A stretch of DNA of 63,206 nucleotides from Anaerovorax odorimutans (GTDB lineage: Bacteria; Bacillota; Clostridia; Peptostreptococcales; JAAYPU01), in contig JAENZQ010000019.1 in assembly GCA_016841185.1 (NCBI GenBank), forward strand, positions 1-63,206. The letters are read 5' to 3'. The notes under the pieces are model-generated. The model was not told the origin of the DNA. It was given only the letters and a program-made list of their open reading frames with translations, and searched no databases. Of this stretch, positions 1 through 63,206 are shown piece by piece; within the stretch, counting starts at the first letter, position 1; each line of letters begins with the position of its first letter. The translations under genes were made by a program, and so were the position numbers.

Positions 1-1
1 T

Positions 2-574
2 ACTCTGCTTACCACAAGTGAAGGCAAAAAAATGGGCAAGACAGAAAAAGGTGCTTTGTGGCTGGATCCGGAAAAGACTTCTCCATATGAGTTTTATCAG
101 TATTGGAGAAATGTAGATGATGCAGATGTAGAAAAGTGTCTGGCACTCCTTACGTTTCTTCCAATGGACGAAGTACGCCGGCTGAGTGCTCTTAAAGATG
201 CCGAAATCAATAATGCAAAAGAGATTTTAGCTTTTGAGGTGACAAATTTAGTACATGGAGAGGAAGAAGCAACAAAAGCACAGGAAACTTCACGTGCCCT
301 TTTTTCCAAAGGGACAAACATGGAAAATGTACCTGCTGCCGAAGTAAATGCCGATATCATTGAAAATGGAGCAGATTTGATTTCGCTTCTTTATGATCTT
401 AAATTTATACCAAGTAAAAGCGAAGGCATCCGCCTGATCAGACAAAACGGTCTTTCTATTGACGGAGAAAAGGTAGGAGATACAAAATTCTTGTTGACTA
501 AAGACCATTTTAATGAAGGAAAAATCTTAGTGCGAAAAGGAAAAAAGAAATATCTGCAAATTGTATTAAAATAG
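2..574 (+). CDS. tyrS: Tyrosyl-tRNA synthetase, C-terminal part (5' end outside window)
   Basis: The frame is open from base 2, so the gene enters from the left edge. It charges tRNA-Tyr with tyrosine in the cytoplasm. The visible part begins just before the KMSKS-type ATP loop (KKMGKT at nt 26-43), continues through the tRNA-binding helical region, and ends with an S4 RNA-binding domain in roughly the last 65 residues ([16 protein letters not shown] is typical). An internal ATG at 32 is part of the KMSKS loop and not a start. A hairpin of the GGACAG family follows the stop codon and probably ends the transcript. Confidence 0.95.
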
Positions 575-622
575 CAAGAGAGGTTGAAGGACAGAGAGCC
601 AGAGGGTCAGTGGCTCAGATTG

Positions 623-647
623 AAGGACAGGAGCAAGCCCTGTCCTT
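623..647. terminator. GGACAG-family hairpin downstream of tyrS
   Basis: The stem AAGGACAGG pairs with CCTGTCCTT around a short loop, just after tyrS. There is no long T-run, so termination is inferred from its position. It belongs to a dispersed hairpin family also present at 7781-7803, 18243-18264, 55006-55028 and 55055-55073. Confidence 0.5.
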
Positions 648-655
648 ATAATCAC

Positions 656-732
656 TAACCACTAACCTCCAGCCTCTAACCTCTAATTTAATCCATAATC
701 AATACCCATACTCCATACTCTATACTCTGTAT
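656..732. repeat. Degenerate simple-sequence tract (TAACCTC and CCATACTC units)
   Basis: The intergenic stretch consists of imperfect units such as ACTAACC, TCTAACC and CATACTCCATACTC with no open frame. The same composition recurs at 12990-13150, and shorter relatives lie at 2929-2957, 9025-9050 and 26570-26620. It has no visible coding or transposition function. Confidence 0.6.
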
Positions 733-733
733 C

Positions 734-1165
734 TTAGCCTTTAATTTTCTTATACCGGAACTTCTCCATGGCTTCAGGCAGGTTGGTTTTGATCATTTTC
801 TTCCAAACTCCTGAAAAATTTTTTGAGGCAAAAAATCCGGAAACACCTTCAAATCCGCCGTGTTCCAATTGAAGTTTCACTCCTTCAGGTGTTTCTGACA
901 ATTTAAATGTAACCAAAGTAGGTACATGTGTCCTTTCTCCCCAGATATAAGAAAGCATTTTTTCTTCCTCAAAATCCACAACTTTACAATGAATCAGCAT
1001 TTCTTTTTTTCGGGATTTATCCCGAAAGTAAAAGGGGTTGTTTTTTTTAAGCGTAAAATTGGTCTGAAGACACCATTCTTTCATGACTCTTGGTGTTGTT
1101 ATGGCACTCCATACATCTTTGCTTTTATACGGAAGTACATGTTCCACACGTGCTACTCGACCCAT
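734..1165 (-). CDS. SRPBCC (START-like / AHSA1-type) domain protein
   Basis: A protein of about 143 residues made of a single SRPBCC fold. It has the N-terminal pattern of the family (HVLPYKSKDVWSAITTP, then WC) and a C-terminal helix. Family members bind hydrophobic ligands; the ligand here is unknown. The start at 1165 is chosen because AGGAG lies about 10 bases upstream, while the longer frame to 1243 runs through a repeat-like GC-rich patch. It is last in a minus-strand run behind truA, yhbY and the LOG gene, but an 80-base gap means it may have its own transcript. Confidence 0.75.
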   Translation of the reverse strand: MGRVARVEHVLPYKSKDVWSAITTPRVMKEWCLQTNFTLKKNNPFYFRDKSRKKEMLIHCKVVDFEEEKMLSYIWGERTHVPTLVTFKLSETPEGVKLQLEHGGFEGVSGFFASKNFSGVWKKMIKTNLPEAMEKFRYKKIKG

Positions 1166-1200
1166 TTTTTCAACTCTCCTTTGTTTAAGTGAGGGGCAAA

Positions 1201-1233
1201 AAGGCGCGCCGCAAGCTTCTCGCGATGACACCT
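1201..1233. repeat. GC-rich repeat-like patch (TGTCATCGCGAG type)
   Basis: On the minus strand this reads TGTCATCGCGAGAAGCTTGC and then a GGCGCGCC core. It resembles the widespread intergenic repeat that begins TGTCATTGCGAG and ends CGTGGCAATCTC. A second relative with the other end preserved lies at 7701-7730. Its GC content is well above the surroundings. The resemblance is judged by eye. Confidence 0.4.
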
Positions 1234-1246
1234 TGCTCTTCAATCT

Positions 1247-1813
1247 TTAAAACCATTTCTTCTCATGCTTTACCGGTTCATAGTTATCAATATAGTTTAA
1301 GATATCTTTTACACAATAACTGACATAATAATACGCCTTTATATATTCTTTTGCAAATTTCTGAGAGACAACTTTTTCAAACATCTGTATCAGCTCATTG
1401 TAATACCCTTCAGTATTTAATATGGCAATGGGTTTATTGTGATAACCCAACTGCTTGAGCGTAATCATTTCAAGTACTTCTTCCAGGGTTCCAAATCCTC
1501 CAGGCAGTGCAATAACAGCATCCGAACGCTCATCCATAATTTTTTTCCTTGACCGCATATCTTTCGTAACAATAAGTTCATCACAATACGGATAAACAAC
1601 ACCTTCAATATTCAATGCTTCCGGTATAACGCCTATGACTTTTCCGTTGTTATCATGAACACCACGGGCACTCTCTCCCATCAAACCTATTTTACCTGCT
1701 CCATATAAGAGAGTGTCCCCTCTTTCAGCTATTTCTTTTCCTAAATGATATGCGGCTTCAAAATATTTTTTTTCAACTACATCACTGGATGAACTGTAGA
1801 CACAGATGATCAT
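1247..1813 (-). CDS. LOG family protein (TIGR00730 Rossmann-fold, possible nucleotide phosphoribohydrolase)
   Basis: A protein of 188 residues with the LOG/lysine-decarboxylase-like signature PGGFGTLEEV at about residues 104-113 and an N-terminal nucleotide-binding strand (IICVYSSSS). Characterised members hydrolyse nucleoside 5'-monophosphates to free base and ribose 5-phosphate; activity here is inferred from the motif. The start ATG overlaps the end of yhbY by 4 bases and has GGGAGG upstream, so the two are translationally coupled. It lies in an operon with truA and yhbY. Confidence 0.85.
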   Translation of the reverse strand: MIICVYSSSSDVVEKKYFEAAYHLGKEIAERGDTLLYGAGKIGLMGESARGVHDNNGKVIGVIPEALNIEGVVYPYCDELIVTKDMRSRKKIMDERSDAVIALPGGFGTLEEVLEMITLKQLGYHNKPIAILNTEGYYNELIQMFEKVVSQKFAKEYIKAYYYVSYCVKDILNYIDNYEPVKHEKKWF

Positions 1814-2115
1814 TTTTTATCCTCCCGGGGCAATTGGATTTTTTTGTTTTTCTCAGATTCTTTATAAACAACAAATCGATTTCCTATACTTTGAACATAT
1901 TCTGCTTTTAAAGCGTCGCATACTTCATTCGCCGTATCTTTTGCTTCCAACAGACTGTTATCCAGAAGTTTAACTTTGACAAGTTCTCTTGCTTCCAGTG
2001 CTTCTGAAACCTGATTGAGTATATTGGGTGTTATGCCGCCCTTTCCTATATGAACAATCGGTTCCAGTTTATTTGCTAAACTTTTTAAATAGCTTCTTTG
2101 TTTTCCCGTAATCAT
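1810..2115 (-). CDS. yhbY: YhbY-family (CRM domain) RNA-binding protein
   Basis: A protein of 101 residues covering a complete CRM domain. The family hallmarks are the start MITGKQRSYLKSLA, the loop IGKGGIT, and LVKVKLLDNS later in the sequence. YhbY proteins associate with the pre-50S ribosomal subunit. The gene starts 5 bases after the truA stop and overlaps the LOG gene by 4 bases, so truA-yhbY-LOG is one transcription unit. AGGAG lies upstream of the ATG. Confidence 0.92.
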   Translation of the reverse strand: MITGKQRSYLKSLANKLEPIVHIGKGGITPNILNQVSEALEARELVKVKLLDNSLLEAKDTANEVCDALKAEYVQSIGNRFVVYKESEKNKKIQLPREDKK

Positions 2116-2119
2116 CCTT

Positions 2120-2905
2120 TTATCTCCTTATTTCTACATCGTTAAAATATATTTTATATAAATACAGCCCTCCGGCAGGTGCAATAAGCCTTGCAAGGCT
2201 TCTTTTCCTTGATTCAATAATATATGGTATCTCTTCAGGTTTAATCTTTTCTAAACCGGTTTCTACTAAGGTTCTCACTATAATCCTCACCATATTATAT
2301 AAAAAACTATCTCCGGTAATTTCAACGGTCAATAATTTTCCTGCAATATTCGTCCCTTCTTCGTCCAATTCTTCCTCCGTTATATCCAAGGCATAAATAG
2401 TCCGAACAGTATTGAATATCTGACTTCCGGATGTCATAAAAGCCGCAAAATCATGTGTTCCCTTAAAAAATTCCGCTGCTTTTCTCATAGAAGCAATATT
2501 TAATTCTTTATATATATTATAGTAATAATTTCTTGAAAATACATTCTTCTCTTTGGTGCACAATATCTTGTACTGATAGGTTTTCCCTTTAGCTGAAAAT
2601 CTTGCATGAAAGTCATCATTTACTTCTTCAACATTAATGATATAGATGTCATCCGGCAGCAATCCATTGGCAGCAGGTTTGATCCTGTCAACAGGGATCT
2701 TAAATTCTCCTGCAAAGCTTGCCGCTTGTGCATAAGCATGAACACCCGCATCCGTCCTGCTTGTACCGTTTATTTTTATAGGTTGTTTACACAATCTGGT
2801 CAATACCTTTTCTATTTCTCCCTGCACTGTCCTTTTATTGGGCTGCCTTTGCCATCCGCTGAACTCAGTACCATCATATTGAATCATTAAAAGCACATTT
2901 TTCAT
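2120..2905 (-). CDS. truA: tRNA pseudouridine(38-40) synthase TruA
   Basis: A protein of 261 residues, the usual bacterial TruA length. The catalytic motif GTSRTDAGVHA is at residues 47-57, with the nucleophilic aspartate at about position 52. The enzyme makes pseudouridine at positions 38-40 of the tRNA anticodon arm. AAGGA lies upstream of the ATG at 2905. It is first in the truA-yhbY-LOG group. Confidence 0.95.
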   Translation of the reverse strand: MKNVLLMIQYDGTEFSGWQRQPNKRTVQGEIEKVLTRLCKQPIKINGTSRTDAGVHAYAQAASFAGEFKIPVDRIKPAANGLLPDDIYIINVEEVNDDFHARFSAKGKTYQYKILCTKEKNVFSRNYYYNIYKELNIASMRKAAEFFKGTHDFAAFMTSGSQIFNTVRTIYALDITEEELDEEGTNIAGKLLTVEITGDSFLYNMVRIIVRTLVETGLEKIKPEEIPYIIESRKRSLARLIAPAGGLYLYKIYFNDVEIRR

Positions 2906-2998
2906 GTCATCAATCCTTTGTTATAGAGAGTAGAGATTAAGGGTTAGAGGTTGTTAAATGAAAGTTTTGATTCAAAACCATTTTATCTCACACCTCAA

Positions 2999-3544
2999 TT
3001 ATTTTAATTTATGCTGTATTTTATCTTTGAAAATTTTGTAATCCCCTTCCGAAAAACAGCAGAAAATTATTTCTTCCAGTTCCTTCGGATATTGATCAAT
3101 AAATTTCATAACCGTATCTACAGCTATCTCTGAAGCGTCCTCCTTCGGATAGCCATAAACACCGGCTGAAATAAAAGGAAAAGCCAGTGTCCTAATTTTA
3201 TTTTCAATAGCCAGATGAAGGGAATTTTCATATGCGTTTTTCAGCAATACCGCCTCATTATTATTGCCGCCTCTGTAAACAGGCCCAACGGTATGAATCA
3301 CATAGCGGCTGGGCATATTTCCGGCAGATGTGATCCTTGCTTCTCCTGTGGGACATCCGTTATATTTTTTACATTCTTTCAGGATAATCGGGCCTCCCGC
3401 TCTATGTATGGCGCCGTCAACGCCTCCACCGCCCCTTAGTGACGTATTTGCCGCATTTACGACGGCATCGGTTTTCAGCATTGTAATATCACCTTGCATG
3501 ACGGTTAATATGACATTACGATATCGTTTCTTGAAAACATCCAT
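2999..3544 (-). CDS. Macro domain protein (O-acetyl-ADP-ribose deacetylase type)
   Basis: A protein of 181 residues that is one macro domain. The ADP-ribose binding signatures are DAVVNAANTSLRGGGGVDGA near residue 26 and ISAGVYGYP further on. The bacterial YmdB/MacroD class deacetylates O-acetyl-ADP-ribose and removes mono-ADP-ribose from proteins; this fits the MacroD-like GGGGVDGAIHRAGG loop. GAGGAG precedes the ATG. It is a monocistronic gene on the minus strand, divergent from the leader at 3680. Confidence 0.92.
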   Translation of the reverse strand: MDVFKKRYRNVILTVMQGDITMLKTDAVVNAANTSLRGGGGVDGAIHRAGGPIILKECKKYNGCPTGEARITSAGNMPSRYVIHTVGPVYRGGNNNEAVLLKNAYENSLHLAIENKIRTLAFPFISAGVYGYPKEDASEIAVDTVMKFIDQYPKELEEIIFCCFSEGDYKIFKDKIQHKLK

Positions 3545-3644
3545 TTATTGCACTCCTCTTTTACAAGCATTTTTTACAGTTTATTTGAATTATATCACTA
3601 AAATAAAATTTTTTCCTCGTTTGATATTTTTTTAACATTTTCTC

Positions 3645-3673
3645 TTGATTTTTAGTCTGGTTAATCGTAATAT
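3645..3673 (+). promoter_or_regulatory. Predicted sigma-A promoter for the hyd-linked ABC operon
   Basis: TTGATT at 3645-3650 and TAATAT at 3668-3673 are separated by 17 bases. This would start transcription near 3680, giving a leader of about 190 nt before the permease start codon. Confidence 0.5.
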
Positions 3674-3764
3674 AGTATTAAGAATTCTGTTCTGAGAGTT
3701 TTTAACTGTCAGAAGGGAGTGGAATATAGTATTCCTGTTTGCAAGGACGTTATCTGAGTGAAGG

Positions 3765-3817
3765 GGCAGAAAACCATAATAGGTGATTATTACTTCGGTT
3801 CTGCCGGAGTTTTTTTA
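3765..3817 (+). terminator. First leader terminator upstream of ABC permease
   Basis: GGCAGAA at 3765-3771 pairs with TTCTGCC at 3799-3805, with an inner ATAAT/ATTAT stem, and is followed by an eight-T run at 3810-3817. It lies inside the leader, 55 bases before the start codon, so it would prematurely stop the operon transcript. Confidence 0.7.
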
Positions 3818-3824
3818 TTTGCTG

Positions 3825-3847
3825 TCCCGAAAGGGATTTTTGTTTTT
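3825..3847 (+). terminator. Second leader terminator
   Basis: TCCC and GGGA form a short stem closed by a GAAA tetraloop (3825-3836), followed directly by TTTTTGTTTTT. It lies just before the RBS of the permease gene. The stem has only four base pairs, so its strength is uncertain. Confidence 0.45.
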
Positions 3848-3872
3848 GCGGATAGGCAAAAGAGGCGATAAC

Positions 3873-4640
3873 ATGAAGAAGCTGAAAATATTTCTTTTGC
3901 CCGCACTGATCATTTTTTTCTGGTGGATCGGGTCTCAACTGAATATATTCAATGATTACATAATGCCTTCACCTCAAAAAGTGTTGGAATCCGCTTACAT
4001 ATTGATTAAAAAGGGATCATTGCAGCAGCATCTGATGGTAAGCTTATATCGGGTTTTATCAGGATTTGTCATTACATTTGTCATAGCATTTCCTTTAGCC
4101 ATTATAGTGGGATTAAATCAGACTGTTTTGAAATACTTGATGCCGCTGTTGCAATTCATCAGGCATATCCCTCCCATAGCACTTATTCCCTTACTGATAC
4201 TCTGGTTTGGGATCGGCGAGATGTCGAAACTTTCAGTCATTATTCTTGCTACCTTCTTTCCTATTTTCTTAAATACGCTGAATGGTATCGTAAATTGCGA
4301 TAAGAATTTGATTGAAGTAGGAAAAGTCTACGGGTTTTCCAAAAAAAATATTTTTTTTAAAATCATTCTGCCTCAAGCAATGTCTTCAGTAATTGTGGGA
4401 ATGCAGCTCGGACTGGGCTATAGCTGGAGGTCACTGATGGGAGCTGAATTAATTGCAGCCTCATCAGGCATCGGATATATGATCATAGAAGCCGAACAGC
4501 TGTCACGACCTGACATTGTACTTGTGGGGATTCTAACCATAGGCTTTATCGGATGTATCGCCGATTACACTTTCATTAAAATAACAGAAAACTTAAAATT
4601 TTTTAACACGGAGGATTTCTATGGCGGGAGTCATTATTAG
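3873..4640 (+). CDS. ABC transporter permease, NitT/TauT (SsuC-like) family
   Basis: A membrane protein of about 255 residues with six predicted helices and the BPD_transp_1 EAA-type loop (EVGKVYGFSKKNIFFKIILP). It is the inner-membrane channel of a three-gene ABC importer with the ATPase and binding protein that follow. The start at 3873 (AGAGG upstream) is preferred over the longer frame from 3783, which would run through the leader terminators. The gene overlaps the ATPase by 20 bases. Substrates of this family include sulfonates, nitrate, cyanate and thiamin or riboflavin precursors; the sequence does not tell which applies here. Confidence 0.85.
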   Translation: MKKLKIFLLPALIIFFWWIGSQLNIFNDYIMPSPQKVLESAYILIKKGSLQQHLMVSLYRVLSGFVITFVIAFPLAIIVGLNQTVLKYLMPLLQFIRHIPPIALIPLLILWFGIGEMSKLSVIILATFFPIFLNTLNGIVNCDKNLIEVGKVYGFSKKNIFFKIILPQAMSSVIVGMQLGLGYSWRSLMGAELIAASSGIGYMIIEAEQLSRPDIVLVGILTIGFIGCIADYTFIKITENLKFFNTEDFYGGSHY

Positions 4641-5370
4641 AGACTTGTCAAAAAAATACAATATCAGAGGAAAGCCTGTAGATGCTTTGTCACGAATAAA
4701 CTTATCGATAAAAGACGGCAGCTTTGTAACCATTGTCGGAAAAAGCGGCTGCGGAAAAACCACACTATTGAGAATTTTATGCGGATTAGAAGAAAAAACA
4801 TCCGGCGAAATCATTTTTAAACCTGATTCGAATGAATGTGATAAAAAAATTAATATCGGTATTGTATTTCAGGAACCCCGACTGATGCCATGGCTGACAA
4901 TAGAACAGAATATGTCCTTTTCACTTCTGGAGACCGAAAACAAATCCCGAAGAAAAGAACGGGTGCATGAATATCTTGAAATGTTGGGATTAAAAGATTT
5001 TAAAGATGCTTACCCTGCACAGGTATCCGGCGGAATGGCACAACGGGCGGCACTTGGGCGGACATTATGCTATGATCCCGATTTGATTCTAATGGATGAA
5101 CCTCTCGGGGCATTAGATGCATTCAACCGAAGAAAATTGCAGGATGAACTGATGGAAATTTTTTTTAATAAAAAAAAGACCATTGTTTTTGTAACCCATG
5201 ATGTCAACGAAGCTGTTTATCTGGGACAAAAAGTAATTGTAATGGACTCAGGTAAAATTACCGATGAAATGCCTGTTGACTTTTCTTATCCCAGACCCAC
5301 AAAAACAAAAGCTTATTTTGATTTGACCGAAACAATTCTTCAATTGATTTTAAACAGTAAAAATAATTAG
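4621..5370 (+). CDS. ABC transporter ATPase, NitT/TauT (SsuB-like) family
   Basis: A protein of 249 residues with Walker A (GKSGCGKTT, residues 40-48), the ABC signature VSGGMAQRAALGR, and Walker B with D-loop (LILMDEPLGALDA). It energises the importer formed with the adjacent permease and lipoprotein. GGAGG lies just before the ATG, which sits inside the permease gene. The short C-terminus without an extra regulatory domain is normal for SsuB-type proteins. Confidence 0.92.
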   Translation: MAGVIIRDLSKKYNIRGKPVDALSRINLSIKDGSFVTIVGKSGCGKTTLLRILCGLEEKTSGEIIFKPDSNECDKKINIGIVFQEPRLMPWLTIEQNMSFSLLETENKSRRKERVHEYLEMLGLKDFKDAYPAQVSGGMAQRAALGRTLCYDPDLILMDEPLGALDAFNRRKLQDELMEIFFNKKKTIVFVTHDVNEAVYLGQKVIVMDSGKITDEMPVDFSYPRPTKTKAYFDLTETILQLILNSKNN

Positions 5371-5386
5371 AAAAGGAGTCTTAAAA

Positions 5387-6355
5387 ATGAAAAAATGTAC
5401 TATGTTAATGGTTATTGTCCTGGTATTCTCATTACTCTTTTCCGGATGTACTGCGGATACCACAGGAACTACCGAAGGAAGTCAAGTGAATAAAATCAAT
5501 ATTTCTTATGTAAAGCTTCCTCTTAATATTCCATCCATCATAGAAAAAAATCAAAAACTTTTTGAAGAAGAATTCAGCAAAGATGGCATTGAAGTAGCCT
5601 TTCCTGAAATTACCCAGGGCTCAAAGATGACAGAAGCCTTAGCCGCAGGTTCTTTGGATTTTTGCAATGCCTTGGGCGGAACATCTGCTATTCTGGCAGC
5701 CGCCAATGGTGTAGATCTTAAGGTTATCGGAATATACAGCAGAGCACCCAAAGCTTTCACCATCATGGTAAAGGATCCTTCTATTACTGCTATAGAAGAT
5801 TTAAAAGGCAAAAAAATTGCAGGCCCTAAAGGCACCATATTACATCAATTGTTATTGGCTGCTTTAGAAGAATCAAATCTTTCTGTAAGTGACCTGGAAT
5901 TTATCAATATGGGTATCCCGGAAGGTATATCCGCCATGATGAGCGAAAATGTGGATGCGGCTCTTGTAGCTGGGCCTGCCGTTCCCCAGGCTTTGGAAAA
6001 TAATGCCCATATTATTGTTACCGGAGAGGGCTTGCTGGATGCAACCATTGTAATAGCCGTAAGAGGCGACTTTCTAAAAGATCATCCTGATTTGGTTGAA
6101 AGATATATGAAAGTGCATCAGAAAAGCCTTGAATTTATGAGGAACAATCCGGAAGAAACACGCTCTGTGGCAGCCGAAGAAACAGGAATTTCAGAAGATG
6201 AAGTAGAAATAATGCAAGAATGGTACGACTTCAACCCTGAAATAACCGATAATGACATTAAAGAGCTTGAGAAAACTCAGGACTTTCTTAAAAATAATGA
6301 TATGCTTTCTGAAACCATTGATATAAATACGATTATTCGGGATATGTCCCTTTAA
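5387..6355 (+). CDS. Substrate-binding lipoprotein, NitT/TauT family
   Basis: A protein of 322 residues that begins with a lipoprotein signal peptide (lipobox LFSGC, so cysteine at about 20). A type II periplasmic-binding fold related to SsuA/TauA follows, with repeated elements AALAAGSLDFCNALGG and AVRGDFLKDHPDLVERYM. It captures the ligand outside the membrane for the permease and ATPase. It lies 16 bases after the ATPase and is followed by a TM1266-family gene in the same orientation. The substrate is unknown. Confidence 0.88.
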   Translation: MKKCTMLMVIVLVFSLLFSGCTADTTGTTEGSQVNKINISYVKLPLNIPSIIEKNQKLFEEEFSKDGIEVAFPEITQGSKMTEALAAGSLDFCNALGGTSAILAAANGVDLKVIGIYSRAPKAFTIMVKDPSITAIEDLKGKKIAGPKGTILHQLLLAALEESNLSVSDLEFINMGIPEGISAMMSENVDAALVAGPAVPQALENNAHIIVTGEGLLDATIVIAVRGDFLKDHPDLVERYMKVHQKSLEFMRNNPEETRSVAAEETGISEDEVEIMQEWYDFNPEITDNDIKELEKTQDFLKNNDMLSETIDINTIIRDMSL

Positions 6356-6390
6356 GGAAACTATATCGGAAATTAAAGGAGGGTTTTATA

Positions 6391-6636
6391 ATGGACAAAA
6401 GAATTGGTGTTGTTGGTATCGTTATAGAAGACATCAAAAAATCTGCTGAAGTCAATGCGATCCTGCATGCTTTTTCTCATCTTATAATTGGCAGAATGGG
6501 AATTCCTTACAAGGAACGGGATATTTCTGTTATATCACTTCTCATCGATGGAACATCCGATGAAGTCAGTTCTCTTACCGGAAAGCTGGGAAAAATATCA
6601 GGTGTTCAAGTTAAATCTGCCCTAACGAAAGTATGA
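6391..6636 (+). CDS. TM1266-family putative [FeFe]-hydrogenase system regulator
   Basis: A small protein of 81 residues with an ACT/ferredoxin-like alpha-beta pattern, MDKRIGVVGIVIEDIKKSA and the conserved IIGRMGIPYKERDISVISL segment. Proteins of this family are found next to [FeFe]-hydrogenase maturation genes and were named putative system regulators; I know of no established biochemical role. The stop overlaps the hydE start (ATGA), so it is coupled to hydE. Confidence 0.85.
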   Translation: MDKRIGVVGIVIEDIKKSAEVNAILHAFSHLIIGRMGIPYKERDISVISLLIDGTSDEVSSLTGKLGKISGVQVKSALTKV

Positions 6637-7670
6637 TAATGATGAATAAAAAATTAATCAATAATATTGTATATTATTCAAAATCATCAAGAGAAGAACT
6701 TGCAGAATTGATCAGGGATAATAATTCCGATTATCTTTTTTTAAAAGCTGTTCAGGTTACTGAAAGGGTGTTGGGAAAGAAAATCCATATCCGCGGCATC
6801 ATTGAATTTTCAAATTACTGCAGATGCGCCTGCCATTACTGCGGCATCAGATCTTTTAACAAAGCATTACCAAGATATCGGTTAGAACCAGAAAAAATCA
6901 CCGAGATCGCCAGAGAAGCTGTTTCTGCCGGTTATAAATCCATTGTTCTCCAATCCGGTGAAGATTCTTATTATGATGCAGATAAGATCTCAAAAATCAT
7001 TCGGCAAATAAAAGAATTAGGAAATATTGCAGTAACATTAAGTGTCGGTGAACGGTCATTTGAAGAGTATAGTCAATGGAAAAAAGACGGGGCAGACCGC
7101 TACCTTCTTAAACATGAAACGGCTGATAAAAACCTTTACGGCAAATATCACCCTTTTTCTTCCCTGGAAAAAAGAATCAATTGTCTAAAACAGCTTAAAA
7201 CTCTGGGGTACCAAACCGGAAGCGGTTTTATGGTAGGTCTGCCCGGTCAGACGGCGGATTCTCTGGCGGATGATATTCTGCTGCTCAAGGAATTGGATGT
7301 AGATATGGCCGGAATCGGTGTCTTTATTCCGCATCCGGCTACGCCTTTGGCAGGTTATCTTTCCGGAGATAATATAACTGCTTTGAAATGCGTTGCCCTA
7401 ACAAGAATTTTACTTAAAAGACCTCATCTGCCCATCACAACCTCCATCACCGTCAATGATTCAAAAGGATCCTTGAACCCTTTCTGTTCCGGGGCAAATG
7501 TTGTCATGAAAAAAGTAGAACCTTATCAATATCAAAAACTTTACGAGATATACCCAAATACTTTGATTAATGATATATCTGTATACGAAAACCGAAAACT
7601 GCTGGAAGCATCTGTTCAATCTTATGGATATAAAGTGTCGGAAGACAGAGGAGATGCAATATTAGTGTAA
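6633..7670 (+). CDS. hydE: [FeFe]-hydrogenase H-cluster maturase HydE (radical SAM)
   Basis: A radical SAM enzyme of 345 residues with the cluster motif Cys63-x3-Cys67-x2-Cys70 (YCRCACHYCG), in the BioB/HydE/PylB group. HydE acts with HydG and HydF to assemble the diiron subcluster of the hydrogenase active site. The second, non-essential C-terminal cluster seen in some HydE proteins appears absent: only one cysteine lies in that region (NPFCSGAN). The gene overlaps the TM1266 family gene and is followed after a repeat-containing spacer by hydF. No hydG is present in the window. Confidence 0.92.
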   Translation: MIMMNKKLINNIVYYSKSSREELAELIRDNNSDYLFLKAVQVTERVLGKKIHIRGIIEFSNYCRCACHYCGIRSFNKALPRYRLEPEKITEIAREAVSAGYKSIVLQSGEDSYYDADKISKIIRQIKELGNIAVTLSVGERSFEEYSQWKKDGADRYLLKHETADKNLYGKYHPFSSLEKRINCLKQLKTLGYQTGSGFMVGLPGQTADSLADDILLLKELDVDMAGIGVFIPHPATPLAGYLSGDNITALKCVALTRILLKRPHLPITTSITVNDSKGSLNPFCSGANVVMKKVEPYQYQKLYEIYPNTLINDISVYENRKLLEASVQSYGYKVSEDRGDAILV

Positions 7671-7780
7671 GTATATGAGTGCGAGTGTAAGTGCAAACAT
7701 GAGATTGCCACGCATCCGCCGGCGATGACATAAATGTATAAGTTTTAGTGCGAATGTAAACGAAAGTATAAGTATATTGT
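7671..7780. repeat. Degenerate GTGTAAGT/GTATAAGT tract with embedded GC-rich repeat
   Basis: The hydE-hydF spacer holds imperfect units such as GAGTGTAAGTG and AAAGTATAAGTAT. These are interrupted at 7701-7730 by GAGATTGCCACGCATCCGCC and then GGCGATGACA, which on the minus strand has the ends TGTCATCGC and GGCAATCTC of the repeat family seen at 1201-1233. It is non-coding. Confidence 0.5.
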
Positions 7781-7803
7781 AGGGATAGCCCTTGCGGCTG
7801 TCC
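7781..7803. repeat. GGACAGCC-type hairpin upstream of hydF
   Basis: The imperfect palindrome is AGGGATAGCC, CTTGC, GGCTGTCC and belongs to the dispersed family at 18243-18264 and 55006-55028. Here it lies 25 bases upstream of hydF and on the same transcript, so it is not a simple operon terminator. Confidence 0.5.
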
Positions 7804-7827
7804 GCACAAGTAGATAGGAGGATTATA

Positions 7828-9027
7828 ATGCAACATACACCAAATGCGAACCGATTACATATTGCTATTTTCGGGAGAAGGAATGTTGGAAAATCCAGCT
7901 TGATCAACTCCATTACCAGACAAAACATTGCTTTGGTTTCCAATGTTGCCGGTACGACCACAGACCCTGTATACAAGGCCATGGAGCTTCTTCCCATAGG
8001 CCCCGTGGTTATTATCGATACTGCCGGTATTGATGATGAAGGGTTGATTGGAGAACTTAGGGTTAAAAAGACAAAAGAAGTAATCTCTAAAACAGATGTT
8101 GCCTTTGTTGTTTTTTCGTCTGTAGAGGACTTCAGCCCTATAGAAAAAGAATGGGTTACAATGCTGAAAGAAGCTGAAATTCCTGTTATAGGTGTTGTCA
8201 ACAAAATCGATCTTAATGATCCTGAAATCAACATTTATCAATCGGAATTCGATATTCCCTTTGTTAAAACCAGTACAAATGATCCGTCATCTGTGGAAAA
8301 ATTAAAAAAACTTCTATTTAAGAATATCCCTTTTTACGAAAAAGATACAATTCTTGGAGATATAATCCGCCCGGGTGATGTCGTCGTGTTAGTAGCGCCT
8401 CAGGATATACAAGCTCCAAAAGGCCGACTGATTTTACCTCAGGTCCAGACCATCCGGGATATTTTAGACCACAAATGTCTTGCTTTCACTGTAACAGACG
8501 ATATGCTTGAGGATATGCTGGCAAAAATTAAAAATCCTCCGGATCTGGTGGTTACCGATTCTCAGGTGTTTGAAAAAGTAAACCGAATACTTCCGGATAA
8601 TGTCTCTTTAACTTCATTTTCTATCTTAATGTCACGATATAAGGGGGAGCTGGATGTTTTTATCGCCGGGGCCTATGCCATCGACCGTCTGAAAGACAAT
8701 GATAAGGTTTTGATTGCCGAAGCCTGCACTCATCACCCTTTACAAGGGGATATCGGAAGAGAAAAACTTCCCAAATGGTTAAATGCCTATACAGGAAAAA
8801 AAATCGAGACTGTTACCAAAGCCGGAGTCGATTTTGATGATGACCTTTCTCAATACCGTCTGATCATTCACTGCGGCGCTTGTATGTTCAACAGGAAACA
8901 AATGATGTCCAGAATACTCCAAGCCAAAAATCAAAATACCCCTATTACAAATTACGGCATCGCCATTGCACATATGAACGGCATCCTGTCCAAAGTCACA
9001 AAGATGTATCCCGAAATTAGAGGTTAG
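7828..9027 (+). CDS. hydF: [FeFe]-hydrogenase maturation GTPase/scaffold HydF
   Basis: A protein of 399 residues. The N-terminal GTPase domain has the P-loop GRRNVGKSS at about 16-24 and NKID as G4. A dimerisation domain and a C-terminal cluster-binding domain follow, with CxH (CTH, about residue 300) and, about 47 residues later, CxxC (CGAC at about 349-352). These are the HydF iron-sulfur ligands. HydF is the scaffold on which the diiron subcluster is built before transfer to the hydrogenase. The start at 7828 has AGGAG eight bases upstream; the frame open from 7792 has no RBS. Confidence 0.95.
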   Translation: MQHTPNANRLHIAIFGRRNVGKSSLINSITRQNIALVSNVAGTTTDPVYKAMELLPIGPVVIIDTAGIDDEGLIGELRVKKTKEVISKTDVAFVVFSSVEDFSPIEKEWVTMLKEAEIPVIGVVNKIDLNDPEINIYQSEFDIPFVKTSTNDPSSVEKLKKLLFKNIPFYEKDTILGDIIRPGDVVVLVAPQDIQAPKGRLILPQVQTIRDILDHKCLAFTVTDDMLEDMLAKIKNPPDLVVTDSQVFEKVNRILPDNVSLTSFSILMSRYKGELDVFIAGAYAIDRLKDNDKVLIAEACTHHPLQGDIGREKLPKWLNAYTGKKIETVTKAGVDFDDDLSQYRLIIHCGACMFNRKQMMSRILQAKNQNTPITNYGIAIAHMNGILSKVTKMYPEIRG

Positions 9028-9052
9028 GAATCAGAAGTCAGAGATTAGAAAC

Positions 9053-9098
9053 GGCAGACATTTCTGCAAAGCAAAAAATGTCTGCAACCTCCTTTTAT
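9053..9098. terminator. Bidirectional terminator between hydF and the ClC gene
   Basis: GCAGACATTT pairs with AAATGTCTGC around a CTGCAAAGCAAA loop, followed on the plus strand by AACCTCCTTTT. It lies between two convergent genes. Confidence 0.65.
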
Positions 9099-10675
9099 TC
9101 TGCTGCTTTACAGACCTCAGTTATTTTAGAAAGATTTATGACAGCTTCAGAAGCGATATCTTCATCTGTTAAGGCAATGATAAGGTCTCCTGTTTGCAAG
9201 ACCGTATCTCCCCTGGGAATTAACTCTTTATCGCCCCTTCTGATACCTACAAGCAGGCATTTTTCGGGCCAATTCACTTCTTTGACCATTTTCCCTTCAC
9301 TTTCGGAGCCAAGGCATACTACATTCTCGATTATAACTTTTGTATCTGCATTGCTTTTAAAATCATTGCGGTTATTCCTTTCCAATACATCCAGAAGGGA
9401 ATCATATATGGGTTTTGAATGCATCAAGTCCGCAATGATATATGCAACGATGGATATGAATGCCAAGGCAAGTAAATGATGCAGAGATCCGGCCATTTCA
9501 CTGATGAGAATACACCCGGTGATAGGAGCTCTTACGGTAGCCGTAAAGTATCCTGCCATAGCAAGGATCATCATATTGTTAATGAAACTTGCTTCGAATC
9601 CAAAACAATGATGAAGGATATCTCCATAAATATTGCCGGTAATAGCTCCGATAACCAATAAAGGCAAGAAAATACCCCCCGGCACTCCTGAACCATAACA
9701 GATCATGGTAAAGGAAAACTTTACAAGCAGTAAAATCAGCAGGAATTGAATGGAGAAATCGATATGTGACATTCTCTCTATCAAAAAATGTCCGCCTCCT
9801 AAAACCTCCGGTAAAATGAATGCAAATATTCCGGCCAGAACAAATGGAATATAGGGCTTATACTTTTTAGGAATAGTGGTTTTCTTTTTATAATATTTCT
9901 GAGACAACAAAATAGTCTTATTAAAGACAACACCAAATACACCCATGATAATGCCAAGTATCAATATATAGGGGTAATATTTCAATGGCAGGGATTGCAG
10001 TCCGCTAAAATCAAACACTGGCTTGATGCCTACAAAACTTTTTGTAATGAAATCCGCTGTTACAGATGCTGTCAAAGCAGAAATGAGCACTACCGGCGAA
10101 AAATTTTTATGCAGCTCCTCCAAAGAAAACATAACGCCTGCCAAAGGTGCATTGAAAGCAGCTGCAAGGCCCGCGCTTGCGCCTCCCGTAACAAGAAATT
10201 TTTCTTCCAGTTTTTTTCTCTTAAATAGGTCTGAAAATCCTTTTCCGATGGCGCCTCCAATTTGAATAGACGGTCCCTCTCTACCCAGAGAAAGGCCGGC
10301 GCCAACTGCCAGTATACCTCCAAAAAATTTATTTATAAGAGTTCCTTTCCATTCCATATCTATCTTTCGGTATAAAAAACCTTTTACCTGTGGAATTCCG
10401 CTGCCCCGTATCAAAGGCACTTTTTTCACCATTTTTTTAACGATCCAGCTAACTACCATTAATCCTCCGAAAAAGAGAAGTATTCTTAATAAATTTTCCT
10501 GGGCTGCCTCCACCAATTGTACCCTCATCCGGAACGCTGAATCTAACAACAAACGATAAGCAACGATTACCAAACCTGTCAGTATACCGATAATCAAGCC
10601 TTGAAAAACAAGTTTTAATTTAAAATTCTGCCAATGAATCAATGTATGTTTTGTACTGTTTTTCTCTTCTTTCAC
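9095..10675 (-). CDS. ClC-family chloride channel/antiporter with C-terminal RCK_C (TrkA-C) domain
   Basis: A membrane protein of 526 residues with all three selectivity motifs: GSGIP (91-95), GREGP (131-135, gating glutamate about 133) and GGIFLP (333-338). A pair of glutamates at about 186-187 corresponds to the proton glutamate region of the E. coli exchanger, so a Cl-/H+ antiporter is more likely than a channel. Residues from about 440 form a TrkA-C domain (GKMVKEV, then GDLIIAL), which binds small ligands in other transporters. It starts at GTG with GAAGG upstream. Confidence 0.93.
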   Translation of the reverse strand: MKEEKNSTKHTLIHWQNFKLKLVFQGLIIGILTGLVIVAYRLLLDSAFRMRVQLVEAAQENLLRILLFFGGLMVVSWIVKKMVKKVPLIRGSGIPQVKGFLYRKIDMEWKGTLINKFFGGILAVGAGLSLGREGPSIQIGGAIGKGFSDLFKRKKLEEKFLVTGGASAGLAAAFNAPLAGVMFSLEELHKNFSPVVLISALTASVTADFITKSFVGIKPVFDFSGLQSLPLKYYPYILILGIIMGVFGVVFNKTILLSQKYYKKKTTIPKKYKPYIPFVLAGIFAFILPEVLGGGHFLIERMSHIDFSIQFLLILLLVKFSFTMICYGSGVPGGIFLPLLVIGAITGNIYGDILHHCFGFEASFINNMMILAMAGYFTATVRAPITGCILISEMAGSLHHLLALAFISIVAYIIADLMHSKPIYDSLLDVLERNNRNDFKSNADTKVIIENVVCLGSESEGKMVKEVNWPEKCLLVGIRRGDKELIPRGDTVLQTGDLIIALTDEDIASEAVINLSKITEVCKAAE

Positions 10676-10704
10676 TTTCTCACCTTCTAAATATTACAAT
10701 GTCT

Positions 10705-11133
10705 TTACACTAATGATTCTCCGATATTGATGATCTTTCTTATATGCCCTTTATTAACATAGAAACGATGCTTACCGCTTTGAAAAACGACGTCCTCTCC
10801 AATAGCTTCAACTCTGTTAGTAGAAGCCGTCACTTCCGACAGCTCCTTTATTTTAATTCTTAATCCCGGAGCAGTAATTTTTTTGTCCTTTACACCTTGT
10901 ATGAAATTTTCTATCATAACGCTTTCATAGTCTGATGGAATGCGATTCTTTTTATATTTATTACATTTTTTACAGCACAATACCATATTATAAATATCAT
11001 CCGGGCCATTCATACTTCTTGGCAAATAATGATCCAGGCTGATTTGCCTGAATGACAATTCTTTTCGGCAAAAATGACATTTCCGTCCATCTCTCTCATA
11101 AATATACTTTTTGATGGTTTTTTTATAATGCAT
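10705..11133 (-). CDS. HNH endonuclease domain protein
   Basis: A protein of 142 residues with an N-terminal HNH nuclease fold: CHFC, then SLDHYLPRS (the catalytic HD pair), then NMVLCCKKCNKYK with the second zinc-binding cysteine pair. The C-terminal 60 residues are not recognised. Such stand-alone HNH proteins have varied or unknown roles; no mobile element or restriction system lies beside it. GGAGT lies 13 bases before the ATG, a rather long spacing. Confidence 0.82.
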   Translation of the reverse strand: MHYKKTIKKYIYERDGRKCHFCRKELSFRQISLDHYLPRSMNGPDDIYNMVLCCKKCNKYKKNRIPSDYESVMIENFIQGVKDKKITAPGLRIKIKELSEVTASTNRVEAIGEDVVFQSGKHRFYVNKGHIRKIINIGESLV

Positions 11134-11256
11134 GAAAACAATATAACTCCTTTTAAAACAGCATTATTAGTATATGAAAAATAAAGGCTAAGGTCAATCC
11201 AAAGTTGAGCTTAGCCAAATTTACCATAGAAATCCATGAATTTTTACTTTTAACTT

Positions 11257-12936
11257 TTATCCTTTTTTCTTATATGAGCTTTTAAGCTCAACAATACGGT
11301 TAAAAATATATTCATTGCCTTTCGTCAGTTTTGGATCTGCAAAAAAATATCCATGCCGGAAAAATTGATACCGGCCTCCGGGTTTTGTTTCCTCTATGCC
11401 AGGCTCTGCAAATCCATTATATACGGTAAGCGAATCCGGGTTCAATACACTTTCTTCTGTTTCATTTTCAACCATTAGATGACTGTATGCATTTACTGTA
11501 ACCTTCTGTGCATGAGCAGCATCTACCCAGTGCAGAGTTCCTTTGACCTTTCTGGCATTGAATCCGCTCCCGCTTCGAGTCTCCGGATCATAGGTACACC
11601 GTAATTCAATAATATCCCCTTTTGGATTTTTAATAACCTCTTGGCATTTGACAAAGTAAGCACCTTTTAATCGCACTTCATTCCCCGGATACAGTCTGAA
11701 AAATTTCTTTGGCGGATTTTCCATGAAATCTGCTTTTTCTATATAGATTTCTTTTGAAAAAGGCACTTTTCTTCTGCCTAAATCCTCATTTTCTTTATTG
11801 TTCTCAATATCAAACCATTCTACCTGTCCCTCCGGATAATTGGTTATTACTACTTTTAACGGATCAAGAACAACCATTCTTGTTTCTACTTTGGGTTTCA
11901 AATCTTCACGGATACAATGTTCTAAAAGCGCAATATCTACTGTACTATTGCTTTTAGCCACACCGATTCTGTCACAAAAATCCCTGATGGATTCAGGCGT
12001 ATATCCTCTCCTCCTGAGCCCTGCAATAGTAGGCATTCTGGGATCATCCCAGGCCTCAACAACGCCGTCATCTACAAGGGCTTTGAGGTACCGCTTACTC
12101 ATTACTGTATTGGTCAGGTTAAGTCTGGCAAATTCAATTTGTTTTGGGGGAGCTTCAAATTCCAATTCTCTTAATACCCAATCATAAAGAGGCCTATGAT
12201 CTTCAAATTCTAAAGTACAAATGGAATGAGTGATATATTCAAAAGCATCTTCGAGAGGATGGGCATAGTCATACATGGGATAAATGCACCATGAATCTCC
12301 GGTATTATGGTGACTGTTATGTGAAATTCTATAGATAACCGGATCTCTCATATTTAAATTTGGTGAAGCCATATCGATTTTTGCCCGCAATACTTTCTCA
12401 CCATCTTTAAATTCTCCATTTTTCATTTTATCAAATAATTCAAAGTTTTCTTCTATGCTTCGGTTTCTGTAAGGGCTGTCCTTTCCGGGCTCATTAAGTG
12501 TTCCTCTGTAAGCTTTTATTTCCTCTGAAGATAAATCACAAACATACGCTTTTCCTTTTTTAATAAGCTTAACTGCACACTCGTACATCTTTTGAAAATA
12601 ATCGGAAGCATAATATAATCCGTCCCACTGAAAACCAAGCCAGTTTACGTCTTCTTTAATGGATTCAACATATTCAACATCCTCTTTAACCGGATTCGTA
12701 TCATCAAACCTTAAGTTGCATTTTCCCTTATTCTTTTCTGCCAAGCCGAAATTCAGGCATATGGATTTTGCATGTCCGATATGCAAATAACCATTTGGCT
12801 CAGGAGGAAAGCGTGTATGGACCCTATTCCCATATACACCTTTTTCTAAATCTTCATCAATTATGCTTTGAATAAAATTTGAAGATATTGCTTCATTCTC
12901 AGTTTGTTCAATGCTTTTTCCTTTTTCCAGCGTCAT
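11257..12936 (-). CDS. glnS: Glutaminyl-tRNA synthetase
   Basis: A class I synthetase of 559 residues with the HIGH-type motif [13 protein letters not shown] near residue 46, the KMSKS-type loop VMSKR, and a C-terminal anticodon-binding beta-barrel region. It attaches glutamine directly to tRNA-Gln. Many Bacillota lack GlnRS and use the amidotransferase route, so its presence suggests acquisition by transfer in the lineage. The ATG at 12936 is preferred because AAAGG lies nine bases upstream; a TTG at 12945 abuts that site. Confidence 0.95.
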
Positions 12937-12989
12937 TTTATCCAACCTTTCATTCCGTTTATAACTAAAATATCAAATTAATATAATAT

Positions 12990-13150
12990 GTTTATAGTTT
13001 ATAGAGTATGGATTATGGGTCAGTTTGTGGTTCGTAGTATTTATAAAATATAAGCGTGAATATAAACCTCTAACCTCTAACTTTCTATACTCCATACTCC
13101 ATAATCCATACTCTATACTCTATACTCCATCCCTAACCTCTAACCTATTA
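12990..13150. repeat. Long degenerate simple-sequence block upstream of glnS
   Basis: About 160 bases of imperfect units: GTTTATAGTTTATAGAG, TCTAACCTCTAAC, CATACTCCATAATCCATACT and similar. Both orientations of the motif occur (TATAGAGTATGGATTATGG on the left, CCATACTC on the right). There is no open frame and no regular repeat-spacer order. Confidence 0.6.
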
Positions 13151-13194
13151 TACCACTATGATCCATTTTGTATATAAAAAATCCAGGGCATTTC

Positions 13195-13224
13195 GTCAAA
13201 AAAGGCACTCGCTGAGTGCCTTTA
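13195..13224 (-). terminator. Hairpin GGCACTC/GAGTGCC with flanking T-run on the minus strand
   Basis: GGCACTC (13204-13210) and GAGTGCC (13214-13220) pair perfectly around GCT. Read on the minus strand the hairpin is followed by six Ts. It lies upstream of glnS rather than after a recognised minus-strand gene, so it may insulate glnS or end an unrecognised transcript. Confidence 0.55.
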
Positions 13225-13642
13225 GTGGGGGGATTATAAATATTTTATAATAGGGGGTTTAAGGGGGTTTTCCGTTCATCATTATTGTACCCATTTTTTT
13301 AATAATATAACCATTTTTTTTTATTATATTTCCATATTATATTAGTTTTTTTTGGAATAAAATTAAAAATCTTTTGCAAAAATCAGTTGTATATTATTTT
13401 TCTTAATAATATTTATTCTGAATTACCTCATAATAATACTAATTACGGTTTAAGCTTATTATATGACGGAGAACCAAAAAAACTATGGATAAAAATGTAT
13501 TTTTAGTTTAATTCAAAAATATTTTTAATAAACTTCAATTATGCCATAATATTTTTTTATTTTTTTATATTATGTTTAAATATATTTTATAATATGTTAA
13601 AATTTTGATAAAAATTAAAGTGAAATATAAGGGGTGTTTTAC
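13225..13642. other. AT-rich gene-free region with three G-tracts
   Basis: There is no gene here. The left end carries three G-runs of five or six (near 13226, 13253 and 13265) around an ATTATAAATATTTTATAAT palindrome. The rest is very AT-rich and probably contains the promoter of the Lrp-ald operon. I cannot place -35 and -10 elements with confidence. Confidence 0.4.
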
Positions 13643-14149
13643 TTGGATATAACTGATGTTAAAATCATAAAGCTGCTTCAATCGGATGCGAGATTATCTA
13701 TATCGGAAATCAGCAAAAAAGTAAACATGTCTGTTTCTGCAGTGGGCGAACGGCTGAAGAAGCTGGAAAACTCAGGTTATATTCAAAAATATACGGTTAT
13801 TCTGGATCCCCTTTTACTTCAAAAAGAATTATCCGTTATTATGAACCTCCGCTTGGAACGACCTGAATATACAGATGACTTCTTGTCTTTTGTGAATGAT
13901 GAGGAAGAAATCCTTGAATGTCACTATATAACCGGCGATTATGATTATTCCTTAAAAATCGTAACTCACAGCACCAGCACTCTGGAACGCATTATGAACC
14001 GGATCAAAAGTATCCCGGGGATCCAGAAAACTCAAACCAATGTAATTCTTTCGACCTTAAAGAACAAATACAGTGTTTCACCTGAGCCTGACAAAGATTC
14101 AAATTTAAAAAATAACATCATAAAAAACAGGGAGAATATTAAAAAATGA
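13643..14149 (+). CDS. Lrp/AsnC-family transcriptional regulator
   Basis: A protein of about 168 residues with an N-terminal winged helix-turn-helix ([20 protein letters not shown], about residues 13-32) and a C-terminal RAM ligand-binding domain. Lrp/AsnC proteins respond to amino acids. It overlaps ald by 4 bases (ATGA), so it very likely controls alanine dehydrogenase in response to alanine or a related amino acid. The TTG at 13643 is chosen because AAGGGG lies eight bases upstream; the GTG at 13634 lies inside that site. Confidence 0.88.
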
Positions 14150-15276
14150 TTATTGGAGTTCCAAAAGAAATTAAAAACAACGAAAACAGGGTAGCCTTGA
14201 CACCGGGAGGTGTTAAAACACTCATTACAAGAGGATGTTCCGTTTTAGTTGAAGCAGGTGCGGGAATTGGCAGCGGTTTTGAAGATGAAGAGTATCTTGA
14301 GACAGGTGCAAATATTTATGGTGACAAGCAAAAATTATTTAATGAATCGGACCTGATCATGAAAGTAAAGGAACCTTTACCTTCTGAGTATGATTTATTT
14401 AAACATAATCAAGCCCTTTTTACTTATTTGCATCTTGCTCCTAACCCTGAACTGACATACGCTCTGATTGAAAAGGAAATCACCGGAATAGCATATGAAA
14501 CCATCGCACTGCCTAACGGCACGCTGCCTTTATTGGCTCCCATGAGCGAAGTAGCAGGCAGAATGTCCGTACAGATAGGATCTAATCTTCTTCAGAAATA
14601 TAACGGCGGTTCTGGAATTCTTCTGGGAGGTGTTCCGGGTGTCGCGCCTGCCGAAGTTGTTATTGTAGGCGGAGGCGTGGTAGGAACGAATGCAGCCAAG
14701 ATGGCAGTCGGATTAGGTGCCAGAGTAACTGTACTGGATGTAAATCCTTTAAAACTTGCTTATCTGGATGATATTTTTATGGGTCGTATTAGGACTCTTG
14801 CTTACAATGAATATAACTGTGCAAATGCTGTAAAGGAAGCTGATCTTCTTATCGGAGCCGTCTTGATTGCAGGAAAAAGTGCTCCAAAGACAGTAACGGA
14901 AGAAATGGTAAAGGCAATGAAAAAGGGGTCTGTTATTGTAGATGTCGCTATCGATCAAGGTGGATCTATCGCAACCATCGACAGAGTAACAACTCATGAT
15001 GATCCCTGTTACGAAAAATATGGCGTAATCCATTATTCTGTTGCCAATATGCCTGGTGCAGTACCAAGAACCTCTACTTTTGCTCTTGAAGCTTCTACTT
15101 TAAATTATGCGCTGCAATTGGCAGAAAAAGGTATTGAAACAGCCCTTATGGAAAATGATCCTCTTCTAAAGGGATTAAATACTTACAAAGGTAAAGTTAC
15201 CTGCCGGGCAGTAGCTGAAAGCTTGGAGTTACCATATTACAATCCAATCGATCTTATTATTGAATGCGGTATATAA
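14146..15276 (+). CDS. ald: Alanine dehydrogenase
   Basis: A protein of 376 residues, typical for Ald. It has the N-terminal signature [20 protein letters not shown] and the NAD-binding motif [10 protein letters not shown] at about 172. The enzyme interconverts L-alanine and pyruvate plus ammonia with NAD. Coupling to the preceding Lrp-type regulator by a 4-base overlap supports alanine-responsive control. A strong terminator follows. Confidence 0.95.
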
Positions 15277-15380
15277 TTTTTGAATAATGTCATCCTCTCG
15301 AGGCATGTGGTGGGGTAAGTGTTGTTATAAGCACTTATTTTACCGACCCTCGTCATAAAATGGCATGTTCATAATAAACA

Positions 15381-15417
15381 GAAGGTTTTGCAATGCAAAA
15401 CCTTCCTTTTGTTTTTG
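15381..15417 (+). terminator. Terminator of the Lrp-ald operon
   Basis: GAAGGTTTTGCA pairs with TGCAAAACCTTC (15381-15405), followed by CTTTTGTTTTT. Confidence 0.8.
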
Positions 15418-15445
15418 AAGAAACAGGTCTTTGGTTTAATAAATG

Positions 15446-16489
15446 CTAAAACAAGCTCATTTGTTCATAATAATCTTCGGAAATATTGGATACGCTTAAA
15501 CCGATTAATCTGATTTTTTCCTTCAATTGCATTTCTTTTAACAGCAATGCTCCCTCTTTATAGATATCTTTTGATTTATCGATAGGCCTTGAAAGTGTCC
15601 TGCTTTTAGTATGCTGAGCAAACCTGTCTGTTTTTATTTTAACTGTAACGGTTTTTGCATAAAGATCCTTAACACGTAAAGCATAGGATATATGATAAGA
15701 AAACCCTTTCAGATATTCTGTCAACTCCTGAATATCATCTGTATCTTTATCCAATGTTATTTCTCTTCCGATGGATTTCATTTCCTTTTCAGGTTCCACC
15801 TCGCGGGCATCAATACCTCTTATGAGGTGGTAAATATCTTCTCCCTGTTTTCCGAAAAAATTTACCATATACTCTAATGGCCATCTCATCAAATCTTCTA
15901 CACGGTATACGCCCAACTCATTCAATTTGGAAACGGTCTTACTTCCAATCCCGTAAACCTGTCCCACCGGTAAAGGCAAAATTATATCCGGCATCATATC
16001 TTCTGTTATCACCTTAAACCCGTCCGGCTTTTCCCAGTCAGAAGCCATTTTCGCAAGAAACTTGTTATAGGAGATCCCTATTGAAACAGTCAGACCCATT
16101 TGTTTTTTTATATTTTCTTTAATGGTTCGGGCGACGGATAAATATTTATCTTCATAGCCGGATATATCCAGAAAAGCTTCATCAATGGATAATGCCTCGA
16201 TTTTATCGGTATACCGGTTCAATAGCCTGAATATATCGTTTGAGACATCCTTATATCTTTTCATTCTGACCGGCAAAAAAACTGCCTGGGAACATTTCTG
16301 GCGTGCAAGAAATCCGGGCATGGCAGAATGAATTCCATATTTTCTCGCCTCATATGAACAGGTAGCCACAACGCCTCGTTCACCGATACCACCGACAATA
16401 ACAGGCTTCCCTCTCAGTTCAGGATTATCCAATTGTTCTACGGATGCAAAAAATGCATCCACATCCAAATGTAAGATAATTTTTTCCAT
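15446..16489 (-). CDS. dinB: DNA polymerase IV (Y-family translesion polymerase)
   Basis: A protein of 347 residues with the Y-family catalytic motifs DVDAFFASVE (residues 9-18) and LSIDEAFLDIS, a helix-hairpin-helix region (VYGIGSKTVSKLNELGV) and a C-terminal little-finger domain. It copies damaged DNA with low fidelity. It is a single gene, convergent with ald. The RBS is weak, which suits low expression. No obvious LexA box was seen upstream. Confidence 0.94.
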   Translation of the reverse strand: MEKIILHLDVDAFFASVEQLDNPELRGKPVIVGGIGERGVVATCSYEARKYGIHSAMPGFLARQKCSQAVFLPVRMKRYKDVSNDIFRLLNRYTDKIEALSIDEAFLDISGYEDKYLSVARTIKENIKKQMGLTVSIGISYNKFLAKMASDWEKPDGFKVITEDMMPDIILPLPVGQVYGIGSKTVSKLNELGVYRVEDLMRWPLEYMVNFFGKQGEDIYHLIRGIDAREVEPEKEMKSIGREITLDKDTDDIQELTEYLKGFSYHISYALRVKDLYAKTVTVKIKTDRFAQHTKSRTLSRPIDKSKDIYKEGALLLKEMQLKEKIRLIGLSVSNISEDYYEQMSLF

Positions 16490-16581
16490 ATCATCAAACC
16501 ATTCATTTTTTCTTATTATTCTGGTATGATATTTATTATATCATTTTATCATTCCGCCGTATTTAAAAGTTGGTGAAGAAT

Positions 16582-16935
16582 ATGGTTTACAACAATTATA
16601 ATCTATATATTATAAGCGATTTTGAAATAAGAACCGTTCATGAAGACCAATGGGATGCGGACTTGTTGGTCCCTGTAAATAACAGAACATTAAATTTCTC
16701 TTCTGCATTGGAAGGACAAGGCCTTTTTGATACCTTGCAATTTCCCCGTGTCTATGGTCTGATGATACGAATAGCCAAGTCCGCTGATAATAACCGTGCT
16801 GCGTTTCATGTTCTTAAAAATATAGATTTAAACTCTGCCATTGCAAATTTTGATTTAGACTACTGCAATCTTATTTTCCGCGTAGAAGAACATGATTTAC
16901 ATTGCAGTATAAGAATTTTCAGCAAGGAGGAATGA
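16582..16935 (+). CDS. Hypothetical protein of about 117 residues
   Basis: Not recognised. It is soluble, with mixed alpha-beta character and no signal peptide or membrane segment. It ends one base before the start of the zinc-ribbon gene, so the two are likely co-transcribed. ATG at 16582 is chosen with GGTG upstream; a longer TTG start at 16570 is possible. Confidence 0.6.
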   Translation: MVYNNYNLYIISDFEIRTVHEDQWDADLLVPVNNRTLNFSSALEGQGLFDTLQFPRVYGLMIRIAKSADNNRAAFHVLKNIDLNSAIANFDLDYCNLIFRVEEHDLHCSIRIFSKEE

Positions 16936-16936
16936 T

Positions 16937-17311
16937 ATGTTTTTTATCGGTATATTCGGAATAGAATCTAAAGAAAAAACAATCGGAGAAATCAATGATT
17001 TTTCCTGCAGAAACTGCCGGCACAATCATGCTGAAATAATCAAATCTTATCATTTTTTTCATTTTTTCTTTATCCCTGTGTTTAAGTGGAAGGAAGAATA
17101 TTATTGTATATGTCATCAATGCAAAAGCATATATGGCATTCCAAAAGAAAAGGGAAAAGCTTTTGAAAGAGGAGAAGCAGAAATCTCTTATTGGGACCTG
17201 AAAGCTATACAGATAAACTCTCTTCCTTATATTTGTCCATCGTGTGGCAGAAATATTGAAGAAAAATTCGATTATTGCCCTTATTGCGGTGAAATGCTGC
17301 ATAAGAATTAG
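16937..17311 (+). CDS. Zinc-ribbon protein
   Basis: A protein of 124 residues with an N-terminal CRNCRHN and CICHQCKS pair spaced as in zinc_ribbon_15 proteins, a hydrophobic FHFFFIPVF segment between them, and a C-terminal second ribbon with the paired motifs CPSCG and CPYCG. Eight paired cysteines suggest two zinc sites. The function is unknown. It is co-transcribed with the upstream hypothetical gene (1-base gap) and followed 15 bases later by an EamA exporter. AAGGAGG precedes its ATG. Confidence 0.75.
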   Translation: MFFIGIFGIESKEKTIGEINDFSCRNCRHNHAEIIKSYHFFHFFFIPVFKWKEEYYCICHQCKSIYGIPKEKGKAFERGEAEISYWDLKAIQINSLPYICPSCGRNIEEKFDYCPYCGEMLHKN

Positions 17312-17326
17312 AAGGAGTGAAAGCAA

Positions 17327-18238
17327 GTGAAGCGAGATATCGCAACAGCATATATCAGTATTATTTTATTTGCTATTTTAGTAGGTTTCTCTTTTATAGG
17401 TTCAAAAATATCAGTTGGAGCATCTACCCCCTTAGAGGCCGTAGCTGTTCGATTTTTTGTAGCCTTTATCTGTGTCTATATATTGAAAAAATTTAATATA
17501 CTTAAAATCAATCTCAGTTTCAATGATTATAAATCATTAAGCCTGTTGGCGCTTTTTTATTCTGTTCTTTTTTTTGGTCTTCAGGCCATGGGGCTGCAAT
17601 TTTCTTCTTCCATAGAAAGCGGCATTATGTTTGCCGCATCTCCCGCTATCATTACTTTTCTTGCCGCAATCTTCCTGAAGGAAAAGCCCAGCTTGATCCA
17701 GGGATTCAGTATTGCCCTTTCTATCTCGGGAGTAATTTACATTTTTATAATGAAAGGTTTCAATATTAAGGATGCCAGTACAATAGGGTTAATACTCCTT
17801 TTTTTCTCCAGTTGCGCACAGGCTTCATACAATGTTCTTGCCAGAAGCTATAAGAATAGATTCTCGCCTTATGAAATGAGCTACGGTATGTTCGCCGTCT
17901 CTTCCATCTTTTATTTAATCTTGCTTGTAGGTAATCATTTGATAAAGGGGACTTTGCCATTAATTTTTGAACCTTTAAAAAACCCTTCTTTTGTACTGTC
18001 CGTTTTATATCTGGGAATTGGAACAACCGTCCTGTCCACCTTTTTCCTGAATCGTGCTCTGAAAAGTATTGAAGCCTACAAAACCGGTGTTTTTTTGAAC
18101 GTCTCCACGGTTATTTCCATATTTGTAGGTATTATATTTTTGAGTGAACCCTTTTCAATGTATCAAGCCATCGGTTCATTTCTGATCATAACAGGAGTTT
18201 TAGGGGCAAACCTTTTGGGCAGGAAAAAGAAAGCATAA
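17327..18238 (+). CDS. DMT-superfamily transporter (EamA domains)
   Basis: A membrane protein of 303 residues with ten predicted helices formed by two EamA repeats, as usual for RhaT/YdcZ-type metabolite exporters. The substrate cannot be predicted. It starts at GTG, with AGAAGGAG ten bases upstream and overlapping the end of the zinc-ribbon gene. A GGACAGCC-type hairpin at 18243-18264 lies just after the stop. Confidence 0.9.
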   Translation: MKRDIATAYISIILFAILVGFSFIGSKISVGASTPLEAVAVRFFVAFICVYILKKFNILKINLSFNDYKSLSLLALFYSVLFFGLQAMGLQFSSSIESGIMFAASPAIITFLAAIFLKEKPSLIQGFSIALSISGVIYIFIMKGFNIKDASTIGLILLFFSSCAQASYNVLARSYKNRFSPYEMSYGMFAVSSIFYLILLVGNHLIKGTLPLIFEPLKNPSFVLSVLYLGIGTTVLSTFFLNRALKSIEAYKTGVFLNVSTVISIFVGIIFLSEPFSMYQAIGSFLIITGVLGANLLGRKKKA

Positions 18239-18242
18239 TTTT

Positions 18243-18264
18243 GGACAGCCGCAAGGGCTGTCCC
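18243..18264. terminator. GGACAGCC-family hairpin after the EamA gene
   Basis: GGACAGCC, GCAAG, GGCTGTCC forms a perfect 8-bp stem directly after the stop codon. No long T-run follows (CCTATTTAATT), so termination is inferred from its position. Confidence 0.6.
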
Positions 18265-18280
18265 TATTTAATTCCTATTC

Positions 18281-18508
18281 TCATTTCTCCGTTTTCACAT
18301 TATTCATCCACGATAGTATTAAAGACACTATGGAGAACAATAGTGCATAGATGATATAATGCCTGTAACTTAATACCGGACATATTCCCGGTGGAATATT
18401 TATATAGGAAATAATCGTGCCAACAGCTGCATATCCTCCCAAAATCACAGCAATCCAGAAGAATATATCCGATACGATTTTTACTGATTTATAATGTATT
18501 TCGCTCAC
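18281..18508 (-). CDS. Small membrane protein, two predicted helices
   Basis: 75 residues with two hydrophobic segments (about 13-34 and 51-69) and a short charged tail. It has no recognised family. The GTG start at 18508 has GAGG directly abutting it, which is an unusual spacing, so the true start is uncertain. A minus-strand terminator just upstream (18521-18561) separates it from the next genes. Confidence 0.5.
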   Translation of the reverse strand: MSEIHYKSVKIVSDIFFWIAVILGGYAAVGTIISYINIPPGICPVLSYRHYIIYALLFSIVSLILSWMNNVKTEK

Positions 18509-18520
18509 CTCGAAATTCTA

Positions 18521-18561
18521 TAGCAAAAAACTGCAGTCAACTGAGTGGTCAGCCGCAGTTT
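18521..18561 (-). terminator. Terminator of the small secreted/membrane protein genes
   Basis: On the minus strand AAACTGC pairs with GCAGTTT and is followed by a T-run (TTTTTTGCTA). It lies downstream of the genes at 18674 and 18983. Confidence 0.65.
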
Positions 18562-18673
18562 AAGCATTTATATATATATTAAAGAGAGGGAGAATTTATG
18601 CTTTAATCATAAACCCCAATTATTACGGCAGTATTAAAAGACCATTAAAATTTTATTAATTTTTAAAGAAAAG

Positions 18674-18949
18674 TTAATTTTTTTTGTATTTTATGTATTT
18701 GTATATTTTATATAAAGCGATCAGGATCAATAACCCGATTCCTATCTGCAGCGAATACTTTCTGCTGGATATATACTCTTTAGTTTCTTCCGTATTTTCC
18801 ATATCTGTATTCTGTACTTCATTTTCCTGAACAGCAAGGGTTAAAGAATCATCGTTCTCTGTATTGTCATCTGCAAAGACCAGAGAATAGGATGTCAGGC
18901 TTACAAGAATAATTAATACCAAAATAATTATTTTTTTTATCATAATCAT
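18674..18949 (-). CDS. Small exported membrane protein (signal peptide plus C-terminal helix)
   Basis: 91 residues. There is an N-terminal signal peptide (cleavage likely after VFA), an acidic Asp/Glu/Asn-rich stretch of about 40 residues, then a single transmembrane helix near 68-84 and a lysine-rich tail. The family is not recognised. The next gene has the same architecture in shorter form, and the two are 33 bases apart, so they look like a paralogous or co-evolved pair. Confidence 0.6.
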   Translation of the reverse strand: MIMIKKIIILVLIILVSLTSYSLVFADDNTENDDSLTLAVQENEVQNTDMENTEETKEYISSRKYSLQIGIGLLILIALYKIYKYIKYKKN

Positions 18950-18982
18950 TCTTCCTTTCTCAGCGTTAAACTGATTCTCTTT

Positions 18983-19186
18983 TTATCTTCTTTGTTTTTT
19001 TTGTGCTTCTTTTTTTTCATTGAGATGTTTAACTAATAAACCTGCAACAATTAAAACAGTTACCGTAAGGAATATGTCCAATATACGATTGTCCTTTTGA
19101 AATAAATTAAACCCTTCTGCAAAAGATGTATACGACATTAAAGAAAAGAGAATCACCACAAGAATCAATACTCTTTTCATTATCAC
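18983..19186 (-). CDS. Small exported membrane protein, companion of 18674-18949
   Basis: 67 residues with a signal peptide (SYTSFAEG junction), one transmembrane helix (about 34-52) and a basic tail rich in lysine and glutamine. No family is recognised. It shares its layout with the following gene. AAAGG with GTGAG lies upstream of the ATG. Confidence 0.55.
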   Translation of the reverse strand: MIMKRVLILVVILFSLMSYTSFAEGFNLFQKDNRILDIFLTVTVLIVAGLLVKHLNEKKEAQKKQRR

Positions 19187-19228
19187 TCACCCTTTCTTTC
19201 CGTTTTACTATATACCCATCTAATCTTC

Positions 19229-19672
19229 TCATCTTAATTGTTGAAAGAAATCTTTCATTATTTTCTCACATTGAGTTTGCAGAATCCCTGACGTAATCGG
19301 TACTATATGATTTAAACGGCTGTCTTGCAGAATATTCATGACTGATCCTGCCGCTCCGCCTTTTTTATCCATTGCTCCTCTATAAATGTGTTTAAGCCTT
19401 GCCATAACAGCTGCTCCTGCACACATAGGGCACGGTTCTACTGTAACATACATCTCGCAATCTATCAATCGCCATCCGTTCAAATAGGAAGAAGCCTTTC
19501 TTATGGCAATAATTTCTGCATGTGCCGTAGGATCTTTTAAGGTTTCTCTCATATTATGACCGGCACTTATGATTTTTCCGTCTTTTACGATAACCGCCCC
19601 TATTGGCACCTCTTTTAAATCAAAAGCTTTCTGCGCCTCTTTTAAAGCTTCTCTCATAAATAATTCATGCAT
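19229..19672 (-). CDS. tadA: tRNA-specific adenosine deaminase TadA
   Basis: A protein of about 147 residues with the zinc-deaminase motifs HAEIIAIRKA and PCPMCAGAAV. It converts A34 of tRNA-Arg(ACG) to inosine. The start at 19672 (MHELFMREAL) is chosen because GGAGAG lies six bases upstream; the frame extends to 19699 without an RBS. Confidence 0.93.
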   Translation of the reverse strand: MHELFMREALKEAQKAFDLKEVPIGAVIVKDGKIISAGHNMRETLKDPTAHAEIIAIRKASSYLNGWRLIDCEMYVTVEPCPMCAGAAVMARLKHIYRGAMDKKGGAAGSVMNILQDSRLNHIVPITSGILQTQCEKIMKDFFQQLR

Positions 19673-19762
19673 ACTGACTCTCCAAAAGAAAGATAACATA
19701 TAACATATAATAGAAAATAGTTATAGTAAGAAATTATGCTGACGCCATAATTTTTGCTTTTA

Positions 19763-19790
19763 AAAATGAAGATTTTGTGAAGCAAAATCC
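19763..19790 (-). terminator. Terminator downstream of uvsE
   Basis: On the minus strand GATTTTG, CTTCA, CAAAATC is followed by TTCATTTTT. It belongs to a set of hairpins with GCAAA-type arms also seen at 15381, 21569 and near 26512. Confidence 0.6.
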
Positions 19791-19854
19791 TCCTTTATTG
19801 TTATCTTTTATCTTTTATCTAACCCTATTAATATTCTTTTTTTATCACATTTTA

Positions 19855-20811
19855 TCATACTTCTATGGTCGTTTCATCTGTCCATTTTATTTTTGGATTT
19901 ATGGCTTTGATATCTTCTACAAGTTTCAGCAGCGCTTTATCTTTTTGTTTGGATTCAATCATAATATCTACGTCTCTCTTCTCAGTTTGTAAAATTTTTA
20001 GGAAATCAAAAAAAATATCCGGTTCCAGATAATCCGCATGCCTTGTTATGTTTTTTTCGTCTCTCGGCCCTGAAATATGTGCCTTGGGAGGTAAAAGCTG
20101 TTCATTCCAAGTATTTAAAATTTCCCTTATATATCTTTCTAAAACATATCCGCCTTTATTGCATAAATAATGATGATAATCCAGTACCATTGGAATATTT
20201 AGATGTTTACATGCTGTAAGCGTTTCTGATATATTAAATGTTCTATCGTCATTTTCTAAAATTATTTTGGATCTAATATTTTGAGGTACTTTATAGAAAT
20301 TGTTTATCAGTCTCTCAATACTTTTTTCTTTTCCTCCCTGAGCACTTCCTATATGCAGTATCATTTTTCCTTCCGGATAATCCAGCATTTCAAAAATATC
20401 TTCATGATATTTTAATTCCCTTATCGTTGCTATCAAAACATTTTCTTTCAGACTGTTAATAACATTAAAATGGTCCGGATGGGTATCTACTCTCATATGA
20501 TGCCTTTTTATAAACTTTCCGATATCTGAAAAATCCTTATAAAAAATATCTTTATACTTCCAATCCGTAACTTCCGGATGAGAAGCCAGCGGGATTAATT
20601 TAGATGTTATTCTATAAAAATGAATATGCTTATCGGCATTATATTTTAATATTTTCTCCAATGCTTTTATATTAGTTCTGGTCACACGTTTCAATTCATT
20701 TATTCTCTCTTCTTCCGACAACCTCTTGTATCTGGTAAATGTCAGTACTCCTGATGAAGTAATGCCTTCAAGATTTAATGCAGATGCCACATAACCGAAA
20801 CGGATTTTCAT
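19855..20811 (-). CDS. uvsE: UV DNA damage endonuclease UvsE
   Basis: A protein of 318 residues with the UVDE TIM-barrel signatures: start MKIRFGYVASALNLEG, metal ligands in RVDTHPDHF, ILHIGSAQGGKEKS, LENDD and LDYHHYLC. It nicks DNA 5' of UV photoproducts in an alternative excision pathway. AAGGAG precedes the ATG. It is a single gene divergent from the flavoprotein gene. Confidence 0.94.
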   Translation of the reverse strand: MKIRFGYVASALNLEGITSSGVLTFTRYKRLSEEERINELKRVTRTNIKALEKILKYNADKHIHFYRITSKLIPLASHPEVTDWKYKDIFYKDFSDIGKFIKRHHMRVDTHPDHFNVINSLKENVLIATIRELKYHEDIFEMLDYPEGKMILHIGSAQGGKEKSIERLINNFYKVPQNIRSKIILENDDRTFNISETLTACKHLNIPMVLDYHHYLCNKGGYVLERYIREILNTWNEQLLPPKAHISGPRDEKNITRHADYLEPDIFFDFLKILQTEKRDVDIMIESKQKDKALLKLVEDIKAINPKIKWTDETTIEV

Positions 20812-20904
20812 AGCGGTGTCTCCTTTCCTTTTCCTTGATATTTTGCGCTATATTTTTAAAATAATGATATAATGAGTTTAAAATATAAAAGGAGGAAAAG
20901 GAAA

Positions 20905-21474
20905 ATGAAAGTTACAGCATTTAACGGAAGTCCCCGTAAAAACGGAAATACATATTTTCTTTTAAAAACAGTATGTGATGAACTTGAAAAAGAAGGAATC
21001 AAAACAGAAATCGTCCATATTGGAGACAGAAACATTCATGGATGTACAGCTTGCATGGCATGTAAGAAAAATTTAAATAACCGATGTGCTTTTGATGATG
21101 ATATCATCAATGAAGCTGTTGAAAAAATTACCGGTTCCCATGGCATTCTTTTGGGCTCACCTGTCTATTTTGCCGGTCTCTCAGCTCAAATGAAAGCTTT
21201 TATTGATCGGGTGGGCTATCTGGGAAGACCCAATCAGCTATTAAAGGGAAAAGTATGTGCCTCTGTAGTCGCAATGAGAAGAAACGGTGCCATAGCAGCC
21301 TTTAACTCCATGAATAATCTGTTTACAATATCTGAATCTATTATTGTAGGATCCAGTTATTGGAACCAAGGTATTGGAAAAGATATAGGAGATGTCGCCA
21401 ATGATGATGAAGGTATGAAAACCATGAAGGATCTCGGGCGGAATATGGCATGGCTTTTAAAGAAAATAGTCTGA
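20905..21474 (+). CDS. Iron-sulfur flavoprotein (NADPH-dependent FMN reductase-like)
   Basis: A protein of about 189 residues. The flavodoxin-like fold has the FMN phosphate loop NGSPRKNGNT (residues 7-16) and SPVYFAGLSAQMKAFIDR. The compact motif C47-x2-C50-x2-C53-x7-C61 matches the cluster-binding spacing of iron-sulfur flavoproteins. It is a likely electron carrier or reductase in anaerobic metabolism, partner unknown. The ATG at 20905 has AGGAGG upstream; the frame from 20872 is leader. Confidence 0.87.
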   Translation: MKVTAFNGSPRKNGNTYFLLKTVCDELEKEGIKTEIVHIGDRNIHGCTACMACKKNLNNRCAFDDDIINEAVEKITGSHGILLGSPVYFAGLSAQMKAFIDRVGYLGRPNQLLKGKVCASVVAMRRNGAIAAFNSMNNLFTISESIIVGSSYWNQGIGKDIGDVANDDEGMKTMKDLGRNMAWLLKKIV

Positions 21475-21487
21475 AACAATTTTCTTT

Positions 21488-21640
21488 AATTGATAATTGA
21501 CAATGGAAAATTGACATTAATTTAATAGCAAGAGATTTTATCAAATCGAAATTTTTTTCTTTATTTATAATAAGGAGTGATTTTGCTTTCGCAAACCACT
21601 CCTTATTTATTAAAATTTGTCAATTGTCAATTATTAATTG
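21488..21640. repeat. Strong bidirectional terminator flanked by inverted AATTGACAATT tracts
   Basis: The central hairpin (21569-21608) pairs AATAAGGAGTG with CACTCCTTATT around TTTGCTTTCGCAAAC. It lies between two convergent genes. On its left is TTGATAATTGACAATGGAAA and on its right is TTTGTCAATTGTCAATTATT, which are inverted copies of the same low-complexity motif. The whole unit looks like a terminator inserted in, or flanked by, an inverted repeat. Confidence 0.65.
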
Positions 21641-21641
21641 C

Positions 21642-22451
21642 TTACAGGTGCCTGATAATTTTCTTTTCAAAATATGCCACCGCCAAATACATCCCCACAG
21701 CTGCCACCGCCAATACAAGAATACTGGTCATGACAAGATTCAGCTTGAAAACCTGACTTCCATAAACAATCAAATATCCCAGCCCTGCCTTTGAGACCAG
21801 AAATTCACCCATTATAACACCTACCCAGGACAGTCCTACGTTGATTTTAAGGGCATTGATAATAGTCGGAAAGCTGGCAGGAAGTATGACTTTTTGCAGG
21901 ATTTGTTTTTTTGTTGCCCCGAAACTTTTTACAAGAATGATTTTTTCCTGATCTACTTCATGAAAACCGCCGTAAACGTTTATAATTGTAATAATCCCGG
22001 ATATAAGCAATGACATTGTTATAACTGCCATAAGCCCTGCCCCTACCCACACGATGATAATAGGCCCTAAAGCAACCTTTGGAAGACTGTTTAATACAAC
22101 GATATACGGATCCAAAACTCTGGATAAAAACGGAGACCACCATAATAGTACCGCAATCAACGTGCCTATTATTGTGCCTAACATAAACCCTACAACCGTT
22201 TCCCCCACGGTAATAAATAAGTGCCTCCACAGTTCTCCATTGGCGTTGAGCAGAACCAATGTGTCAAAAATTGCAGCAGGCCGGCTTGTAATAAAAGGAT
22301 CAATCCAAGATAGTTCGGCAGCTATTTCCCATAAACAGAAAAACAAAATTAAGATACTGATTCTGGCAGTGTGTACTCTAAAATTCTCTTTCTTTATCTT
22401 AATCAGAAATTCTTCATGCTCTGAAAGCTTCAAAGGCTCTTTATTCGACAT
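21642..22451 (-). CDS. ABC transporter permease, NitT/TauT (ThiX/SsuC-like) family
   Basis: A protein of about 269 residues with six predicted helices and the BPD_transp_1 loop EKIILVKSFGATKKQILQKVILP. It is the membrane channel of an importer with the two genes upstream. The start at 22451 lies ten bases after AAGGAG, inside the end of the ATPase gene (11-base overlap). An earlier ATG at 22457 is also possible. It is distinct from the system at 3873-6355. Confidence 0.87.
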   Translation of the reverse strand: MSNKEPLKLSEHEEFLIKIKKENFRVHTARISILILFFCLWEIAAELSWIDPFITSRPAAIFDTLVLLNANGELWRHLFITVGETVVGFMLGTIIGTLIAVLLWWSPFLSRVLDPYIVVLNSLPKVALGPIIIVWVGAGLMAVITMSLLISGIITIINVYGGFHEVDQEKIILVKSFGATKKQILQKVILPASFPTIINALKINVGLSWVGVIMGEFLVSKAGLGYLIVYGSQVFKLNLVMTSILVLAVAAVGMYLAVAYFEKKIIRHL

Positions 22452-23208
22452 GCACATCCAACTCCTTCCATATCTTATTATAGTAGTCCATAAATTCCGG
22501 CGCTTCTCTTTTCTGCAACATGCTATCTCCCTCTGAAGAGAGCCGGATGTCATGCGTATCAATAATTTTTCCCGGTCTTTTGCTGATCACCACTACTTTT
22601 GATGCCATAGATATGGCTTCATTTAAATCGTGAGTAATCATTATGACCGTTTTCTTTTCTTTTTTTAAAATAGAAACGATATCTTCAGAAACCGCTAATC
22701 TGGTTTGATAATCTAAAGCGGAAAAAGGTTCATCCAGAAGTAAGATATCCGGGTTAATTGCTAATGTCCGAATAAGTGCCGCCCTCTGCCGCATTCCTCC
22801 CGATAGTTGATTGGGATAACTGTTAAGGAATTTCCCCAGCCCATACATTTTCAACTGCTTTATTACTTTATCCATATTTTCCTGTGTCGCTCTTCCCTGT
22901 ATTTCCAGCCCCAACATGACATTTTTTAATATGGTCCTCCAAGGAAACAAATGATCATTTTGCTGCATATAGCCTATGGACAACGGGTATGTCTGTGAAT
23001 GGTAGATAATTTCTCCGGAGGATGGTTCTAATAGCCCGGATAAAATGGATAAAATCGTAGACTTTCCACATCCACTGGGTCCTACAATGACGATGAATTC
23101 TCCTTCATGTATATTCAGAGAAAAATCTTTAACGGCAAGGGTTTCGCTGTTTTTTGTATGGTAGGACTTCGTTAGGTTAGAGATTGTTAATATTTTTCTT
23201 TTCATCAT
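22441..23208 (-). CDS. ABC transporter ATPase, NitT/TauT family
   Basis: A protein of about 255 residues with Walker A (GPSGCGKST, about 43-51), the signature LSGGMRQRAALIR, and Walker B (ILLLDEPFSALD). It energises import with the permease, whose gene overlaps its 3' end. It is preceded by AAAAGG; the ATG at 23208 or the adjacent ATG at 23205 is the likely start. Confidence 0.92.
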   Translation of the reverse strand: MMKRKILTISNLTKSYHTKNSETLAVKDFSLNIHEGEFIVIVGPSGCGKSTILSILSGLLEPSSGEIIYHSQTYPLSIGYMQQNDHLFPWRTILKNVMLGLEIQGRATQENMDKVIKQLKMYGLGKFLNSYPNQLSGGMRQRAALIRTLAINPDILLLDEPFSALDYQTRLAVSEDIVSILKKEKKTVIMITHDLNEAISMASKVVVISKRPGKIIDTHDIRLSSEGDSMLQKREAPEFMDYYNKIWKELDVHVE

Positions 23209-23266
23209 TCTCACCTTTTCCCTTTTCTGAAATATCCTGATAACGGTTTTAGAAGATCCTTAAACC

Positions 23267-24271
23267 CTATTGCCCGCCGATAGCATTTTCTGCAAATACC
23301 GTGGTTACCAGTTTTTCATAAGGTGCTCTCTTGTCAAGAACTCCGGCTTCTTCAATAATGTCCTGCAAATGCTCAAATGCTTCCTGGGAAAGAACAGGGT
23401 CCTTACTCCATGTGTCTTGAGTTTTATATCTTTCAACTACTGCAGTCAAATCTTCCATAGAAGTATCCGGAAAAAATTCTATGATAGCTTCTGCTATTTC
23501 TTCTGATGAATGCTCATCCACCCAGATTTGTCCTTTATAAAGGGCATTTGTGAATTTCTGAATGGTTTCCGGATTATTTTCAATGAAACTTTTCTTTGCA
23601 TTGTAACAGGTATAAGGAATTTCTCCGCTTTCAACACCAATGGATGCAACCACATATCCCTGACCTTCTTTTTCAAGTGCCAATGCAACAGGCTCAAAAA
23701 GTGCTACATAATCTCCGGTCCCTCCGATAAATGCGCCTGACATAGCGGCGAATTGGATACTGGTATCGATAAAGACATCTTCTCCGGGCTCTATCCCGTT
23801 TTGTCTCAGCACCCATTCAAGGGTCATTTCCGGCATACCGCCTTTTCTTCCTCCAATAATATATTTTCCTCTTACTTTATCGAATGTAAAATTCGGATCG
23901 GGTTCTCGCCCAAGCAAAAAAGAACCGTCTCTTTTTGTAAGCTGTGCAAAGGAAATAACATAGTCCTCTTTCCCTTCATTGTAAACATAGACGGTTGCTT
24001 CCGGGCCGCAGAAGCCAATGTCTGCATCACCTGATAATACAGCAGTGGTAACCTTATCAGCTCCCTGGCCATTTACCAGATCAATCTTTAATCCTTCTTC
24101 TTCAAAAAAGCCCTGGCTTATTGCAGCATACTGAGGTGCATAGAAAATGCTATGTGTCACTTCATTAAGTTTTACCACCGTTAAATCCTCTGACTGACAT
24201 CCGGTGCCCATTAGGGGAATAAGTAAACAAATCAAACCCAGTACAAATACTTTTAATCCCTTACTTTTCAA
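23267..24271 (-). CDS. Substrate-binding lipoprotein, NMT1/ThiY-like
   Basis: A lipoprotein of about 334 residues with lipobox LMGTGC. The NMT1/THI5-like binding fold is indicated by VTHSIFYAPQYAAISQGFFE at its start and GDADIGFCGPEA. Family members bind thiamin pyrimidine precursors or other small aromatic or sulfonated molecules. It starts at TTG 24271, six or seven bases after GGAGG; the longer frame to 24457 would cross a terminator hairpin. No TPP riboswitch was seen upstream, so a thiamin-related role is not supported by regulation. Confidence 0.83.
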   Translation of the reverse strand: MKSKGLKVFVLGLICLLIPLMGTGCQSEDLTVVKLNEVTHSIFYAPQYAAISQGFFEEEGLKIDLVNGQGADKVTTAVLSGDADIGFCGPEATVYVYNEGKEDYVISFAQLTKRDGSFLLGREPDPNFTFDKVRGKYIIGGRKGGMPEMTLEWVLRQNGIEPGEDVFIDTSIQFAAMSGAFIGGTGDYVALFEPVALALEKEGQGYVVASIGVESGEIPYTCYNAKKSFIENNPETIQKFTNALYKGQIWVDEHSSEEIAEAIIEFFPDTSMEDLTAVVERYKTQDTWSKDPVLSQEAFEHLQDIIEEAGVLDKRAPYEKLVTTVFAENAIGGQ

Positions 24272-24416
24272 ATTTTTACCTCCTTTTAAATAAGAAATAT
24301 CAAATAGATGAAGTGCTTTCTGAAATTCATAGTTGTACAAGAATATTCCAGAAATTATTTTCATCATCGTTTTAAAATATTCCTTTGGGGTTGATTTGGT
24401 GACAGTTTTTCCTTCA

Positions 24417-24445
24417 ACAAAAAAACAGCACTGCGCAGTGCTGTA
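24417..24445 (-). terminator. Terminator downstream of the dehydrogenase operon
   Basis: CAGCACTGC and GCAGTGCTG (24426-24443) form a perfect 9-bp palindrome followed on the minus strand by TTTTTTTGTTG. It separates the E3 gene from the ABC genes. Confidence 0.8.
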
Positions 24446-24712
24446 TTCTGTTGACACTTCTTATTCAAAAACTCCTCTGGTTTAAAAGGAAAGTAACATT
24501 TTTCTAAATTATCAATCTCATAGCAAGACAGATGCTTTTCTTTAAAGCACATAAAGATGACCTGTACAGATCATCTTTATGTGATAAAGATTTATTATAT
24601 TTTAAGAGAGAGAAAAGTGCTTTATCATTATACTCAGCCTTCACATCGAAAAAAAAGGCAGATATTTGTGAATCAATTAAAGGAAGACTCTCTTCCATGT
24701 GAAAGCTGAATG
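24446..24712. other. Gene-free spacer after the E3 gene with one long hairpin
   Basis: The short open frames here show no family features. The only structure is CATAAAGATGA paired with TCATCTTTATG at 24551-24583, without a T-run. It may be an mRNA 3' end stabiliser for the dehydrogenase operon. Confidence 0.4.
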
Positions 24713-26422
24713 TTAGAAATGTATGGTTTTGTCCACTGCCCCATGAAAAGCTTCATGCACGACCTCCGATACGGTTGGATGAGGATGGACAGTCATTGCG
24801 ATTTCTTCTGCCGTTCCTTCCAGCTTCATGGCCACAACAGCTTCCGATATCATGTCTGTTGCATGGAGGCAATACATATGAACACCTAAGATTTCATTGA
24901 ATCTTGGCTCTACAATAACTTTTATCAACCCTCTTTCTTCTCCTGCAACTTTGGCTTTACCATTTGCCATTAATGGGAATTTCCCTGTTTTTATTTCGCC
25001 ATATTTTTCTTTTGCCTGTTTTTCAGTTAAGCCTACACTGGCAATTTCAGGCTGAATATATATGGCACTGGGTATCTTATCATAATCCATAGCTGTTCTT
25101 TTCCCGCAGATATTCTCAACTGCCGTGATGCCTTCCATGGATGCCACATGTGCCAGCATCGCTTTACCGTTGACATCTCCTATGGCAAAAATATTGTCTA
25201 TATTGGTTCTTAATGTATTGTCGGTTACAATAGCTCCTTTTTCTGTTTTGATTCCCATATTTTCTAAATTTAAGCCTTCAATGTTGGGCGTTCTTCCTAC
25301 CGCCATTAAGATTTTTTCTGCTTCTATAGACTGTCTTCTGTTATCTTTTTTAAATACTACTGTTTTCCCATTTATCTCCATGACCTGAGAACCGGTATAT
25401 ATTTCTACACCCAAACCTTTAAGCATTTCTCCTGCTTGGGCAGTGATTTCTTCATCCACCATAGGCAGTATCCTGTCCAGGAATTCAATTACTGTTACCC
25501 GAACCCCGGTGTTTGCCATGAAATAGGCAAATTCTATTCCAATAACACCGCCTCCGATAATAGCAATGCTTTCAGGTGCTTCCTGCATATCCAGAGCCTC
25601 TGTGCTTGTCATCAGTTTCGTTTCAGGACTGACGGATATGGGAAGATTTTTAGCTTCTGAACCTGTTGCAATGATAATGTAATCACTGGTTATTGTTCGA
25701 TCTTCAACTGCTATAGTATTTTTATCCACAAACCGACCTTCCCCTTTTATAATGGTCACCCCATTGCTTTTAAGCAACCCCTTGACACCTCCGACAAGCT
25801 GCCTGATAATCTTTCTTTTTCTTTCCTGCACTTTGTAAAGATCCAATTGCACATTGGATGCATCAATATTTACGACTCCAAAAGTACTGCATTCTTTCAC
25901 TTCTTTTAAAGCTTCTATGCTTCTTAAAAGAGTCTTGGTAGGGATGCACCCTCTATTGAGGCATACACCTCCAAAGTTTTCCTTTTCGATAATACAAGTT
26001 TTTTTACCCATTTGTGCTGCTTTAATGGCTGCAACATAGCCTCCCGGCCCGCCTCCTATTACCGTAACTTCGTATTCATTATCCGTTGAATTGGTATTTT
26101 GTTCTTTTGATGCCACTTCGGCAGATTGTGCGGTCTTTCCAAGCTGTTTAAAAGCATCCTGGATCATGGAATCTACATTATCCTCTTTTTCTCCGACTAC
26201 AGCAATGGGTAATGTCACCTCAATTTTTTCGCCCTCTCCAATAAGAAGTTTCTTGACAAAGCCTCCTTCTGTTGCTTCAATATCCATATTGGTTTTATCT
26301 GTTTCAACAGAAAAGAACAAATCGCCCTTTTCTATTTTTTCTCCTTCTTTTTTATACCATTTTACCAGTTTGCCTTCACTCATATTAAATCCCAGCTTAG
26401 GCATAATTATATATCTCGCCAT
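24713..26422 (-). CDS. Dihydrolipoamide dehydrogenase (E3) with N-terminal lipoyl domain
   Basis: A protein of 569 residues. Residues 1-80 form a lipoyl domain with the lipoylated lysine in ETDKTNMDIEA (about K43). After an 80-90 residue linker region the FAD-binding motif GGGPGG lies at 123-128, the redox disulfide motif GGVCLNRGCIPTK at 151-163 (C154, C159), and the C-terminal active site HPHPTVSEVVHEA. It re-oxidises dihydrolipoamide with NAD. Lipoyl-fused E3 proteins are common in acetoin and some pyruvate dehydrogenase clusters. It is last in the E1-E2-E3 operon, 200 bases after E2. Confidence 0.95.
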   Translation of the reverse strand: MARYIIMPKLGFNMSEGKLVKWYKKEGEKIEKGDLFFSVETDKTNMDIEATEGGFVKKLLIGEGEKIEVTLPIAVVGEKEDNVDSMIQDAFKQLGKTAQSAEVASKEQNTNSTDNEYEVTVIGGGPGGYVAAIKAAQMGKKTCIIEKENFGGVCLNRGCIPTKTLLRSIEALKEVKECSTFGVVNIDASNVQLDLYKVQERKRKIIRQLVGGVKGLLKSNGVTIIKGEGRFVDKNTIAVEDRTITSDYIIIATGSEAKNLPISVSPETKLMTSTEALDMQEAPESIAIIGGGVIGIEFAYFMANTGVRVTVIEFLDRILPMVDEEITAQAGEMLKGLGVEIYTGSQVMEINGKTVVFKKDNRRQSIEAEKILMAVGRTPNIEGLNLENMGIKTEKGAIVTDNTLRTNIDNIFAIGDVNGKAMLAHVASMEGITAVENICGKRTAMDYDKIPSAIYIQPEIASVGLTEKQAKEKYGEIKTGKFPLMANGKAKVAGEERGLIKVIVEPRFNEILGVHMYCLHATDMISEAVVAMKLEGTAEEIAMTVHPHPTVSEVVHEAFHGAVDKTIHF

Positions 26423-26538
26423 ATATATTCCTCCTTATATATTTAAGATTTGAATTTTAATCTTTTTGATTTTAAGAATGAAGATTTGAAGATTTAAGGA
26501 GGATTTCGCTCCGCAAAATCTATCATAAATATAAAGGT

Positions 26539-26565
26539 AGAAACTATGGCTGTATCATAGTTTCT
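26539..26565. other. Hairpin in the E2-E3 spacer
   Basis: AGAAACTATG pairs with CATAGTTTCT in the 200-base gap between the E2 and E3 genes. There is no T-run. It may be a processing site that sets different mRNA levels for the two genes. Confidence 0.4.
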
Positions 26566-26624
26566 AACGGTTACTAATCACTAATCTCCAACCTTTAACA
26601 GTACAAACTACAAACTTCGGACTT

Positions 26625-28043
26625 TTATATCAGTAATCCCATAGGGTTTTCCAGGTATTTCTTAATTTCACCTATAAATTGTGCTGCCAACAATCCATCT
26701 ATTATCCGGTGGTCTACAGTAAGGGTAAGATTCATTACAGGCCTTACGGCGATCTCATCCTTACCATTTTCATCTGTTACAACAACAGGAATCTTTTGAG
26801 TCGCACTGACTGCTAAAATAGCAGCCTCCGGCTCATTGATAATAGCAGTAAAATTATCGATCCCAAACATACCAAGATTGGATATGGTAAAAGTACCGCC
26901 GCTGTATTCGGATGGCATCAGCTTGCCGTCTCTTGCCTTTTTAATCATTTCGGCAGCATCTTCTGAAAAATCCACAATACCTTTTTTTTCTGCGTCTTTA
27001 ATAACCGGAACAATTAGGCCACCGGGCGCGGCTACTGCAATTCCTAAGTTAACTGTTTTATATTTATATATTTTTTCTCCCTGAAGGGATGCATTGACTT
27101 CCGGGTATTTCTGCAAAGCTTTAATAACAGCAATTGCAACATAATCTGTTACAGATGTTTTAACATCATAAGAATTGTTAATCTGTTTTCTCAATTTAAG
27201 TGTTTCTGTTAAGTCCACCGCTTTTGTAAAATATACATGGGGTGCCGTGAATTTGCTTTGGGCCATTCTTTTTCCTATTACTTGTCTGATACCCTCATAT
27301 GGTGCGATTTCTAATATTTCTTTTCCATCAACTGAGTATTGGACTTCTCCTTCAAATCCATTTTGATTTGGTGCTTTAACAGCAGGTTTTATAGATGCTT
27401 CAACATCTCTTTTCATTATTTTATTTCCTGCCCCTGTTCCTGTAACAGCTGAAACATTTATTCCTTCTACTGCTGCGATTTTGCCTGCAAGGGGTGATAT
27501 TTTAACTTTTTGTGAAGCTTGAATCTCTTCCGCTTTAAGGATATCTTTTTCGCAAATACCGCCTTGATATCCTGTGCCCTTTATGTTAATGTCAGAAATA
27601 TTCATATTTCTTTCCATTGCTGTTTTTTTGGCTCTGGGTGTTACTTTTACTCTTTTATTATCATCTGTTTCAGAAGTATCTATTATTTTATCATCCGTGC
27701 TTTTCACCTCTTCATTATTGTGACCGGAAGGTACGTTATTATTATCAGCGGGCTTTTTCCCAAGTTTTGATAAAGCTTCAGAAATAAGCCCGTCAACATC
27801 CTCTCCCTTATCGCCAATAACAGCTATGGGAAGCGTGACATCAACGGCCTCTCCTTCAGAAATCAGGAGCTTCCTAACAAAACTGTCTTTTGTTGCTTCA
27901 ATATCCATATTGGTTTTATCTGTTTCTATTGTGAAAAAGGTATCTCCTTTTTTTATACTCTGTCCTTCTGTTTTATACCATTTGACAAGCTTTCCCGAGT
28001 TCATATTGAACCCCAATTTTGGCATAATCACTAATTCAGCCAT
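26625..28043 (-). CDS. Dihydrolipoamide acyltransferase (E2)
   Basis: A protein of 472 residues: lipoyl domain 1-80 (K43 in ETDKTNMD), linker, two consecutive peripheral-subunit-binding domains (about 131-167, VTPRAKKTAMERNMNI; and 179-213, ISPLAGKIAAVEGINV), then the catalytic 2-oxoacid_dh domain with the DHRIIDG active site. It forms the core of the complex and transfers the acyl group to CoA. Having two subunit-binding domains is less usual than one. The start at 28043 has GGAGG seven bases upstream. Confidence 0.95.
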   Translation of the reverse strand: MAELVIMPKLGFNMNSGKLVKWYKTEGQSIKKGDTFFTIETDKTNMDIEATKDSFVRKLLISEGEAVDVTLPIAVIGDKGEDVDGLISEALSKLGKKPADNNNVPSGHNNEEVKSTDDKIIDTSETDDNKRVKVTPRAKKTAMERNMNISDINIKGTGYQGGICEKDILKAEEIQASQKVKISPLAGKIAAVEGINVSAVTGTGAGNKIMKRDVEASIKPAVKAPNQNGFEGEVQYSVDGKEILEIAPYEGIRQVIGKRMAQSKFTAPHVYFTKAVDLTETLKLRKQINNSYDVKTSVTDYVAIAVIKALQKYPEVNASLQGEKIYKYKTVNLGIAVAAPGGLIVPVIKDAEKKGIVDFSEDAAEMIKKARDGKLMPSEYSGGTFTISNLGMFGIDNFTAIINEPEAAILAVSATQKIPVVVTDENGKDEIAVRPVMNLTLTVDHRIIDGLLAAQFIGEIKKYLENPMGLLI

Positions 28044-28084
28044 TTTCAAACCTCCTTTTATTAACCTTAAAGATCGTTTTGATT

Positions 28085-29056
28085 CTAAATCAATTCTTTT
28101 ATTTTATTATAAATCCTGTCTACAGAAGGTATGATAGGAAATTCCAAGGCCGGGCTAAATGGAAGAGGTACATTGGGTGTTGATACTCTTCCAATGGGCG
28201 CATCTAAATAATAGAAAACTTCATCAAATATTTCTGCAGCAATCTCTGCTGCTACGCCGCATCGTTCATAACTTTCATCCGCTATTACAAGCTTTCCTGT
28301 TTTTTTAACCGAATTTATGACAGTCTCTTTGTCAAAAGGTACAATGGTTCGCAAATCAATAACCTCAACAGATATGCCTTCCTTTTCCAGTTTCTCTGCA
28401 GCTTCTTCGGATTTCATAACCAATGAGGATGTCGCAACAATGGTGATATCTTTTCCTTCCCTTGCTATTCTCGCCTTGCCAAAAGGTATTGGCTCAACAA
28501 TATCCGGTATCTCAAATTTCTTGTTGTATTCCATTTTGTGCTCAAAGAATATTACCGGGTCATTATCTCTTATGGCTGTTTTTAACAGGCCCTTTACTTC
28601 TGCTGCATTGGAAGGAACAACTACTTTAAGGCCGGGGAAGTGGGAAACCATGGCCTGCATACTTTGAGAATGCTGGGCCGCCGAAGACCGTCCTGCTCCT
28701 ATGGGCGTTCTTATAACCATGGGAACATTAGCCTGTCCGCCTGACATATATCTTATTTTAGCTGCCTGGTTGATAACCTGGTCAGCCGCAACAAGCAGAA
28801 AGTCAGAAAACATTAATTCAACTACCGGTCTTAGACCTGTAAGTGCCATCCCTATAGCCAGCCCTGTAAAACCGGCCTCAGATATTGGTGTATCTTTTAC
28901 TCTCAAATCCCCATATTTTTCGTAAAGCCCTACGGAAGTTTTAAAATTTCCTCCTAAAAAAGCAACATCCTCTCCTAAGAGTACAACTTTATCATCTTTT
29001 GCCATTTCTTCATCTAACGCTTCGCATACTGCCTGAGCATATGTTAATGTTTTCAC
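28085..29056 (-). CDS. 2-oxoacid/acetoin dehydrogenase E1 component, beta subunit
   Basis: A protein of 323 residues, typical of AcoB/PdhB. It contains the conserved VVLLGEDVAFLGGNFK, the region RTPIGAGRSSAAQHSQS and a C-terminal transketolase domain (VEVIDLRTIVPFDKETV). It pairs with the alpha subunit to bind thiamin diphosphate and decarboxylate or cleave the substrate. It starts at GTG with GGAGG upstream. Pyruvate versus acetoin specificity cannot be decided from sequence alone. Confidence 0.93.
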   Translation of the reverse strand: MKTLTYAQAVCEALDEEMAKDDKVVLLGEDVAFLGGNFKTSVGLYEKYGDLRVKDTPISEAGFTGLAIGMALTGLRPVVELMFSDFLLVAADQVINQAAKIRYMSGGQANVPMVIRTPIGAGRSSAAQHSQSMQAMVSHFPGLKVVVPSNAAEVKGLLKTAIRDNDPVIFFEHKMEYNKKFEIPDIVEPIPFGKARIAREGKDITIVATSSLVMKSEEAAEKLEKEGISVEVIDLRTIVPFDKETVINSVKKTGKLVIADESYERCGVAAEIAAEIFDEVFYYLDAPIGRVSTPNVPLPFSPALEFPIIPSVDRIYNKIKELI

Positions 29057-29104
29057 ATCATTTTCCTCCTTTTAATTATTTTTGCGGATTTTGTATCTTA
29101 ATAA

Positions 29105-30082
29105 TCATTCAAATACATCTGTATAGGATTCCTGTACATCCGGATATGGATTTTCTTTAGCAAATTGAACTGCCTCTTGTATTTCTTCTTCAATTTTTGC
29201 TTCAATTTGATCAAATTCTTTTTTAGATATTTTTTTATAAATAGCGGCTGCTTCTTTTAAACACTTAACCGGACACTTTTTCATCCATTTCTCTTTTTCA
29301 TCAACGTCTTTTCTTGCCCTATATGTTGCAGGATCTCCAACATGATGGCCCTGCCATCTGTAAGTCTTACATTCGATCAACGTAGGGCCTTCTCCTTCTC
29401 TTGCCCTGTCTATCGCTTTCTTTGCCGTTTCATACACTTCAGTCACATCCATACCGTTTACCACAACACCCGGTATTCCGTATGCACTGGCTCTGTCTGC
29501 AATATCTACAACATTGGCTACATCTCTTATATCAACAGATATTCCGTAAAGATTGTTTTCTATGATGTAAACAACAGGTAACTTCCATGCCGATGCCATA
29601 TTGAGACTTTCATGAAAAGTGCCCTGATTGGAAGCAGCTTCTCCGAAAAAGGAAATGGCAACCTGGTCCGTCCCTCTGTATTTAATGGAGAAGGCGGCGC
29701 CGGTTGCGATGGGTATTTCCGCTCCTACGATGCCATTTGCGCCTAATATGCCTTTATCCAGTGCCATGATGTGCATGGATCCGCCTTTGCCCTTTGAATA
29801 GCCATCCTTCTTTCCTAATATCTCAGCCATCATTCTTTTGATGTCGGCCCCTCTTGCTACAAGATGACCGTGCCCCCTGTGGGTACTTCCGATATAGTCA
29901 TCATTTTTTAAAGCCGCACACACACCTGTGGCAATAGCTTCTTCCCCCATATACAAGTGTGCCAATCCTGGCATCAGGCCTTGTTTATAGAATTCGAAAA
30001 CCTCTTCTTCAAACCGCCTCATTCTATACATCGTCTCATAAAATTCGGTTAATTGTTTTTTAGAATATTCTTTTACTTTCAT
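29105..30082 (-). CDS. 2-oxoacid/acetoin dehydrogenase E1 component, alpha subunit
   Basis: A protein of 325 residues with alpha-subunit hallmarks (GLAHLYMGEEAIATGVCAAL; GSTHRGHGHLVARGAD; YRWQGHHVGDPATYR). The thiamin diphosphate/Mg motif, usually GDGxxxxG, reads FGEAASNQGTFHESLN here, so the metal-binding aspartate is glutamate and the following glycine is alanine. The frame is clean around this site. It is the first gene of the operon. A -24/-12 promoter lies about 190 bases upstream, and the sigma-54 activator gene is divergent. Confidence 0.93.
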   Translation of the reverse strand: MKVKEYSKKQLTEFYETMYRMRRFEEEVFEFYKQGLMPGLAHLYMGEEAIATGVCAALKNDDYIGSTHRGHGHLVARGADIKRMMAEILGKKDGYSKGKGGSMHIMALDKGILGANGIVGAEIPIATGAAFSIKYRGTDQVAISFFGEAASNQGTFHESLNMASAWKLPVVYIIENNLYGISVDIRDVANVVDIADRASAYGIPGVVVNGMDVTEVYETAKKAIDRAREGEGPTLIECKTYRWQGHHVGDPATYRARKDVDEKEKWMKKCPVKCLKEAAAIYKKISKKEFDQIEAKIEEEIQEAVQFAKENPYPDVQESYTDVFE

Positions 30083-30274
30083 GTCTTAAACCTCCTATGA
30101 TATTAAATTTCCTCAGGCACACTATTATTGCCTTAAGACTGTGATTTGAGCCATTTAAATAATTTGTGTTTGTCGATGAGCAATTCATTCATCTATTTCC
30201 CTTTATCAAATACAGGCACAACTCTTGCTTTTAAATATATGGCATGTGTCCATTTTTTTCTAAAGTACATGAGT

Positions 30275-30290
30275 TGCAAAATATATGCCA
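30275..30290 (-). promoter_or_regulatory. Sigma-54 (-24/-12) promoter of the dehydrogenase operon
   Basis: The minus strand reads TGGCATATATTTTGCA, matching TGGCAC-N5-TTGCA with exactly ten bases between the GG and GC pairs. Transcription would start near 30263, giving a leader of about 180 bases to the E1 alpha start. A divergent sigma-54 activator gene supports it. Confidence 0.7.
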
Positions 30291-30407
30291 TATCGGGATC
30301 ATTTTGAAATTTACTGCTTTTTATCGTTTCATAAACAGAGTTCTTGGCTTCAGATGGAGTTTTCATTCTGTCGAGACGCACAATTCCGTCTGAAGGTTAG
30401 AAATCGT

Positions 30408-30436
30408 GCAAATTCATAGTCATCGGATAAATTTGC
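30408..30436. promoter_or_regulatory. Inverted repeat upstream of the sigma-54 promoter (possible activator site)
   Basis: GCAAATT (30408-30414) and AATTTGC (30430-30436) form an inverted repeat with a 15-base spacer, about 130 bases upstream of the -24/-12 promoter. This is a suitable distance for an enhancer site, though no second copy was found at the other two sigma-54 promoters. Confidence 0.3.
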
Positions 30437-30459
30437 TATTAAATAATATTTACAAGCGC

Positions 30460-30489
30460 TCGACAAGTATTGACAATTTTTTATATAAT
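30460..30489 (+). promoter_or_regulatory. Sigma-A promoter of the AcoR-type activator gene
   Basis: TCGACA (30460-30465) and TATAAT (30484-30489) are spaced by 18 bases. The predicted start near 30496 gives a 45-base leader to the ATG at 30541. Confidence 0.6.
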
Positions 30490-30540
30490 TAATATATGAG
30501 CTGTCCATTTATCATTTTAAAAGGGAGGGAGAGCGATAAA

Positions 30541-32601
30541 ATGTCCATTTATTCAAAGAACTATCAAAACAGCATTGTGCAATTATGGCACACTTTTGTG
30601 CGCGGTGACACACCATTAGATAAAAATGCTGCTGAAAATTCAATACGAAAGGTCATCTATGAATCATGGCAGCGTTCAAAACAATACAATATAAATCCTT
30701 TTGAAGTAAAGTCTAAAGTTCTCTCATCCAAGGAATTTCAACAAAGAATCATTCAGAAACAGGCTCTGATCGAAGTCGCTCAATCTTATATGCATAATTT
30801 ATATTCCTTTGTCAAAGGATCAAATTTTGTCGTTATTCTGACGGATGAAGAGGGATATATTCTGGAAATGATTGGTGATGACGAGTTTATTAAAGAAAGA
30901 ACCAGAACCAGCAACCTGGTTCTGGGTTCCAATAGAAGTGAAGAGTATGCAGGAACCAACGCAATCGGTACCCCTCTGATTATAGATAAACCACTGCAGG
31001 TATGGGGAGAAGAACACTATGTCAAACCTCATCATCCATTTACCTGTTCAGGTGCGCCTATCCACGACCAGAAAGGTAATATTATCGGCTGCCTGGATAT
31101 TACAGGGCCAAGAGAAAAAATTCACCATCATACACTGGGAATGGTAGTAGCCGCAGTAGATGCCATTGAAAAGGAAATGAAAATGAGAAAAGCTTATGAA
31201 GATATTTCTATTATCAATAACCAGCTGACCGGTACCATTCAATCGATCTCTTCAGGAATCATCATGATTGACAACATTGGAATCATTACTCAATTTAACA
31301 ATCATGCTGCCAAAATGTTTAAATTAAGTGTTAAAGAATTATTGGGTAAAAATCTTTATGATATTATTGATTGTCAGGCTTGCCCAATTGATTTTTTAAA
31401 TATTAATAAAAATATTTATGACAGAGAAGTTCATTTAACCAACCTTTATCATGAACAACTTCATCTGTCTGTCTCCGTATCCATTATTCCAAATAACCAC
31501 GGAAATAGGATCGGTGCTGTAATTGTTATTAATGAAATCCAGCATATCCATAAGCTGGTGAATAAGTTCAGCGGGTTCAATGCCAAATATACTTTCGACT
31601 CTATAATAGGAAATTCTCAAGGTATAGAAGAGGTAAAAAAACTGGGTGCCATTGCTTCAAACAGTTCCTCCAATGTGTTGATCCTCGGAGAAAGCGGAAC
31701 GGGAAAAGAATTGATCGCCCAAGCAATTCATAACGCCAGCAGCCGTTCAAGAGGACCTTTTATCGCCATTAACTGCGGTTCTCTGCCGAAAGGATTAATT
31801 GAAAGTGAATTATTTGGGTATGAAGGAGGCGCCTTTACAGGTGCAAATAAGGATGGGCATCCCGGAAAGTTTGAATTAGCTGATGGAGGTACAATTTTCC
31901 TTGATGAAATCGGAGACATGCCTCTGGACTTACAGGCATCCTTGCTCCGCGTCCTTCAGAGTAAGGAAATCGTCCGAATAGGGGGTAAAAAAACAAAGCA
32001 AATAGATGTAAGGATCATGGCTGCTACAAATAATAATCTGGAAGACAGTATTATACAAAATTCCTTCAGAAGCGATCTTTATTACAGATTGAATGTTTTT
32101 TCTATCTTTGTACCGCCTTTGAGAAACCGAAAAGAGGATTTATCTATATTATGTGAGTATTTTATCCAGTCCTGTAATATTAAACTAAGGAAAAATATAA
32201 AAGGTCTTTCTGATGAAGCTTTCTCATTATTAGCTTCTTATCATTGGCCCGGAAATATAAGAGAACTGGAAAATGTCATAGAGAGAGCTGTTAATCTTGC
32301 CGGCTCAGAAAAAATTCTTCCTGATAATCTTCCACATAATATTGCCGGTAATCACAATAGGAGACCAATTTCAACAGTATCAAAACAAAACAATATTCAG
32401 GCATCTTCACCCAATGACACAGACTCCGAAGATAATAATTCTGTCTCTTCAATAAAATATGTAGAACATCAGGCCATTATTGAAGCATTGACAAAAACAG
32501 GCGGAAATATGCAAAAATCTGCTGATATGCTTGGAATCGGAAGGCGAACCCTTTACCGTAAAATCAACAAGTATTCCATTGATCCTGATAAATTTCGATG
32601 A
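30541..32601 (+). CDS. AcoR-type sigma-54-dependent transcriptional activator
   Basis: A protein of 686 residues. The N-terminal GAF-type region (about 75-215) resembles AcoR. A PAS domain (about 230-340) contains a CQACPIDF segment. The AAA+ domain follows, with Walker A GESGTGKE near 383 and the sigma-54 contact loop GAFTGA near 430, then a C-terminal Fis-type helix-turn-helix (KSADMLGIGRRTLYRKI). It activates -24/-12 promoters, three of which lie nearby. The start at 30541 has GGGAGGGAG upstream; the longer frame from 30496 lacks an RBS and begins at the predicted transcription start. Confidence 0.95.
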   Translation: MSIYSKNYQNSIVQLWHTFVRGDTPLDKNAAENSIRKVIYESWQRSKQYNINPFEVKSKVLSSKEFQQRIIQKQALIEVAQSYMHNLYSFVKGSNFVVILTDEEGYILEMIGDDEFIKERTRTSNLVLGSNRSEEYAGTNAIGTPLIIDKPLQVWGEEHYVKPHHPFTCSGAPIHDQKGNIIGCLDITGPREKIHHHTLGMVVAAVDAIEKEMKMRKAYEDISIINNQLTGTIQSISSGIIMIDNIGIITQFNNHAAKMFKLSVKELLGKNLYDIIDCQACPIDFLNINKNIYDREVHLTNLYHEQLHLSVSVSIIPNNHGNRIGAVIVINEIQHIHKLVNKFSGFNAKYTFDSIIGNSQGIEEVKKLGAIASNSSSNVLILGESGTGKELIAQAIHNASSRSRGPFIAINCGSLPKGLIESELFGYEGGAFTGANKDGHPGKFELADGGTIFLDEIGDMPLDLQASLLRVLQSKEIVRIGGKKTKQIDVRIMAATNNNLEDSIIQNSFRSDLYYRLNVFSIFVPPLRNRKEDLSILCEYFIQSCNIKLRKNIKGLSDEAFSLLASYHWPGNIRELENVIERAVNLAGSEKILPDNLPHNIAGNHNRRPISTVSKQNNIQASSPNDTDSEDNNSVSSIKYVEHQAIIEALTKTGGNMQKSADMLGIGRRTLYRKINKYSIDPDKFR

Positions 32602-32605
32602 TACA

Positions 32606-33481
32606 TTATATACCGGATAATTCTTCTGCCAGTTGAATCAATGATGAAAAGTCTTCTTCGCCTTTTCCTTTTGCATTAACTGCTGCAAGAAATTGTCTTG
32701 TCATTGCTGTAATAGGAAGAGGCACGCTATATTGTTTAGCAGCTGTCAGGGCAAGGTCAAAGTCATTTTCCATCATACTGATACTGAATACCGTATCATA
32801 TTGTTTCTTAGAAATCTGGTTAAATTTATACTCAATCAAGGCCGATACTGCTGTGCTTTCACTTATTACTTGAAGGGCTTTCTTCCTGTTCAATCCTGCT
32901 TTTTCCGCTAAAACCAATGTTTCAGCCAACACTTGCATGTTTACTCCGGTTAACATGTTTATGATAAGCTTCATGATTCTTGATTCTTCTCCTGTTCCTA
33001 AATAATATTGACTGATACTGATTATTTTGAACAAGTGCAGTGTTTTTTCATAAGCCGTTCTGTCTCCTGATATGAAAATTTTCAGTTGTGATTTCGATGC
33101 AAGCTTCGCATCTCCTGTTACAGGTGCTCTTAATAATTTGCATCCTTTCATTTCAATGATTTCATTTACTTTTGAAGAATGTTCAGGAGATACGGTTGTC
33201 ATATCGATTACTATTTTTCCGGACGTCAGACCTGAAGCGATGCCATTGTCTCCAAAGTTTACTGCTTGAAGAACCTGCCCTCCGGAAACCATTGTAAAAA
33301 TGAAATCGCATTTTTCCGCTATTTCCTTTGGTGAATCTGCCCATACTGCTCCTTCGTTTAATATTGATTGCGCTTTTGCTTTTGTCCTGTTCCAAACAGT
33401 TACATTTTGCCCGGATCTCATAAGGTTTTTACAAATAGGAGTTCCCATATTTCCCAGTCCGATCCAACCAATTTTAGCCAT
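32606..33481 (-). CDS. 3-hydroxyisobutyrate dehydrogenase-like NAD(P)-dependent oxidoreductase
   Basis: A beta-hydroxyacid dehydrogenase of 291 residues. The N-terminal Rossmann motif is IGLGNMGTPICKNLMRSG (residues 5-22), the substrate-binding segment APVTGDAKLASKSQLKI replaces the usual DAPVSGG, and the catalytic lysine lies in the KLIINM region. It oxidises or reduces a small 3-hydroxy acid, possibly of the glyoxylate/tartronate semialdehyde type. GGAGG lies upstream of the ATG. It is divergent from the TRAP operon and has its own -24/-12-like promoter, placing it in the putative sigma-54 regulon. Confidence 0.9.
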   Translation of the reverse strand: MAKIGWIGLGNMGTPICKNLMRSGQNVTVWNRTKAKAQSILNEGAVWADSPKEIAEKCDFIFTMVSGGQVLQAVNFGDNGIASGLTSGKIVIDMTTVSPEHSSKVNEIIEMKGCKLLRAPVTGDAKLASKSQLKIFISGDRTAYEKTLHLFKIISISQYYLGTGEESRIMKLIINMLTGVNMQVLAETLVLAEKAGLNRKKALQVISESTAVSALIEYKFNQISKKQYDTVFSISMMENDFDLALTAAKQYSVPLPITAMTRQFLAAVNAKGKGEEDFSSLIQLAEELSGI

Positions 33482-33560
33482 ATAGATGACCTCCTTTATT
33501 CATATACTAAAGATAATCCATTAATTGTTGATGTACTGTATTTTGATTACATAATTTTTT

Positions 33561-33577
33561 ATACAAATATTGTGCCA
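33561..33577 (-). promoter_or_regulatory. Sigma-54-like promoter of the HIBADH-like gene
   Basis: The minus strand reads TGGCACAATATTTGTAT: a perfect TGGCAC -24 element and TTGTA at -12 with correct 10-base spacing, one mismatch from TTGCA. The transcript would begin about 70 bases before the ATG. Confidence 0.5.
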
Positions 33578-33636
33578 TATTGAAATCCCTCGTTTTTTTA
33601 TTGAAATAAAGACATTTTAAAAAAAAATATATGCGG

Positions 33637-33655
33637 TATGCCATTTTGGCACATA
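33637..33655. promoter_or_regulatory. Palindrome between divergent sigma-54 promoters, possible activator site
   Basis: TATGCCATTTTGGCACATA, with GCCATTTTGGC at its centre, lies 60 bases upstream of the minus-strand promoter and 180 upstream of the plus-strand one. Half-site-like GGCACA words also occur at 33650 and 33669. A role as enhancer for the AcoR-type activator is inference. Confidence 0.35.
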
Positions 33656-33834
33656 TAAAAAAGAAGCGGCACACTCTTTTGTCATCTACGCACACTAAAA
33701 TTTCTGAATAAAATATATTTGCGTAATCGTTTTTCCATTATAATAGATTTGGTATCATCCATACCTCAAAGTCTTCAACGTATACCCTTTATGAACAATT
33801 TATATGGATTCGTATAATCGGCATTCTCTCAGCT

Positions 33835-33850
33835 TGGCATACTTTTTGCT
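33835..33850 (+). promoter_or_regulatory. Sigma-54 (-24/-12) promoter of the TRAP transporter operon
   Basis: TGGCATACTTTTTGCT matches the consensus with ten bases between GG and GC. The start would be near 33861, 34 bases before the dctP start codon. It has the same -24 word (TGGCAT) as the dehydrogenase promoter. Confidence 0.7.
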
Positions 33851-33894
33851 GGTTTATTAATGCGAAATAAAGTTAACATTGAGGAGGTAGAAAA

Positions 33895-34968
33895 ATGAAA
33901 AACAAAAGAAAGATAGCTTTTTTACTTAGCTTCGTATTGGTTTTGACCTTAGCCTTTACAGGTTGTGGAGGATCAGGCGGTGATGTTGAGGATACATCAG
34001 ACCAGGATCAGGCCGATGCAGGTCAAGTTTATGAGTTCAGTATCGCCCATATCCAAAATGACGGCGATGCCGGGGATGAGGCTTTAGACTACCTGGCAGA
34101 AATTCTTGAAGAAAGATCTGAAGGCAGGATCGATGCAACGGTATATGGAAACAAATCACTTGCAAGTTCTGATACGGAACTGGGTGAACTTGTAAGACAA
34201 AACTCCGTACAATGTGTTCCTGTTCCAACTCACACCATATCAGCAATGGCAAATATCCCTCAATATAAGGTGTTTGAATTTCCATATTTATTTAATTCCT
34301 GGGATGATATATATACATTGTTAGACAGTGATATGGCCAATGAATGGGCTAAAGTACTGGAAGAAGAAGCAGGCGTCTATATCTATGACGGTTTTGTAAA
34401 AGGCTGGCTGAGTATTGGAACGAAGAAAGGCCCTATGAACACCCCTGAAGATTTTAAAGGATTAAAAATAAGAACAATGTCAACAGATATGCAGATGGCA
34501 TTGATCAATTCTCTTGGAGCCGGTGCGACAGTAGTAAGCTATGGTGAATTATATACTGCGGCACAGCAGGGTACGGTTGATGGTATGTTAACCGCTACAT
34601 CTCTGTATAAAACAGACAGATTTTGTGAAGTTATTGATTATCTGTCAATTATCCGTGCCACAGCTCACTTCCACATTCCTGTGGTCAATAAACAATGGGT
34701 AGATTCTCTTCCTGATGACCTTCGTGCAATCTTTGATGAATGTATGGTAGATTATGTATCAAAAGCCCGTGAACTGGAAGAAGCTGCTGATGCAGCAGTA
34801 ATTAAATCCCTGGAAACTGATGAAGGTTTAAATGTCAGAGTATATACAGACGAGGAAATAAAACCTTTTATAGAAGCAACCAAGACAGTCTGGGATGAAA
34901 ATTATGATGTTCCCGGTGAAGGCGTAATGGATGCAGTATTAGAATATCTTGGAAAAGAAAGACCTTAG
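33895..34968 (+). CDS. TRAP transporter solute-binding lipoprotein (DctP family)
   Basis: A protein of 357 residues with a lipoprotein signal (lipobox FTGC, Cys at about 24) and a DctP fold, including the conserved GLKIRTMSTDMQMALINSLG and the arginine of IRTM that binds substrate carboxylates. It delivers an organic acid to the DctQM membrane unit. GAGGAGG precedes the ATG. A long hairpin lies between it and dctQ, so it is probably made in excess of the membrane subunits. Confidence 0.93.
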   Translation: MKNKRKIAFLLSFVLVLTLAFTGCGGSGGDVEDTSDQDQADAGQVYEFSIAHIQNDGDAGDEALDYLAEILEERSEGRIDATVYGNKSLASSDTELGELVRQNSVQCVPVPTHTISAMANIPQYKVFEFPYLFNSWDDIYTLLDSDMANEWAKVLEEEAGVYIYDGFVKGWLSIGTKKGPMNTPEDFKGLKIRTMSTDMQMALINSLGAGATVVSYGELYTAAQQGTVDGMLTATSLYKTDRFCEVIDYLSIIRATAHFHIPVVNKQWVDSLPDDLRAIFDECMVDYVSKARELEEAADAAVIKSLETDEGLNVRVYTDEEIKPFIEATKTVWDENYDVPGEGVMDAVLEYLGKERP

Positions 34969-35023
34969 TTCTGAAAGTATAAAAAGTATAAGATGAAACA
35001 TTAGCATTAAAAGTAAAATAATT

Positions 35024-35071
35024 AATAGCCAAGCAGTGATATTATTATGATTCTTTTGCTGCTTGGTTATT
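35024..35071 (+). terminator. Intercistronic hairpin between dctP and dctQ
   Basis: AATAGCCAAGCAG (35024-35036) pairs with CTGCTTGGTTATT (35059-35071), followed by only a few T or A bases. It is probably a partial terminator or 3' stabiliser that raises binding-protein level over the membrane subunits. Confidence 0.6.
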
Positions 35072-35110
35072 AAAAATCTAACCAAATGGAACTAACAAGG
35101 CGGTGAAAAT

Positions 35111-35686
35111 TTGGATACGAAAAAAGAAAAATGGTATAACGAAATTGAAAGCAATATAGCTGTTTTAATAGTAATTGTAATGCTTATCATTTTGACGCAG
35201 CAGGTTTTTATGAGATATATCGTCCATCGAACATTTGGCTGGTCAGATGAAGCTGCAAGATATCTGCTGATTTATTTTGCTTATATCACAGCAGCTATTG
35301 CAGTATACAAGAATGCACATATAAAAATCGACTTAATCCTTAAAATCTGGCCTGCTTTCCTGCGGCCCTATCTGAAGCTGTTCAGCAATGTCATCTTTTT
35401 TATTTATTGTATCGTTGTTGCATACTTCAGCGGTATCCTGACATTGGAATTATATTTATCAGGGTCGATTTCACTAGGATTCGGCCTGCCTATGTGGATT
35501 GTCTATGCAAGCCTGCCGATTGGCCATATATTCATGGCCATAAGACTGATACAGGTTGAAATTAATCTGATCAAACACCCTGAATTATTAGAGGATATAG
35601 ACATAGACGAGCTTGCAATTGAAGAAGCAGGATTAACAGCTGAAGAATCGGTAAAGATGAACAGCAAGGAGGTGCCTAAGCAATGA
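35111..35686 (+). CDS. TRAP transporter small membrane subunit (DctQ family)
   Basis: A protein of 191 residues with four predicted helices and the DctQ motif RTFGWSDEAARYLLIYFAYITAA. It forms the membrane complex with DctM. It starts at TTG 35111 with AAGGCGGTG upstream. The C-terminal 40 residues are acidic and longer than in many DctQ proteins. It overlaps dctM by 4 bases. Confidence 0.88.
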   Translation: MDTKKEKWYNEIESNIAVLIVIVMLIILTQQVFMRYIVHRTFGWSDEAARYLLIYFAYITAAIAVYKNAHIKIDLILKIWPAFLRPYLKLFSNVIFFIYCIVVAYFSGILTLELYLSGSISLGFGLPMWIVYASLPIGHIFMAIRLIQVEINLIKHPELLEDIDIDELAIEEAGLTAEESVKMNSKEVPKQ

Positions 35687-36975
35687 GTGGATTAATACTT
35701 ATCGGAATATTTCTAATTACGTTGTGCTTTCATGTCCCTATTATGATTGCACTGGGTATTGCCAGTGTTGCATATTGTCTCACAATTGCTGATGTCCCCA
35801 TTAATATGATCATGAATACTTATTTTACCTCTATGGATTCATTTCCTTTGATAGCCGTACCGTTCTTTATTCTGGCAGGCGATTTGATGATGCAAGGCGG
35901 CATATCCAAAAGACTCATAAATTTCAGTCTTGCTTTAATAGGCGGTATTCGCGGGTCACTGGGAATGGTTACTGCTTTAACAAGTATGATATTTGCTGCC
36001 GTAGCAGGGTCCGGCACCGCGACAGTTGCCTGTATCGGTGGAATCACTATCCCTGAAATGCTTAAACAGAAATATGATAAGGGTTTTGCCTGTGCTTTAG
36101 CAGCTACAGCAGGTGCATTAGGTCCTATTATCCCGCCCAGCGTGGCAATGATCCTGTATGGAGTTATTTGCGGTGTATCCATAACCGATTTATTCATAGC
36201 AGGTGTTATACCGGGAATCATGATGGCAGCAGCATTGATTCTTTTAGTGCATTTTATTGCAAGGAAAAGGGGTTATGGCTCAGGTTTGCTTGAAGATATA
36301 AAAAAAGGAGAAGTCGTTTCATTAAGAAAAGCCTTTAAAGAAGCCGTATGGTCTCTTATGGTTCCTACAATTATATTAGGCGGTATTTATGGCGGCATTT
36401 TTACGCCAACTGAAGCAGCCGTAGTTGCCTGTGATTTTGCAATATTCGTCGGTATTTTTATCTACAAGGAATATACGTTTAAAGATATCCCGGGCATTAT
36501 TAAAAAATCAGCAACCACAGCAGGAACGGTCATGCTGCTGGTAGCTTGCGCCAGCGCTCTTGGAAGATTATTATCCTTTGAAAGAATCCCCATTGAACTT
36601 GCAGAAGCAATCATTGGATTATCAGATAACAAGATCATTATCCTTTTGATTATAAACTTATTCCTGCTTGCTGTAGGTATGTTTATGGAAACCTATGCAG
36701 CGATCATTATACTGGCTCCTATCCTGCTTCCTACAGTAGTTAACGTTGGGGTTGATCCGCTTCATTTTGGTATGATAATGGTGCTCAATCTGACACTTGG
36801 CTTATGTACACCTCCTGTTGGTGTAAATCTTTTTATTGCATCCAGGATAGGCGATTGCCCGTTGGATAAGATGTTTAAATGGCTTTTACCAACTCTTGCC
36901 GTTTTACTTGTTGTATTGCTGCTGGTCACCTATATACCGGCACTTTCCATGGCACTGCCGGGACTGATACATTAG
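35683..36975 (+). CDS. TRAP transporter large membrane subunit (DctM family)
   Basis: A protein of 430 residues with about twelve predicted helices and the family motifs VPFFILAGDLMMQGGISKRL, GSGTATVACIGGI, PTEAAVVA and LGLCTPPVGVNLF. It is the Na+-driven translocation subunit. Its ATG overlaps the dctQ stop. The substrate is unknown; by context it should feed the linked 2-oxoacid/acetoin dehydrogenase or the HIBADH-like enzyme. Confidence 0.95.
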   Translation: MSGLILIGIFLITLCFHVPIMIALGIASVAYCLTIADVPINMIMNTYFTSMDSFPLIAVPFFILAGDLMMQGGISKRLINFSLALIGGIRGSLGMVTALTSMIFAAVAGSGTATVACIGGITIPEMLKQKYDKGFACALAATAGALGPIIPPSVAMILYGVICGVSITDLFIAGVIPGIMMAAALILLVHFIARKRGYGSGLLEDIKKGEVVSLRKAFKEAVWSLMVPTIILGGIYGGIFTPTEAAVVACDFAIFVGIFIYKEYTFKDIPGIIKKSATTAGTVMLLVACASALGRLLSFERIPIELAEAIIGLSDNKIIILLIINLFLLAVGMFMETYAAIIILAPILLPTVVNVGVDPLHFGMIMVLNLTLGLCTPPVGVNLFIASRIGDCPLDKMFKWLLPTLAVLLVVLLLVTYIPALSMALPGLIH

Positions 36976-37148
36976 TTCCGCACATTGATGATAATTTCAT
37001 AAAAACTTAAAGGCTCCGAATAGTACTATATTCTTGCTTTAACAAACAGATACTAACAAATAGAACGCCTTGATAATGGTTCATTAAATAGATGTAAAAC
37101 TCCGATAATTGTTATATAAAAGTTTTTATCTTCCCTCAAATAATACAG

Positions 37149-37189
37149 AAAGGACGGCTCTTGCAGATTTTCCGTAAGGACTGTCCTTT
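37149..37189 (+). terminator. Hairpin after the TRAP operon
   Basis: AAAGGAC (37149-37155) pairs with GTCCTTT (37183-37189) with partial inner pairing and a following T. The arms resemble the GGACAG hairpin family. Confidence 0.5.
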
Positions 37190-37269
37190 TAGATTAAAGT
37201 CATTCTTGATTTAAGTGAAAATATTTGTTAAAATTTGTTAAAATTAGTTTCCCATTAGGAGGGTTTATT

Positions 37270-38253
37270 ATGAAGTGTATCATGAGTCCGTTTTCCCTTT
37301 GTTACGAAAATATCGCTGCTGAAGAATATCTGCTCAATAATATGGAGGAGCATATATTTTTATTATACATCAATGCACCCTGTATTATTATAGGGAAAAA
37401 TCAAAATACTTACTCCGAAATCAATCAGAATTATGTCAGGCAGCATCACTTGCCCGTAGTTCGAAGAATGTCCGGAGGCGGTGCCGTTTATCACGACCTG
37501 GGTAATCTGAATTTTTGTTTTATTGCAGACAATAAAGGCAAGGAAATCGATGTTGTCTTTAGGGAGTATACCCGCCCTGTTTTGGATGTGCTGCACAATC
37601 TCGGCGTCCCGGCAGAATTTACAGGCAGAAATGATTTGTCTGTAAATGAAAAGAAAATTTCAGGAAATGCTCAGTATTATACCTCCTCAAAAGTCCTTCA
37701 TCACGGGACTTTGCTGTATGATTCCGATATTCCGTCTCTTGCTGCTGCCCTTAATGTTTCTGAAGAAAAGTTCGTGGATAAAGCAGTCAAATCAGTTCGG
37801 AGCAGAGTTGGAAATATCGTTGACTATCTGGATAAACCGCTTTCTATTCGGGAATTTTCGAAATTAATTACCAATCATGTCATGAATACTTTTTCTGATT
37901 GTCAGGCTTATTCACTTACAAAAAAAGATATAAACTCTATAAAATCATTGGCTGAAGAAAAATATGCTACCCATGAATGGAATTATAATGCTTTTTCTGA
38001 ATTTACTTATAAGAATAATTTTAAATGTACAGGAGGAAATGTAGAGCTGAGATTGAACCTGAAAGACGGTATTATTAAAAATATTAATATTTATGGAGAT
38101 TTTTTCGGAAAAAAAGATATTAAAGAACTGGAGAATTTATTAAAGGATACTTCTTATGATTTTTCTGTTATAGAAAAAAAACTTTCATCTATTGATCCGG
38201 ATGATTATATTTCCGGATTGTCCTTACCTCTTTTTATGGAAAAAATATTTTAA
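37270..38253 (+). CDS. lplA: Lipoate-protein ligase A
   Basis: A protein of 327 residues with the LplA catalytic signature RRMSGGGAVYHDLGNLNFCF (about 57-76), the lipoyl-binding KISGNAQYY, and a C-terminal accessory domain. It activates free lipoate with ATP and attaches it to lipoyl domains; two such domains, E2 and E3, are encoded nearby, which explains its position. The start at 37270 follows AGGAGGG; the frame from 37225 is upstream sequence. Confidence 0.94.
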   Translation: MKCIMSPFSLCYENIAAEEYLLNNMEEHIFLLYINAPCIIIGKNQNTYSEINQNYVRQHHLPVVRRMSGGGAVYHDLGNLNFCFIADNKGKEIDVVFREYTRPVLDVLHNLGVPAEFTGRNDLSVNEKKISGNAQYYTSSKVLHHGTLLYDSDIPSLAAALNVSEEKFVDKAVKSVRSRVGNIVDYLDKPLSIREFSKLITNHVMNTFSDCQAYSLTKKDINSIKSLAEEKYATHEWNYNAFSEFTYKNNFKCTGGNVELRLNLKDGIIKNINIYGDFFGKKDIKELENLLKDTSYDFSVIEKKLSSIDPDDYISGLSLPLFMEKIF

Positions 38254-38327
38254 TTATTAAAGTGTAAGTAAGAATTTAAATGAAAATACATTATTTTATC
38301 TTTATGGTTTTTCCCATTTGTTTCTAC

Positions 38328-38360
38328 CATCAGTAGAGAGTATGAAACTCTCACTGATGG
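38328..38360. terminator. Strong hairpin between convergent lplA and GGDEF/HD-GYP genes
   Basis: CCATCAGT and AGAGAG pair with CTCTC and ACTGATGG (38328-38360). No T-run is present on either strand, so it may act as a transcription barrier or mRNA end stabiliser. Confidence 0.5.
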
Positions 38361-38365
38361 ACACT

Positions 38366-40636
38366 TCATTCCTTAAAGCATTGAATGAACAGAGAAACTA
38401 TATTCGGGTCGAATTGAATTCCACTGCTGTTGACAAGTTCTTTCACTGCCTCTTCATGGGTCATTATTTTTCTGTAAGGACGAACGCTTGTCATGGCATC
38501 ATATGCATCTGCTATCGAAAGCATCCTGCACTCAAGCGGTATTTCTTCCTCTTTTATATTTAATGGATATCCGTCTCCGTTCCACCATTCATGATGCTTG
38601 AGGATCCAATCTGCTATAGGCACCAGATCTTGTGCGGATTGGGCAATACGATATCCTATTTCCGAATGCCGGTTCATTTCAGCCTTTTCTTCAACAGTCA
38701 GATCCCCTTTTTTAAATAATATCCTGTCTTTTATACCTACCTTTCCGATATCATGGAATTGTGCAAAAAGCCGTAGCTTTGTCAGCCTGCTCTCGGAAAA
38801 GCCAAGCTTCTTTCCCAACCGGACAACATATGTCTGAACACGCTCTGCATGTCCTTCTGTTATAAGATCCCTTTCTTCCATAGCCTTCATCATAGTCCTT
38901 ACAATGGCACTTCTTGCACTGTTTCCCTGATAGAGTTTTTCACGATACATATTATTGTCCGCTTCCTTGAAAACATCATCCACATTGGAATTAGAACCGG
39001 AACAAACGGCAAAACCCAGGGAAATACTTAAAGGAAGCTGGGGATTTTTCCTGTTGTATTTCTGTATCCTGTCTCGAATCTTATCAATAATTTCCCGCGA
39101 CACTGCCTTTTTATTACTGTATACGATAATGGCAAATTCATCTCCCCCAATTCGTGCAAGCAAATCATTCTTTTGTATACATTCCTTTAAAATTTCTGCT
39201 GTCTGTATAAGTAATAAATCACCACTGTTATGCCCCATACTGTCATTTACCAGCTTCAGCCCATCCACATCGCATATGATAATAGCACAATCTCCATAAT
39301 GCTTTTTTCTCAGGCATTGCATTTCCTGCTCAAAGCTGGCACGGTTTTTTATACCCGTCAGTGAATCATGAAAGCTTAAATACATCAATTCTTTTTCACT
39401 TTTTTCCCTCGAAGTAATTTCTTCAATGAGCGTCTTGTTCATAGCCGCCAGCTCTTCTGTTCTTTCTCGGACTTTTTGCTCCATTTTGCTGTGGGCTTTG
39501 AGCAATTCCTCTTCTACATGTTTTTTTTCAGTTAAGCTATCTAAAAATGTATTGAACCATCGCGTTAATTCACCGATCTCATCATGAATCCTTTCAGGTA
39601 ATCTAAAATCTAAATCAATGGAATCCTCTTGAATTTTCTTAAAAAGGTCTGTTATATTTTTTATGGGGCGGACAACTTTTTGGGAGACCCACAGGGATGC
39701 AAATAATATAAAGAATAGGCAAATGCCGGAAATAATCAGTGTACTGTTTCTGATATGCTCCGCTTTTTCAACCAGCAGTTCTACAGGTATCAGGTTAACC
39801 AGAATCCAATGGCTCATATCTGATTTTGTATACGTCACCAGCATTCTGCGGCCATTGATATATTCGGTGAAGGAACCGTGACTTTTGTTCAACTCCTGGG
39901 TAAACTCAACTGGAAGAACGCTTCCGATCTTTTCTTTGTCAGGGAAAAAAACGAGACGATTTTCCTGATCAATAATCATCATATAGGTCTCTTCACCGTT
40001 ATACTGGTTGATAAAATAATTATAGAACTGGTCAATACTGTAATTCACAATGAGCAACCCATCCGTTCTTCCTTTTAATGTATCAGGATTAACCGTTTTT
40101 AATGCTTTGGCCGCAACGATATTTTTTGTATCCAAAGAATTATGATTAATGTTATCTTCCACACCAATCCACGCAACATCGTTGAGTGGAGACACCTTTT
40201 TGTATATTTTATTTCTGACCTCTTTATTGATGGACTGGACATTAAGAGTATCTCCTACATGAAAATGGATACTGTCTGCCGCAAAAATATCAATGGATAC
40301 CAGCCCTTCAAGATGTGTGTATCCATTTAGTATGGAACTGATTTTTGCCTGAGTTGTCAGTTTCTTATAATCATCCTGCTCTTTTTCTTTTCTACTAACC
40401 GCATCTTTTATCTCATCAATACTTGAAATATTTTCAATAAGACTTTCAACTTCACCCATGATAATTTCCATATAGTCTTTTTGATCCTGCATGAATCTTG
40501 AAGTGTAAGCATCGGCCTGCTCTTTTATAACAGAACTTGATATGTAATAAGAAAGGGCCCCTACTGAAATAAGCGGCAGTATACTTACAATGAGAATAAA
40601 AAAAATGAATTGATTCATAAGAGAATTTTTTTTCAT
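38366..40636 (-). CDS. Membrane c-di-GMP enzyme: Cache-HAMP-GGDEF-HD-GYP
   Basis: A protein of 756 residues. Helix 1 is at about 8-30, an extracytoplasmic double-Cache region at 35-290, helix 2 near 295-315, then HAMP and a coiled coil, a GGDEF domain with intact GGDEF near 496, and a C-terminal HD-GYP domain with HDIGK near 627 and HHEWWNGDGYP near 678. Both catalytic sites look intact, so it could make and degrade c-di-GMP. The inhibitory I-site RxxD before GGDEF reads QKND, so product inhibition is probably lost. It lies 21 bases after a sugar-binding-type lipoprotein gene. Confidence 0.94.
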   Translation of the reverse strand: MKKNSLMNQFIFFILIVSILPLISVGALSYYISSSVIKEQADAYTSRFMQDQKDYMEIIMGEVESLIENISSIDEIKDAVSRKEKEQDDYKKLTTQAKISSILNGYTHLEGLVSIDIFAADSIHFHVGDTLNVQSINKEVRNKIYKKVSPLNDVAWIGVEDNINHNSLDTKNIVAAKALKTVNPDTLKGRTDGLLIVNYSIDQFYNYFINQYNGEETYMMIIDQENRLVFFPDKEKIGSVLPVEFTQELNKSHGSFTEYINGRRMLVTYTKSDMSHWILVNLIPVELLVEKAEHIRNSTLIISGICLFFILFASLWVSQKVVRPIKNITDLFKKIQEDSIDLDFRLPERIHDEIGELTRWFNTFLDSLTEKKHVEEELLKAHSKMEQKVRERTEELAAMNKTLIEEITSREKSEKELMYLSFHDSLTGIKNRASFEQEMQCLRKKHYGDCAIIICDVDGLKLVNDSMGHNSGDLLLIQTAEILKECIQKNDLLARIGGDEFAIIVYSNKKAVSREIIDKIRDRIQKYNRKNPQLPLSISLGFAVCSGSNSNVDDVFKEADNNMYREKLYQGNSARSAIVRTMMKAMEERDLITEGHAERVQTYVVRLGKKLGFSESRLTKLRLFAQFHDIGKVGIKDRILFKKGDLTVEEKAEMNRHSEIGYRIAQSAQDLVPIADWILKHHEWWNGDGYPLNIKEEEIPLECRMLSIADAYDAMTSVRPYRKIMTHEEAVKELVNSSGIQFDPNIVSLFIQCFKE

Positions 40637-40657
40637 CGTTGCTTTTCCTTAAACTTA

Positions 40658-41650
40658 TTATTTTGAGTTATTATAGACAAGTTCCGTTTCTATAAGAATC
40701 TCGCCCGATATTGGTTCCCATTTTCCTTCCAACAGTTTAGTCGCATACTTTACGCCCAGATATCCCTGAATATCAGCATGCTGATCCACAGTCACCGTAA
40801 GCCAGCCGCTTTTTATGGCTTCCCTGGCCTCATACAAAGCATCATAGCCTGCGACCAGTACATTATTCATTTCCGTTTCTTTTAAATATCTAACAACGCC
40901 TAAAGCCATCATATCATTAGCACAGAAAACAGCTCTTATTTTGGGATTCTGCTCATAAATTTTTTTGATGACTTCATATCCCTCGTCAATTTTCCAATTA
41001 GCTGTTTTAATTGCTGAAACAGTAATGTTTTCATTTTCCCGGAAAGCGCGGAAGGCACCCTTTTTTCGATCTTCAGAATTCGTTGCCCCTAAAATACCTT
41101 CAATAATTACTGCCTCTGCAGGTTCCGATATCTGTTGTGAAATGAATTTTGCAGCCGTGTAAGCCCCTTTCTCGTTATCAACGCTGATGAAAAGAATTGG
41201 CTCAAGACCCCATTGTCTGGACAAAATCAGATCCAGCCTATTATCGATGTTTACAATTACAATTCCGGCATCCTGTGCCTTTTTCAGAACCGGAATCAGT
41301 TTTGAATTTACAGGTGCGATGACAATGGCATCTACTTTATCATCTATCAGTTTTTCTACAATGGATATCTGCTGCTCTATGGATGTTTCTTTAGCGCCTG
41401 CTTTGACAATCAATTCTATTCCCAGCTCTTTTTCAGCATCCCGGGCACCTTTTTCCATCTCAACAAAAAATGGATTCGATGATGTTTTCATCACAAGTGC
41501 AATTTGGATCGGCTTCTCCCTAATGGTATCTTTTATCTGATCACCCTGCGCCTGACTGTTTAACTGTTCAATCCGAACGCCTGTTTTTTCACATGCTGCC
41601 ATCAATAGCAAAAGCAGTAAAAAGATACATGTACAAGTTTTTTTAAGCAA
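40658..41650 (-). CDS. Periplasmic-binding-protein-like lipoprotein (RbsB/Peripla_BP_4 type)
   Basis: A protein of 330 residues with a lipoprotein signal (lipobox LMAAC) and the type I sugar-binding fold (IALVMKTSSNPFFVEMEKGA; VDAIVIAPVNSKLIPVLKKA; FCANDMMALGV). No permease or ATPase is nearby. It precedes the Cache-GGDEF-HD-GYP gene in the same transcript, so it probably presents a sugar or autoinducer-like ligand to that sensor. The start is TTG with GAGAGG upstream. Confidence 0.9.
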   Translation of the reverse strand: MLKKTCTCIFLLLLLLMAACEKTGVRIEQLNSQAQGDQIKDTIREKPIQIALVMKTSSNPFFVEMEKGARDAEKELGIELIVKAGAKETSIEQQISIVEKLIDDKVDAIVIAPVNSKLIPVLKKAQDAGIVIVNIDNRLDLILSRQWGLEPILFISVDNEKGAYTAAKFISQQISEPAEAVIIEGILGATNSEDRKKGAFRAFRENENITVSAIKTANWKIDEGYEVIKKIYEQNPKIRAVFCANDMMALGVVRYLKETEMNNVLVAGYDALYEAREAIKSGWLTVTVDQHADIQGYLGVKYATKLLEGKWEPISGEILIETELVYNNSK

Positions 41651-41759
41651 TTTATCCTCTCTTTTCTATGAAAATATTTGGATAATTTCTTACAATTTTC
41701 TTTTTTTTTCGACTATTTTTTTATTATACAATACTTTTCCTGCTTTTGGCATCATAAAT

Positions 41760-41796
41760 TTAAAAACCTTTCCGCCTGATTTAGCTGAAAGGTTTC
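41760..41796 (-). terminator. Terminator downstream of the GNAT gene
   Basis: AAACCTTTC pairs with GAAAGGTTT across 41766-41793 and is followed on the minus strand by TTTAAA; the plus side has CTCCTTTTTTT. It is probably bidirectional. Confidence 0.6.
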
Positions 41797-41810
41797 TCCT
41801 TTTTTTATCT

Positions 41811-42332
41811 TTACTTTTTAGATTCGTTTTTTTCTTTAATAAAGAGTCCCATTAGTAATATATTATCGTACTTACCCTCGATTTTTCTGGCATTCATCCG
41901 CTTGCCTTCGTATAAAAACCCCTGTTTTTCATAAAACCTTATGGCAAAAATATTACTTTCAAATACCTCCAGTTCTATTTTTTCAATACTATTAAACTTA
42001 ACGGCATGATGGACTGCATCCGCAAAAAGTTTCTTCCCAATTCCTTTGTTGCGATAAGGTTCTAACAATCCCATTCCTAATACTCCTACATGATCAAGCC
42101 CTTCATGCTCCTTTGGAATAATATCGCACCAGCCGATAACCCTTCCATTATTTATTGCATAAAATTGAGCATAGTTCATTTCTACAATCATTTTTACAAA
42201 ATTTCTTGTGCTTTCTGAGGAAAAACCTGTAATGGACGCAAGATATTTTCTTTCACGGCAAATGGTTTCTACAGCCCTGCAGTAACTTTCTGCATATTGG
42301 TTTTGGGCTTGACAAATTAAAATATTTTCCAT
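41811..42332 (-). CDS. GNAT-family N-acetyltransferase
   Basis: A protein of 173 residues with the acetyl-CoA binding motif LLEPYRNKGIGKKLF and the downstream IRFYEKQGFLYEGKRM. The acceptor is unknown; the pattern resembles RimI/PhnO-like small-molecule or protein acetyltransferases. AAAGG precedes the ATG. It is monocistronic between terminators. Confidence 0.9.
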   Translation of the reverse strand: MENILICQAQNQYAESYCRAVETICRERKYLASITGFSSESTRNFVKMIVEMNYAQFYAINNGRVIGWCDIIPKEHEGLDHVGVLGMGLLEPYRNKGIGKKLFADAVHHAVKFNSIEKIELEVFESNIFAIRFYEKQGFLYEGKRMNARKIEGKYDNILLMGLFIKEKNESKK

Positions 42333-42448
42333 TTTATTACCTTTTTATCCATAATATCTATTATTTTTACATTAAATGATTTATTAATTCTCATATTTAG
42401 TCAATATTTAACAATATAATACAATGTTTTTAATTCATTTATTAGTGG

Positions 42449-43648
42449 TTAGTGGTTGACTTCATTGACCCACCGCAATGCCTCTAAATATAAATCCACA
42501 AAACGTTCATTGGTCATATTGTCAATGAACCTCTTTCCTGATTCGCCCCAATTGGCCATTTCATAAGATAGAACGATATCCAGAACTTTTTTTAACTCAT
42601 TATCTCTTTTTAATAGTGCTTCCTTGACATCCGTCGTCAAGGGCAATTCAACAATGATATCTTGCATTCTACGGTTTAAAAGTGTATCGATAGATGAAAA
42701 CATTCCTGTAAGAAAGAACTCAAGGTGTTTATTCTTCATTCCTGTTTCAAGGGCAATGAACTCCATTAATTTGCCTCTTACCAGGCAATTATTGATCAAT
42801 TCTTGATTCCCTCTGTTCTGAATGCCTCTTAACGCCATTAAATAGACCCATTTTTTCAGTTCTTCAATCCCCAGTCTGACTAAAGCTTGCTTGATTGAGT
42901 ATATTTTGCTCTTGGAAGCAAAAATAACCGAGTTGGCAAGTTTCAGTATTTTATATGAAAGTGCCAGGTCTTTTTCAATAATTTCTGTTATTTGCTGCAG
43001 ATCCGGCTCCTTCTGATTAAGTGCTTCTATTATTTTGATAAGGTTGGCATTGAGAACTTCTATCTTTTTACCGGTCAAAATAACCGGTTTACTGAAAAAA
43101 TACCCCTGAAATAAATCATACCCCATATCCAGGGCAATTTTATAATCTTCTCTGGTTTCAATTTTTTCAGCTAAAAAGGTCTTTTCTTTATATTGTTTTA
43201 TAAAATTTTTTTGTTGGCTTAAACCGGTTCCGTCAAACTCTACTTTTATAATATCGGCCAGATCTACCAAAGGCTTAAATGATTCCTGAAATATAAAATC
43301 ATCCAATGCAATGGTATACCCTTTTTCTTTTAATTTTTTACATGTTTGAATGATGGTATCTGTTGCCTTGACTCTTTCTAATATCTCAATAACTATTATA
43401 TCCTTGGGTAATAGTAGAGGAACTTCATTTTCAAGCAATTCTTCCGAAAAATTTATAAAAGCTCTGTTTCTGTTTGTAAGCTCATCAAATTGCATAACAA
43501 GGAAAGCATTGTGTATCAGTTCGGAAGTAGCCTGTTCATCATCAAGTCCTTCATAAAAATTGTTTCTGCTTCTTCGATAAAGTAATTCATACCCGAATAT
43601 ACGCATACTCCGATCAAATATCGGCTGCCTTGCTACATATACTTCCAT
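42449..43648 (-). CDS. EAL-HDOD signalling protein (YuxH-like, COG3434)
   Basis: A protein of 399 residues. The N-terminal EAL-type domain starts VARQPIFDRSMRIFGYELLYR, where the EAL catalytic triplet is replaced by YELLYR. The C-terminal HDOD domain runs from about 205 (PDLQQITEIIEKDLALSYKI and IKQALVRLGIEELKKWVYLM). Such proteins usually bind but do not hydrolyse c-di-GMP and influence motility. It is co-oriented with cheW and the receptors but separated from them by a terminator. Confidence 0.92.
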   Translation of the reverse strand: MEVYVARQPIFDRSMRIFGYELLYRRSRNNFYEGLDDEQATSELIHNAFLVMQFDELTNRNRAFINFSEELLENEVPLLLPKDIIVIEILERVKATDTIIQTCKKLKEKGYTIALDDFIFQESFKPLVDLADIIKVEFDGTGLSQQKNFIKQYKEKTFLAEKIETREDYKIALDMGYDLFQGYFFSKPVILTGKKIEVLNANLIKIIEALNQKEPDLQQITEIIEKDLALSYKILKLANSVIFASKSKIYSIKQALVRLGIEELKKWVYLMALRGIQNRGNQELINNCLVRGKLMEFIALETGMKNKHLEFFLTGMFSSIDTLLNRRMQDIIVELPLTTDVKEALLKRDNELKKVLDIVLSYEMANWGESGKRFIDNMTNERFVDLYLEALRWVNEVNH

Positions 43649-43748
43649 ATAAACACCTTCATTACCCCTGTTATAATTCTATAATATCTTATCCATTTAT
43701 GCAATAAACCGTTGGCAATTAAAAATAATGTGAACCCCCTTAAAAAGA

Positions 43749-43776
43749 ACAGGAACCTCAAAAGTGAGGTTCCTTT
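43749..43776 (-). terminator. Terminator downstream of cheW
   Basis: AGGAACCTCA and TGAGGTTCCT (43751-43774) form a 10-bp stem, followed on the minus strand by GTTCTTTTTAA. Confidence 0.8.
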
Positions 43777-43780
43777 ACAT

Positions 43781-44245
43781 CTAACTCGGATTTTTACCGC
43801 TATTTAGAATAGCAGTTTCCTCCAATTCTTTCTCTGAAAGAAGCAGTCCGCTTTCCAACAAAAGAATAATTTTATCTTCTATTTTTGCAATTCCTTTCAC
43901 ATATCTGCCTTTAAAGTCTTGGTTGAATCGCGGCGGTTCCGATATAGTTTCTTCATTAATAGTCAAAACTTCATCTACTCTGTCAACAATAAAACCTACC
44001 ATGGTATCCTGTACATCTACTACAATAATACATGTTCGCTCGTCGTATTCCGCTTTTTCTTTATGAAACCTTACACGGACATCAATGGTTGGTATGATTT
44101 TTCCTCTCAGATTAATAACCCCATTTACATACTCCGGCTGTTGAGGCATCTGAGTAATCTTTTGCATGCCGACAATTTCAATGACATTGGAAATCTCTAT
44201 TCCATAGTATTCTTCATCAAGGATAAAGGTCAGGTACTGTATCAT
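43781..44245 (-). CDS. cheW: Chemotaxis coupling protein CheW
   Basis: A protein of 154 residues that is one CheW domain (FILDEEYYGIEISNVIEIV; VNGVINLRGKIIPTIDVR; VGFIVDRVDEVL). It links chemoreceptors to the kinase CheA. It lies 54 bases after the 825-residue-frame receptor gene and should be co-transcribed with it. GAGGTG precedes the ATG. No cheA is in the window, so this is an accessory coupling protein for the local receptor cluster. Confidence 0.95.
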   Translation of the reverse strand: MIQYLTFILDEEYYGIEISNVIEIVGMQKITQMPQQPEYVNGVINLRGKIIPTIDVRVRFHKEKAEYDERTCIIVVDVQDTMVGFIVDRVDEVLTINEETISEPPRFNQDFKGRYVKGIAKIEDKIILLLESGLLLSEKELEETAILNSGKNPS

Positions 44246-44299
44246 AGGTTCACCTCGCTTTGTTCAGTTTATCAACAGTTTACAAGTTAGACAGAAACG

Positions 44300-46762
44300 T
44301 TAATATTTTCCGAAACTGTCGTCATCCAACTCAATTTTTAATTCTTTCTTTTCGTCCTCTTTCGGCTCTTCTATTTTTTTATTGTCTGTTGTATTTCCGA
44401 TCAATTTCTTTTGAGCACCTTTAATTTTAAATTCCTGAATCAAAGCTTTAAGCATCTGGGCCTGTCCGGCCATTTCTTCACTGGCAGAGGCGCTTTCTTC
44501 AGCTGTAGCCGTATTGCTCTGAGTCACCTGTGATATCTGCTCGATGCCCTGGTTGATTTCGTTGATAGCATTGGCCTGTTCGTTGGAAGCATTTGCAATC
44601 ATACCTACGATTTCTACTGCATCTGTGACACCTGTAACAATTTGTGCCAGTGCTCCCGCCGTATCATTAGCAATTTTATATCCGTCTTCCACTTTATTAA
44701 TGGAATTGTCAATAAGATCTGTCGTCTCTTTAGCCGCTTTTGCACTTCTGGCCGCCAGATTTCGAACTTCTTCTGCTACTACGGCAAAGCCCTTGCCGTG
44801 TTCTCCTGCTCTTGCCGCTTCCACTGCTGCATTCAATGCCAATATGTTGGTCTGGAATGCGATTTCATCTATCACTTTGATGATATTTGAAATATTCTTT
44901 GAAGACTCTTTAATTTCATTCATGGCCTTCAACATTTCATCCATTTGGGTATTGCCATTCTGTGCATCAGTTTTGGCTTTTTCAGATAAATCGTTGGCTT
45001 TCGTTGCATTCTGGGCATTTTCTTTGGTTTGCTCCGCTACCTGTGTAATGCTGGCACTGATTTCTTCTACAGAGCCTGCCTGTTCCGATGACCCCTGCGA
45101 CAAATTCTGGCTGGAAGCAGCTACTTGGTCCGCACCTGTTTCTACTTGTTCTGCAGAAGCATTGATTTCATTCAGTATTTCATTCAGTGATTCGATGGTA
45201 TGATTCATAGCTTCTTTAATTCTTGCATATTCCCCTTTATATGCACCTTTGACTGCCACCGTTAAATCTTTCTGAGCTATTTCCTGCAGAACTGTTGCTG
45301 TTTCCTGTATGGGTTCAACCACTGCATCCATAGTCTTATTCATGCCTTCTATGATTTCCCTGTAACCGCCTTCAAACTTCTCTGCATTGCCTCTCACGCT
45401 TAGGTCACCTTCTATGGCTGCATCCGCTAACATGTTGGCTTCTTTTATGAGTTCCCTTATAGCAGTCATCATTGCTATGGCTGAAGGGATCAACCGGTCA
45501 TTATCAGATCTTTTCCCGATTCTCTGATACTCTTCTAACAGATTTGTATCTCCCTTTGCAAATTCCTCAAACAGCTCCTGAATGGCTAATAATCGATTTC
45601 GAACCTCATTGGTAGAATCCGAAAGGACCTTCAGATCTCCCTTATAATCCTTCATGCCTCGTGTCAGGTCATTTGTAGACATCAGGTGGAGCACTTCACC
45701 TGCATCATTGAGGCTCTCTACTATCACATCCAACGTCTTATTCATACCGGAAACAATATCTCTGTATCCCCCATGGAAGTATTCTTCATTTCCCCGGACT
45801 TTAAGTTCTCCGCTTGCTGCAGCCTCTGTCAGACCGTTTACTTCCTCAACCAGACCCGATAGTTCCGTAATAACTTTTTTCATACTTATGGATAATACAT
45901 CTTTATCCGATATAGGCTGAATATCAATTGATAAATCACCTTCGGCGATTTTCTGAGCATTTTGGGCCTGCTCTTTGATATTATTGGCCATTTCCGAAAA
46001 AGCATCCGTCAGCATGCCCACCTCATCCCTGCTGTTGGAAGTCACCTCAACATCCACATCTCCTGTTGAAAGTTTCTGTGCGGCCTTTGTGATTTCCTTG
46101 ATGGGTGTTGCAATAAGCCGGCTCAAAATGATTCCTATCAATATTGCTATTACAACTCCTGCCGCAATCACTATAATCATAATCATGGTGGCAGAATTTG
46201 CCGTTTCCGTATTGCTATCCGCCTTTTCATTTGCTTCTTCCGTCTTTACTTCGACCATTCTGGTAATAATATCCTGTTCGGCTTTGAGTGCCTTACCATA
46301 TGCCCCATCGTCTCCCATTAAGGCAATGGCCTCCGAAAGTCTGTTTTCTTCAATTAATTGCATGGCTTTATTATAAGCTTCCGCATAATCCTCTCTTGCC
46401 GCTGTCAATTCTGTATAAAGCTTTTGTTCCTCTTCAGACATAGGAACTGCCCCAAAAGCTTCATAGGCTTCTCCGAACACCGCCCTCCTTTCATTCATCT
46501 TGTCAAGAGCCTCCGCTCTACCCTCGGAGGTTTCTGCAAGAATGGCATAGTACATATAGCTGCGTACCTCCTGAAAGGTCTGGGTCATTTGTCCAAGATA
46601 TGTAATTGGCACTAAGTTTAGCTCGTAAAGTTCCGTATCCGCCTGGTTAATGGTGCGCATGTTCTGGATACCTATCACTCCGACAACTGCAGCAATAAGA
46701 GCTACCAAAACAAATCCGATGATCATTTTAGTCGCAATCTTACGATTTAGAAATATTGACAT
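44300..46762 (-). CDS. Methyl-accepting chemotaxis protein 1 (4HB sensor, multiple HAMP-like units)
   Basis: A protein of 820 residues. Helix 1 is at about 8-30, a four-helix-bundle type extracytoplasmic sensor at 31-190, helix 2 near 190-212, a HAMP array with repeated [29 protein letters not shown] units (about 215-520), and the signalling domain with hairpin tip [20 protein letters not shown]. It ends in the tail LDDDSFGKY shared by all four receptors. The ATG at 46762 follows AGGAGGG. Its leader carries a decayed c-di-GMP-I aptamer-like element. cheW follows. Confidence 0.94.
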
Positions 46763-46840
46763 ATAAACCCTCCTCATCTTATTATTAGATAAATTTTTCT
46801 TTAATAAATTCTGAGCTTATTAACCGCCCCCTTTCTATAT

Positions 46841-46930
46841 AAGAAAAAATCCAAATTGAAAACTGCCATTTCACAGGCTCTGTAGTTCTGTACTACACTT
46901 TATATGTTTCGAATTTTCATTTGGATTTTA
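46841..46930 (-). promoter_or_regulatory. Degenerate GEMM-I (c-di-GMP-I) riboswitch-like leader of receptor 1
   Basis: On the minus strand the 3' half matches the neighbouring aptamers (ACTACAGAGCCTG, then ATGGCAG), and the outer stem is strong (ATCCAAAT with ATTTGGAT, followed by TTTTTCTT). The 5' half has lost the conserved GGCAAA and GACGCAAA ligand-pocket words: they read TTCGAA and GTACAG, and the GAAA tetraloop of P2 is replaced. It is either a dead aptamer or one with altered specificity. It starts about 80 bases upstream of the receptor ATG. Confidence 0.6.
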
Positions 46931-47255
46931 ATTGAAGTCGATTTAAAATTTATCGAAATGTATAGAAATTAATATTTTATTGTCGTTTTATGTTTTTCTT
47001 TTACTGTTCTTCCTCTTTTTATTTGTATATGATCTTTGAATATATTTTTTGCTGCTTGGACAAGTTCATTTACTTCTATGAGTATTTTCAACATTTTAAT
47101 TTTTTTCCATTTTTTTACAAGTTCAACATATCATTTATATACTTACTAATATAATCGGAAATATAAGAATTATTTTAATAATCAAAATGAATAATTTGTA
47201 TATTTTTGTCGTAATTTATAATATTTTGTGATTTGTATCTGTTATTTTTGAATAA
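46931..47255. other. AT-rich promoter region of receptor 1
   Basis: No gene was found between the aptamer-like element and the terminator of receptor 2. The region is very AT-rich. A promoter must lie here but I cannot choose elements reliably. Confidence 0.4.
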
Positions 47256-47259
47256 TAAA

Positions 47260-47288
47260 AAGAGCCCCCTTTATGAGGCCCTTCTATT
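47260..47288 (-). terminator. Terminator downstream of receptor 2
   Basis: On the minus strand AGAAGGGCCTC pairs with GGGGCTCTTTT around ATAAAG, continuing as T and A bases. Confidence 0.7.
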
Positions 47289-47303
47289 TGTACATTAAAT
47301 GTC

Positions 47304-49784
47304 TTAATATTTTCCAAAACTATCATCATCCAGCTCAATCTTTAATGCTTTTTCATCATCCTCTTTTGATGATTTTTTAATTTTTTTATTTTCTGTTGTA
47401 TTTCCAGCTAATTTCTTTCCGGTACCTTCAAGTCGAAATTCCTGAATCAAAGTTTTTAGCATCTGAGCCTGTCCGGCCATTTCCTCACTGGCGGAAGCAC
47501 TTTCCTCTGCTGTGGCCGTATTGCTCTGAGTCACCTGTGATATCTGTTCGATGCCCTGGTTGATTTCATTGATTGCATTGGCCTGTTCATTCGAGGCATT
47601 GGCAATCATATTTACCACTTCTCCCGAATCGGATACAACAGCTACGATCTTGGTTAAGGCTTCGGCTGTAGCATTGGCCATTTCATAACCCTCTTCCACT
47701 TTGCTGATGGAACTATCGATGAGCTCTGTCGTCTCACTTGCCGCCTTTGCACTTCTTGCCGCCAGATTTCGGACTTCTTCCGCCACTACGGCAAAGCCCT
47801 TGCCGTGTTCACCTGCTCTTGCGGCTTCCACTGCGGCATTCAATGCCAGTATATTGGTCTGGAAAGCGATTTCATCAATGACCTTGATGATATTTGAAAT
47901 ATTTTTTGAAGACTCTTTGATTTCATTCATGGCTTTCAGCATTTCTTCCATTTGACTGTTTCCATTTTGTGCATCTTCTTTCGCTCTTGCCGACAGGTCA
48001 TTGGCTTTTGCCGCATTTTGCGCATTCTCTTTAGTCTGTTCCGCCACCTGCGTGATGCTGGCGCTGATTTCTTCTACGGAGCCGGCCTGTTCCGACGAGC
48101 CCTGTGACAGATTCTGGCTGGAAGCAGCTACCTGGTCTGCCCCCGTTTCCACCTGTTCCGCAGAAGCATTGATTTCACCTAATATTTCATTTAAGGATGC
48201 GATGGTATAGTTCATAGCTTCTTTGATTTTTGCATATTCGCCCTTGTATTCTCCATTCACTGACACCGTTAAATCTTTATCTGCCATTTCCTGAAGTACA
48301 GCAGCGGTTTCCGTTATAGGTCCGACTATTGCATCCATGGTCTTGTTCATGCCTTCTATAATTTCTTTATAGCCACCTTCAAATTTTTCCGTATTGCCTC
48401 TGACGCTCAAATTTCCTTCTATAGCTGCATCCGCTAACATGTTGGCTTCTTTTATGAGTTCCCTTATAGCAGTCATCATTGCTATAGCTGAAGGGATCAA
48501 CCGGTCATTATCCGATCTTTGTCCAACTTTTTGATACTCTTCCAACAAGCTTGTATCTCCTTTTGCAAATTCTTCAAATAATTCTTGTATGGCCAACAAT
48601 CGGTTTCTCACTTCATTGATTGAGTCTGAAAGCACTTTCAGATCACCTTTAGAATCATTCATTCCTTGAGTCAGATCATTAAGGGACATCAGGTGTAAAA
48701 CACGTCCTGCTTCATCGATGTTTTCCACTACTACATCTAAAGTCTTATTCATACCTGAGACAATATCCCTATATCCACCACTAAAATGTTCTTCATTTGC
48801 CCGAACTTTTAGCTCTCCGTCCCCAGCTGCTTTTGTTAATCCGTTGACCTCTTCAACTAATTTCGCCAATTCTTCTACAACCTTTTTCATGCTTAAGGAT
48901 AAAATATCCTGGTCAGATTTCGGAACGATATTAAGTGATAAATCTCCCTGAGCGATTTTTTCTGCATTTCCTGCCTGTACCTTAATATTTTGAACCATCA
49001 ATTGAAATGCACCCATTAATTCTCCTATTTCGTCTTTTGACTTCTGTATTATATGCACATTAATATCTCCGGAGGCAAGTTTTCTGGACGCTGCAGAAAG
49101 AATCCTAACCGGCTTCACAATCAAATTACCAAAAATCACATACATAATGACTGACAGGATAATGCCCGTTATAATAACACTCAAAATCAATATTGGCAGA
49201 TAGCTTTTAGCTTTTGCCAACACCTCATCTGCATTGATGTCACAGCCTATTACCGCAACCACTTCTCCCTTTGAGTCCTTTACAGGAAAAAAAGCAGAGA
49301 CAAGATTACCGTATTCTTCTCCCCCGTCCCATATTTCCGTAATTGAAGTTTCTCCCTGTTCAAACGCTATAAGGGCTTCCTGCGGAAGTAAATCTTTTGG
49401 ATCTGTCAGGCCAAAGTCCAGAAATCCTTCTGCGCCTTTTTCCCTGCTGCCATCTATGATATATTGAAAATTGTCGGCGTCTGCTTCAGTAAATATGTAT
49501 AGATATTCGGCCTGAACCTCTTTATTTATATTCAGCATCCATTTCCTTGCTTCTTCATAATACGGGTCCTGTGTGTTATTACTTTTTATCAGACGATCGA
49601 GCCTATTTATATCAATATTTCCGGCCACCGATTTTGTAACACTTAAAGCCTTTTCCCCCATTAGTTCTTCTATGTTGTTATTTAATGCATAAAACCCTAT
49701 TCCCCCAATTATTGAACAACTGATAAGGATAAAAATAAGAATTAGAATAGAAAACTTAGTACCTATAGATTGTAACTTATTCAT
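47304..49784 (-). CDS. Methyl-accepting chemotaxis protein 2 (Cache-like sensor)
   Basis: A protein of 826 residues. Helix 1 is at about 9-31. The extracytoplasmic region of about 165 residues resembles a Cache domain ([38 protein letters not shown]). Helix 2 is near 198-220, followed by a HAMP array closely related to that of receptor 1, and the conserved signalling domain ending LDDDSFGKY. The ATG at 49784 follows GGAGG. Its leader carries a well-conserved c-di-GMP-I riboswitch, so expression should respond to c-di-GMP. Confidence 0.94.
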
Positions 49785-49847
49785 AAAAACCTCCACATAT
49801 TATAAAAATGGTTTTATTAAAAAGCAGCTTACCCTCCTTTATAAAAT

Positions 49848-49941
49848 AATAAAAATCTAACTTGGAAACTGGCTGCCACTATAAAGGCCCTGTAGTTTTG
49901 CGTCTCATTCTTTCGAATGATTTGCCCTTTCATTTAGATTT
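49848..49941 (-). promoter_or_regulatory. c-di-GMP-I (GEMM) riboswitch of receptor 2
   Basis: On the minus strand: GGGCAAATC, the P2 stem CATTC with GAAA loop and GAATG, GAGACGCAAAACTACAGGGC, and GTGGCAGCCAG. These are the conserved GEMM-I core words, including the tetraloop and the GACGCAAA pocket strand. The outer stem AAATCTAA/TTAGATTT (49934-49941 with 49853-49860) leads straight into TTTTTATTATTTT, so the stem itself looks like the terminator. Ligand binding would then reduce expression. Confidence 0.9.
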
Positions 49942-50041
49942 ATAATGCTTTATATTCAATATCTTCATTATATTAAATTCTTTAAAAATAATCTACCAAT
50001 TTTTGTCGTATTTATGTGAATTTTGTCGATTTGATAAGCTT

Positions 50042-50073
50042 TTTAAAGGAACCCCGTAAGGTTCCTTTTTTAA
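50042..50073 (-). terminator. Terminator downstream of receptor 3
   Basis: GGAACC and GGTTCC with a CCGTAA-type loop (about 50047-50065); on the minus strand it is followed by TTTAAAA and on the plus strand by TTTTTTAAC. It is bidirectional. Confidence 0.75.
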
Positions 50074-50095
50074 CTAATTTTAATTTGGTACCCAA

Positions 50096-52162
50096 TCAGT
50101 ATTTTCCGAAACTGTCATCATCTAAAGCAATCTTTATATCTGCTTTTTCACCTTCTTTTGGCGCTTGGATTTTTTTACTGTTCAAAGTATTTCCCTCAAG
50201 CTTTTGCTCCGTATTTTTAAGGCGAAATTCCTGAATCAGTGACTTCAGCATCTGAGCCTGTCCTGCCATTTCTTCACTGGCGGAGGCGCTTTCTTCCGCT
50301 GTGGCCGTATTGGTCTGAGTTACCTGTGATATCTGCTCGATGCCTTGATTGATTTCACTGATGGCATTGGCCTGTTCATTGGAGGCGTCTGCAATGGCAC
50401 CTACAATTTCAACTGTATCTGAAGCTCCTGTGACGATTTGTTTTAAAGCACCGGCTGTTTCATTGGCGATCTTGTATCCGTCTTCTACTTTGTTGATGGA
50501 ATTATCAATAAGTTCTGTGGTTTCTTGTGCTGCTTTGGCACTTCTGGCTGCCAGATTCCGGACTTCTTCCGCCACTACGGCAAAACCTTTGCCGTGCTCG
50601 CCTGCTCTTGCCGCTTCCACTGCTGCGTTCAAAGCCAGTATATTGGTCTGGAAAGCAATTTCATCTATTACTTTAATGATGTTTGAAATGCTTTGAGAAG
50701 AATCTTTAATATCATTCATGGCACTCAACATTTCTTCCATTTGCTTGTTACCATTCTGAGCATCAAGCCTGGCTTTTTCCGATAAATCATTTGCTCTTGC
50801 AGCTTTTTCTGCATTTTCTTTGGTTTGCTCCGCCACCTGTGTAATACTGGCACTGATTTCTTCTACGGAACCGGCCTGCTCCGATGATCCCTGTGACAGA
50901 TTCTGACTGGAAGCAGCCACCTGATCCGCCCCCGTTTCCACCTGCTTTGACGAAGCATTGATTTCCGATAAAATCTGATTAAACTGATCTATAATATAGT
51001 TTATAGAATCTTTAAGCTTGACAAAATCACCTAAATAATCTCTTTCAATTCCTTTAGTCAAATCTTTATCAGCCATATCCTCTAATATGGTAGAAATCTC
51101 CTCTATGTAGCCTTGAATGGCTTCACTCATAGAATTTAAACTATTCTTTATTTTAGCATGATCGCCTTTATAATCCCCTTTGACTCTTGCTTTTAAATTG
51201 CCTTCAGATATCTCCTGCAATACATCCGATGCTTCCTGAACCGGTTTTATTACAGCATCCAATGTATCATTTATACCGCCTACAATATCTGCATAACCGC
51301 CTTTGAGTCCTGATGTGTCTGCGCGGTATGAAAGATTACCCTCTAATGATGCTTTCGTAAGTCCTTGAACCTCGCCTAGCATTTCCAATAAAGATTCTAA
51401 GACGTGATTCAGATTGACCACCAACTCTTTATAAAGCCCTTTATATTGATCGGTATTCGGAATATATTCCATTTGAGTTCCTGCAGCCATACCCGAAATA
51501 AATTCCATTCCAACTTGTAAGGGTTCGGATACAGCATCCAGCATTCTATTTATACCGGTTATAATGTCTTTATAGCCGCCTTTTACTTTTTCCTCATCAC
51601 CACGGGCATCTAAGTTTCCTTCTATAGCAGCATCAGAAAGAAGAATGGACTCTTCTGCTAAATTTTTCAGTTCTTGTACAACCTTTTTCATACTGAGAGA
51701 TAGCACATCTTTATCTGATTTTGGCTGAACGTTTATGGATAAATCCCCTTCAGATATTTTTTGAGCATTTTGTGCCTGCTCAGCGATATTATCGGCCATG
51801 ATTTTAAAGGTGTTTGTAAGCTCTCCTATCTCATCCTTTGAACGGCTGGAAATATCTACATCGATGTCCCCTTTTGCCAGCTTACCGGCTGCAACCCCAA
51901 TCTTATTAAGGGGTTTTAAGATAAAAAAATTCATTTCCACCATAATAATAATCGATACAACTAACAAATTAATTGCTGTAGATATATAGACGGAAAAATT
52001 TCCGCTTACCAGACTGATTTTTTGGACCCATCCATTGATAAAAACAGCAATCGTAGGGCTTATTAAAAGTGCTATCACAATTCCTATCAGCATTTTAAGC
52101 CTTACACCAAGCTTGACCTTTCCAAATACGTTGATCGTTTCATTTTTTTTATTTATTCCCAT
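50096..52162 (-). CDS. Methyl-accepting chemotaxis protein 3 (no large periplasmic sensor, poly-HAMP)
   Basis: A protein of 688 residues. Two predicted helices (about 21-45 and 58-80) are separated by only about 15 residues, so there is no real extracytoplasmic sensor. A long series of HAMP-type units follows ([53 protein letters not shown]), then the signalling domain and the LDDDSFGKY tail. Input is likely cytoplasmic or membrane-energy related. The leader has a c-di-GMP-I riboswitch. The signalling domain shares an apparently identical tract of about 497 bp with receptor 4, in inverted orientation. Confidence 0.94.
50226..50722. repeat. Left copy of a ~497-bp inverted repeat (receptor signalling domain)
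   Basis: By eye this stretch is identical, as reverse complement, to 54365-54861. At least 348 bp (50349-50696) give identical translations in both the sense and the antisense frames in the two copies. Divergence resumes sharply on both sides. Confidence 0.8.
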
Positions 52163-52230
52163 GATCTCACCCCATTGAAATTAAGTAATAAAATAATATC
52201 TAAGCCTCCTTTTATATATTTTATTTAGAT

Positions 52231-52331
52231 AAAAAACAAGAAACCCTTTTGGGAACTGGCTGCCATTTTACAGGCCCTGAAGTTTTGCGTCTCATCCTTT
52301 CGGAGTGATTTGCCTTTTCATTAAGTTTCTT
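52231..52331 (-). promoter_or_regulatory. c-di-GMP-I (GEMM) riboswitch of receptor 3
   Basis: On the minus strand: AAGGCAAATCACTCC, GAAA, GGATGAGACGCAAAACTTC, AGGGCCTG, ATGGCAGCCAG. The outer stem AAGAAAC (52325-52331) pairs with GTTTCTT and leads into GTTTTTTATC. The core words match those of receptors 2 and 4. About 70 bases separate it from the receptor ATG. Confidence 0.9.
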
Positions 52332-52344
52332 AAAATTAGCCTAA

Positions 52345-52375
52345 ATGCAACAATATACTTAATATGTTGCATAAA
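52345..52375 (-). repeat. Shared 31-bp palindromic element upstream of receptor 3 riboswitch
   Basis: This is the exact reverse complement of 52646-52676. Its ends are TGCAACA and TGTTGCA, forming a near-perfect dyad. It lies just upstream of the aptamer relative to transcription, so it is either an operator or a hairpin at the 5' end of the transcript. Confidence 0.7.
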
Positions 52376-52645
52376 CATTTCTTTAAGTCTTTTAATATTA
52401 ACAACCTTTGTAAATATACTTAATTTTATAAATTTTTTTAAGTGTAAATGTTATGTATCTTTTTATAAAAATAAATAGTTATTTGTGCATTTTTAAAGTA
52501 TAATTATATGTTTTTAATGTTTTAATTTTTGTTGAATGTGCCTTAACATTCGAGTATCCGTTGTTTATAGATGGTAATATATTCATTATTTTTGATAATT
52601 ATTAAAAAAAATGGAGAAATTTTTATTTATTTGTCGTATAATGAT
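52376..52645. other. AT-rich divergent promoter region between receptors 3 and 4
   Basis: No gene lies between the two palindromic elements. TATAAT at 52637-52642 is a possible -10 element for receptor 4, but no good -35 is present. The corresponding minus-strand elements could not be assigned. Confidence 0.4.
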
Positions 52646-52676
52646 TTTATGCAACATATTAAGTATATTGTTGCAT
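52646..52676 (+). repeat. Shared 31-bp palindromic element upstream of receptor 4 riboswitch
   Basis: This is the second copy of the element at 52345-52375, in the orientation of receptor 4. The two copies sit symmetrically in the divergent leaders, about 25-40 bases upstream of the conserved aptamer core. Confidence 0.7.
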
Positions 52677-52701
52677 CAATCAGAATTATTTTCCAAGTTC
52701 T

Positions 52702-52791
52702 AAATCTGAATGAAAGGGCAAACCTGTCGAAAGACAGGGACGCAAAGCTACAGGGCCTGAAAAGGCAGCCAGTTTCCAACTCGGATTTTTT
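52702..52791 (+). promoter_or_regulatory. c-di-GMP-I (GEMM) riboswitch of receptor 4
   Basis: GGGCAAACC, stem CCTGTC-GAAA-GACAGG, GGACGCAAAGCTACAGGGCC, then GGCAGCCAG: this is the best match to the GEMM-I consensus in the window. Outer stem AAATCTGA (52702-52709) pairs with TCGGATTT (52781-52788) and runs into TTTTTTATTT. Changes in this stem relative to the other copies are compensatory. Confidence 0.93.
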
Positions 52792-52811
52792 ATTTATAAG
52801 TGAAAAGATAT

Positions 52812-52829
52812 AGAAAGGAGATGTATTAA
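52812..52829 (+). other. Strong RBS followed by a two-codon reading frame, upstream of receptor 4
   Basis: AGAAAGGAG is followed by ATG TAT TAA, 50 bases before the receptor start, and then by an ATTAATTAA/TTAATTAAT hairpin (52825-52855). The receptor itself has only AAGG eleven bases before its ATG. The strong site may be a remnant start region or a standby ribosome site. Confidence 0.45.
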
Positions 52830-52873
52830 TTAATTTTATTATTTTTTTAATTAATGCTAAGGTAAAGTAAAGT

Positions 52874-54991
52874 ATGAAAAAAAATAATTTAAAAATCAAT
52901 GAAAAAATCAATGTTTTTAATCATGTCAAGCTGAGCATAAAAATCAAAATGCTTGTAGGAATTATTATTGCAATATTAGCAAGCTCACCAATTGCTGTTT
53001 TTATCAATGGACTGGTTCTGAAGCTTACCGGGATAACCGGTAATTTCTCGGTGTACATATCAACAGGGATCAATGTATTGGTTGTATCCATCATTATCAT
53101 GATCGAGCTTAATTTGTTCATAATAAAACCATTGCAGAAAGTGATCATGGCCACTGAAAAATTAGCAGCAGGAGATATCGATATCGATTTGAATTATAAA
53201 GCCAAAGATGAGATCGGACAACTTTTTCTTTCTTTTAACAAAATCATTCTCAGCCTAAAAGAGCTTGTAAATGAATCGGATATACTAATCAACGAAACAA
53301 TCAAAGGAAATTTAGGCATACAAGGTTCAGAAGGACAACTGGATGGTAGTTTTAAAGATATCATTCAAGGTATGAACAGATTAGTAAAAACATTGACCCA
53401 CTACATCGATGTCTTACCTAACCCAAGCCTCATTATCAATAAGAACATGGAAATAGAATACATTAATGAAGCAGGCGCTGATCTTACCGGTTTATCACAG
53501 CAAGAAGCTATAGGCAGAAAATGCTATGATGTTTTTAAGACTTCTCACTGTAATACTGAAAATTGTTCATGCATTAAAGCAATGAAACAAGAAAAGCTGA
53601 TATCCGGCAAGACAGATGCACACCCAAACGGATTGAATTTAGACATTGAATATTCCGGCACACCTGTAAAGGATACGGAGGGTGATGTCATCGGTGCATT
53701 TGAAATCATAGAGGATGTAACTGAAATAATAAAAGCTCAAAGAGAAGCCAAAGAACAAGCAGAAGCCGTTCAGGAGCAGATGGATATTGCAAAAAAACAG
53801 GCAAAATATCAGGAAAATGAAGTTAAAAAACTTATTGTCAATTTAGATAAGCTTTCCAAAGGAAACCTGGATATTTCGACTTCTCTTGAAGAGGCTGATG
53901 AAGATACAAAAGAGCTTGCAGAAATATTTGAAACCATCAATAACCGTCTGGAGATCAGTGTGGATTCTATAAAATCATATATACAGGAAATCGCCGACAC
54001 CTTATCGGCTGTAGCCAATAAAGACCTGACCGTAGATATCGAAAGGGAATATCTTGGCGAATTTATAAAACTGAAAAAAGCCATTAATCACATTGTTGCT
54101 CAATTCAATGTAATCCTAAGTGAAATCAATGCTTCTGCGGAACAGGTAGAAACAGGTGCAGATCAGGTAGCTTCCTCCAGCCAGAATCTGTCTCAGGGCT
54201 CATCGGAACAGGCCGGTTCCGTAGAAGAAATCAGCGCCAGCATCACACAGGTGGCAGAGCAAACCAAAGAAAATGCGAAAAACGCCAAAAAAGCTAATGA
54301 ATTATCCGCAACAGCAAAACTAAATGCTCAAGAAGGCAATACTCAGATGGAAAAAATGCTGAAAGCCATGAATGATATTAAAGATTCTTCTCAAAGCATT
54401 TCAAACATCATTAAAGTAATAGATGAAATTGCTTTCCAGACCAATATACTGGCTTTGAACGCAGCAGTGGAAGCGGCAAGAGCAGGCGAGCACGGCAAAG
54501 GTTTTGCCGTAGTGGCGGAAGAAGTCCGGAATCTGGCAGCCAGAAGTGCCAAAGCAGCACAAGAAACCACAGAACTTATTGATAATTCCATCAACAAAGT
54601 AGAAGACGGATACAAGATCGCCAATGAAACAGCCGGTGCTTTAAAACAAATCGTCACAGGAGCTTCAGATACAGTTGAAATTGTAGGTGCCATTGCAGAC
54701 GCCTCCAATGAACAGGCCAATGCCATCAGTGAAATCAATCAAGGCATCGAGCAGATATCACAGGTAACTCAGACCAATACGGCCACAGCGGAAGAAAGCG
54801 CCTCCGCCAGTGAAGAAATGGCAGGACAGGCTCAGATGCTGAAGTCACTGATTCAGGAATTCCGTCTTAAAAATACGAGGAAAAAACTTGAGGGAAATAC
54901 ATTAAACAGTAAAAAAATCCAAGCACCACAAGAAGGTGAAAAAGCAGATATAAAGATTGCTTTAGATGATGACAGTTTTGGGAAATACTGA
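52874..54991 (+). CDS. Methyl-accepting chemotaxis protein 4 (PAS sensor with cysteine cluster)
   Basis: A protein of 705 residues. Two helices with a short loop (about 22-80) are nearly the same as in receptor 3. HAMP follows, then a cytoplasmic PAS domain (about 170-285) containing CYDVFKTSHCNTENCSC (four cysteines from about 216), further HAMP-type units, the signalling domain, and the tail LDDDSFGKY. The cysteines suggest a metal, cluster or redox sensor. A c-di-GMP-I riboswitch precedes it. Its signalling domain DNA matches receptor 3 over about 497 bp. Confidence 0.94.
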   Translation: MKKNNLKINEKINVFNHVKLSIKIKMLVGIIIAILASSPIAVFINGLVLKLTGITGNFSVYISTGINVLVVSIIIMIELNLFIIKPLQKVIMATEKLAAGDIDIDLNYKAKDEIGQLFLSFNKIILSLKELVNESDILINETIKGNLGIQGSEGQLDGSFKDIIQGMNRLVKTLTHYIDVLPNPSLIINKNMEIEYINEAGADLTGLSQQEAIGRKCYDVFKTSHCNTENCSCIKAMKQEKLISGKTDAHPNGLNLDIEYSGTPVKDTEGDVIGAFEIIEDVTEIIKAQREAKEQAEAVQEQMDIAKKQAKYQENEVKKLIVNLDKLSKGNLDISTSLEEADEDTKELAEIFETINNRLEISVDSIKSYIQEIADTLSAVANKDLTVDIEREYLGEFIKLKKAINHIVAQFNVILSEINASAEQVETGADQVASSSQNLSQGSSEQAGSVEEISASITQVAEQTKENAKNAKKANELSATAKLNAQEGNTQMEKMLKAMNDIKDSSQSISNIIKVIDEIAFQTNILALNAAVEAARAGEHGKGFAVVAEEVRNLAARSAKAAQETTELIDNSINKVEDGYKIANETAGALKQIVTGASDTVEIVGAIADASNEQANAISEINQGIEQISQVTQTNTATAEESASASEEMAGQAQMLKSLIQEFRLKNTRKKLEGNTLNSKKIQAPQEGEKADIKIALDDDSFGKY
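54365..54861. repeat. Right copy of the ~497-bp inverted repeat
   Basis: This is the reverse complement of 50226-50722. The two copies enclose 3.6 kb holding the N-terminal halves, riboswitches and promoters of receptors 3 and 4. Confidence 0.8.
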
Positions 54992-55005
54992 TTCGAGACT
55001 TCAGC

Positions 55006-55073
55006 AGGGACAGCCCTTTCGGCTGTCCATATCAAAACTCCCAATTATTTATCTGGACAGGTCAACCCTGTCC
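55006..55073. terminator. Two GGACAG-family hairpins between convergent genes
   Basis: AGGGACAGCC, CTTTC, GGCTGTCC (55006-55028) and GGACAGG, TCAAC, CCTGTCC (55055-55073) lie between receptor 4 and the aminopeptidase gene. They are probable bidirectional transcription stops of the dispersed family. Confidence 0.6.
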
Positions 55074-55104
55074 AACGATAATTTTTGAGTGATTTCTGTA
55101 TCTT

Positions 55105-56070
55105 TTATTTAATAAAGTCTCGTGCCGCTTTTAAGCCATACGCCGGTTCCGCTTCAAGTACGCCTCTATTTATTGCTCTTGCCATTACATCCGTAGCTAA
55201 AGCACCCACCGCATCCGGCATGACTTCTACCTCTCCGGCGGACATTACAAATATCGTATCCCCGTCTGCCATCGTATGGACAGGCCTTATTGCTCTTGCA
55301 TATCCATTATGGGCAATGGATGCTAATTTATTGGCTTGTGATTTTGTAAGTTTTGCATTGGTTACGATACATCCGATTGTTGTATTCCCGCTGAATACAT
55401 TTCTGTTATTGGCGTATTCCGCATACATGGTCTCTTCTGTATTGGATATGGCAGATTTATCTTTATTTAAGATTCCTGCCAATCTTTTTCCGGAATTTAT
55501 ATCCACAACATCGCCTAATGAGTTTACTGAAACAATAGCGCCTACAATCAAATCTCCAATTTGTACCGCATAAGTCCCCAAGCCGCTTTTCATCATATAG
55601 TCGACGCCTAAAAACTTTCCTACAGTTGCGCCTGTACCGGCACCAACATTTCCTTCTGCAGGTCTCTCGGACGTTGCATTTTTACAAGCCTCATATCCCA
55701 TAGCCTGATCCGGTCTGCATTTAGGATCTCCTACTACAAGATCAAAAAGAGACGCCCCGCAAACGATAGGAACAACGCCGACCCCTACATCAAAACCGAT
55801 TCCTTTTTCCTCCAGATACTTCATTGCCCCGGCACCGGCATCTAACCCATAGGCACTTCCCCCGGACAACATGACCGCATGAATCTGCTCAACCATATTT
55901 ACCGGCTTTAACAACTCAGTCTCTCTGGAAGCAGGTCCTCCCCCTCTGACATCCACGCCGGCATATGCACCATTTTCACACAAGATAACTGTACAGCCGG
56001 AACCTCCGTTAAGATCCTGTGCATGTCCAACTTTTATACCTTTTATATCGGTTATCTTTACCTCTTTCAT
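55105..56070 (-). CDS. P1 (S58) family peptidase, DmpA/BapA-like
   Basis: A protein of about 321 residues with family motifs KVGHAQDLNGGSGCTVILCE, GGGPASRETELL, LSGGSAYGLDAGAGAM and the autoprocessing region GNTTIGCIVTNAKLTK, where cleavage before Thr would expose the N-terminal nucleophile. Characterised members cleave N-terminal D-, beta- or small L-residues from peptides, amides and esters. The ATG at 56070 follows GGAGG. It lies just downstream of an OPT peptide transporter in the same orientation, so it probably processes imported substrates. Confidence 0.92.
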   Translation of the reverse strand: MKEVKITDIKGIKVGHAQDLNGGSGCTVILCENGAYAGVDVRGGGPASRETELLKPVNMVEQIHAVMLSGGSAYGLDAGAGAMKYLEEKGIGFDVGVGVVPIVCGASLFDLVVGDPKCRPDQAMGYEACKNATSERPAEGNVGAGTGATVGKFLGVDYMMKSGLGTYAVQIGDLIVGAIVSVNSLGDVVDINSGKRLAGILNKDKSAISNTEETMYAEYANNRNVFSGNTTIGCIVTNAKLTKSQANKLASIAHNGYARAIRPVHTMADGDTIFVMSAGEVEVMPDAVGALATDVMARAINRGVLEAEPAYGLKAARDFIK

Positions 56071-56118
56071 ATTAGCCTCCAATCAAATAAAAAAAATCCT
56101 TATGATCTTAAATAAACA

Positions 56119-56142
56119 CAGGGGCAGCAAAAAGCTGCCCGC
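56119..56142 (-). terminator. Hairpin between OPT and peptidase genes
   Basis: GGGCAGC and GCTGCCC pair around AAAAA. On the minus strand TGTGTTTATTT follows. It is a moderate terminator downstream of the OPT gene. Confidence 0.55.
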
Positions 56143-56173
56143 TATATTAGATAATTATACTCTTCAATTTTTA

Positions 56174-57829
56174 TTACATTGTCTGCATGATCTGAACCGC
56201 TTGTATCAAAGCTATGATAACACCGACAACAGCTTCTCCTCCCAGGAGGCCTGCAGCGATTATCTGGCCGGTACCTCTGCCTTCGTATTCAGGAGCAGCC
56301 TTCATAACGATGAATCGTAAAGCGCCGCCTATAAATGCTGTTGCAGACAGATAGAACGGCAAATAAACACCAAGTCCAAGTGTCATAACCGGGAAATTAA
56401 CAATGTATAAGACTACCGCTACAACCAATCCTATCAGGAAAGCAGGCATATGAGATATACCTCCCACCATGGCTGCTACGGCACCTGCCTGAGGAGCCGG
56501 GAACATATCAGGGTTACCGAAGGCTTCGGGGCCATAGGCTTTCAATATGACAAAAAGAACAATTACAGAAACAAATCCGCCGATGATTCCGCCGATGCAC
56601 TCTCCGAACCACTGTGCCTTAGGATCAGACTTGAGCACATGTCCAGCTTTAAAGTCATTCAAAACGTCTCCAACTAAACCACATGCTACCGCAACTATTG
56701 CTGCTACAAAGAAAGCTTCGGTCTGACCGATGCTGGATGCTGCTTTAGCTGCAATTAAAACAATGATGCCAAAAATCTCCATAGGATTAATACCGGATTG
56801 ACCTACACATTGTGCCGACATGGATGTAGCAACCCATACACCAATTATGGTAATAATTGAAGCTACTATTCCCATATCCGCTAAAATTGTAAACAAGAAA
56901 GCAAGGATGACCATAACAATGGGTGCCCATCTTAAAGAGATAACGCCACCGCCTAAATTATCTTTGCTGAACATAGGCCCAAAGATCTCTTTTGCTTTTG
57001 GAAGAATACCTTTGACGATGATTCCAATACCGGTACCTACCATAAGCCCGATTCCAAGTGATGCCTTGATATTTGCTGCAGTAGTGGCATCCCAGATTCC
57101 TGCCGCCTGGCCTCCTATCAGAATCCCAAAATCACCGATAATAGCACCCAGGAACCATACGCCAATGAATACAGGCCCTATGATAAATCCAACTGCAAAA
57201 AGCATAGGTGACAGCCAAACACCGCCAAGTGAACCGTAACCCATCATTCTCTGGAACCATACAACTCCGCCGGAAAACATTCCAAACCAATCTCTCAAAA
57301 CCGTAAATACAGCAGCTATCCCTAATGATGAAAATAGCGTTCCGGCCTTTTTCCCGCCCTCATCTCCTACGATAAGAGTTTCAGCTGCCGCTTGCCCCAT
57401 TGGATAGGGAAGTTCCTTAGTAACTACAAAATATTTTCTTATCAATGCCGTAAATATCAGGCCTAAAATAACACCGCCCAAAGTAATTACAAGTAAAGAA
57501 ACAGAGCTGACCGCAGCATCAGGATTCAGCATCCAGATACCAGGCAGCGTAAATGCCAGACCGCCTGCTACCATTGCGCCGGCTGACATAGCAGTATGCG
57601 TAACGTTAATCTCATTGATGTTGGTACTTCCCATTGCTTTAAGTGCAAACATGGATACCAAGGCCACAAACATAATGGGCCAGGGCAAAGCCCCTAATTT
57701 CAACGCTACAAACATAGAACTCATAGTTAGAATAATAGCGCCTATAGCACCAATTACCATTCCACGTACAGTAAACTGTTCACGGAATGATCCCGCGTAC
57801 TTAACACTTTTTTGTTGTTCTTCAGACAT
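56174..57829 (-). CDS. OPT-family oligopeptide transporter
   Basis: A protein of 551 residues with at least twelve predicted helices. It matches prokaryotic OPT members (FTVRGMVIGAIGAIILTMSS at the N-terminus; GQAAAETLIVGDEGG; GQIIAAGLLGGEAVVGV at the C-terminus). It carries small peptides or metal chelates into the cell. GGAGG precedes the ATG. It sits between a secreted phosphatase and an S58 aminopeptidase. Confidence 0.94.
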   Translation of the reverse strand: MSEEQQKSVKYAGSFREQFTVRGMVIGAIGAIILTMSSMFVALKLGALPWPIMFVALVSMFALKAMGSTNINEINVTHTAMSAGAMVAGGLAFTLPGIWMLNPDAAVSSVSLLVITLGGVILGLIFTALIRKYFVVTKELPYPMGQAAAETLIVGDEGGKKAGTLFSSLGIAAVFTVLRDWFGMFSGGVVWFQRMMGYGSLGGVWLSPMLFAVGFIIGPVFIGVWFLGAIIGDFGILIGGQAAGIWDATTAANIKASLGIGLMVGTGIGIIVKGILPKAKEIFGPMFSKDNLGGGVISLRWAPIVMVILAFLFTILADMGIVASIITIIGVWVATSMSAQCVGQSGINPMEIFGIIVLIAAKAASSIGQTEAFFVAAIVAVACGLVGDVLNDFKAGHVLKSDPKAQWFGECIGGIIGGFVSVIVLFVILKAYGPEAFGNPDMFPAPQAGAVAAMVGGISHMPAFLIGLVVAVVLYIVNFPVMTLGLGVYLPFYLSATAFIGGALRFIVMKAAPEYEGRGTGQIIAAGLLGGEAVVGVIIALIQAVQIMQTM

Positions 57830-57914
57830 GTTTTTACCTCCTTTACCGCTAATTTAATATTACTAATACTTAGTTGGTCATATCCCTGGAATTTTAAAAA
57901 CCATGTTGCTATTT

Positions 57915-58919
57915 TTATTGATTGTATTTATACTCATCAAATATAGCTTTTTTATCTGCCATTCTTTCTTCTAAAGTTTTTGTTTTGTCATACTTATAGA
58001 TAGCTTTCTCCCAATCGCCGTATACCGCATTCGGAAATACAATAAATTTATCCCCCCATTGGTCTTTCATATCATCTACTGCATCTCTTCTTGCTGTAAC
58101 GCCTTCTGTAACAGGGAAAAGATCAGAGAAATCTTCTAAATTGTCCCCGAGCAACATTACAACCTCATAACCTTGTTCGACTATACCCTGTCTTCTGGAT
58201 TCTTTACTGGAGGCCATTCCTTCTTCTCTGATAAATACATGATCTTCATCAACCATTGGAAATCCCATTTCTTCCATTCTGGAATATGTAACTTCTCTTA
58301 AGGAAGGATCTCTATTGGTTACATAAAAAACAGTACCGCCATTGTCTACAACATAATTCATGAATTCAACAGCTCCTGGCAGCGGTAAACAAGCATCAGA
58401 GGCTAAAGACTCTCCAAATGCGGCTCCTGACCACTCGCCGTCCTGAAGAACATCGGCTGTAAACATAACTCCATCCACTAAAGTATCATCGACATCAGCA
58501 ATAACAGCAAGATTATCAGCATCTTCATACTCCTCTAATGCCTGGTCAAATCTTAAAGTAGCCAGATTAAATGATTGCCAGAAACAGGCTCTTGCCTCGG
58601 CTGAAAGTTGCCAGAGCGCAGCATCAACCTTTTGTTCTCTGTCAACTGAATCAGATATTCTCAATGGATCAAATGCAAATGCAGTTTTGGTAGTATCATC
58701 CCATTCTACATCATAGCCTATAGATTCGAAAAATTGTCTATACGGAACATATATGCGTCCATCATCATTATAGATATTCATTTCACCAAAATCTACATCT
58801 TTGCCTTGAAAGTTTACTTTTATTGTATCGCTGATAACAGGTGCAGCAAAAACAACTGTCGTTGCCATAACAAATACAATAAGGAATACTAATAATCTTC
58901 TTTTTTTAATGTTCTTCAT
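57915..58919 (-). CDS. Secreted HAD acid phosphatase (e(P4)-like) with N-terminal copper-amine-oxidase-type domain
   Basis: A protein of 334 residues. The signal peptide is at 1-26 (cleavage after VFA). A Cu_amine_oxidN1-type domain at about 35-82 has the hallmark RIYVPYRQFFESIGYDVEWD. A class C acid phosphatase domain follows, with the nucleophile motif DVDDTLVDG, FYVTNRDPSLRE and LLGDNLEDFSD. e(P4)-type enzymes remove phosphate from nucleotides outside the membrane. It has no lipobox, unlike e(P4). The N-terminal domain is typical of clostridial surface proteins. The ATG at 58919 follows GGAGG. Confidence 0.88.
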   Translation of the reverse strand: MKNIKKRRLLVFLIVFVMATTVVFAAPVISDTIKVNFQGKDVDFGEMNIYNDDGRIYVPYRQFFESIGYDVEWDDTTKTAFAFDPLRISDSVDREQKVDAALWQLSAEARACFWQSFNLATLRFDQALEEYEDADNLAVIADVDDTLVDGVMFTADVLQDGEWSGAAFGESLASDACLPLPGAVEFMNYVVDNGGTVFYVTNRDPSLREVTYSRMEEMGFPMVDEDHVFIREEGMASSKESRRQGIVEQGYEVVMLLGDNLEDFSDLFPVTEGVTARRDAVDDMKDQWGDKFIVFPNAVYGDWEKAIYKYDKTKTLEERMADKKAIFDEYKYNQ

Positions 58920-59080
58920 ATTATCCTCCTTTAAAAACATAACAAAATTATAGCATTAGAACAGATCAACCTATCCTCCTCTCACATTCATTTATTCAAT
59001 CGATCTTTATTAGGCCGATTTTAATGTCGATATTTGGGGGCTTATGCCTGCGGATTCTCTCCGATGTAATATGTAATTTA

Positions 59081-59875
59081 TTATTCTTCTACTCTATATC
59101 CCAGCTGCATAGATATTTCTCTTGCCGTCTCCAATATCAGTTCCGAGTATAATTCAAGATGTTTGCTTTCATCATATCTATATTTTGGGCATGCTACACT
59201 GACAGCTGCAATGGGGCTTCCATGAAAATCAAAAATAGGGGCTCCGAAACAAATAAGGCCTTCTACATATTCTTCATCATCAAAGGAAAATCCGTTGATT
59301 CTCACATTACTCAGTTCTTCCAGAAATCTGGATTTGTTAATAATTGATTTTTCGGTAAATTTTTCGAAGCAAGTGTTATTTATGTATTTTGTTATCTCCT
59401 GTTTGGAATCATAGGCTAATAATGCTTTGCCAAGTCCGGAACAATAAATTGGCACACTGGTTCCAATATCTAACCTGACCTTAATGGTTGAATTACTTTC
59501 AATTTTATCGATATATATGATTTTATTATCTGCTCTGACCCCTAAATTAACAGTCTCCTGGGCCCTGTCTGCTAATTTTTCTAAATATGGTCTTGCTACT
59601 TTTTTAATACCCGTTCTTTTTACTACCTTATTGCCCATAACAAAAAGTTTATAGCTGTTTGAATACTTTTTATCTTCTTTACTTTGATTCACATAGCCCG
59701 CTTCTTTTATTGTATTGATTAGGCGATGTACCGTTGCTTTATCCATTGAAAGCCTATTGCTTAATTCACCTAAGCTGAGCTCTCCGCAATTGTCCAGCTC
59801 CTCTATAATTTTAAAAGCTTTTAAGACAGATTTTACACTGCTGTTCTTCTCTTTTCTTTCTTTTATTGGTAACAT
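59081..59875 (-). CDS. IclR-family transcriptional regulator
   Basis: A protein of 264 residues. The N-terminal winged helix (LSLGELSNRLSMDKATVHRL, about 28-47) is followed by the IclR effector domain (ARPYLEKLADRAQETVNLGV; GLGKALLAY; APIFDFHGSPIAAVSVACP). Small organic acids are common effectors in this family. It is first in the minus-strand order, ahead of the phosphatase, OPT transporter and peptidase genes, which it may regulate. GGGAG lies upstream of the ATG at 59875; the frame is open to 59917. Confidence 0.92.
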   Translation of the reverse strand: MLPIKERKEKNSSVKSVLKAFKIIEELDNCGELSLGELSNRLSMDKATVHRLINTIKEAGYVNQSKEDKKYSNSYKLFVMGNKVVKRTGIKKVARPYLEKLADRAQETVNLGVRADNKIIYIDKIESNSTIKVRLDIGTSVPIYCSGLGKALLAYDSKQEITKYINNTCFEKFTEKSIINKSRFLEELSNVRINGFSFDDEEYVEGLICFGAPIFDFHGSPIAAVSVACPKYRYDESKHLELYSELILETAREISMQLGYRVEE

Positions 59876-60013
59876 ATAGTATCTTCTCCCTATACTACTC
59901 CAATTATTCTCTGTCACCGCATTCTTAGTCTGTAATATCGCTTTAATGTCCTAAAGCATTGAACACATTTTCCTATACTGCATCCATCTTAAAGCAGCTT
60001 GATCTCTATTTAA

Positions 60014-60028
60014 TTTCACAATGCGAAA
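60014..60028. promoter_or_regulatory. Palindrome upstream of the IclR gene, possible operator
   Basis: TTTCACAATGCGAAA (arms TTTC/GAAA, near-symmetric) lies 140 bases upstream of the IclR start. Many IclR-type regulators autoregulate through such sites. No second copy was confirmed, so this is tentative. The rest of the 59876-60238 region shows no gene. Confidence 0.25.
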
Positions 60029-60238
60029 CAACATTTCATTTTGTCCTATGATATAATTATATAGCTTCAATTTAGAAAAATCAAGAAATATTAAGAATAT
60101 TTACATAGCCATTTACTGCAGATTTAGACACATTTCACCCGAAAAGAGTGCAAAATGAAATAGTAATTTATAATTTTAGCACCCTGGAGTACTTATTATT
60201 AAATGTATTATAAAATTATATATCATATGGCGTTTAAT

Positions 60239-60727
60239 TTAAGTGCCAGGCAACTTCTTTTTTACAATGTCTTGATAGTGTGGTGGAAGCTCATAGCTTT
60301 CAATATGTTCAAATTTCTCAATTTTTACCCCTTCTAAATTGATTTTAAAAGTAATCCTGTCACGACCGACACTTAAATGGGGACCAACATAGGGCTGTAC
60401 TTCTAACTCTACCGTATATGAATAATTTAACTCAGGAATCTTTCTAATGCTTATAAACTTATAAGAATAGGGGGCTTCGCCGGGAAGAGATATCATATAT
60501 TCATCATAGTAATTATCTATTGCTTCTTCAACATATGGATAAAGCAAAGTAACAAACAAATTATAATATACTTGCTCGTCTGACTCTTTGCTATAAATCT
60601 GGCTGCTATTTGAAGCAGTTTGAATTTCCATATCGGACAAGTTGATAATTTTGTTTGCTACCACGGATATACTTAAAGATAGTACCAGGATGCTTGATGC
60701 TGAAGCAAATATAAACTTTCTTTTCAT
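60239..60727 (-). CDS. DUF3888 domain protein, exported
   Basis: A protein of 162 residues with a signal peptide (about 1-25) and one DUF3888 domain (DEQVYYNLFVTLLYPYVEEAIDNYY and VGPHLSVGRDRITFKI). The family is found in Bacillota and has no known function. GGAGG precedes the ATG. It is monocistronic, with no functional link visible. Confidence 0.85.
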   Translation of the reverse strand: MKRKFIFASASSILVLSLSISVVANKIINLSDMEIQTASNSSQIYSKESDEQVYYNLFVTLLYPYVEEAIDNYYDEYMISLPGEAPYSYKFISIRKIPELNYSYTVELEVQPYVGPHLSVGRDRITFKINLEGVKIEKFEHIESYELPPHYQDIVKKKLPGT

Positions 60728-60904
60728 GAACTTTTACCTCCATAGTAATTACTATTATTCTATTTACTAAAGTAGGCTATTTATTAAAATATAATTTTTC
60801 TAAAATAGAATCTTATATCCAATGGGGCTCTCCTCTGTAAGAGGGTCCATCTCTTTGAGGAATATTCCATGGCTTTGTTCTTGTATTTACTAAAATATAA
60901 TAAA

Positions 60905-61078
60905 AGAGTCGGGATCTTGTGGTTACGGCAACGCCTGTAAAAAATCAATCCGGAGAGATTATAAAGGTGGTAAGCTTCACCAGAGACTTGACTGATATTT
61001 TAAATCTGCGGGAGCAGTATAATTCCATTCGTTTTCATCAGTATATTGATGTTCACAAACTGGGGATTCAGCGAACCT
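60905..61078 (+). pseudogene. Fragment of a PAS-domain regulator
   Basis: Frame starting at 60909 reads SRDLVVTATPVKNQSGEI and later SFTRDLTDILNLREQY, the end of a PAS domain as in sigma-54 regulators of the PAS-AAA type. It lacks a start codon, the preceding half of the PAS domain and everything after it. The match breaks off near 61030, where a transporter fragment begins in another frame. It is a decayed remnant. Confidence 0.6.
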
Positions 61079-61320
61079 ATTGCTAAAGTATATTTTGCAA
61101 TCGTTATCTTACTGTACTACACAGCACAGACCGTACTTGATATTTCATCATCAGCTCTTGGATCAGAAATGACACTTGACTACGATGGAAAGATCTATAC
61201 TTATCTACATATAAGAATTACTTTGGCCTGTTAGCAACTGTTGCTATCAGCCCTACACTCGAACTGGCAGCTTATCATTCAAAATATAACAAAAATAACC
61301 GATATGTCGGTTATTTTCTT
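61028..61320 (+). pseudogene. Fragment of a GPH/MFS sugar transporter, frameshifted
   Basis: The frame from about 61031 reads MFTNWGFSEPIAKVYFAIVI, then VLDISSSALGSEMTLDYD, which resembles the loop preceding the conserved ERT segment of MelB-type sodium-sugar symporters. After GKIYTYLHI the homology continues in another frame (KNYFGLLATVAISPTLELAA). It has no start and both ends are missing. It is fused to the PAS fragment by deletion. Confidence 0.55.
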
Positions 61321-61331
61321 ATGACACTTCT

Positions 61332-61360
61332 ATGACAAAATTACTCTGTCCCTTTTGTCA
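61332..61360. repeat. Left 30-bp repeat flanking the yfcE-like gene
   Basis: TGACAAAATTACTCTGTCCC followed by TTTTGTCA is an imperfect palindrome with TGACAAAA/TTTTGTCA arms. It is repeated in the same orientation at 62035-62065. Confidence 0.65.
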
Positions 61361-61439
61361 ATATATGTTTTTTTTGATTCAATAAAGCAAAACTATAACT
61401 GAATAGATAAAGGTATGAAACAAATAGGGAGGATTATTA

Positions 61440-61907
61440 ATGCCACATTTATTAAAAAGAATTGGTCTTATTTCCGACACTCATGGTCTGCTACGAAAAG
61501 AAGCTAAACAAGCCTTGATAGGCTCGGATATTATTATACATGCCGGAGACATTGGAAAGCTTGAAGTATTGGATGAGTTAAATACAATTGCACAAGTATT
61601 CGCTATCAGAGGAAATACCGACCATGAACCTTGGGCAAAGAAACTCCCTTTAAAGCAGTATATTAGATTTAAAGGTTTAAACATTTATGTTATTCATGAC
61701 ATCAGCCGAATGGACAATGATCTTTCAAATGAAAAAATAAATCTTGTTGTATATGGGCATTCTCATAAACCCATGGAAAAAAGAATAAAAGATGTAGTAT
61801 ATGTAAATCCCGGCAGCGCAGGGCCTAAAAGATTTCGCCTGCCGATTTCTGTTGCTGTCATTGAAAAGCAAGGAAATCATATGGAAGTTATATTCATAAA
61901 CCTATAG
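61440..61907 (+). CDS. YfcE/MJ0936-family metallophosphoesterase
   Basis: A protein of 155 residues with the calcineurin-like metal ligands in order: ISDTHG, HAGDIGK, RGNTDHE, and VYGHSHKP, then NPGSAGPKR. Related enzymes are manganese-dependent phosphodiesterases. AGGGAGG precedes the ATG. The gene stands alone between two copies of a 30-bp direct repeat in an otherwise decayed region, so local insertion or transfer is possible. Confidence 0.93.
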   Translation: MPHLLKRIGLISDTHGLLRKEAKQALIGSDIIIHAGDIGKLEVLDELNTIAQVFAIRGNTDHEPWAKKLPLKQYIRFKGLNIYVIHDISRMDNDLSNEKINLVVYGHSHKPMEKRIKDVVYVNPGSAGPKRFRLPISVAVIEKQGNHMEVIFINL

Positions 61908-62034
61908 AGATTTCTTTTTCTGTGTTTGTCCTCAATTTTTTTCTCATTTCTTGGCATAGCTCCTATCAACTCAAACAGTATTACTACATATTTTACATTT
62001 TTGATTTAATTCTTATTCTATCGATAAAAACCGC

Positions 62035-62065
62035 ATGACAAAATTGCTCTGTCCCCATTTGTCAT
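62035..62065. repeat. Right 30-bp repeat flanking the yfcE-like gene
   Basis: TGACAAAATTGCTCTGTCCC followed by CATTTGTCAT is the second copy of 61332-61360, with one substitution and one extra base. It lies just after the end of the frameshifted lipoprotein gene. Confidence 0.65.
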
Positions 62066-62077
62066 ATGTGAAGATTC

Positions 62078-63036
62078 TTAATCTGGCATTGGTATTTCTT
62101 TTAAATTGTCTATTCTTTTTATTTCATACGTGAGCAAGGCTTTGGAAACAATCGGTTCTTCAAGCTCTGGGTTAACTTTTGGCATTTCTTTTTCCATGTA
62201 CGATTGCAGCACTAATGTTTTGTCAACTGATACTTTTGTTAATTCAAAGGTCCTTTTATCAATCCATAAAGAAATGGGAACAGGCTCTTCAGAATATGCA
62301 AGCTTTGGGATTCCTATTTTAATCTCAAGCAAATCTCCCCCTGTTATTTCATTTCTTAAATCATCAAGGGACATATCTTTTGAATCTGCTAACATATTCA
62401 TCTTAACATAATTATTTCTAATGTACTTTTGATATGCTTCTAGGATGGTGGTTTGTTCAAGATATCCGTCATATTGAAGAATGTTTTCATCCTTTACTTC
62501 ATCATTTTCGACTAATTTAAAAGTGTCTATATTTGAGCTTAATAAATAAAGCCGAGCATCAAAATTACTCCTCACCGAATCAATGAGCCAATCAGCCTGC
62601 TCCTTTGTCGATGAAGAGATTTTCTTCCATTCACCTAAGACAGGTTCATTACCTATAGTTGCATCTTCATCAAGCCCAAATCTCGTGAAAAGATCAATTT
62701 GATCATCATTTAATACTTGATACGATTCTCCTAACGATCTATATTGATCACCCGAATATAAATTTGTATTTGTTGAATCGCTTCTACTCCAGGTGACAAA
62801 GGGTTCAAATATTATTTTCTGTTCATTTACCATTTGAGATATGAGTTGCTTGTCACCAAATCTTGTAGATTCAACCCTGCTTGTCATTAATTCATAGCTG
62901 TTCACCTTTGAAAGAAGCTCAATGGTTTGCAGAGTACCTTGTCATCATCCGAAGTATCAGAAGTATTTCCGCATCCAGATAAATTAAGAAGAAATAGAAA
63001 AATAAGAATAAGAATGAGAATTAATTGCTTTTTCAT
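62078..63036 (-). pseudogene. Lipoprotein gene interrupted by a frameshift
   Basis: A good start at 63036 (GGAGGG upstream) encodes a lipoprotein signal with lipobox LSGC, then NTSDTSDDDK and a stop at 62908. The mature protein continues in another frame: TLQTIELLSKVNSYELMTSR and a further 265 residues, ending at 62078. The junction lies near 62940-62948. The long part resembles LolA-like DUF6612-type lipoproteins, with two-strand repeats and basic/acidic alternation; this assignment is weak. The cause is either a real one-base deletion or a sequencing error. Confidence 0.7.
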
Positions 63037-63120
63037 AAAACCCTCCGTATTCAAATATAACGATGCTAGTGAAAGTCGACTCTAAAGTAATATTAACATA
63101 AAGAGATATAGTTTCACCAA

Positions 63121-63206
63121 CTAATGAAGACTAAGCGGCCAAATCTCTTTACCAGATTGTATATAATCTGCACAGTCTGACCTTCTTGTTATTGCTATAA
63201 TGCATG
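63121..63206 (-). CDS. C-terminal end of an unrecognised protein (runs off the window)
   Basis: The minus-strand frame is open from the right edge to TAG at 63121 and reads IIAITRRSDCADYIQSGKEI and then WPLSLH. Composition looks coding but 28 residues are too few to assign a family. Confidence 0.3.
   Translation of the reverse strand, partial: CIIAITRRSDCADYIQSGKEIWPLSLH

Follow-up and report, generated by a model that had tools for sequence, protein, structure and literature searches.

Chemoreceptor leaders in which the outer stem of a c-di-GMP-I aptamer may double as a transcription terminator

Results

Aptamers upstream of four chemoreceptor genes

The window, a 63,206-nucleotide stretch of Anaerovorax odorimutans DNA, contains four genes, here MCP1 to MCP4, whose products are all MCPs according to Pfam. 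An initial annotation of the sequence had assigned c-di-GMP-I riboswitches to three of their leaders and a decayed relative to the fourth. Consistent with this, the leaders of MCP2, MCP3 and MCP4 match RF01051 (c-di-GMP-I) with 56.8-67.6 bits, above the Rfam gathering score of 35 bits, and the MCP1 leader (46930-46841, - strand) gave no Rfam match up to E=5 and so falls outside RF01051. The ligand of the three intact aptamers is putatively c-di-GMP rather than cAMP-GMP. The genome has 13 GGDEF matches, making c-di-GMP a plausible signal in this host. Aptamers were placed by match coordinates, fuzzy motif search being unreliable, and the outer stem P1 was called as a contiguous helix at the aptamer edge, since duplexes folded freely from the flanks extended P1 into the U-run. 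The features are as follows.

52707-52780, + strand: MCP4 leader aptamer, c-di-GMP-I (RF01051, 67.6 bits)
52702-52709, + strand: MCP4 leader P1 5' strand, AAATCTGA (contiguous-helix search)
52781-52788, + strand: MCP4 leader P1 3' strand, TCGGATTT, with U-run at 52786-52791 (1 in 4000 shuffles)
52874-54991, + strand: MCP4 gene (PAS, HAMP, MCPsignal; Pfam)
52248-52324, - strand: MCP3 leader aptamer, c-di-GMP-I (RF01051, 56.8 bits)
52323-52332, - strand: MCP3 leader P1 5' strand, TAAGAAACTT (contiguous-helix search)
52237-52246, - strand: MCP3 leader P1 3' strand, GGGTTTCTTG, with U-run at 52236-52231 (1 in 4000 shuffles)
50096-52162, - strand: MCP3 gene (HAMP, MCPsignal; Pfam)
49861-49936, - strand: MCP2 leader aptamer, c-di-GMP-I (RF01051, 64.7 bits)
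49934-49941, - strand: MCP2 leader P1 5' strand, AAATCTAA (contiguous-helix search)
49853-49860, - strand: MCP2 leader P1 3' strand, TTAGATTT, with U-tract at 49855-49843 (UUUUUAUUAUUUU; 12 in 4000 shuffles)
47304-49784, - strand: MCP2 gene (HAMP, MCPsignal; Pfam), start at 49784 by eye
46841-46930, - strand: MCP1 leader, decayed aptamer (alignment to an intact orthologous leader; fold)
46929-46919 with 46856-46846, - strand: MCP1 leader P1, AAAATCCAAAT/ATTTGGATTTT, with U-run at 46849-46844 (fold)
44300-46777, - strand: MCP1 gene (4HB, HAMP, MCPsignal; Pfam), start perhaps at 46762 by eye

The outer stem leads into a U-run

The initial annotation had described P1 as running straight into a U-run, and as anatomy this holds in all four leaders. 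In the MCP3 leader (52231-52331) a single G lies between the seven pairs first named and the U-run; this G forms a U-G pair if P1 is lengthened by one. With the flanks shuffled, a stem of equal or greater stability combined with a U score of 4.5 or more arose in 1 (aptamer at 52707), 12 (49936) and 1 (52324) of 4000 trials each. P1 has the U-run directly after the stem that an intrinsic terminator has, and is not a G-C-rich hairpin with a short loop: in the intact leaders it contains 1-2 G-C pairs and encloses 71-76 nt, and in the MCP1 leader it encloses 62 nt. Its few G-C pairs and large loop are unlike a standard terminator and speak against such a role.

Two scans, one covering all four leaders and the other the three intact ones, detected no separate hairpin resembling a terminator in the stretch from P1 to the start codon; both count only short-loop hairpins with three or more G-C pairs, and weaker or AU-only hairpins could escape. 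For G-C-containing, short-loop hairpins, this agrees with the earlier proposal that the leaders have no separate expression platform.

The MCP1 leader retains the stem after loss of the aptamer core

The MCP1 leader aligns with that of an orthologue in a related genome (G002:C6; 79% identity over 197 N-terminal residues), where the aptamer is intact. By eye, this alignment shows that the GGGCAAA, GACGCAA and GGCAGCC stretches are missing from the MCP1 leader, which is predicted to fold into one long stem. It keeps an 11-bp P1 and the U-run, with one pair altered on both sides relative to the orthologue (by eye). Given the loss of the conserved aptamer stretches, the MCP1 leader would be at most a ligand-independent attenuator. 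The earlier extension of the model to all four receptor leaders therefore stands for the anatomy and fails for the switch. Retention of P1 and the U-run after loss of the core also suggests that P1 may be kept for something else.

The arrangement is enriched in related genomes

We compared the stem-to-U-tract layout across related genomes, as the initial annotation had suggested, and found that it recurs, with enrichment over both shuffled and swapped flanks. Excluding the genome of the window, P1 leads into a U-run (P1-U) in 25 of the 119 usable listed matches, distributed over 15 of 21 related genomes, against 2.4±1.4 after 60-nt shuffling (maximum 7) and 10.6±2.9 with swapped downstream flanks (maximum 18). 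A start codon lies close by in six of these 25 loci. With the genome of the window included (22 genomes; 131 listed matches, one dropped for a short flank) the count was 33 of 130, against 2.5±1.6 (shuffled), 13.2±3.1 (swapped) and 4 (reversed flanks), and at a looser cut-off the whole order sample (174 listed matches, two dropped) gave 46 of 172 against 7.7±2.3 and 27.0±3.1. Outside the order, P1-U was found in 10 of 78 among the matches listed, against 0.9±1.0, in a sample partly chosen for tandems and including tandem loci fetched on purpose. The 21 genomes were picked for having matches, before inspection of P1, and the genome of the window had already been inspected. At most 127 first-look candidates were scored per genome, so weak matches may be missing; one match used, in G064:C31, scored below the Rfam cut-off and lies outside the P1-U class.

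Measuring pairing inside the P1-U class is circular, and this was replaced by tests not selected on pairing. At 97 loci selected solely by where the U-run lies, pairing of the preceding strand with the 5' flank reached -8 kcal/mol or lower in 43%, versus 16±3.5% for swapped and 8±2.7% for shuffled 5' flanks. Without the genome of the window, the figures were 42% of 89 versus 16±3.4% (swapped). These swap percentages are a fairer guide than the Mann-Whitney p, which is pooled over 20 swaps and over related loci and is too low. Another terminator was present in 5 of 36 P1-U leaders versus 56 of 136 other leaders (p 0.003), or 4 of 28 versus 55 of 133 excluding the genome of the window (p 0.009), p-values that are too small, the loci being related. 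The anatomy, its enrichment and the scarcity of separate terminators alongside P1-U are thus present at the level of sequence, and these comparisons give good support to the view that P1 has been selected as a terminator stem.

P1-U and separate terminators occupy different tandem linkers

Our best argument for P1 as terminator comes from 26 short linkers between tandem aptamers: 14 are P1-U, none of them with a separate terminator, and seven have a separate terminator only (p 0.0012). Alternative scoring of the same linkers gave 14 P1-U against a null of 0.2±0.4, with five separate terminators elsewhere (p 0.012). The number of separate terminators is therefore scoring-dependent (7 or 5 of 26), the alternative alone finding G383:C1:1567210 and the first alone G379, G405:C14 and G011. 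The two P1-U sets have 13 of 14 members in common, the first coming from 11 genomes. Linkers shorter than 15 nt (2 of 14 pairs in one listing) or longer than 130 nt were left out; those of the P1-U tandems measure 29-84 nt.

The next copy carries a Shine-Dalgarno-like motif at P1, with a start codon soon after, in 11 of 14 P1-U cases versus 6 of 12 others (p 0.22, with a loose motif test). Closure of P1 over the next copy's Shine-Dalgarno is expected to be repressive, and the two copies would act coherently only if the first were also OFF; this argument for the sign is soft, because under the same loose test the motif also follows 6 of 12 non-P1-U linkers. Judged from sequence, P1 in related genomes appears to terminate transcription when it belongs to the first aptamer of a tandem and to mask the Shine-Dalgarno when it belongs to the last.

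Discussion

These data allow us to propose a mechanism for the three intact leaders. The likeliest reading, with slightly better than even chances, is an OFF switch that needs no strand exchange: P1 would be the terminator, and c-di-GMP would aid its closure. The platform would be fused with the aptamer: the U-tract begins at the P1 3' end, so P1 would double as the intrinsic-terminator stem. P2 and P3 would fold and bind c-di-GMP while the aptamer leaves the polymerase, and the bound core would keep the 5' P1 strand beside the emerging 3' strand. P1 would then zip with the polymerase on the U-tract, ending transcription. In the absence of ligand, closure of P1, a weak helix with 1-2 G-C pairs and 71-76 nt between its strands, would be too slow, allowing read-through into the receptor gene. 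Ligand dependence, sign and kinetics are inferred here, as is the absence of an alternative fold.

Folding predictions constrain this model. For a transcript ending at P1, the predicted ligand-free probability of P1 is 0.87 (MCP4), 0.92 (MCP2) and 0.83 (MCP3) with 15 nt upstream, and 0.92, 0.86 and 0.30, respectively, with 60 nt. The 36 P1-U loci give a median of 0.83 or 0.26, depending on the assumed 5' end, and a lower one with a transcript 30 nt longer. No clear apo state is therefore predicted and, as P1 is largely predicted without ligand, switching would have to be kinetic. A 2024 review regards a ligand-stabilised terminator as possible but unlikely for want of time (PMC10907184). According to a study of related switches (PMC9262584), P1 of the c-GAMP switch pilM is formed only when ligand is present and the binding window is 25 nt, longer than the 11-18 nt that separate aptamer end and U-tract end here. 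The same study reports P1 as undetected in Cd1, so its formation is not obligatory in every bound aptamer of the c-di-GMP-I class. Since the bound aptamer should contain P1, we did not retain an ON switch modelled on HMP-PP, a reasoning weakened by Cd1.

The folding predictions speak for a constitutive attenuator, in which P1 and the U-run terminate a fixed share of transcripts, ligand or not, and the aptamer is ancestral or a slight tuner. The MCP1 leader, with its 11-bp P1, its U-run and one pair changed on both sides after loss of the aptamer stretches, points the same way. The other three aptamers, however, score far above the Rfam cut-off, a persistence unexpected without ligand sensing, and we consider this explanation unlikely, if deserving of weight. 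Strand exchange with an unrecognised platform, either an apo-state competitor for P1's partner or a downstream AU-rich hairpin as the real terminator, seems to us distinctly unlikely. AU-rich inverted repeats do occur downstream, for example ATTAATTAA/TTAATTAAT in the MCP4 leader (by eye), hairpins lacking G-C pairs lie outside the scans, and at one locus (L012) P1-U is accompanied by a separate terminator, the 5' part of which could, by eye, pair with the 5' strand of P1. Against this, neither scan found terminator-like sites in the leaders, no alternative pairing common to the window leaders was seen by eye, and the P1-U tandem linkers leave little space.

P1 and the U-run might instead act on translation or mRNA stability, perhaps through a second purine run (AAAGGAGG-like) 10-25 nt past P1. 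All four leaders in the window, and that of the G002 orthologue, carry this run well upstream of the gene's Shine-Dalgarno (MCP1 by eye), and elsewhere a Shine-Dalgarno-like motif occurs at P1 immediately upstream of a start codon. As the P1s of the window cover no Shine-Dalgarno sequence, and the U-run begins where P1 ends, as a terminator requires, such a role is improbable. Chance placement of U-runs near any stem in AT-rich leaders is very improbable: the downstream background has T = 0.30 and P1 belongs to the aptamer anyway, but the arrangement is enriched over shuffles, swaps and reversal, over the first two also without the genome of the window.

Termination by P1 itself would set these leaders apart from known systems. 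Their aptamers are alike in sequence and fold to other c-di-GMP-I members (GEMM-I, RF01051; Vc2, Cd1, Bc1, Bc2 and Bc3-5), and Bc1 likewise lies upstream of an MCP gene according to two reports (PMC4933901, PMC11218506). The stability of P1 matters in Vc2, which acts on translation as an OFF switch (PMC9262584). In the window leaders the stem that precedes the U-run is P1 itself, whereas the Cd1 terminator is made by downstream strands, Bc1 is followed by two terminators, Bc2, an ON switch, possesses a terminator of its own, and in Bc4 nucleotides of P1 are drawn into the terminator at the aptamer's expense (PMC4759541). In the terminator-embedded HMP-PP (thiS) aptamer (PMC6478431), aptamer and terminator share strands, as in the window, but the bound fold excludes the terminator (ON), whereas in the window leaders the terminator stem would be part of the aptamer (predicted OFF). 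Direct-occlusion riboswitches also integrate the platform in the aptamer, as the window leaders do by the terminator scans and tandem linkers (AU-only hairpins being outside the scans). In that class the output structure is stabilised by the ligand alone; in the intact window leaders P1 is already predicted in the apo state. The examples given in the review act on translation, with guanidine-IV a possible ligand-destabilised case only (PMC10907184). The P1-U tandems resemble the SAM-II/SAM-V tandem, in which copy 1 acts on transcription and copy 2 on translation (PMC9481103), except that both copies are c-di-GMP-I and both apparently use P1. In the same source, a table lists c-di-GMP-I tandems as pseudo-cooperative and the text describes tandem mechanisms as lacking comprehensive evaluation.

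A wider proposal, which we put just short of even, is that transcriptional switches of this kind are widespread in Clostridia-like bacteria, with c-di-GMP completing a terminator without strand exchange, and that tandems reuse P1 as terminator and then as Shine-Dalgarno cover, giving a same-ligand, two-level, aptamer-only OFF switch. P1-U tandems beside tandems with conventional terminators offer ready test pairs. Riboswitch models mostly describe a choice between two pairings, and a ligand-completed terminator, if true, would be the case that the review thought unlikely. It would also supply RNA engineering with an OFF switch of very small size, and would link c-di-GMP directly with the shut-off of chemoreceptor genes.

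Chemoreceptor leaders

The window carries four methyl-accepting chemotaxis protein genes:

44300-46777, reverse strand, MCP1, methyl-accepting chemotaxis protein gene
47304-49784, reverse strand, MCP2, methyl-accepting chemotaxis protein gene
50096-52162, reverse strand, MCP3, methyl-accepting chemotaxis protein gene
52874-54991, forward strand, MCP4, methyl-accepting chemotaxis protein gene

The initial annotation had assigned c-di-GMP-I aptamers to three of their leaders and a decayed relative to that of MCP1. The c-di-GMP-I model recovered the leaders of MCP2, MCP3 and MCP4 above the Rfam gathering score, and left the MCP1 leader without a match; no Rfam family matched the latter up to E=5. 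The MCP1 leader can nevertheless be aligned to the leader of an MCP1 orthologue from a related genome, G002; the two proteins share 79% identity across 197 N-terminal residues, and the G002 leader retains an intact aptamer (L019, 59.6 bits). By eye, this alignment shows that the GGGCAAA, GACGCAA and GGCAGCC stretches are gone from the MCP1 leader. These conserved core stretches were lost while a T-A to C-G change in the outer stem P1 kept pairing (also by eye), and in the RNA fold P1 is prolonged into the junction to give a single long stem. The genome search listed 11 c-di-GMP-I matches in the A. odorimutans genome, which also has 13 GGDEF matches.

As originally proposed, P1 runs directly into a U-tract in all four leaders, an arrangement that we term P1-U. 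For MCP3 the run is immediate only with a terminal U-G pair, as one G separates the seven-pair P1 first drawn there from the U-run. By our own scoring, the P1 energies of MCP2, MCP3 and MCP4 are -9.2, -12.3 and -10.8 kcal/mol, with 1-2 G-C pairs each, and flank shuffles equalled or exceeded the stability of the stem, while reaching a U score of 4.5 or more, in 12, 1 and 1 of 4000 cases, respectively. The noted lack of a separate terminator was also borne out for short-loop hairpins with at least three G-C pairs, the scope of both scans: no terminator-like site turned up in the window leaders with a consensus scan, or in the intact leaders of MCP2, MCP3 and MCP4 with a second scan of our own.

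Distribution of P1-U in related genomes

The order sample comprised 174 c-di-GMP-I matches, 172 with usable flanks, of which 130 are the usable matches listed for 22 genomes including A. odorimutans. P1-U was found at 33 of these 130 listed matches, in 16 genomes, compared with 2.5±1.6 after shuffling the 60 nt downstream, 13.2±3.1 after swapping downstream flanks and 4 on reversal. The high swap control results from a stereotyped P1 common to the class. The A. odorimutans genome, source of the idea, has P1-U at 8 of 11 matches; leaving it out gives 25/119, in 15 of 21 genomes (shuffle 2.4±1.4, swap 10.6±2.9). Outside the order, P1-U occurs at 10 of 78 matches among those listed, in a sample partly picked for tandems, against 0.9±1.0.

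Since these counts select on pairing, loci were also picked purely by U-run position (97 of 252). For 43% of the 97, pairing between the 5' flank and the strand preceding the run reaches -8 kcal/mol or better, compared with 16±3.5% for swapped and 8±2.7% for shuffled 5' flanks; with A. odorimutans left out, the figure is 42% of 89 against 16±3.4%. Conversely, loci picked by stem strength alone have a T fraction of 0.57 in the six bases 3' of P1 (shuffles, 0.36±0.03). A second, ordinary terminator is present in 5/36 P1-U leaders versus 56/136 other leaders (p 0.003), or 5/29 versus 55/130 when leaders with a start codon adjoining P1 are removed (p 0.012). One leader, L012, has both P1-U and a separate terminator. 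Judged by eye, the 5' part of this terminator may pair with the 5' strand of P1; L012 looks like a strand-exchange relative.

Tandem aptamers

Doublets of c-di-GMP-I aptamers have been counted (347) and classed as pseudo-cooperative, and tandems are described as lacking comprehensive evaluation, in PMC9481103. We scored the linkers in 26 pairs of adjacent aptamers 15-130 nt apart. In a first scoring, 14 had P1-U after the first copy, none of them with a separate terminator, 7 had a separate terminator only and 5 neither; a second scoring gave 14, 5 and 7 for these three groups, and its null for P1-U was 0.2±0.4. In 11 of the 14 P1-U tandems, the bases immediately past the next aptamer, where the P1 3' strand is located, include a Shine-Dalgarno-like motif, with a start codon soon after. 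This loose test was also passed by 6/12 other linkers (p 0.22), and so the motif is not specific to P1-U. At one locus, G383, three copies are followed in order by a U-run, a U-run and a Shine-Dalgarno. Six of ten downstream proteins picked are Transglut_core proteins; the P1-U type extends beyond receptor genes.

On contig C14 of the A. odorimutans genome, the first P1 of tandem L006/L007 precedes a weak U-run and the second lies over GGAGAG, with an ATG just after. In a second tandem on this contig (L004, L003), both copies have a U-run.

Other elements around the leaders

A 26-bp near-palindrome, TGCAACATATTAAGTATATTGTTGCA, lies at 52346-52371 and 52650-52675, just upstream of both divergent riboswitch leaders and in the same orientation relative to each gene; it is a candidate operator or 5' hairpin. 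Searched as an exact pattern, TGCAACA-N8-14-TGTTGCA occurs in the genome at those two sites only, and zero sites match the pattern read backwards. TTGTCG motifs recur on the forward strand in intergenic stretches around the leaders, near 46980, 47207, 50004, 50023 and 52631 (by eye).

The leaders also contain a second Shine-Dalgarno-like purine run:

49840-49833, reverse strand, second purine run, MCP2 leader
52213-52205, reverse strand, second purine run, MCP3 leader
52814-52821, forward strand, second purine run, MCP4 leader

It lies 10-25 nt past P1, well ahead of the gene's own Shine-Dalgarno, and is also present in the leaders of MCP1 (by eye) and its G002 orthologue. Such a run occurs in 6/29 P1-U leaders away from the start codon, 2 of the 6 being possibly the gene's own. 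The run resembles a STAB-SD mRNA stabiliser.

Proposed mode of action

PMC10907184 allows in principle for a terminator stabilised directly by ligand, but regards the discovery of one as unlikely. HMP-PP riboswitches embed the aptamer in the terminator but are ON switches (PMC6478431), whereas P1-U is predicted to be OFF, and Bc1 also precedes an MCP gene but uses two separate terminators (PMC11218506, PMC4933901). The titles, abstract openings and passages surveyed, which covered the original papers in part, contained no description of P1 as a terminator in the c-di-GMP-I class; an earlier mention is possible.

The related c-GAMP aptamer pilM needs its ligand for P1 to form, whereas Cd1 binds c-di-GMP with P1 undetectable (PMC9262584). 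Binding can thus precede P1, and P1 formation is also not universal. The predicted apo P1 probability in the intact window leaders is high with 15 nt of upstream sequence (0.83-0.92), and is 0.92, 0.86 and 0.30 with 60 nt for MCP4, MCP2 and MCP3, respectively; just 11-18 nt separate the aptamer from the end of the U-tract. With P1 largely predicted in the apo state, a ligand-dependent P1-U switch would have to be kinetic.

If the bound aptamer contains P1, as in Vc2, the ligand would be unable to free the gene by breaking P1, and P1 with its U-tract would switch the gene OFF. By the same reasoning, a partner copy covering the Shine-Dalgarno with P1 would also be OFF. For an aptamer that includes P1 when bound, OFF is the simplest output of P1-U and the most likely one.
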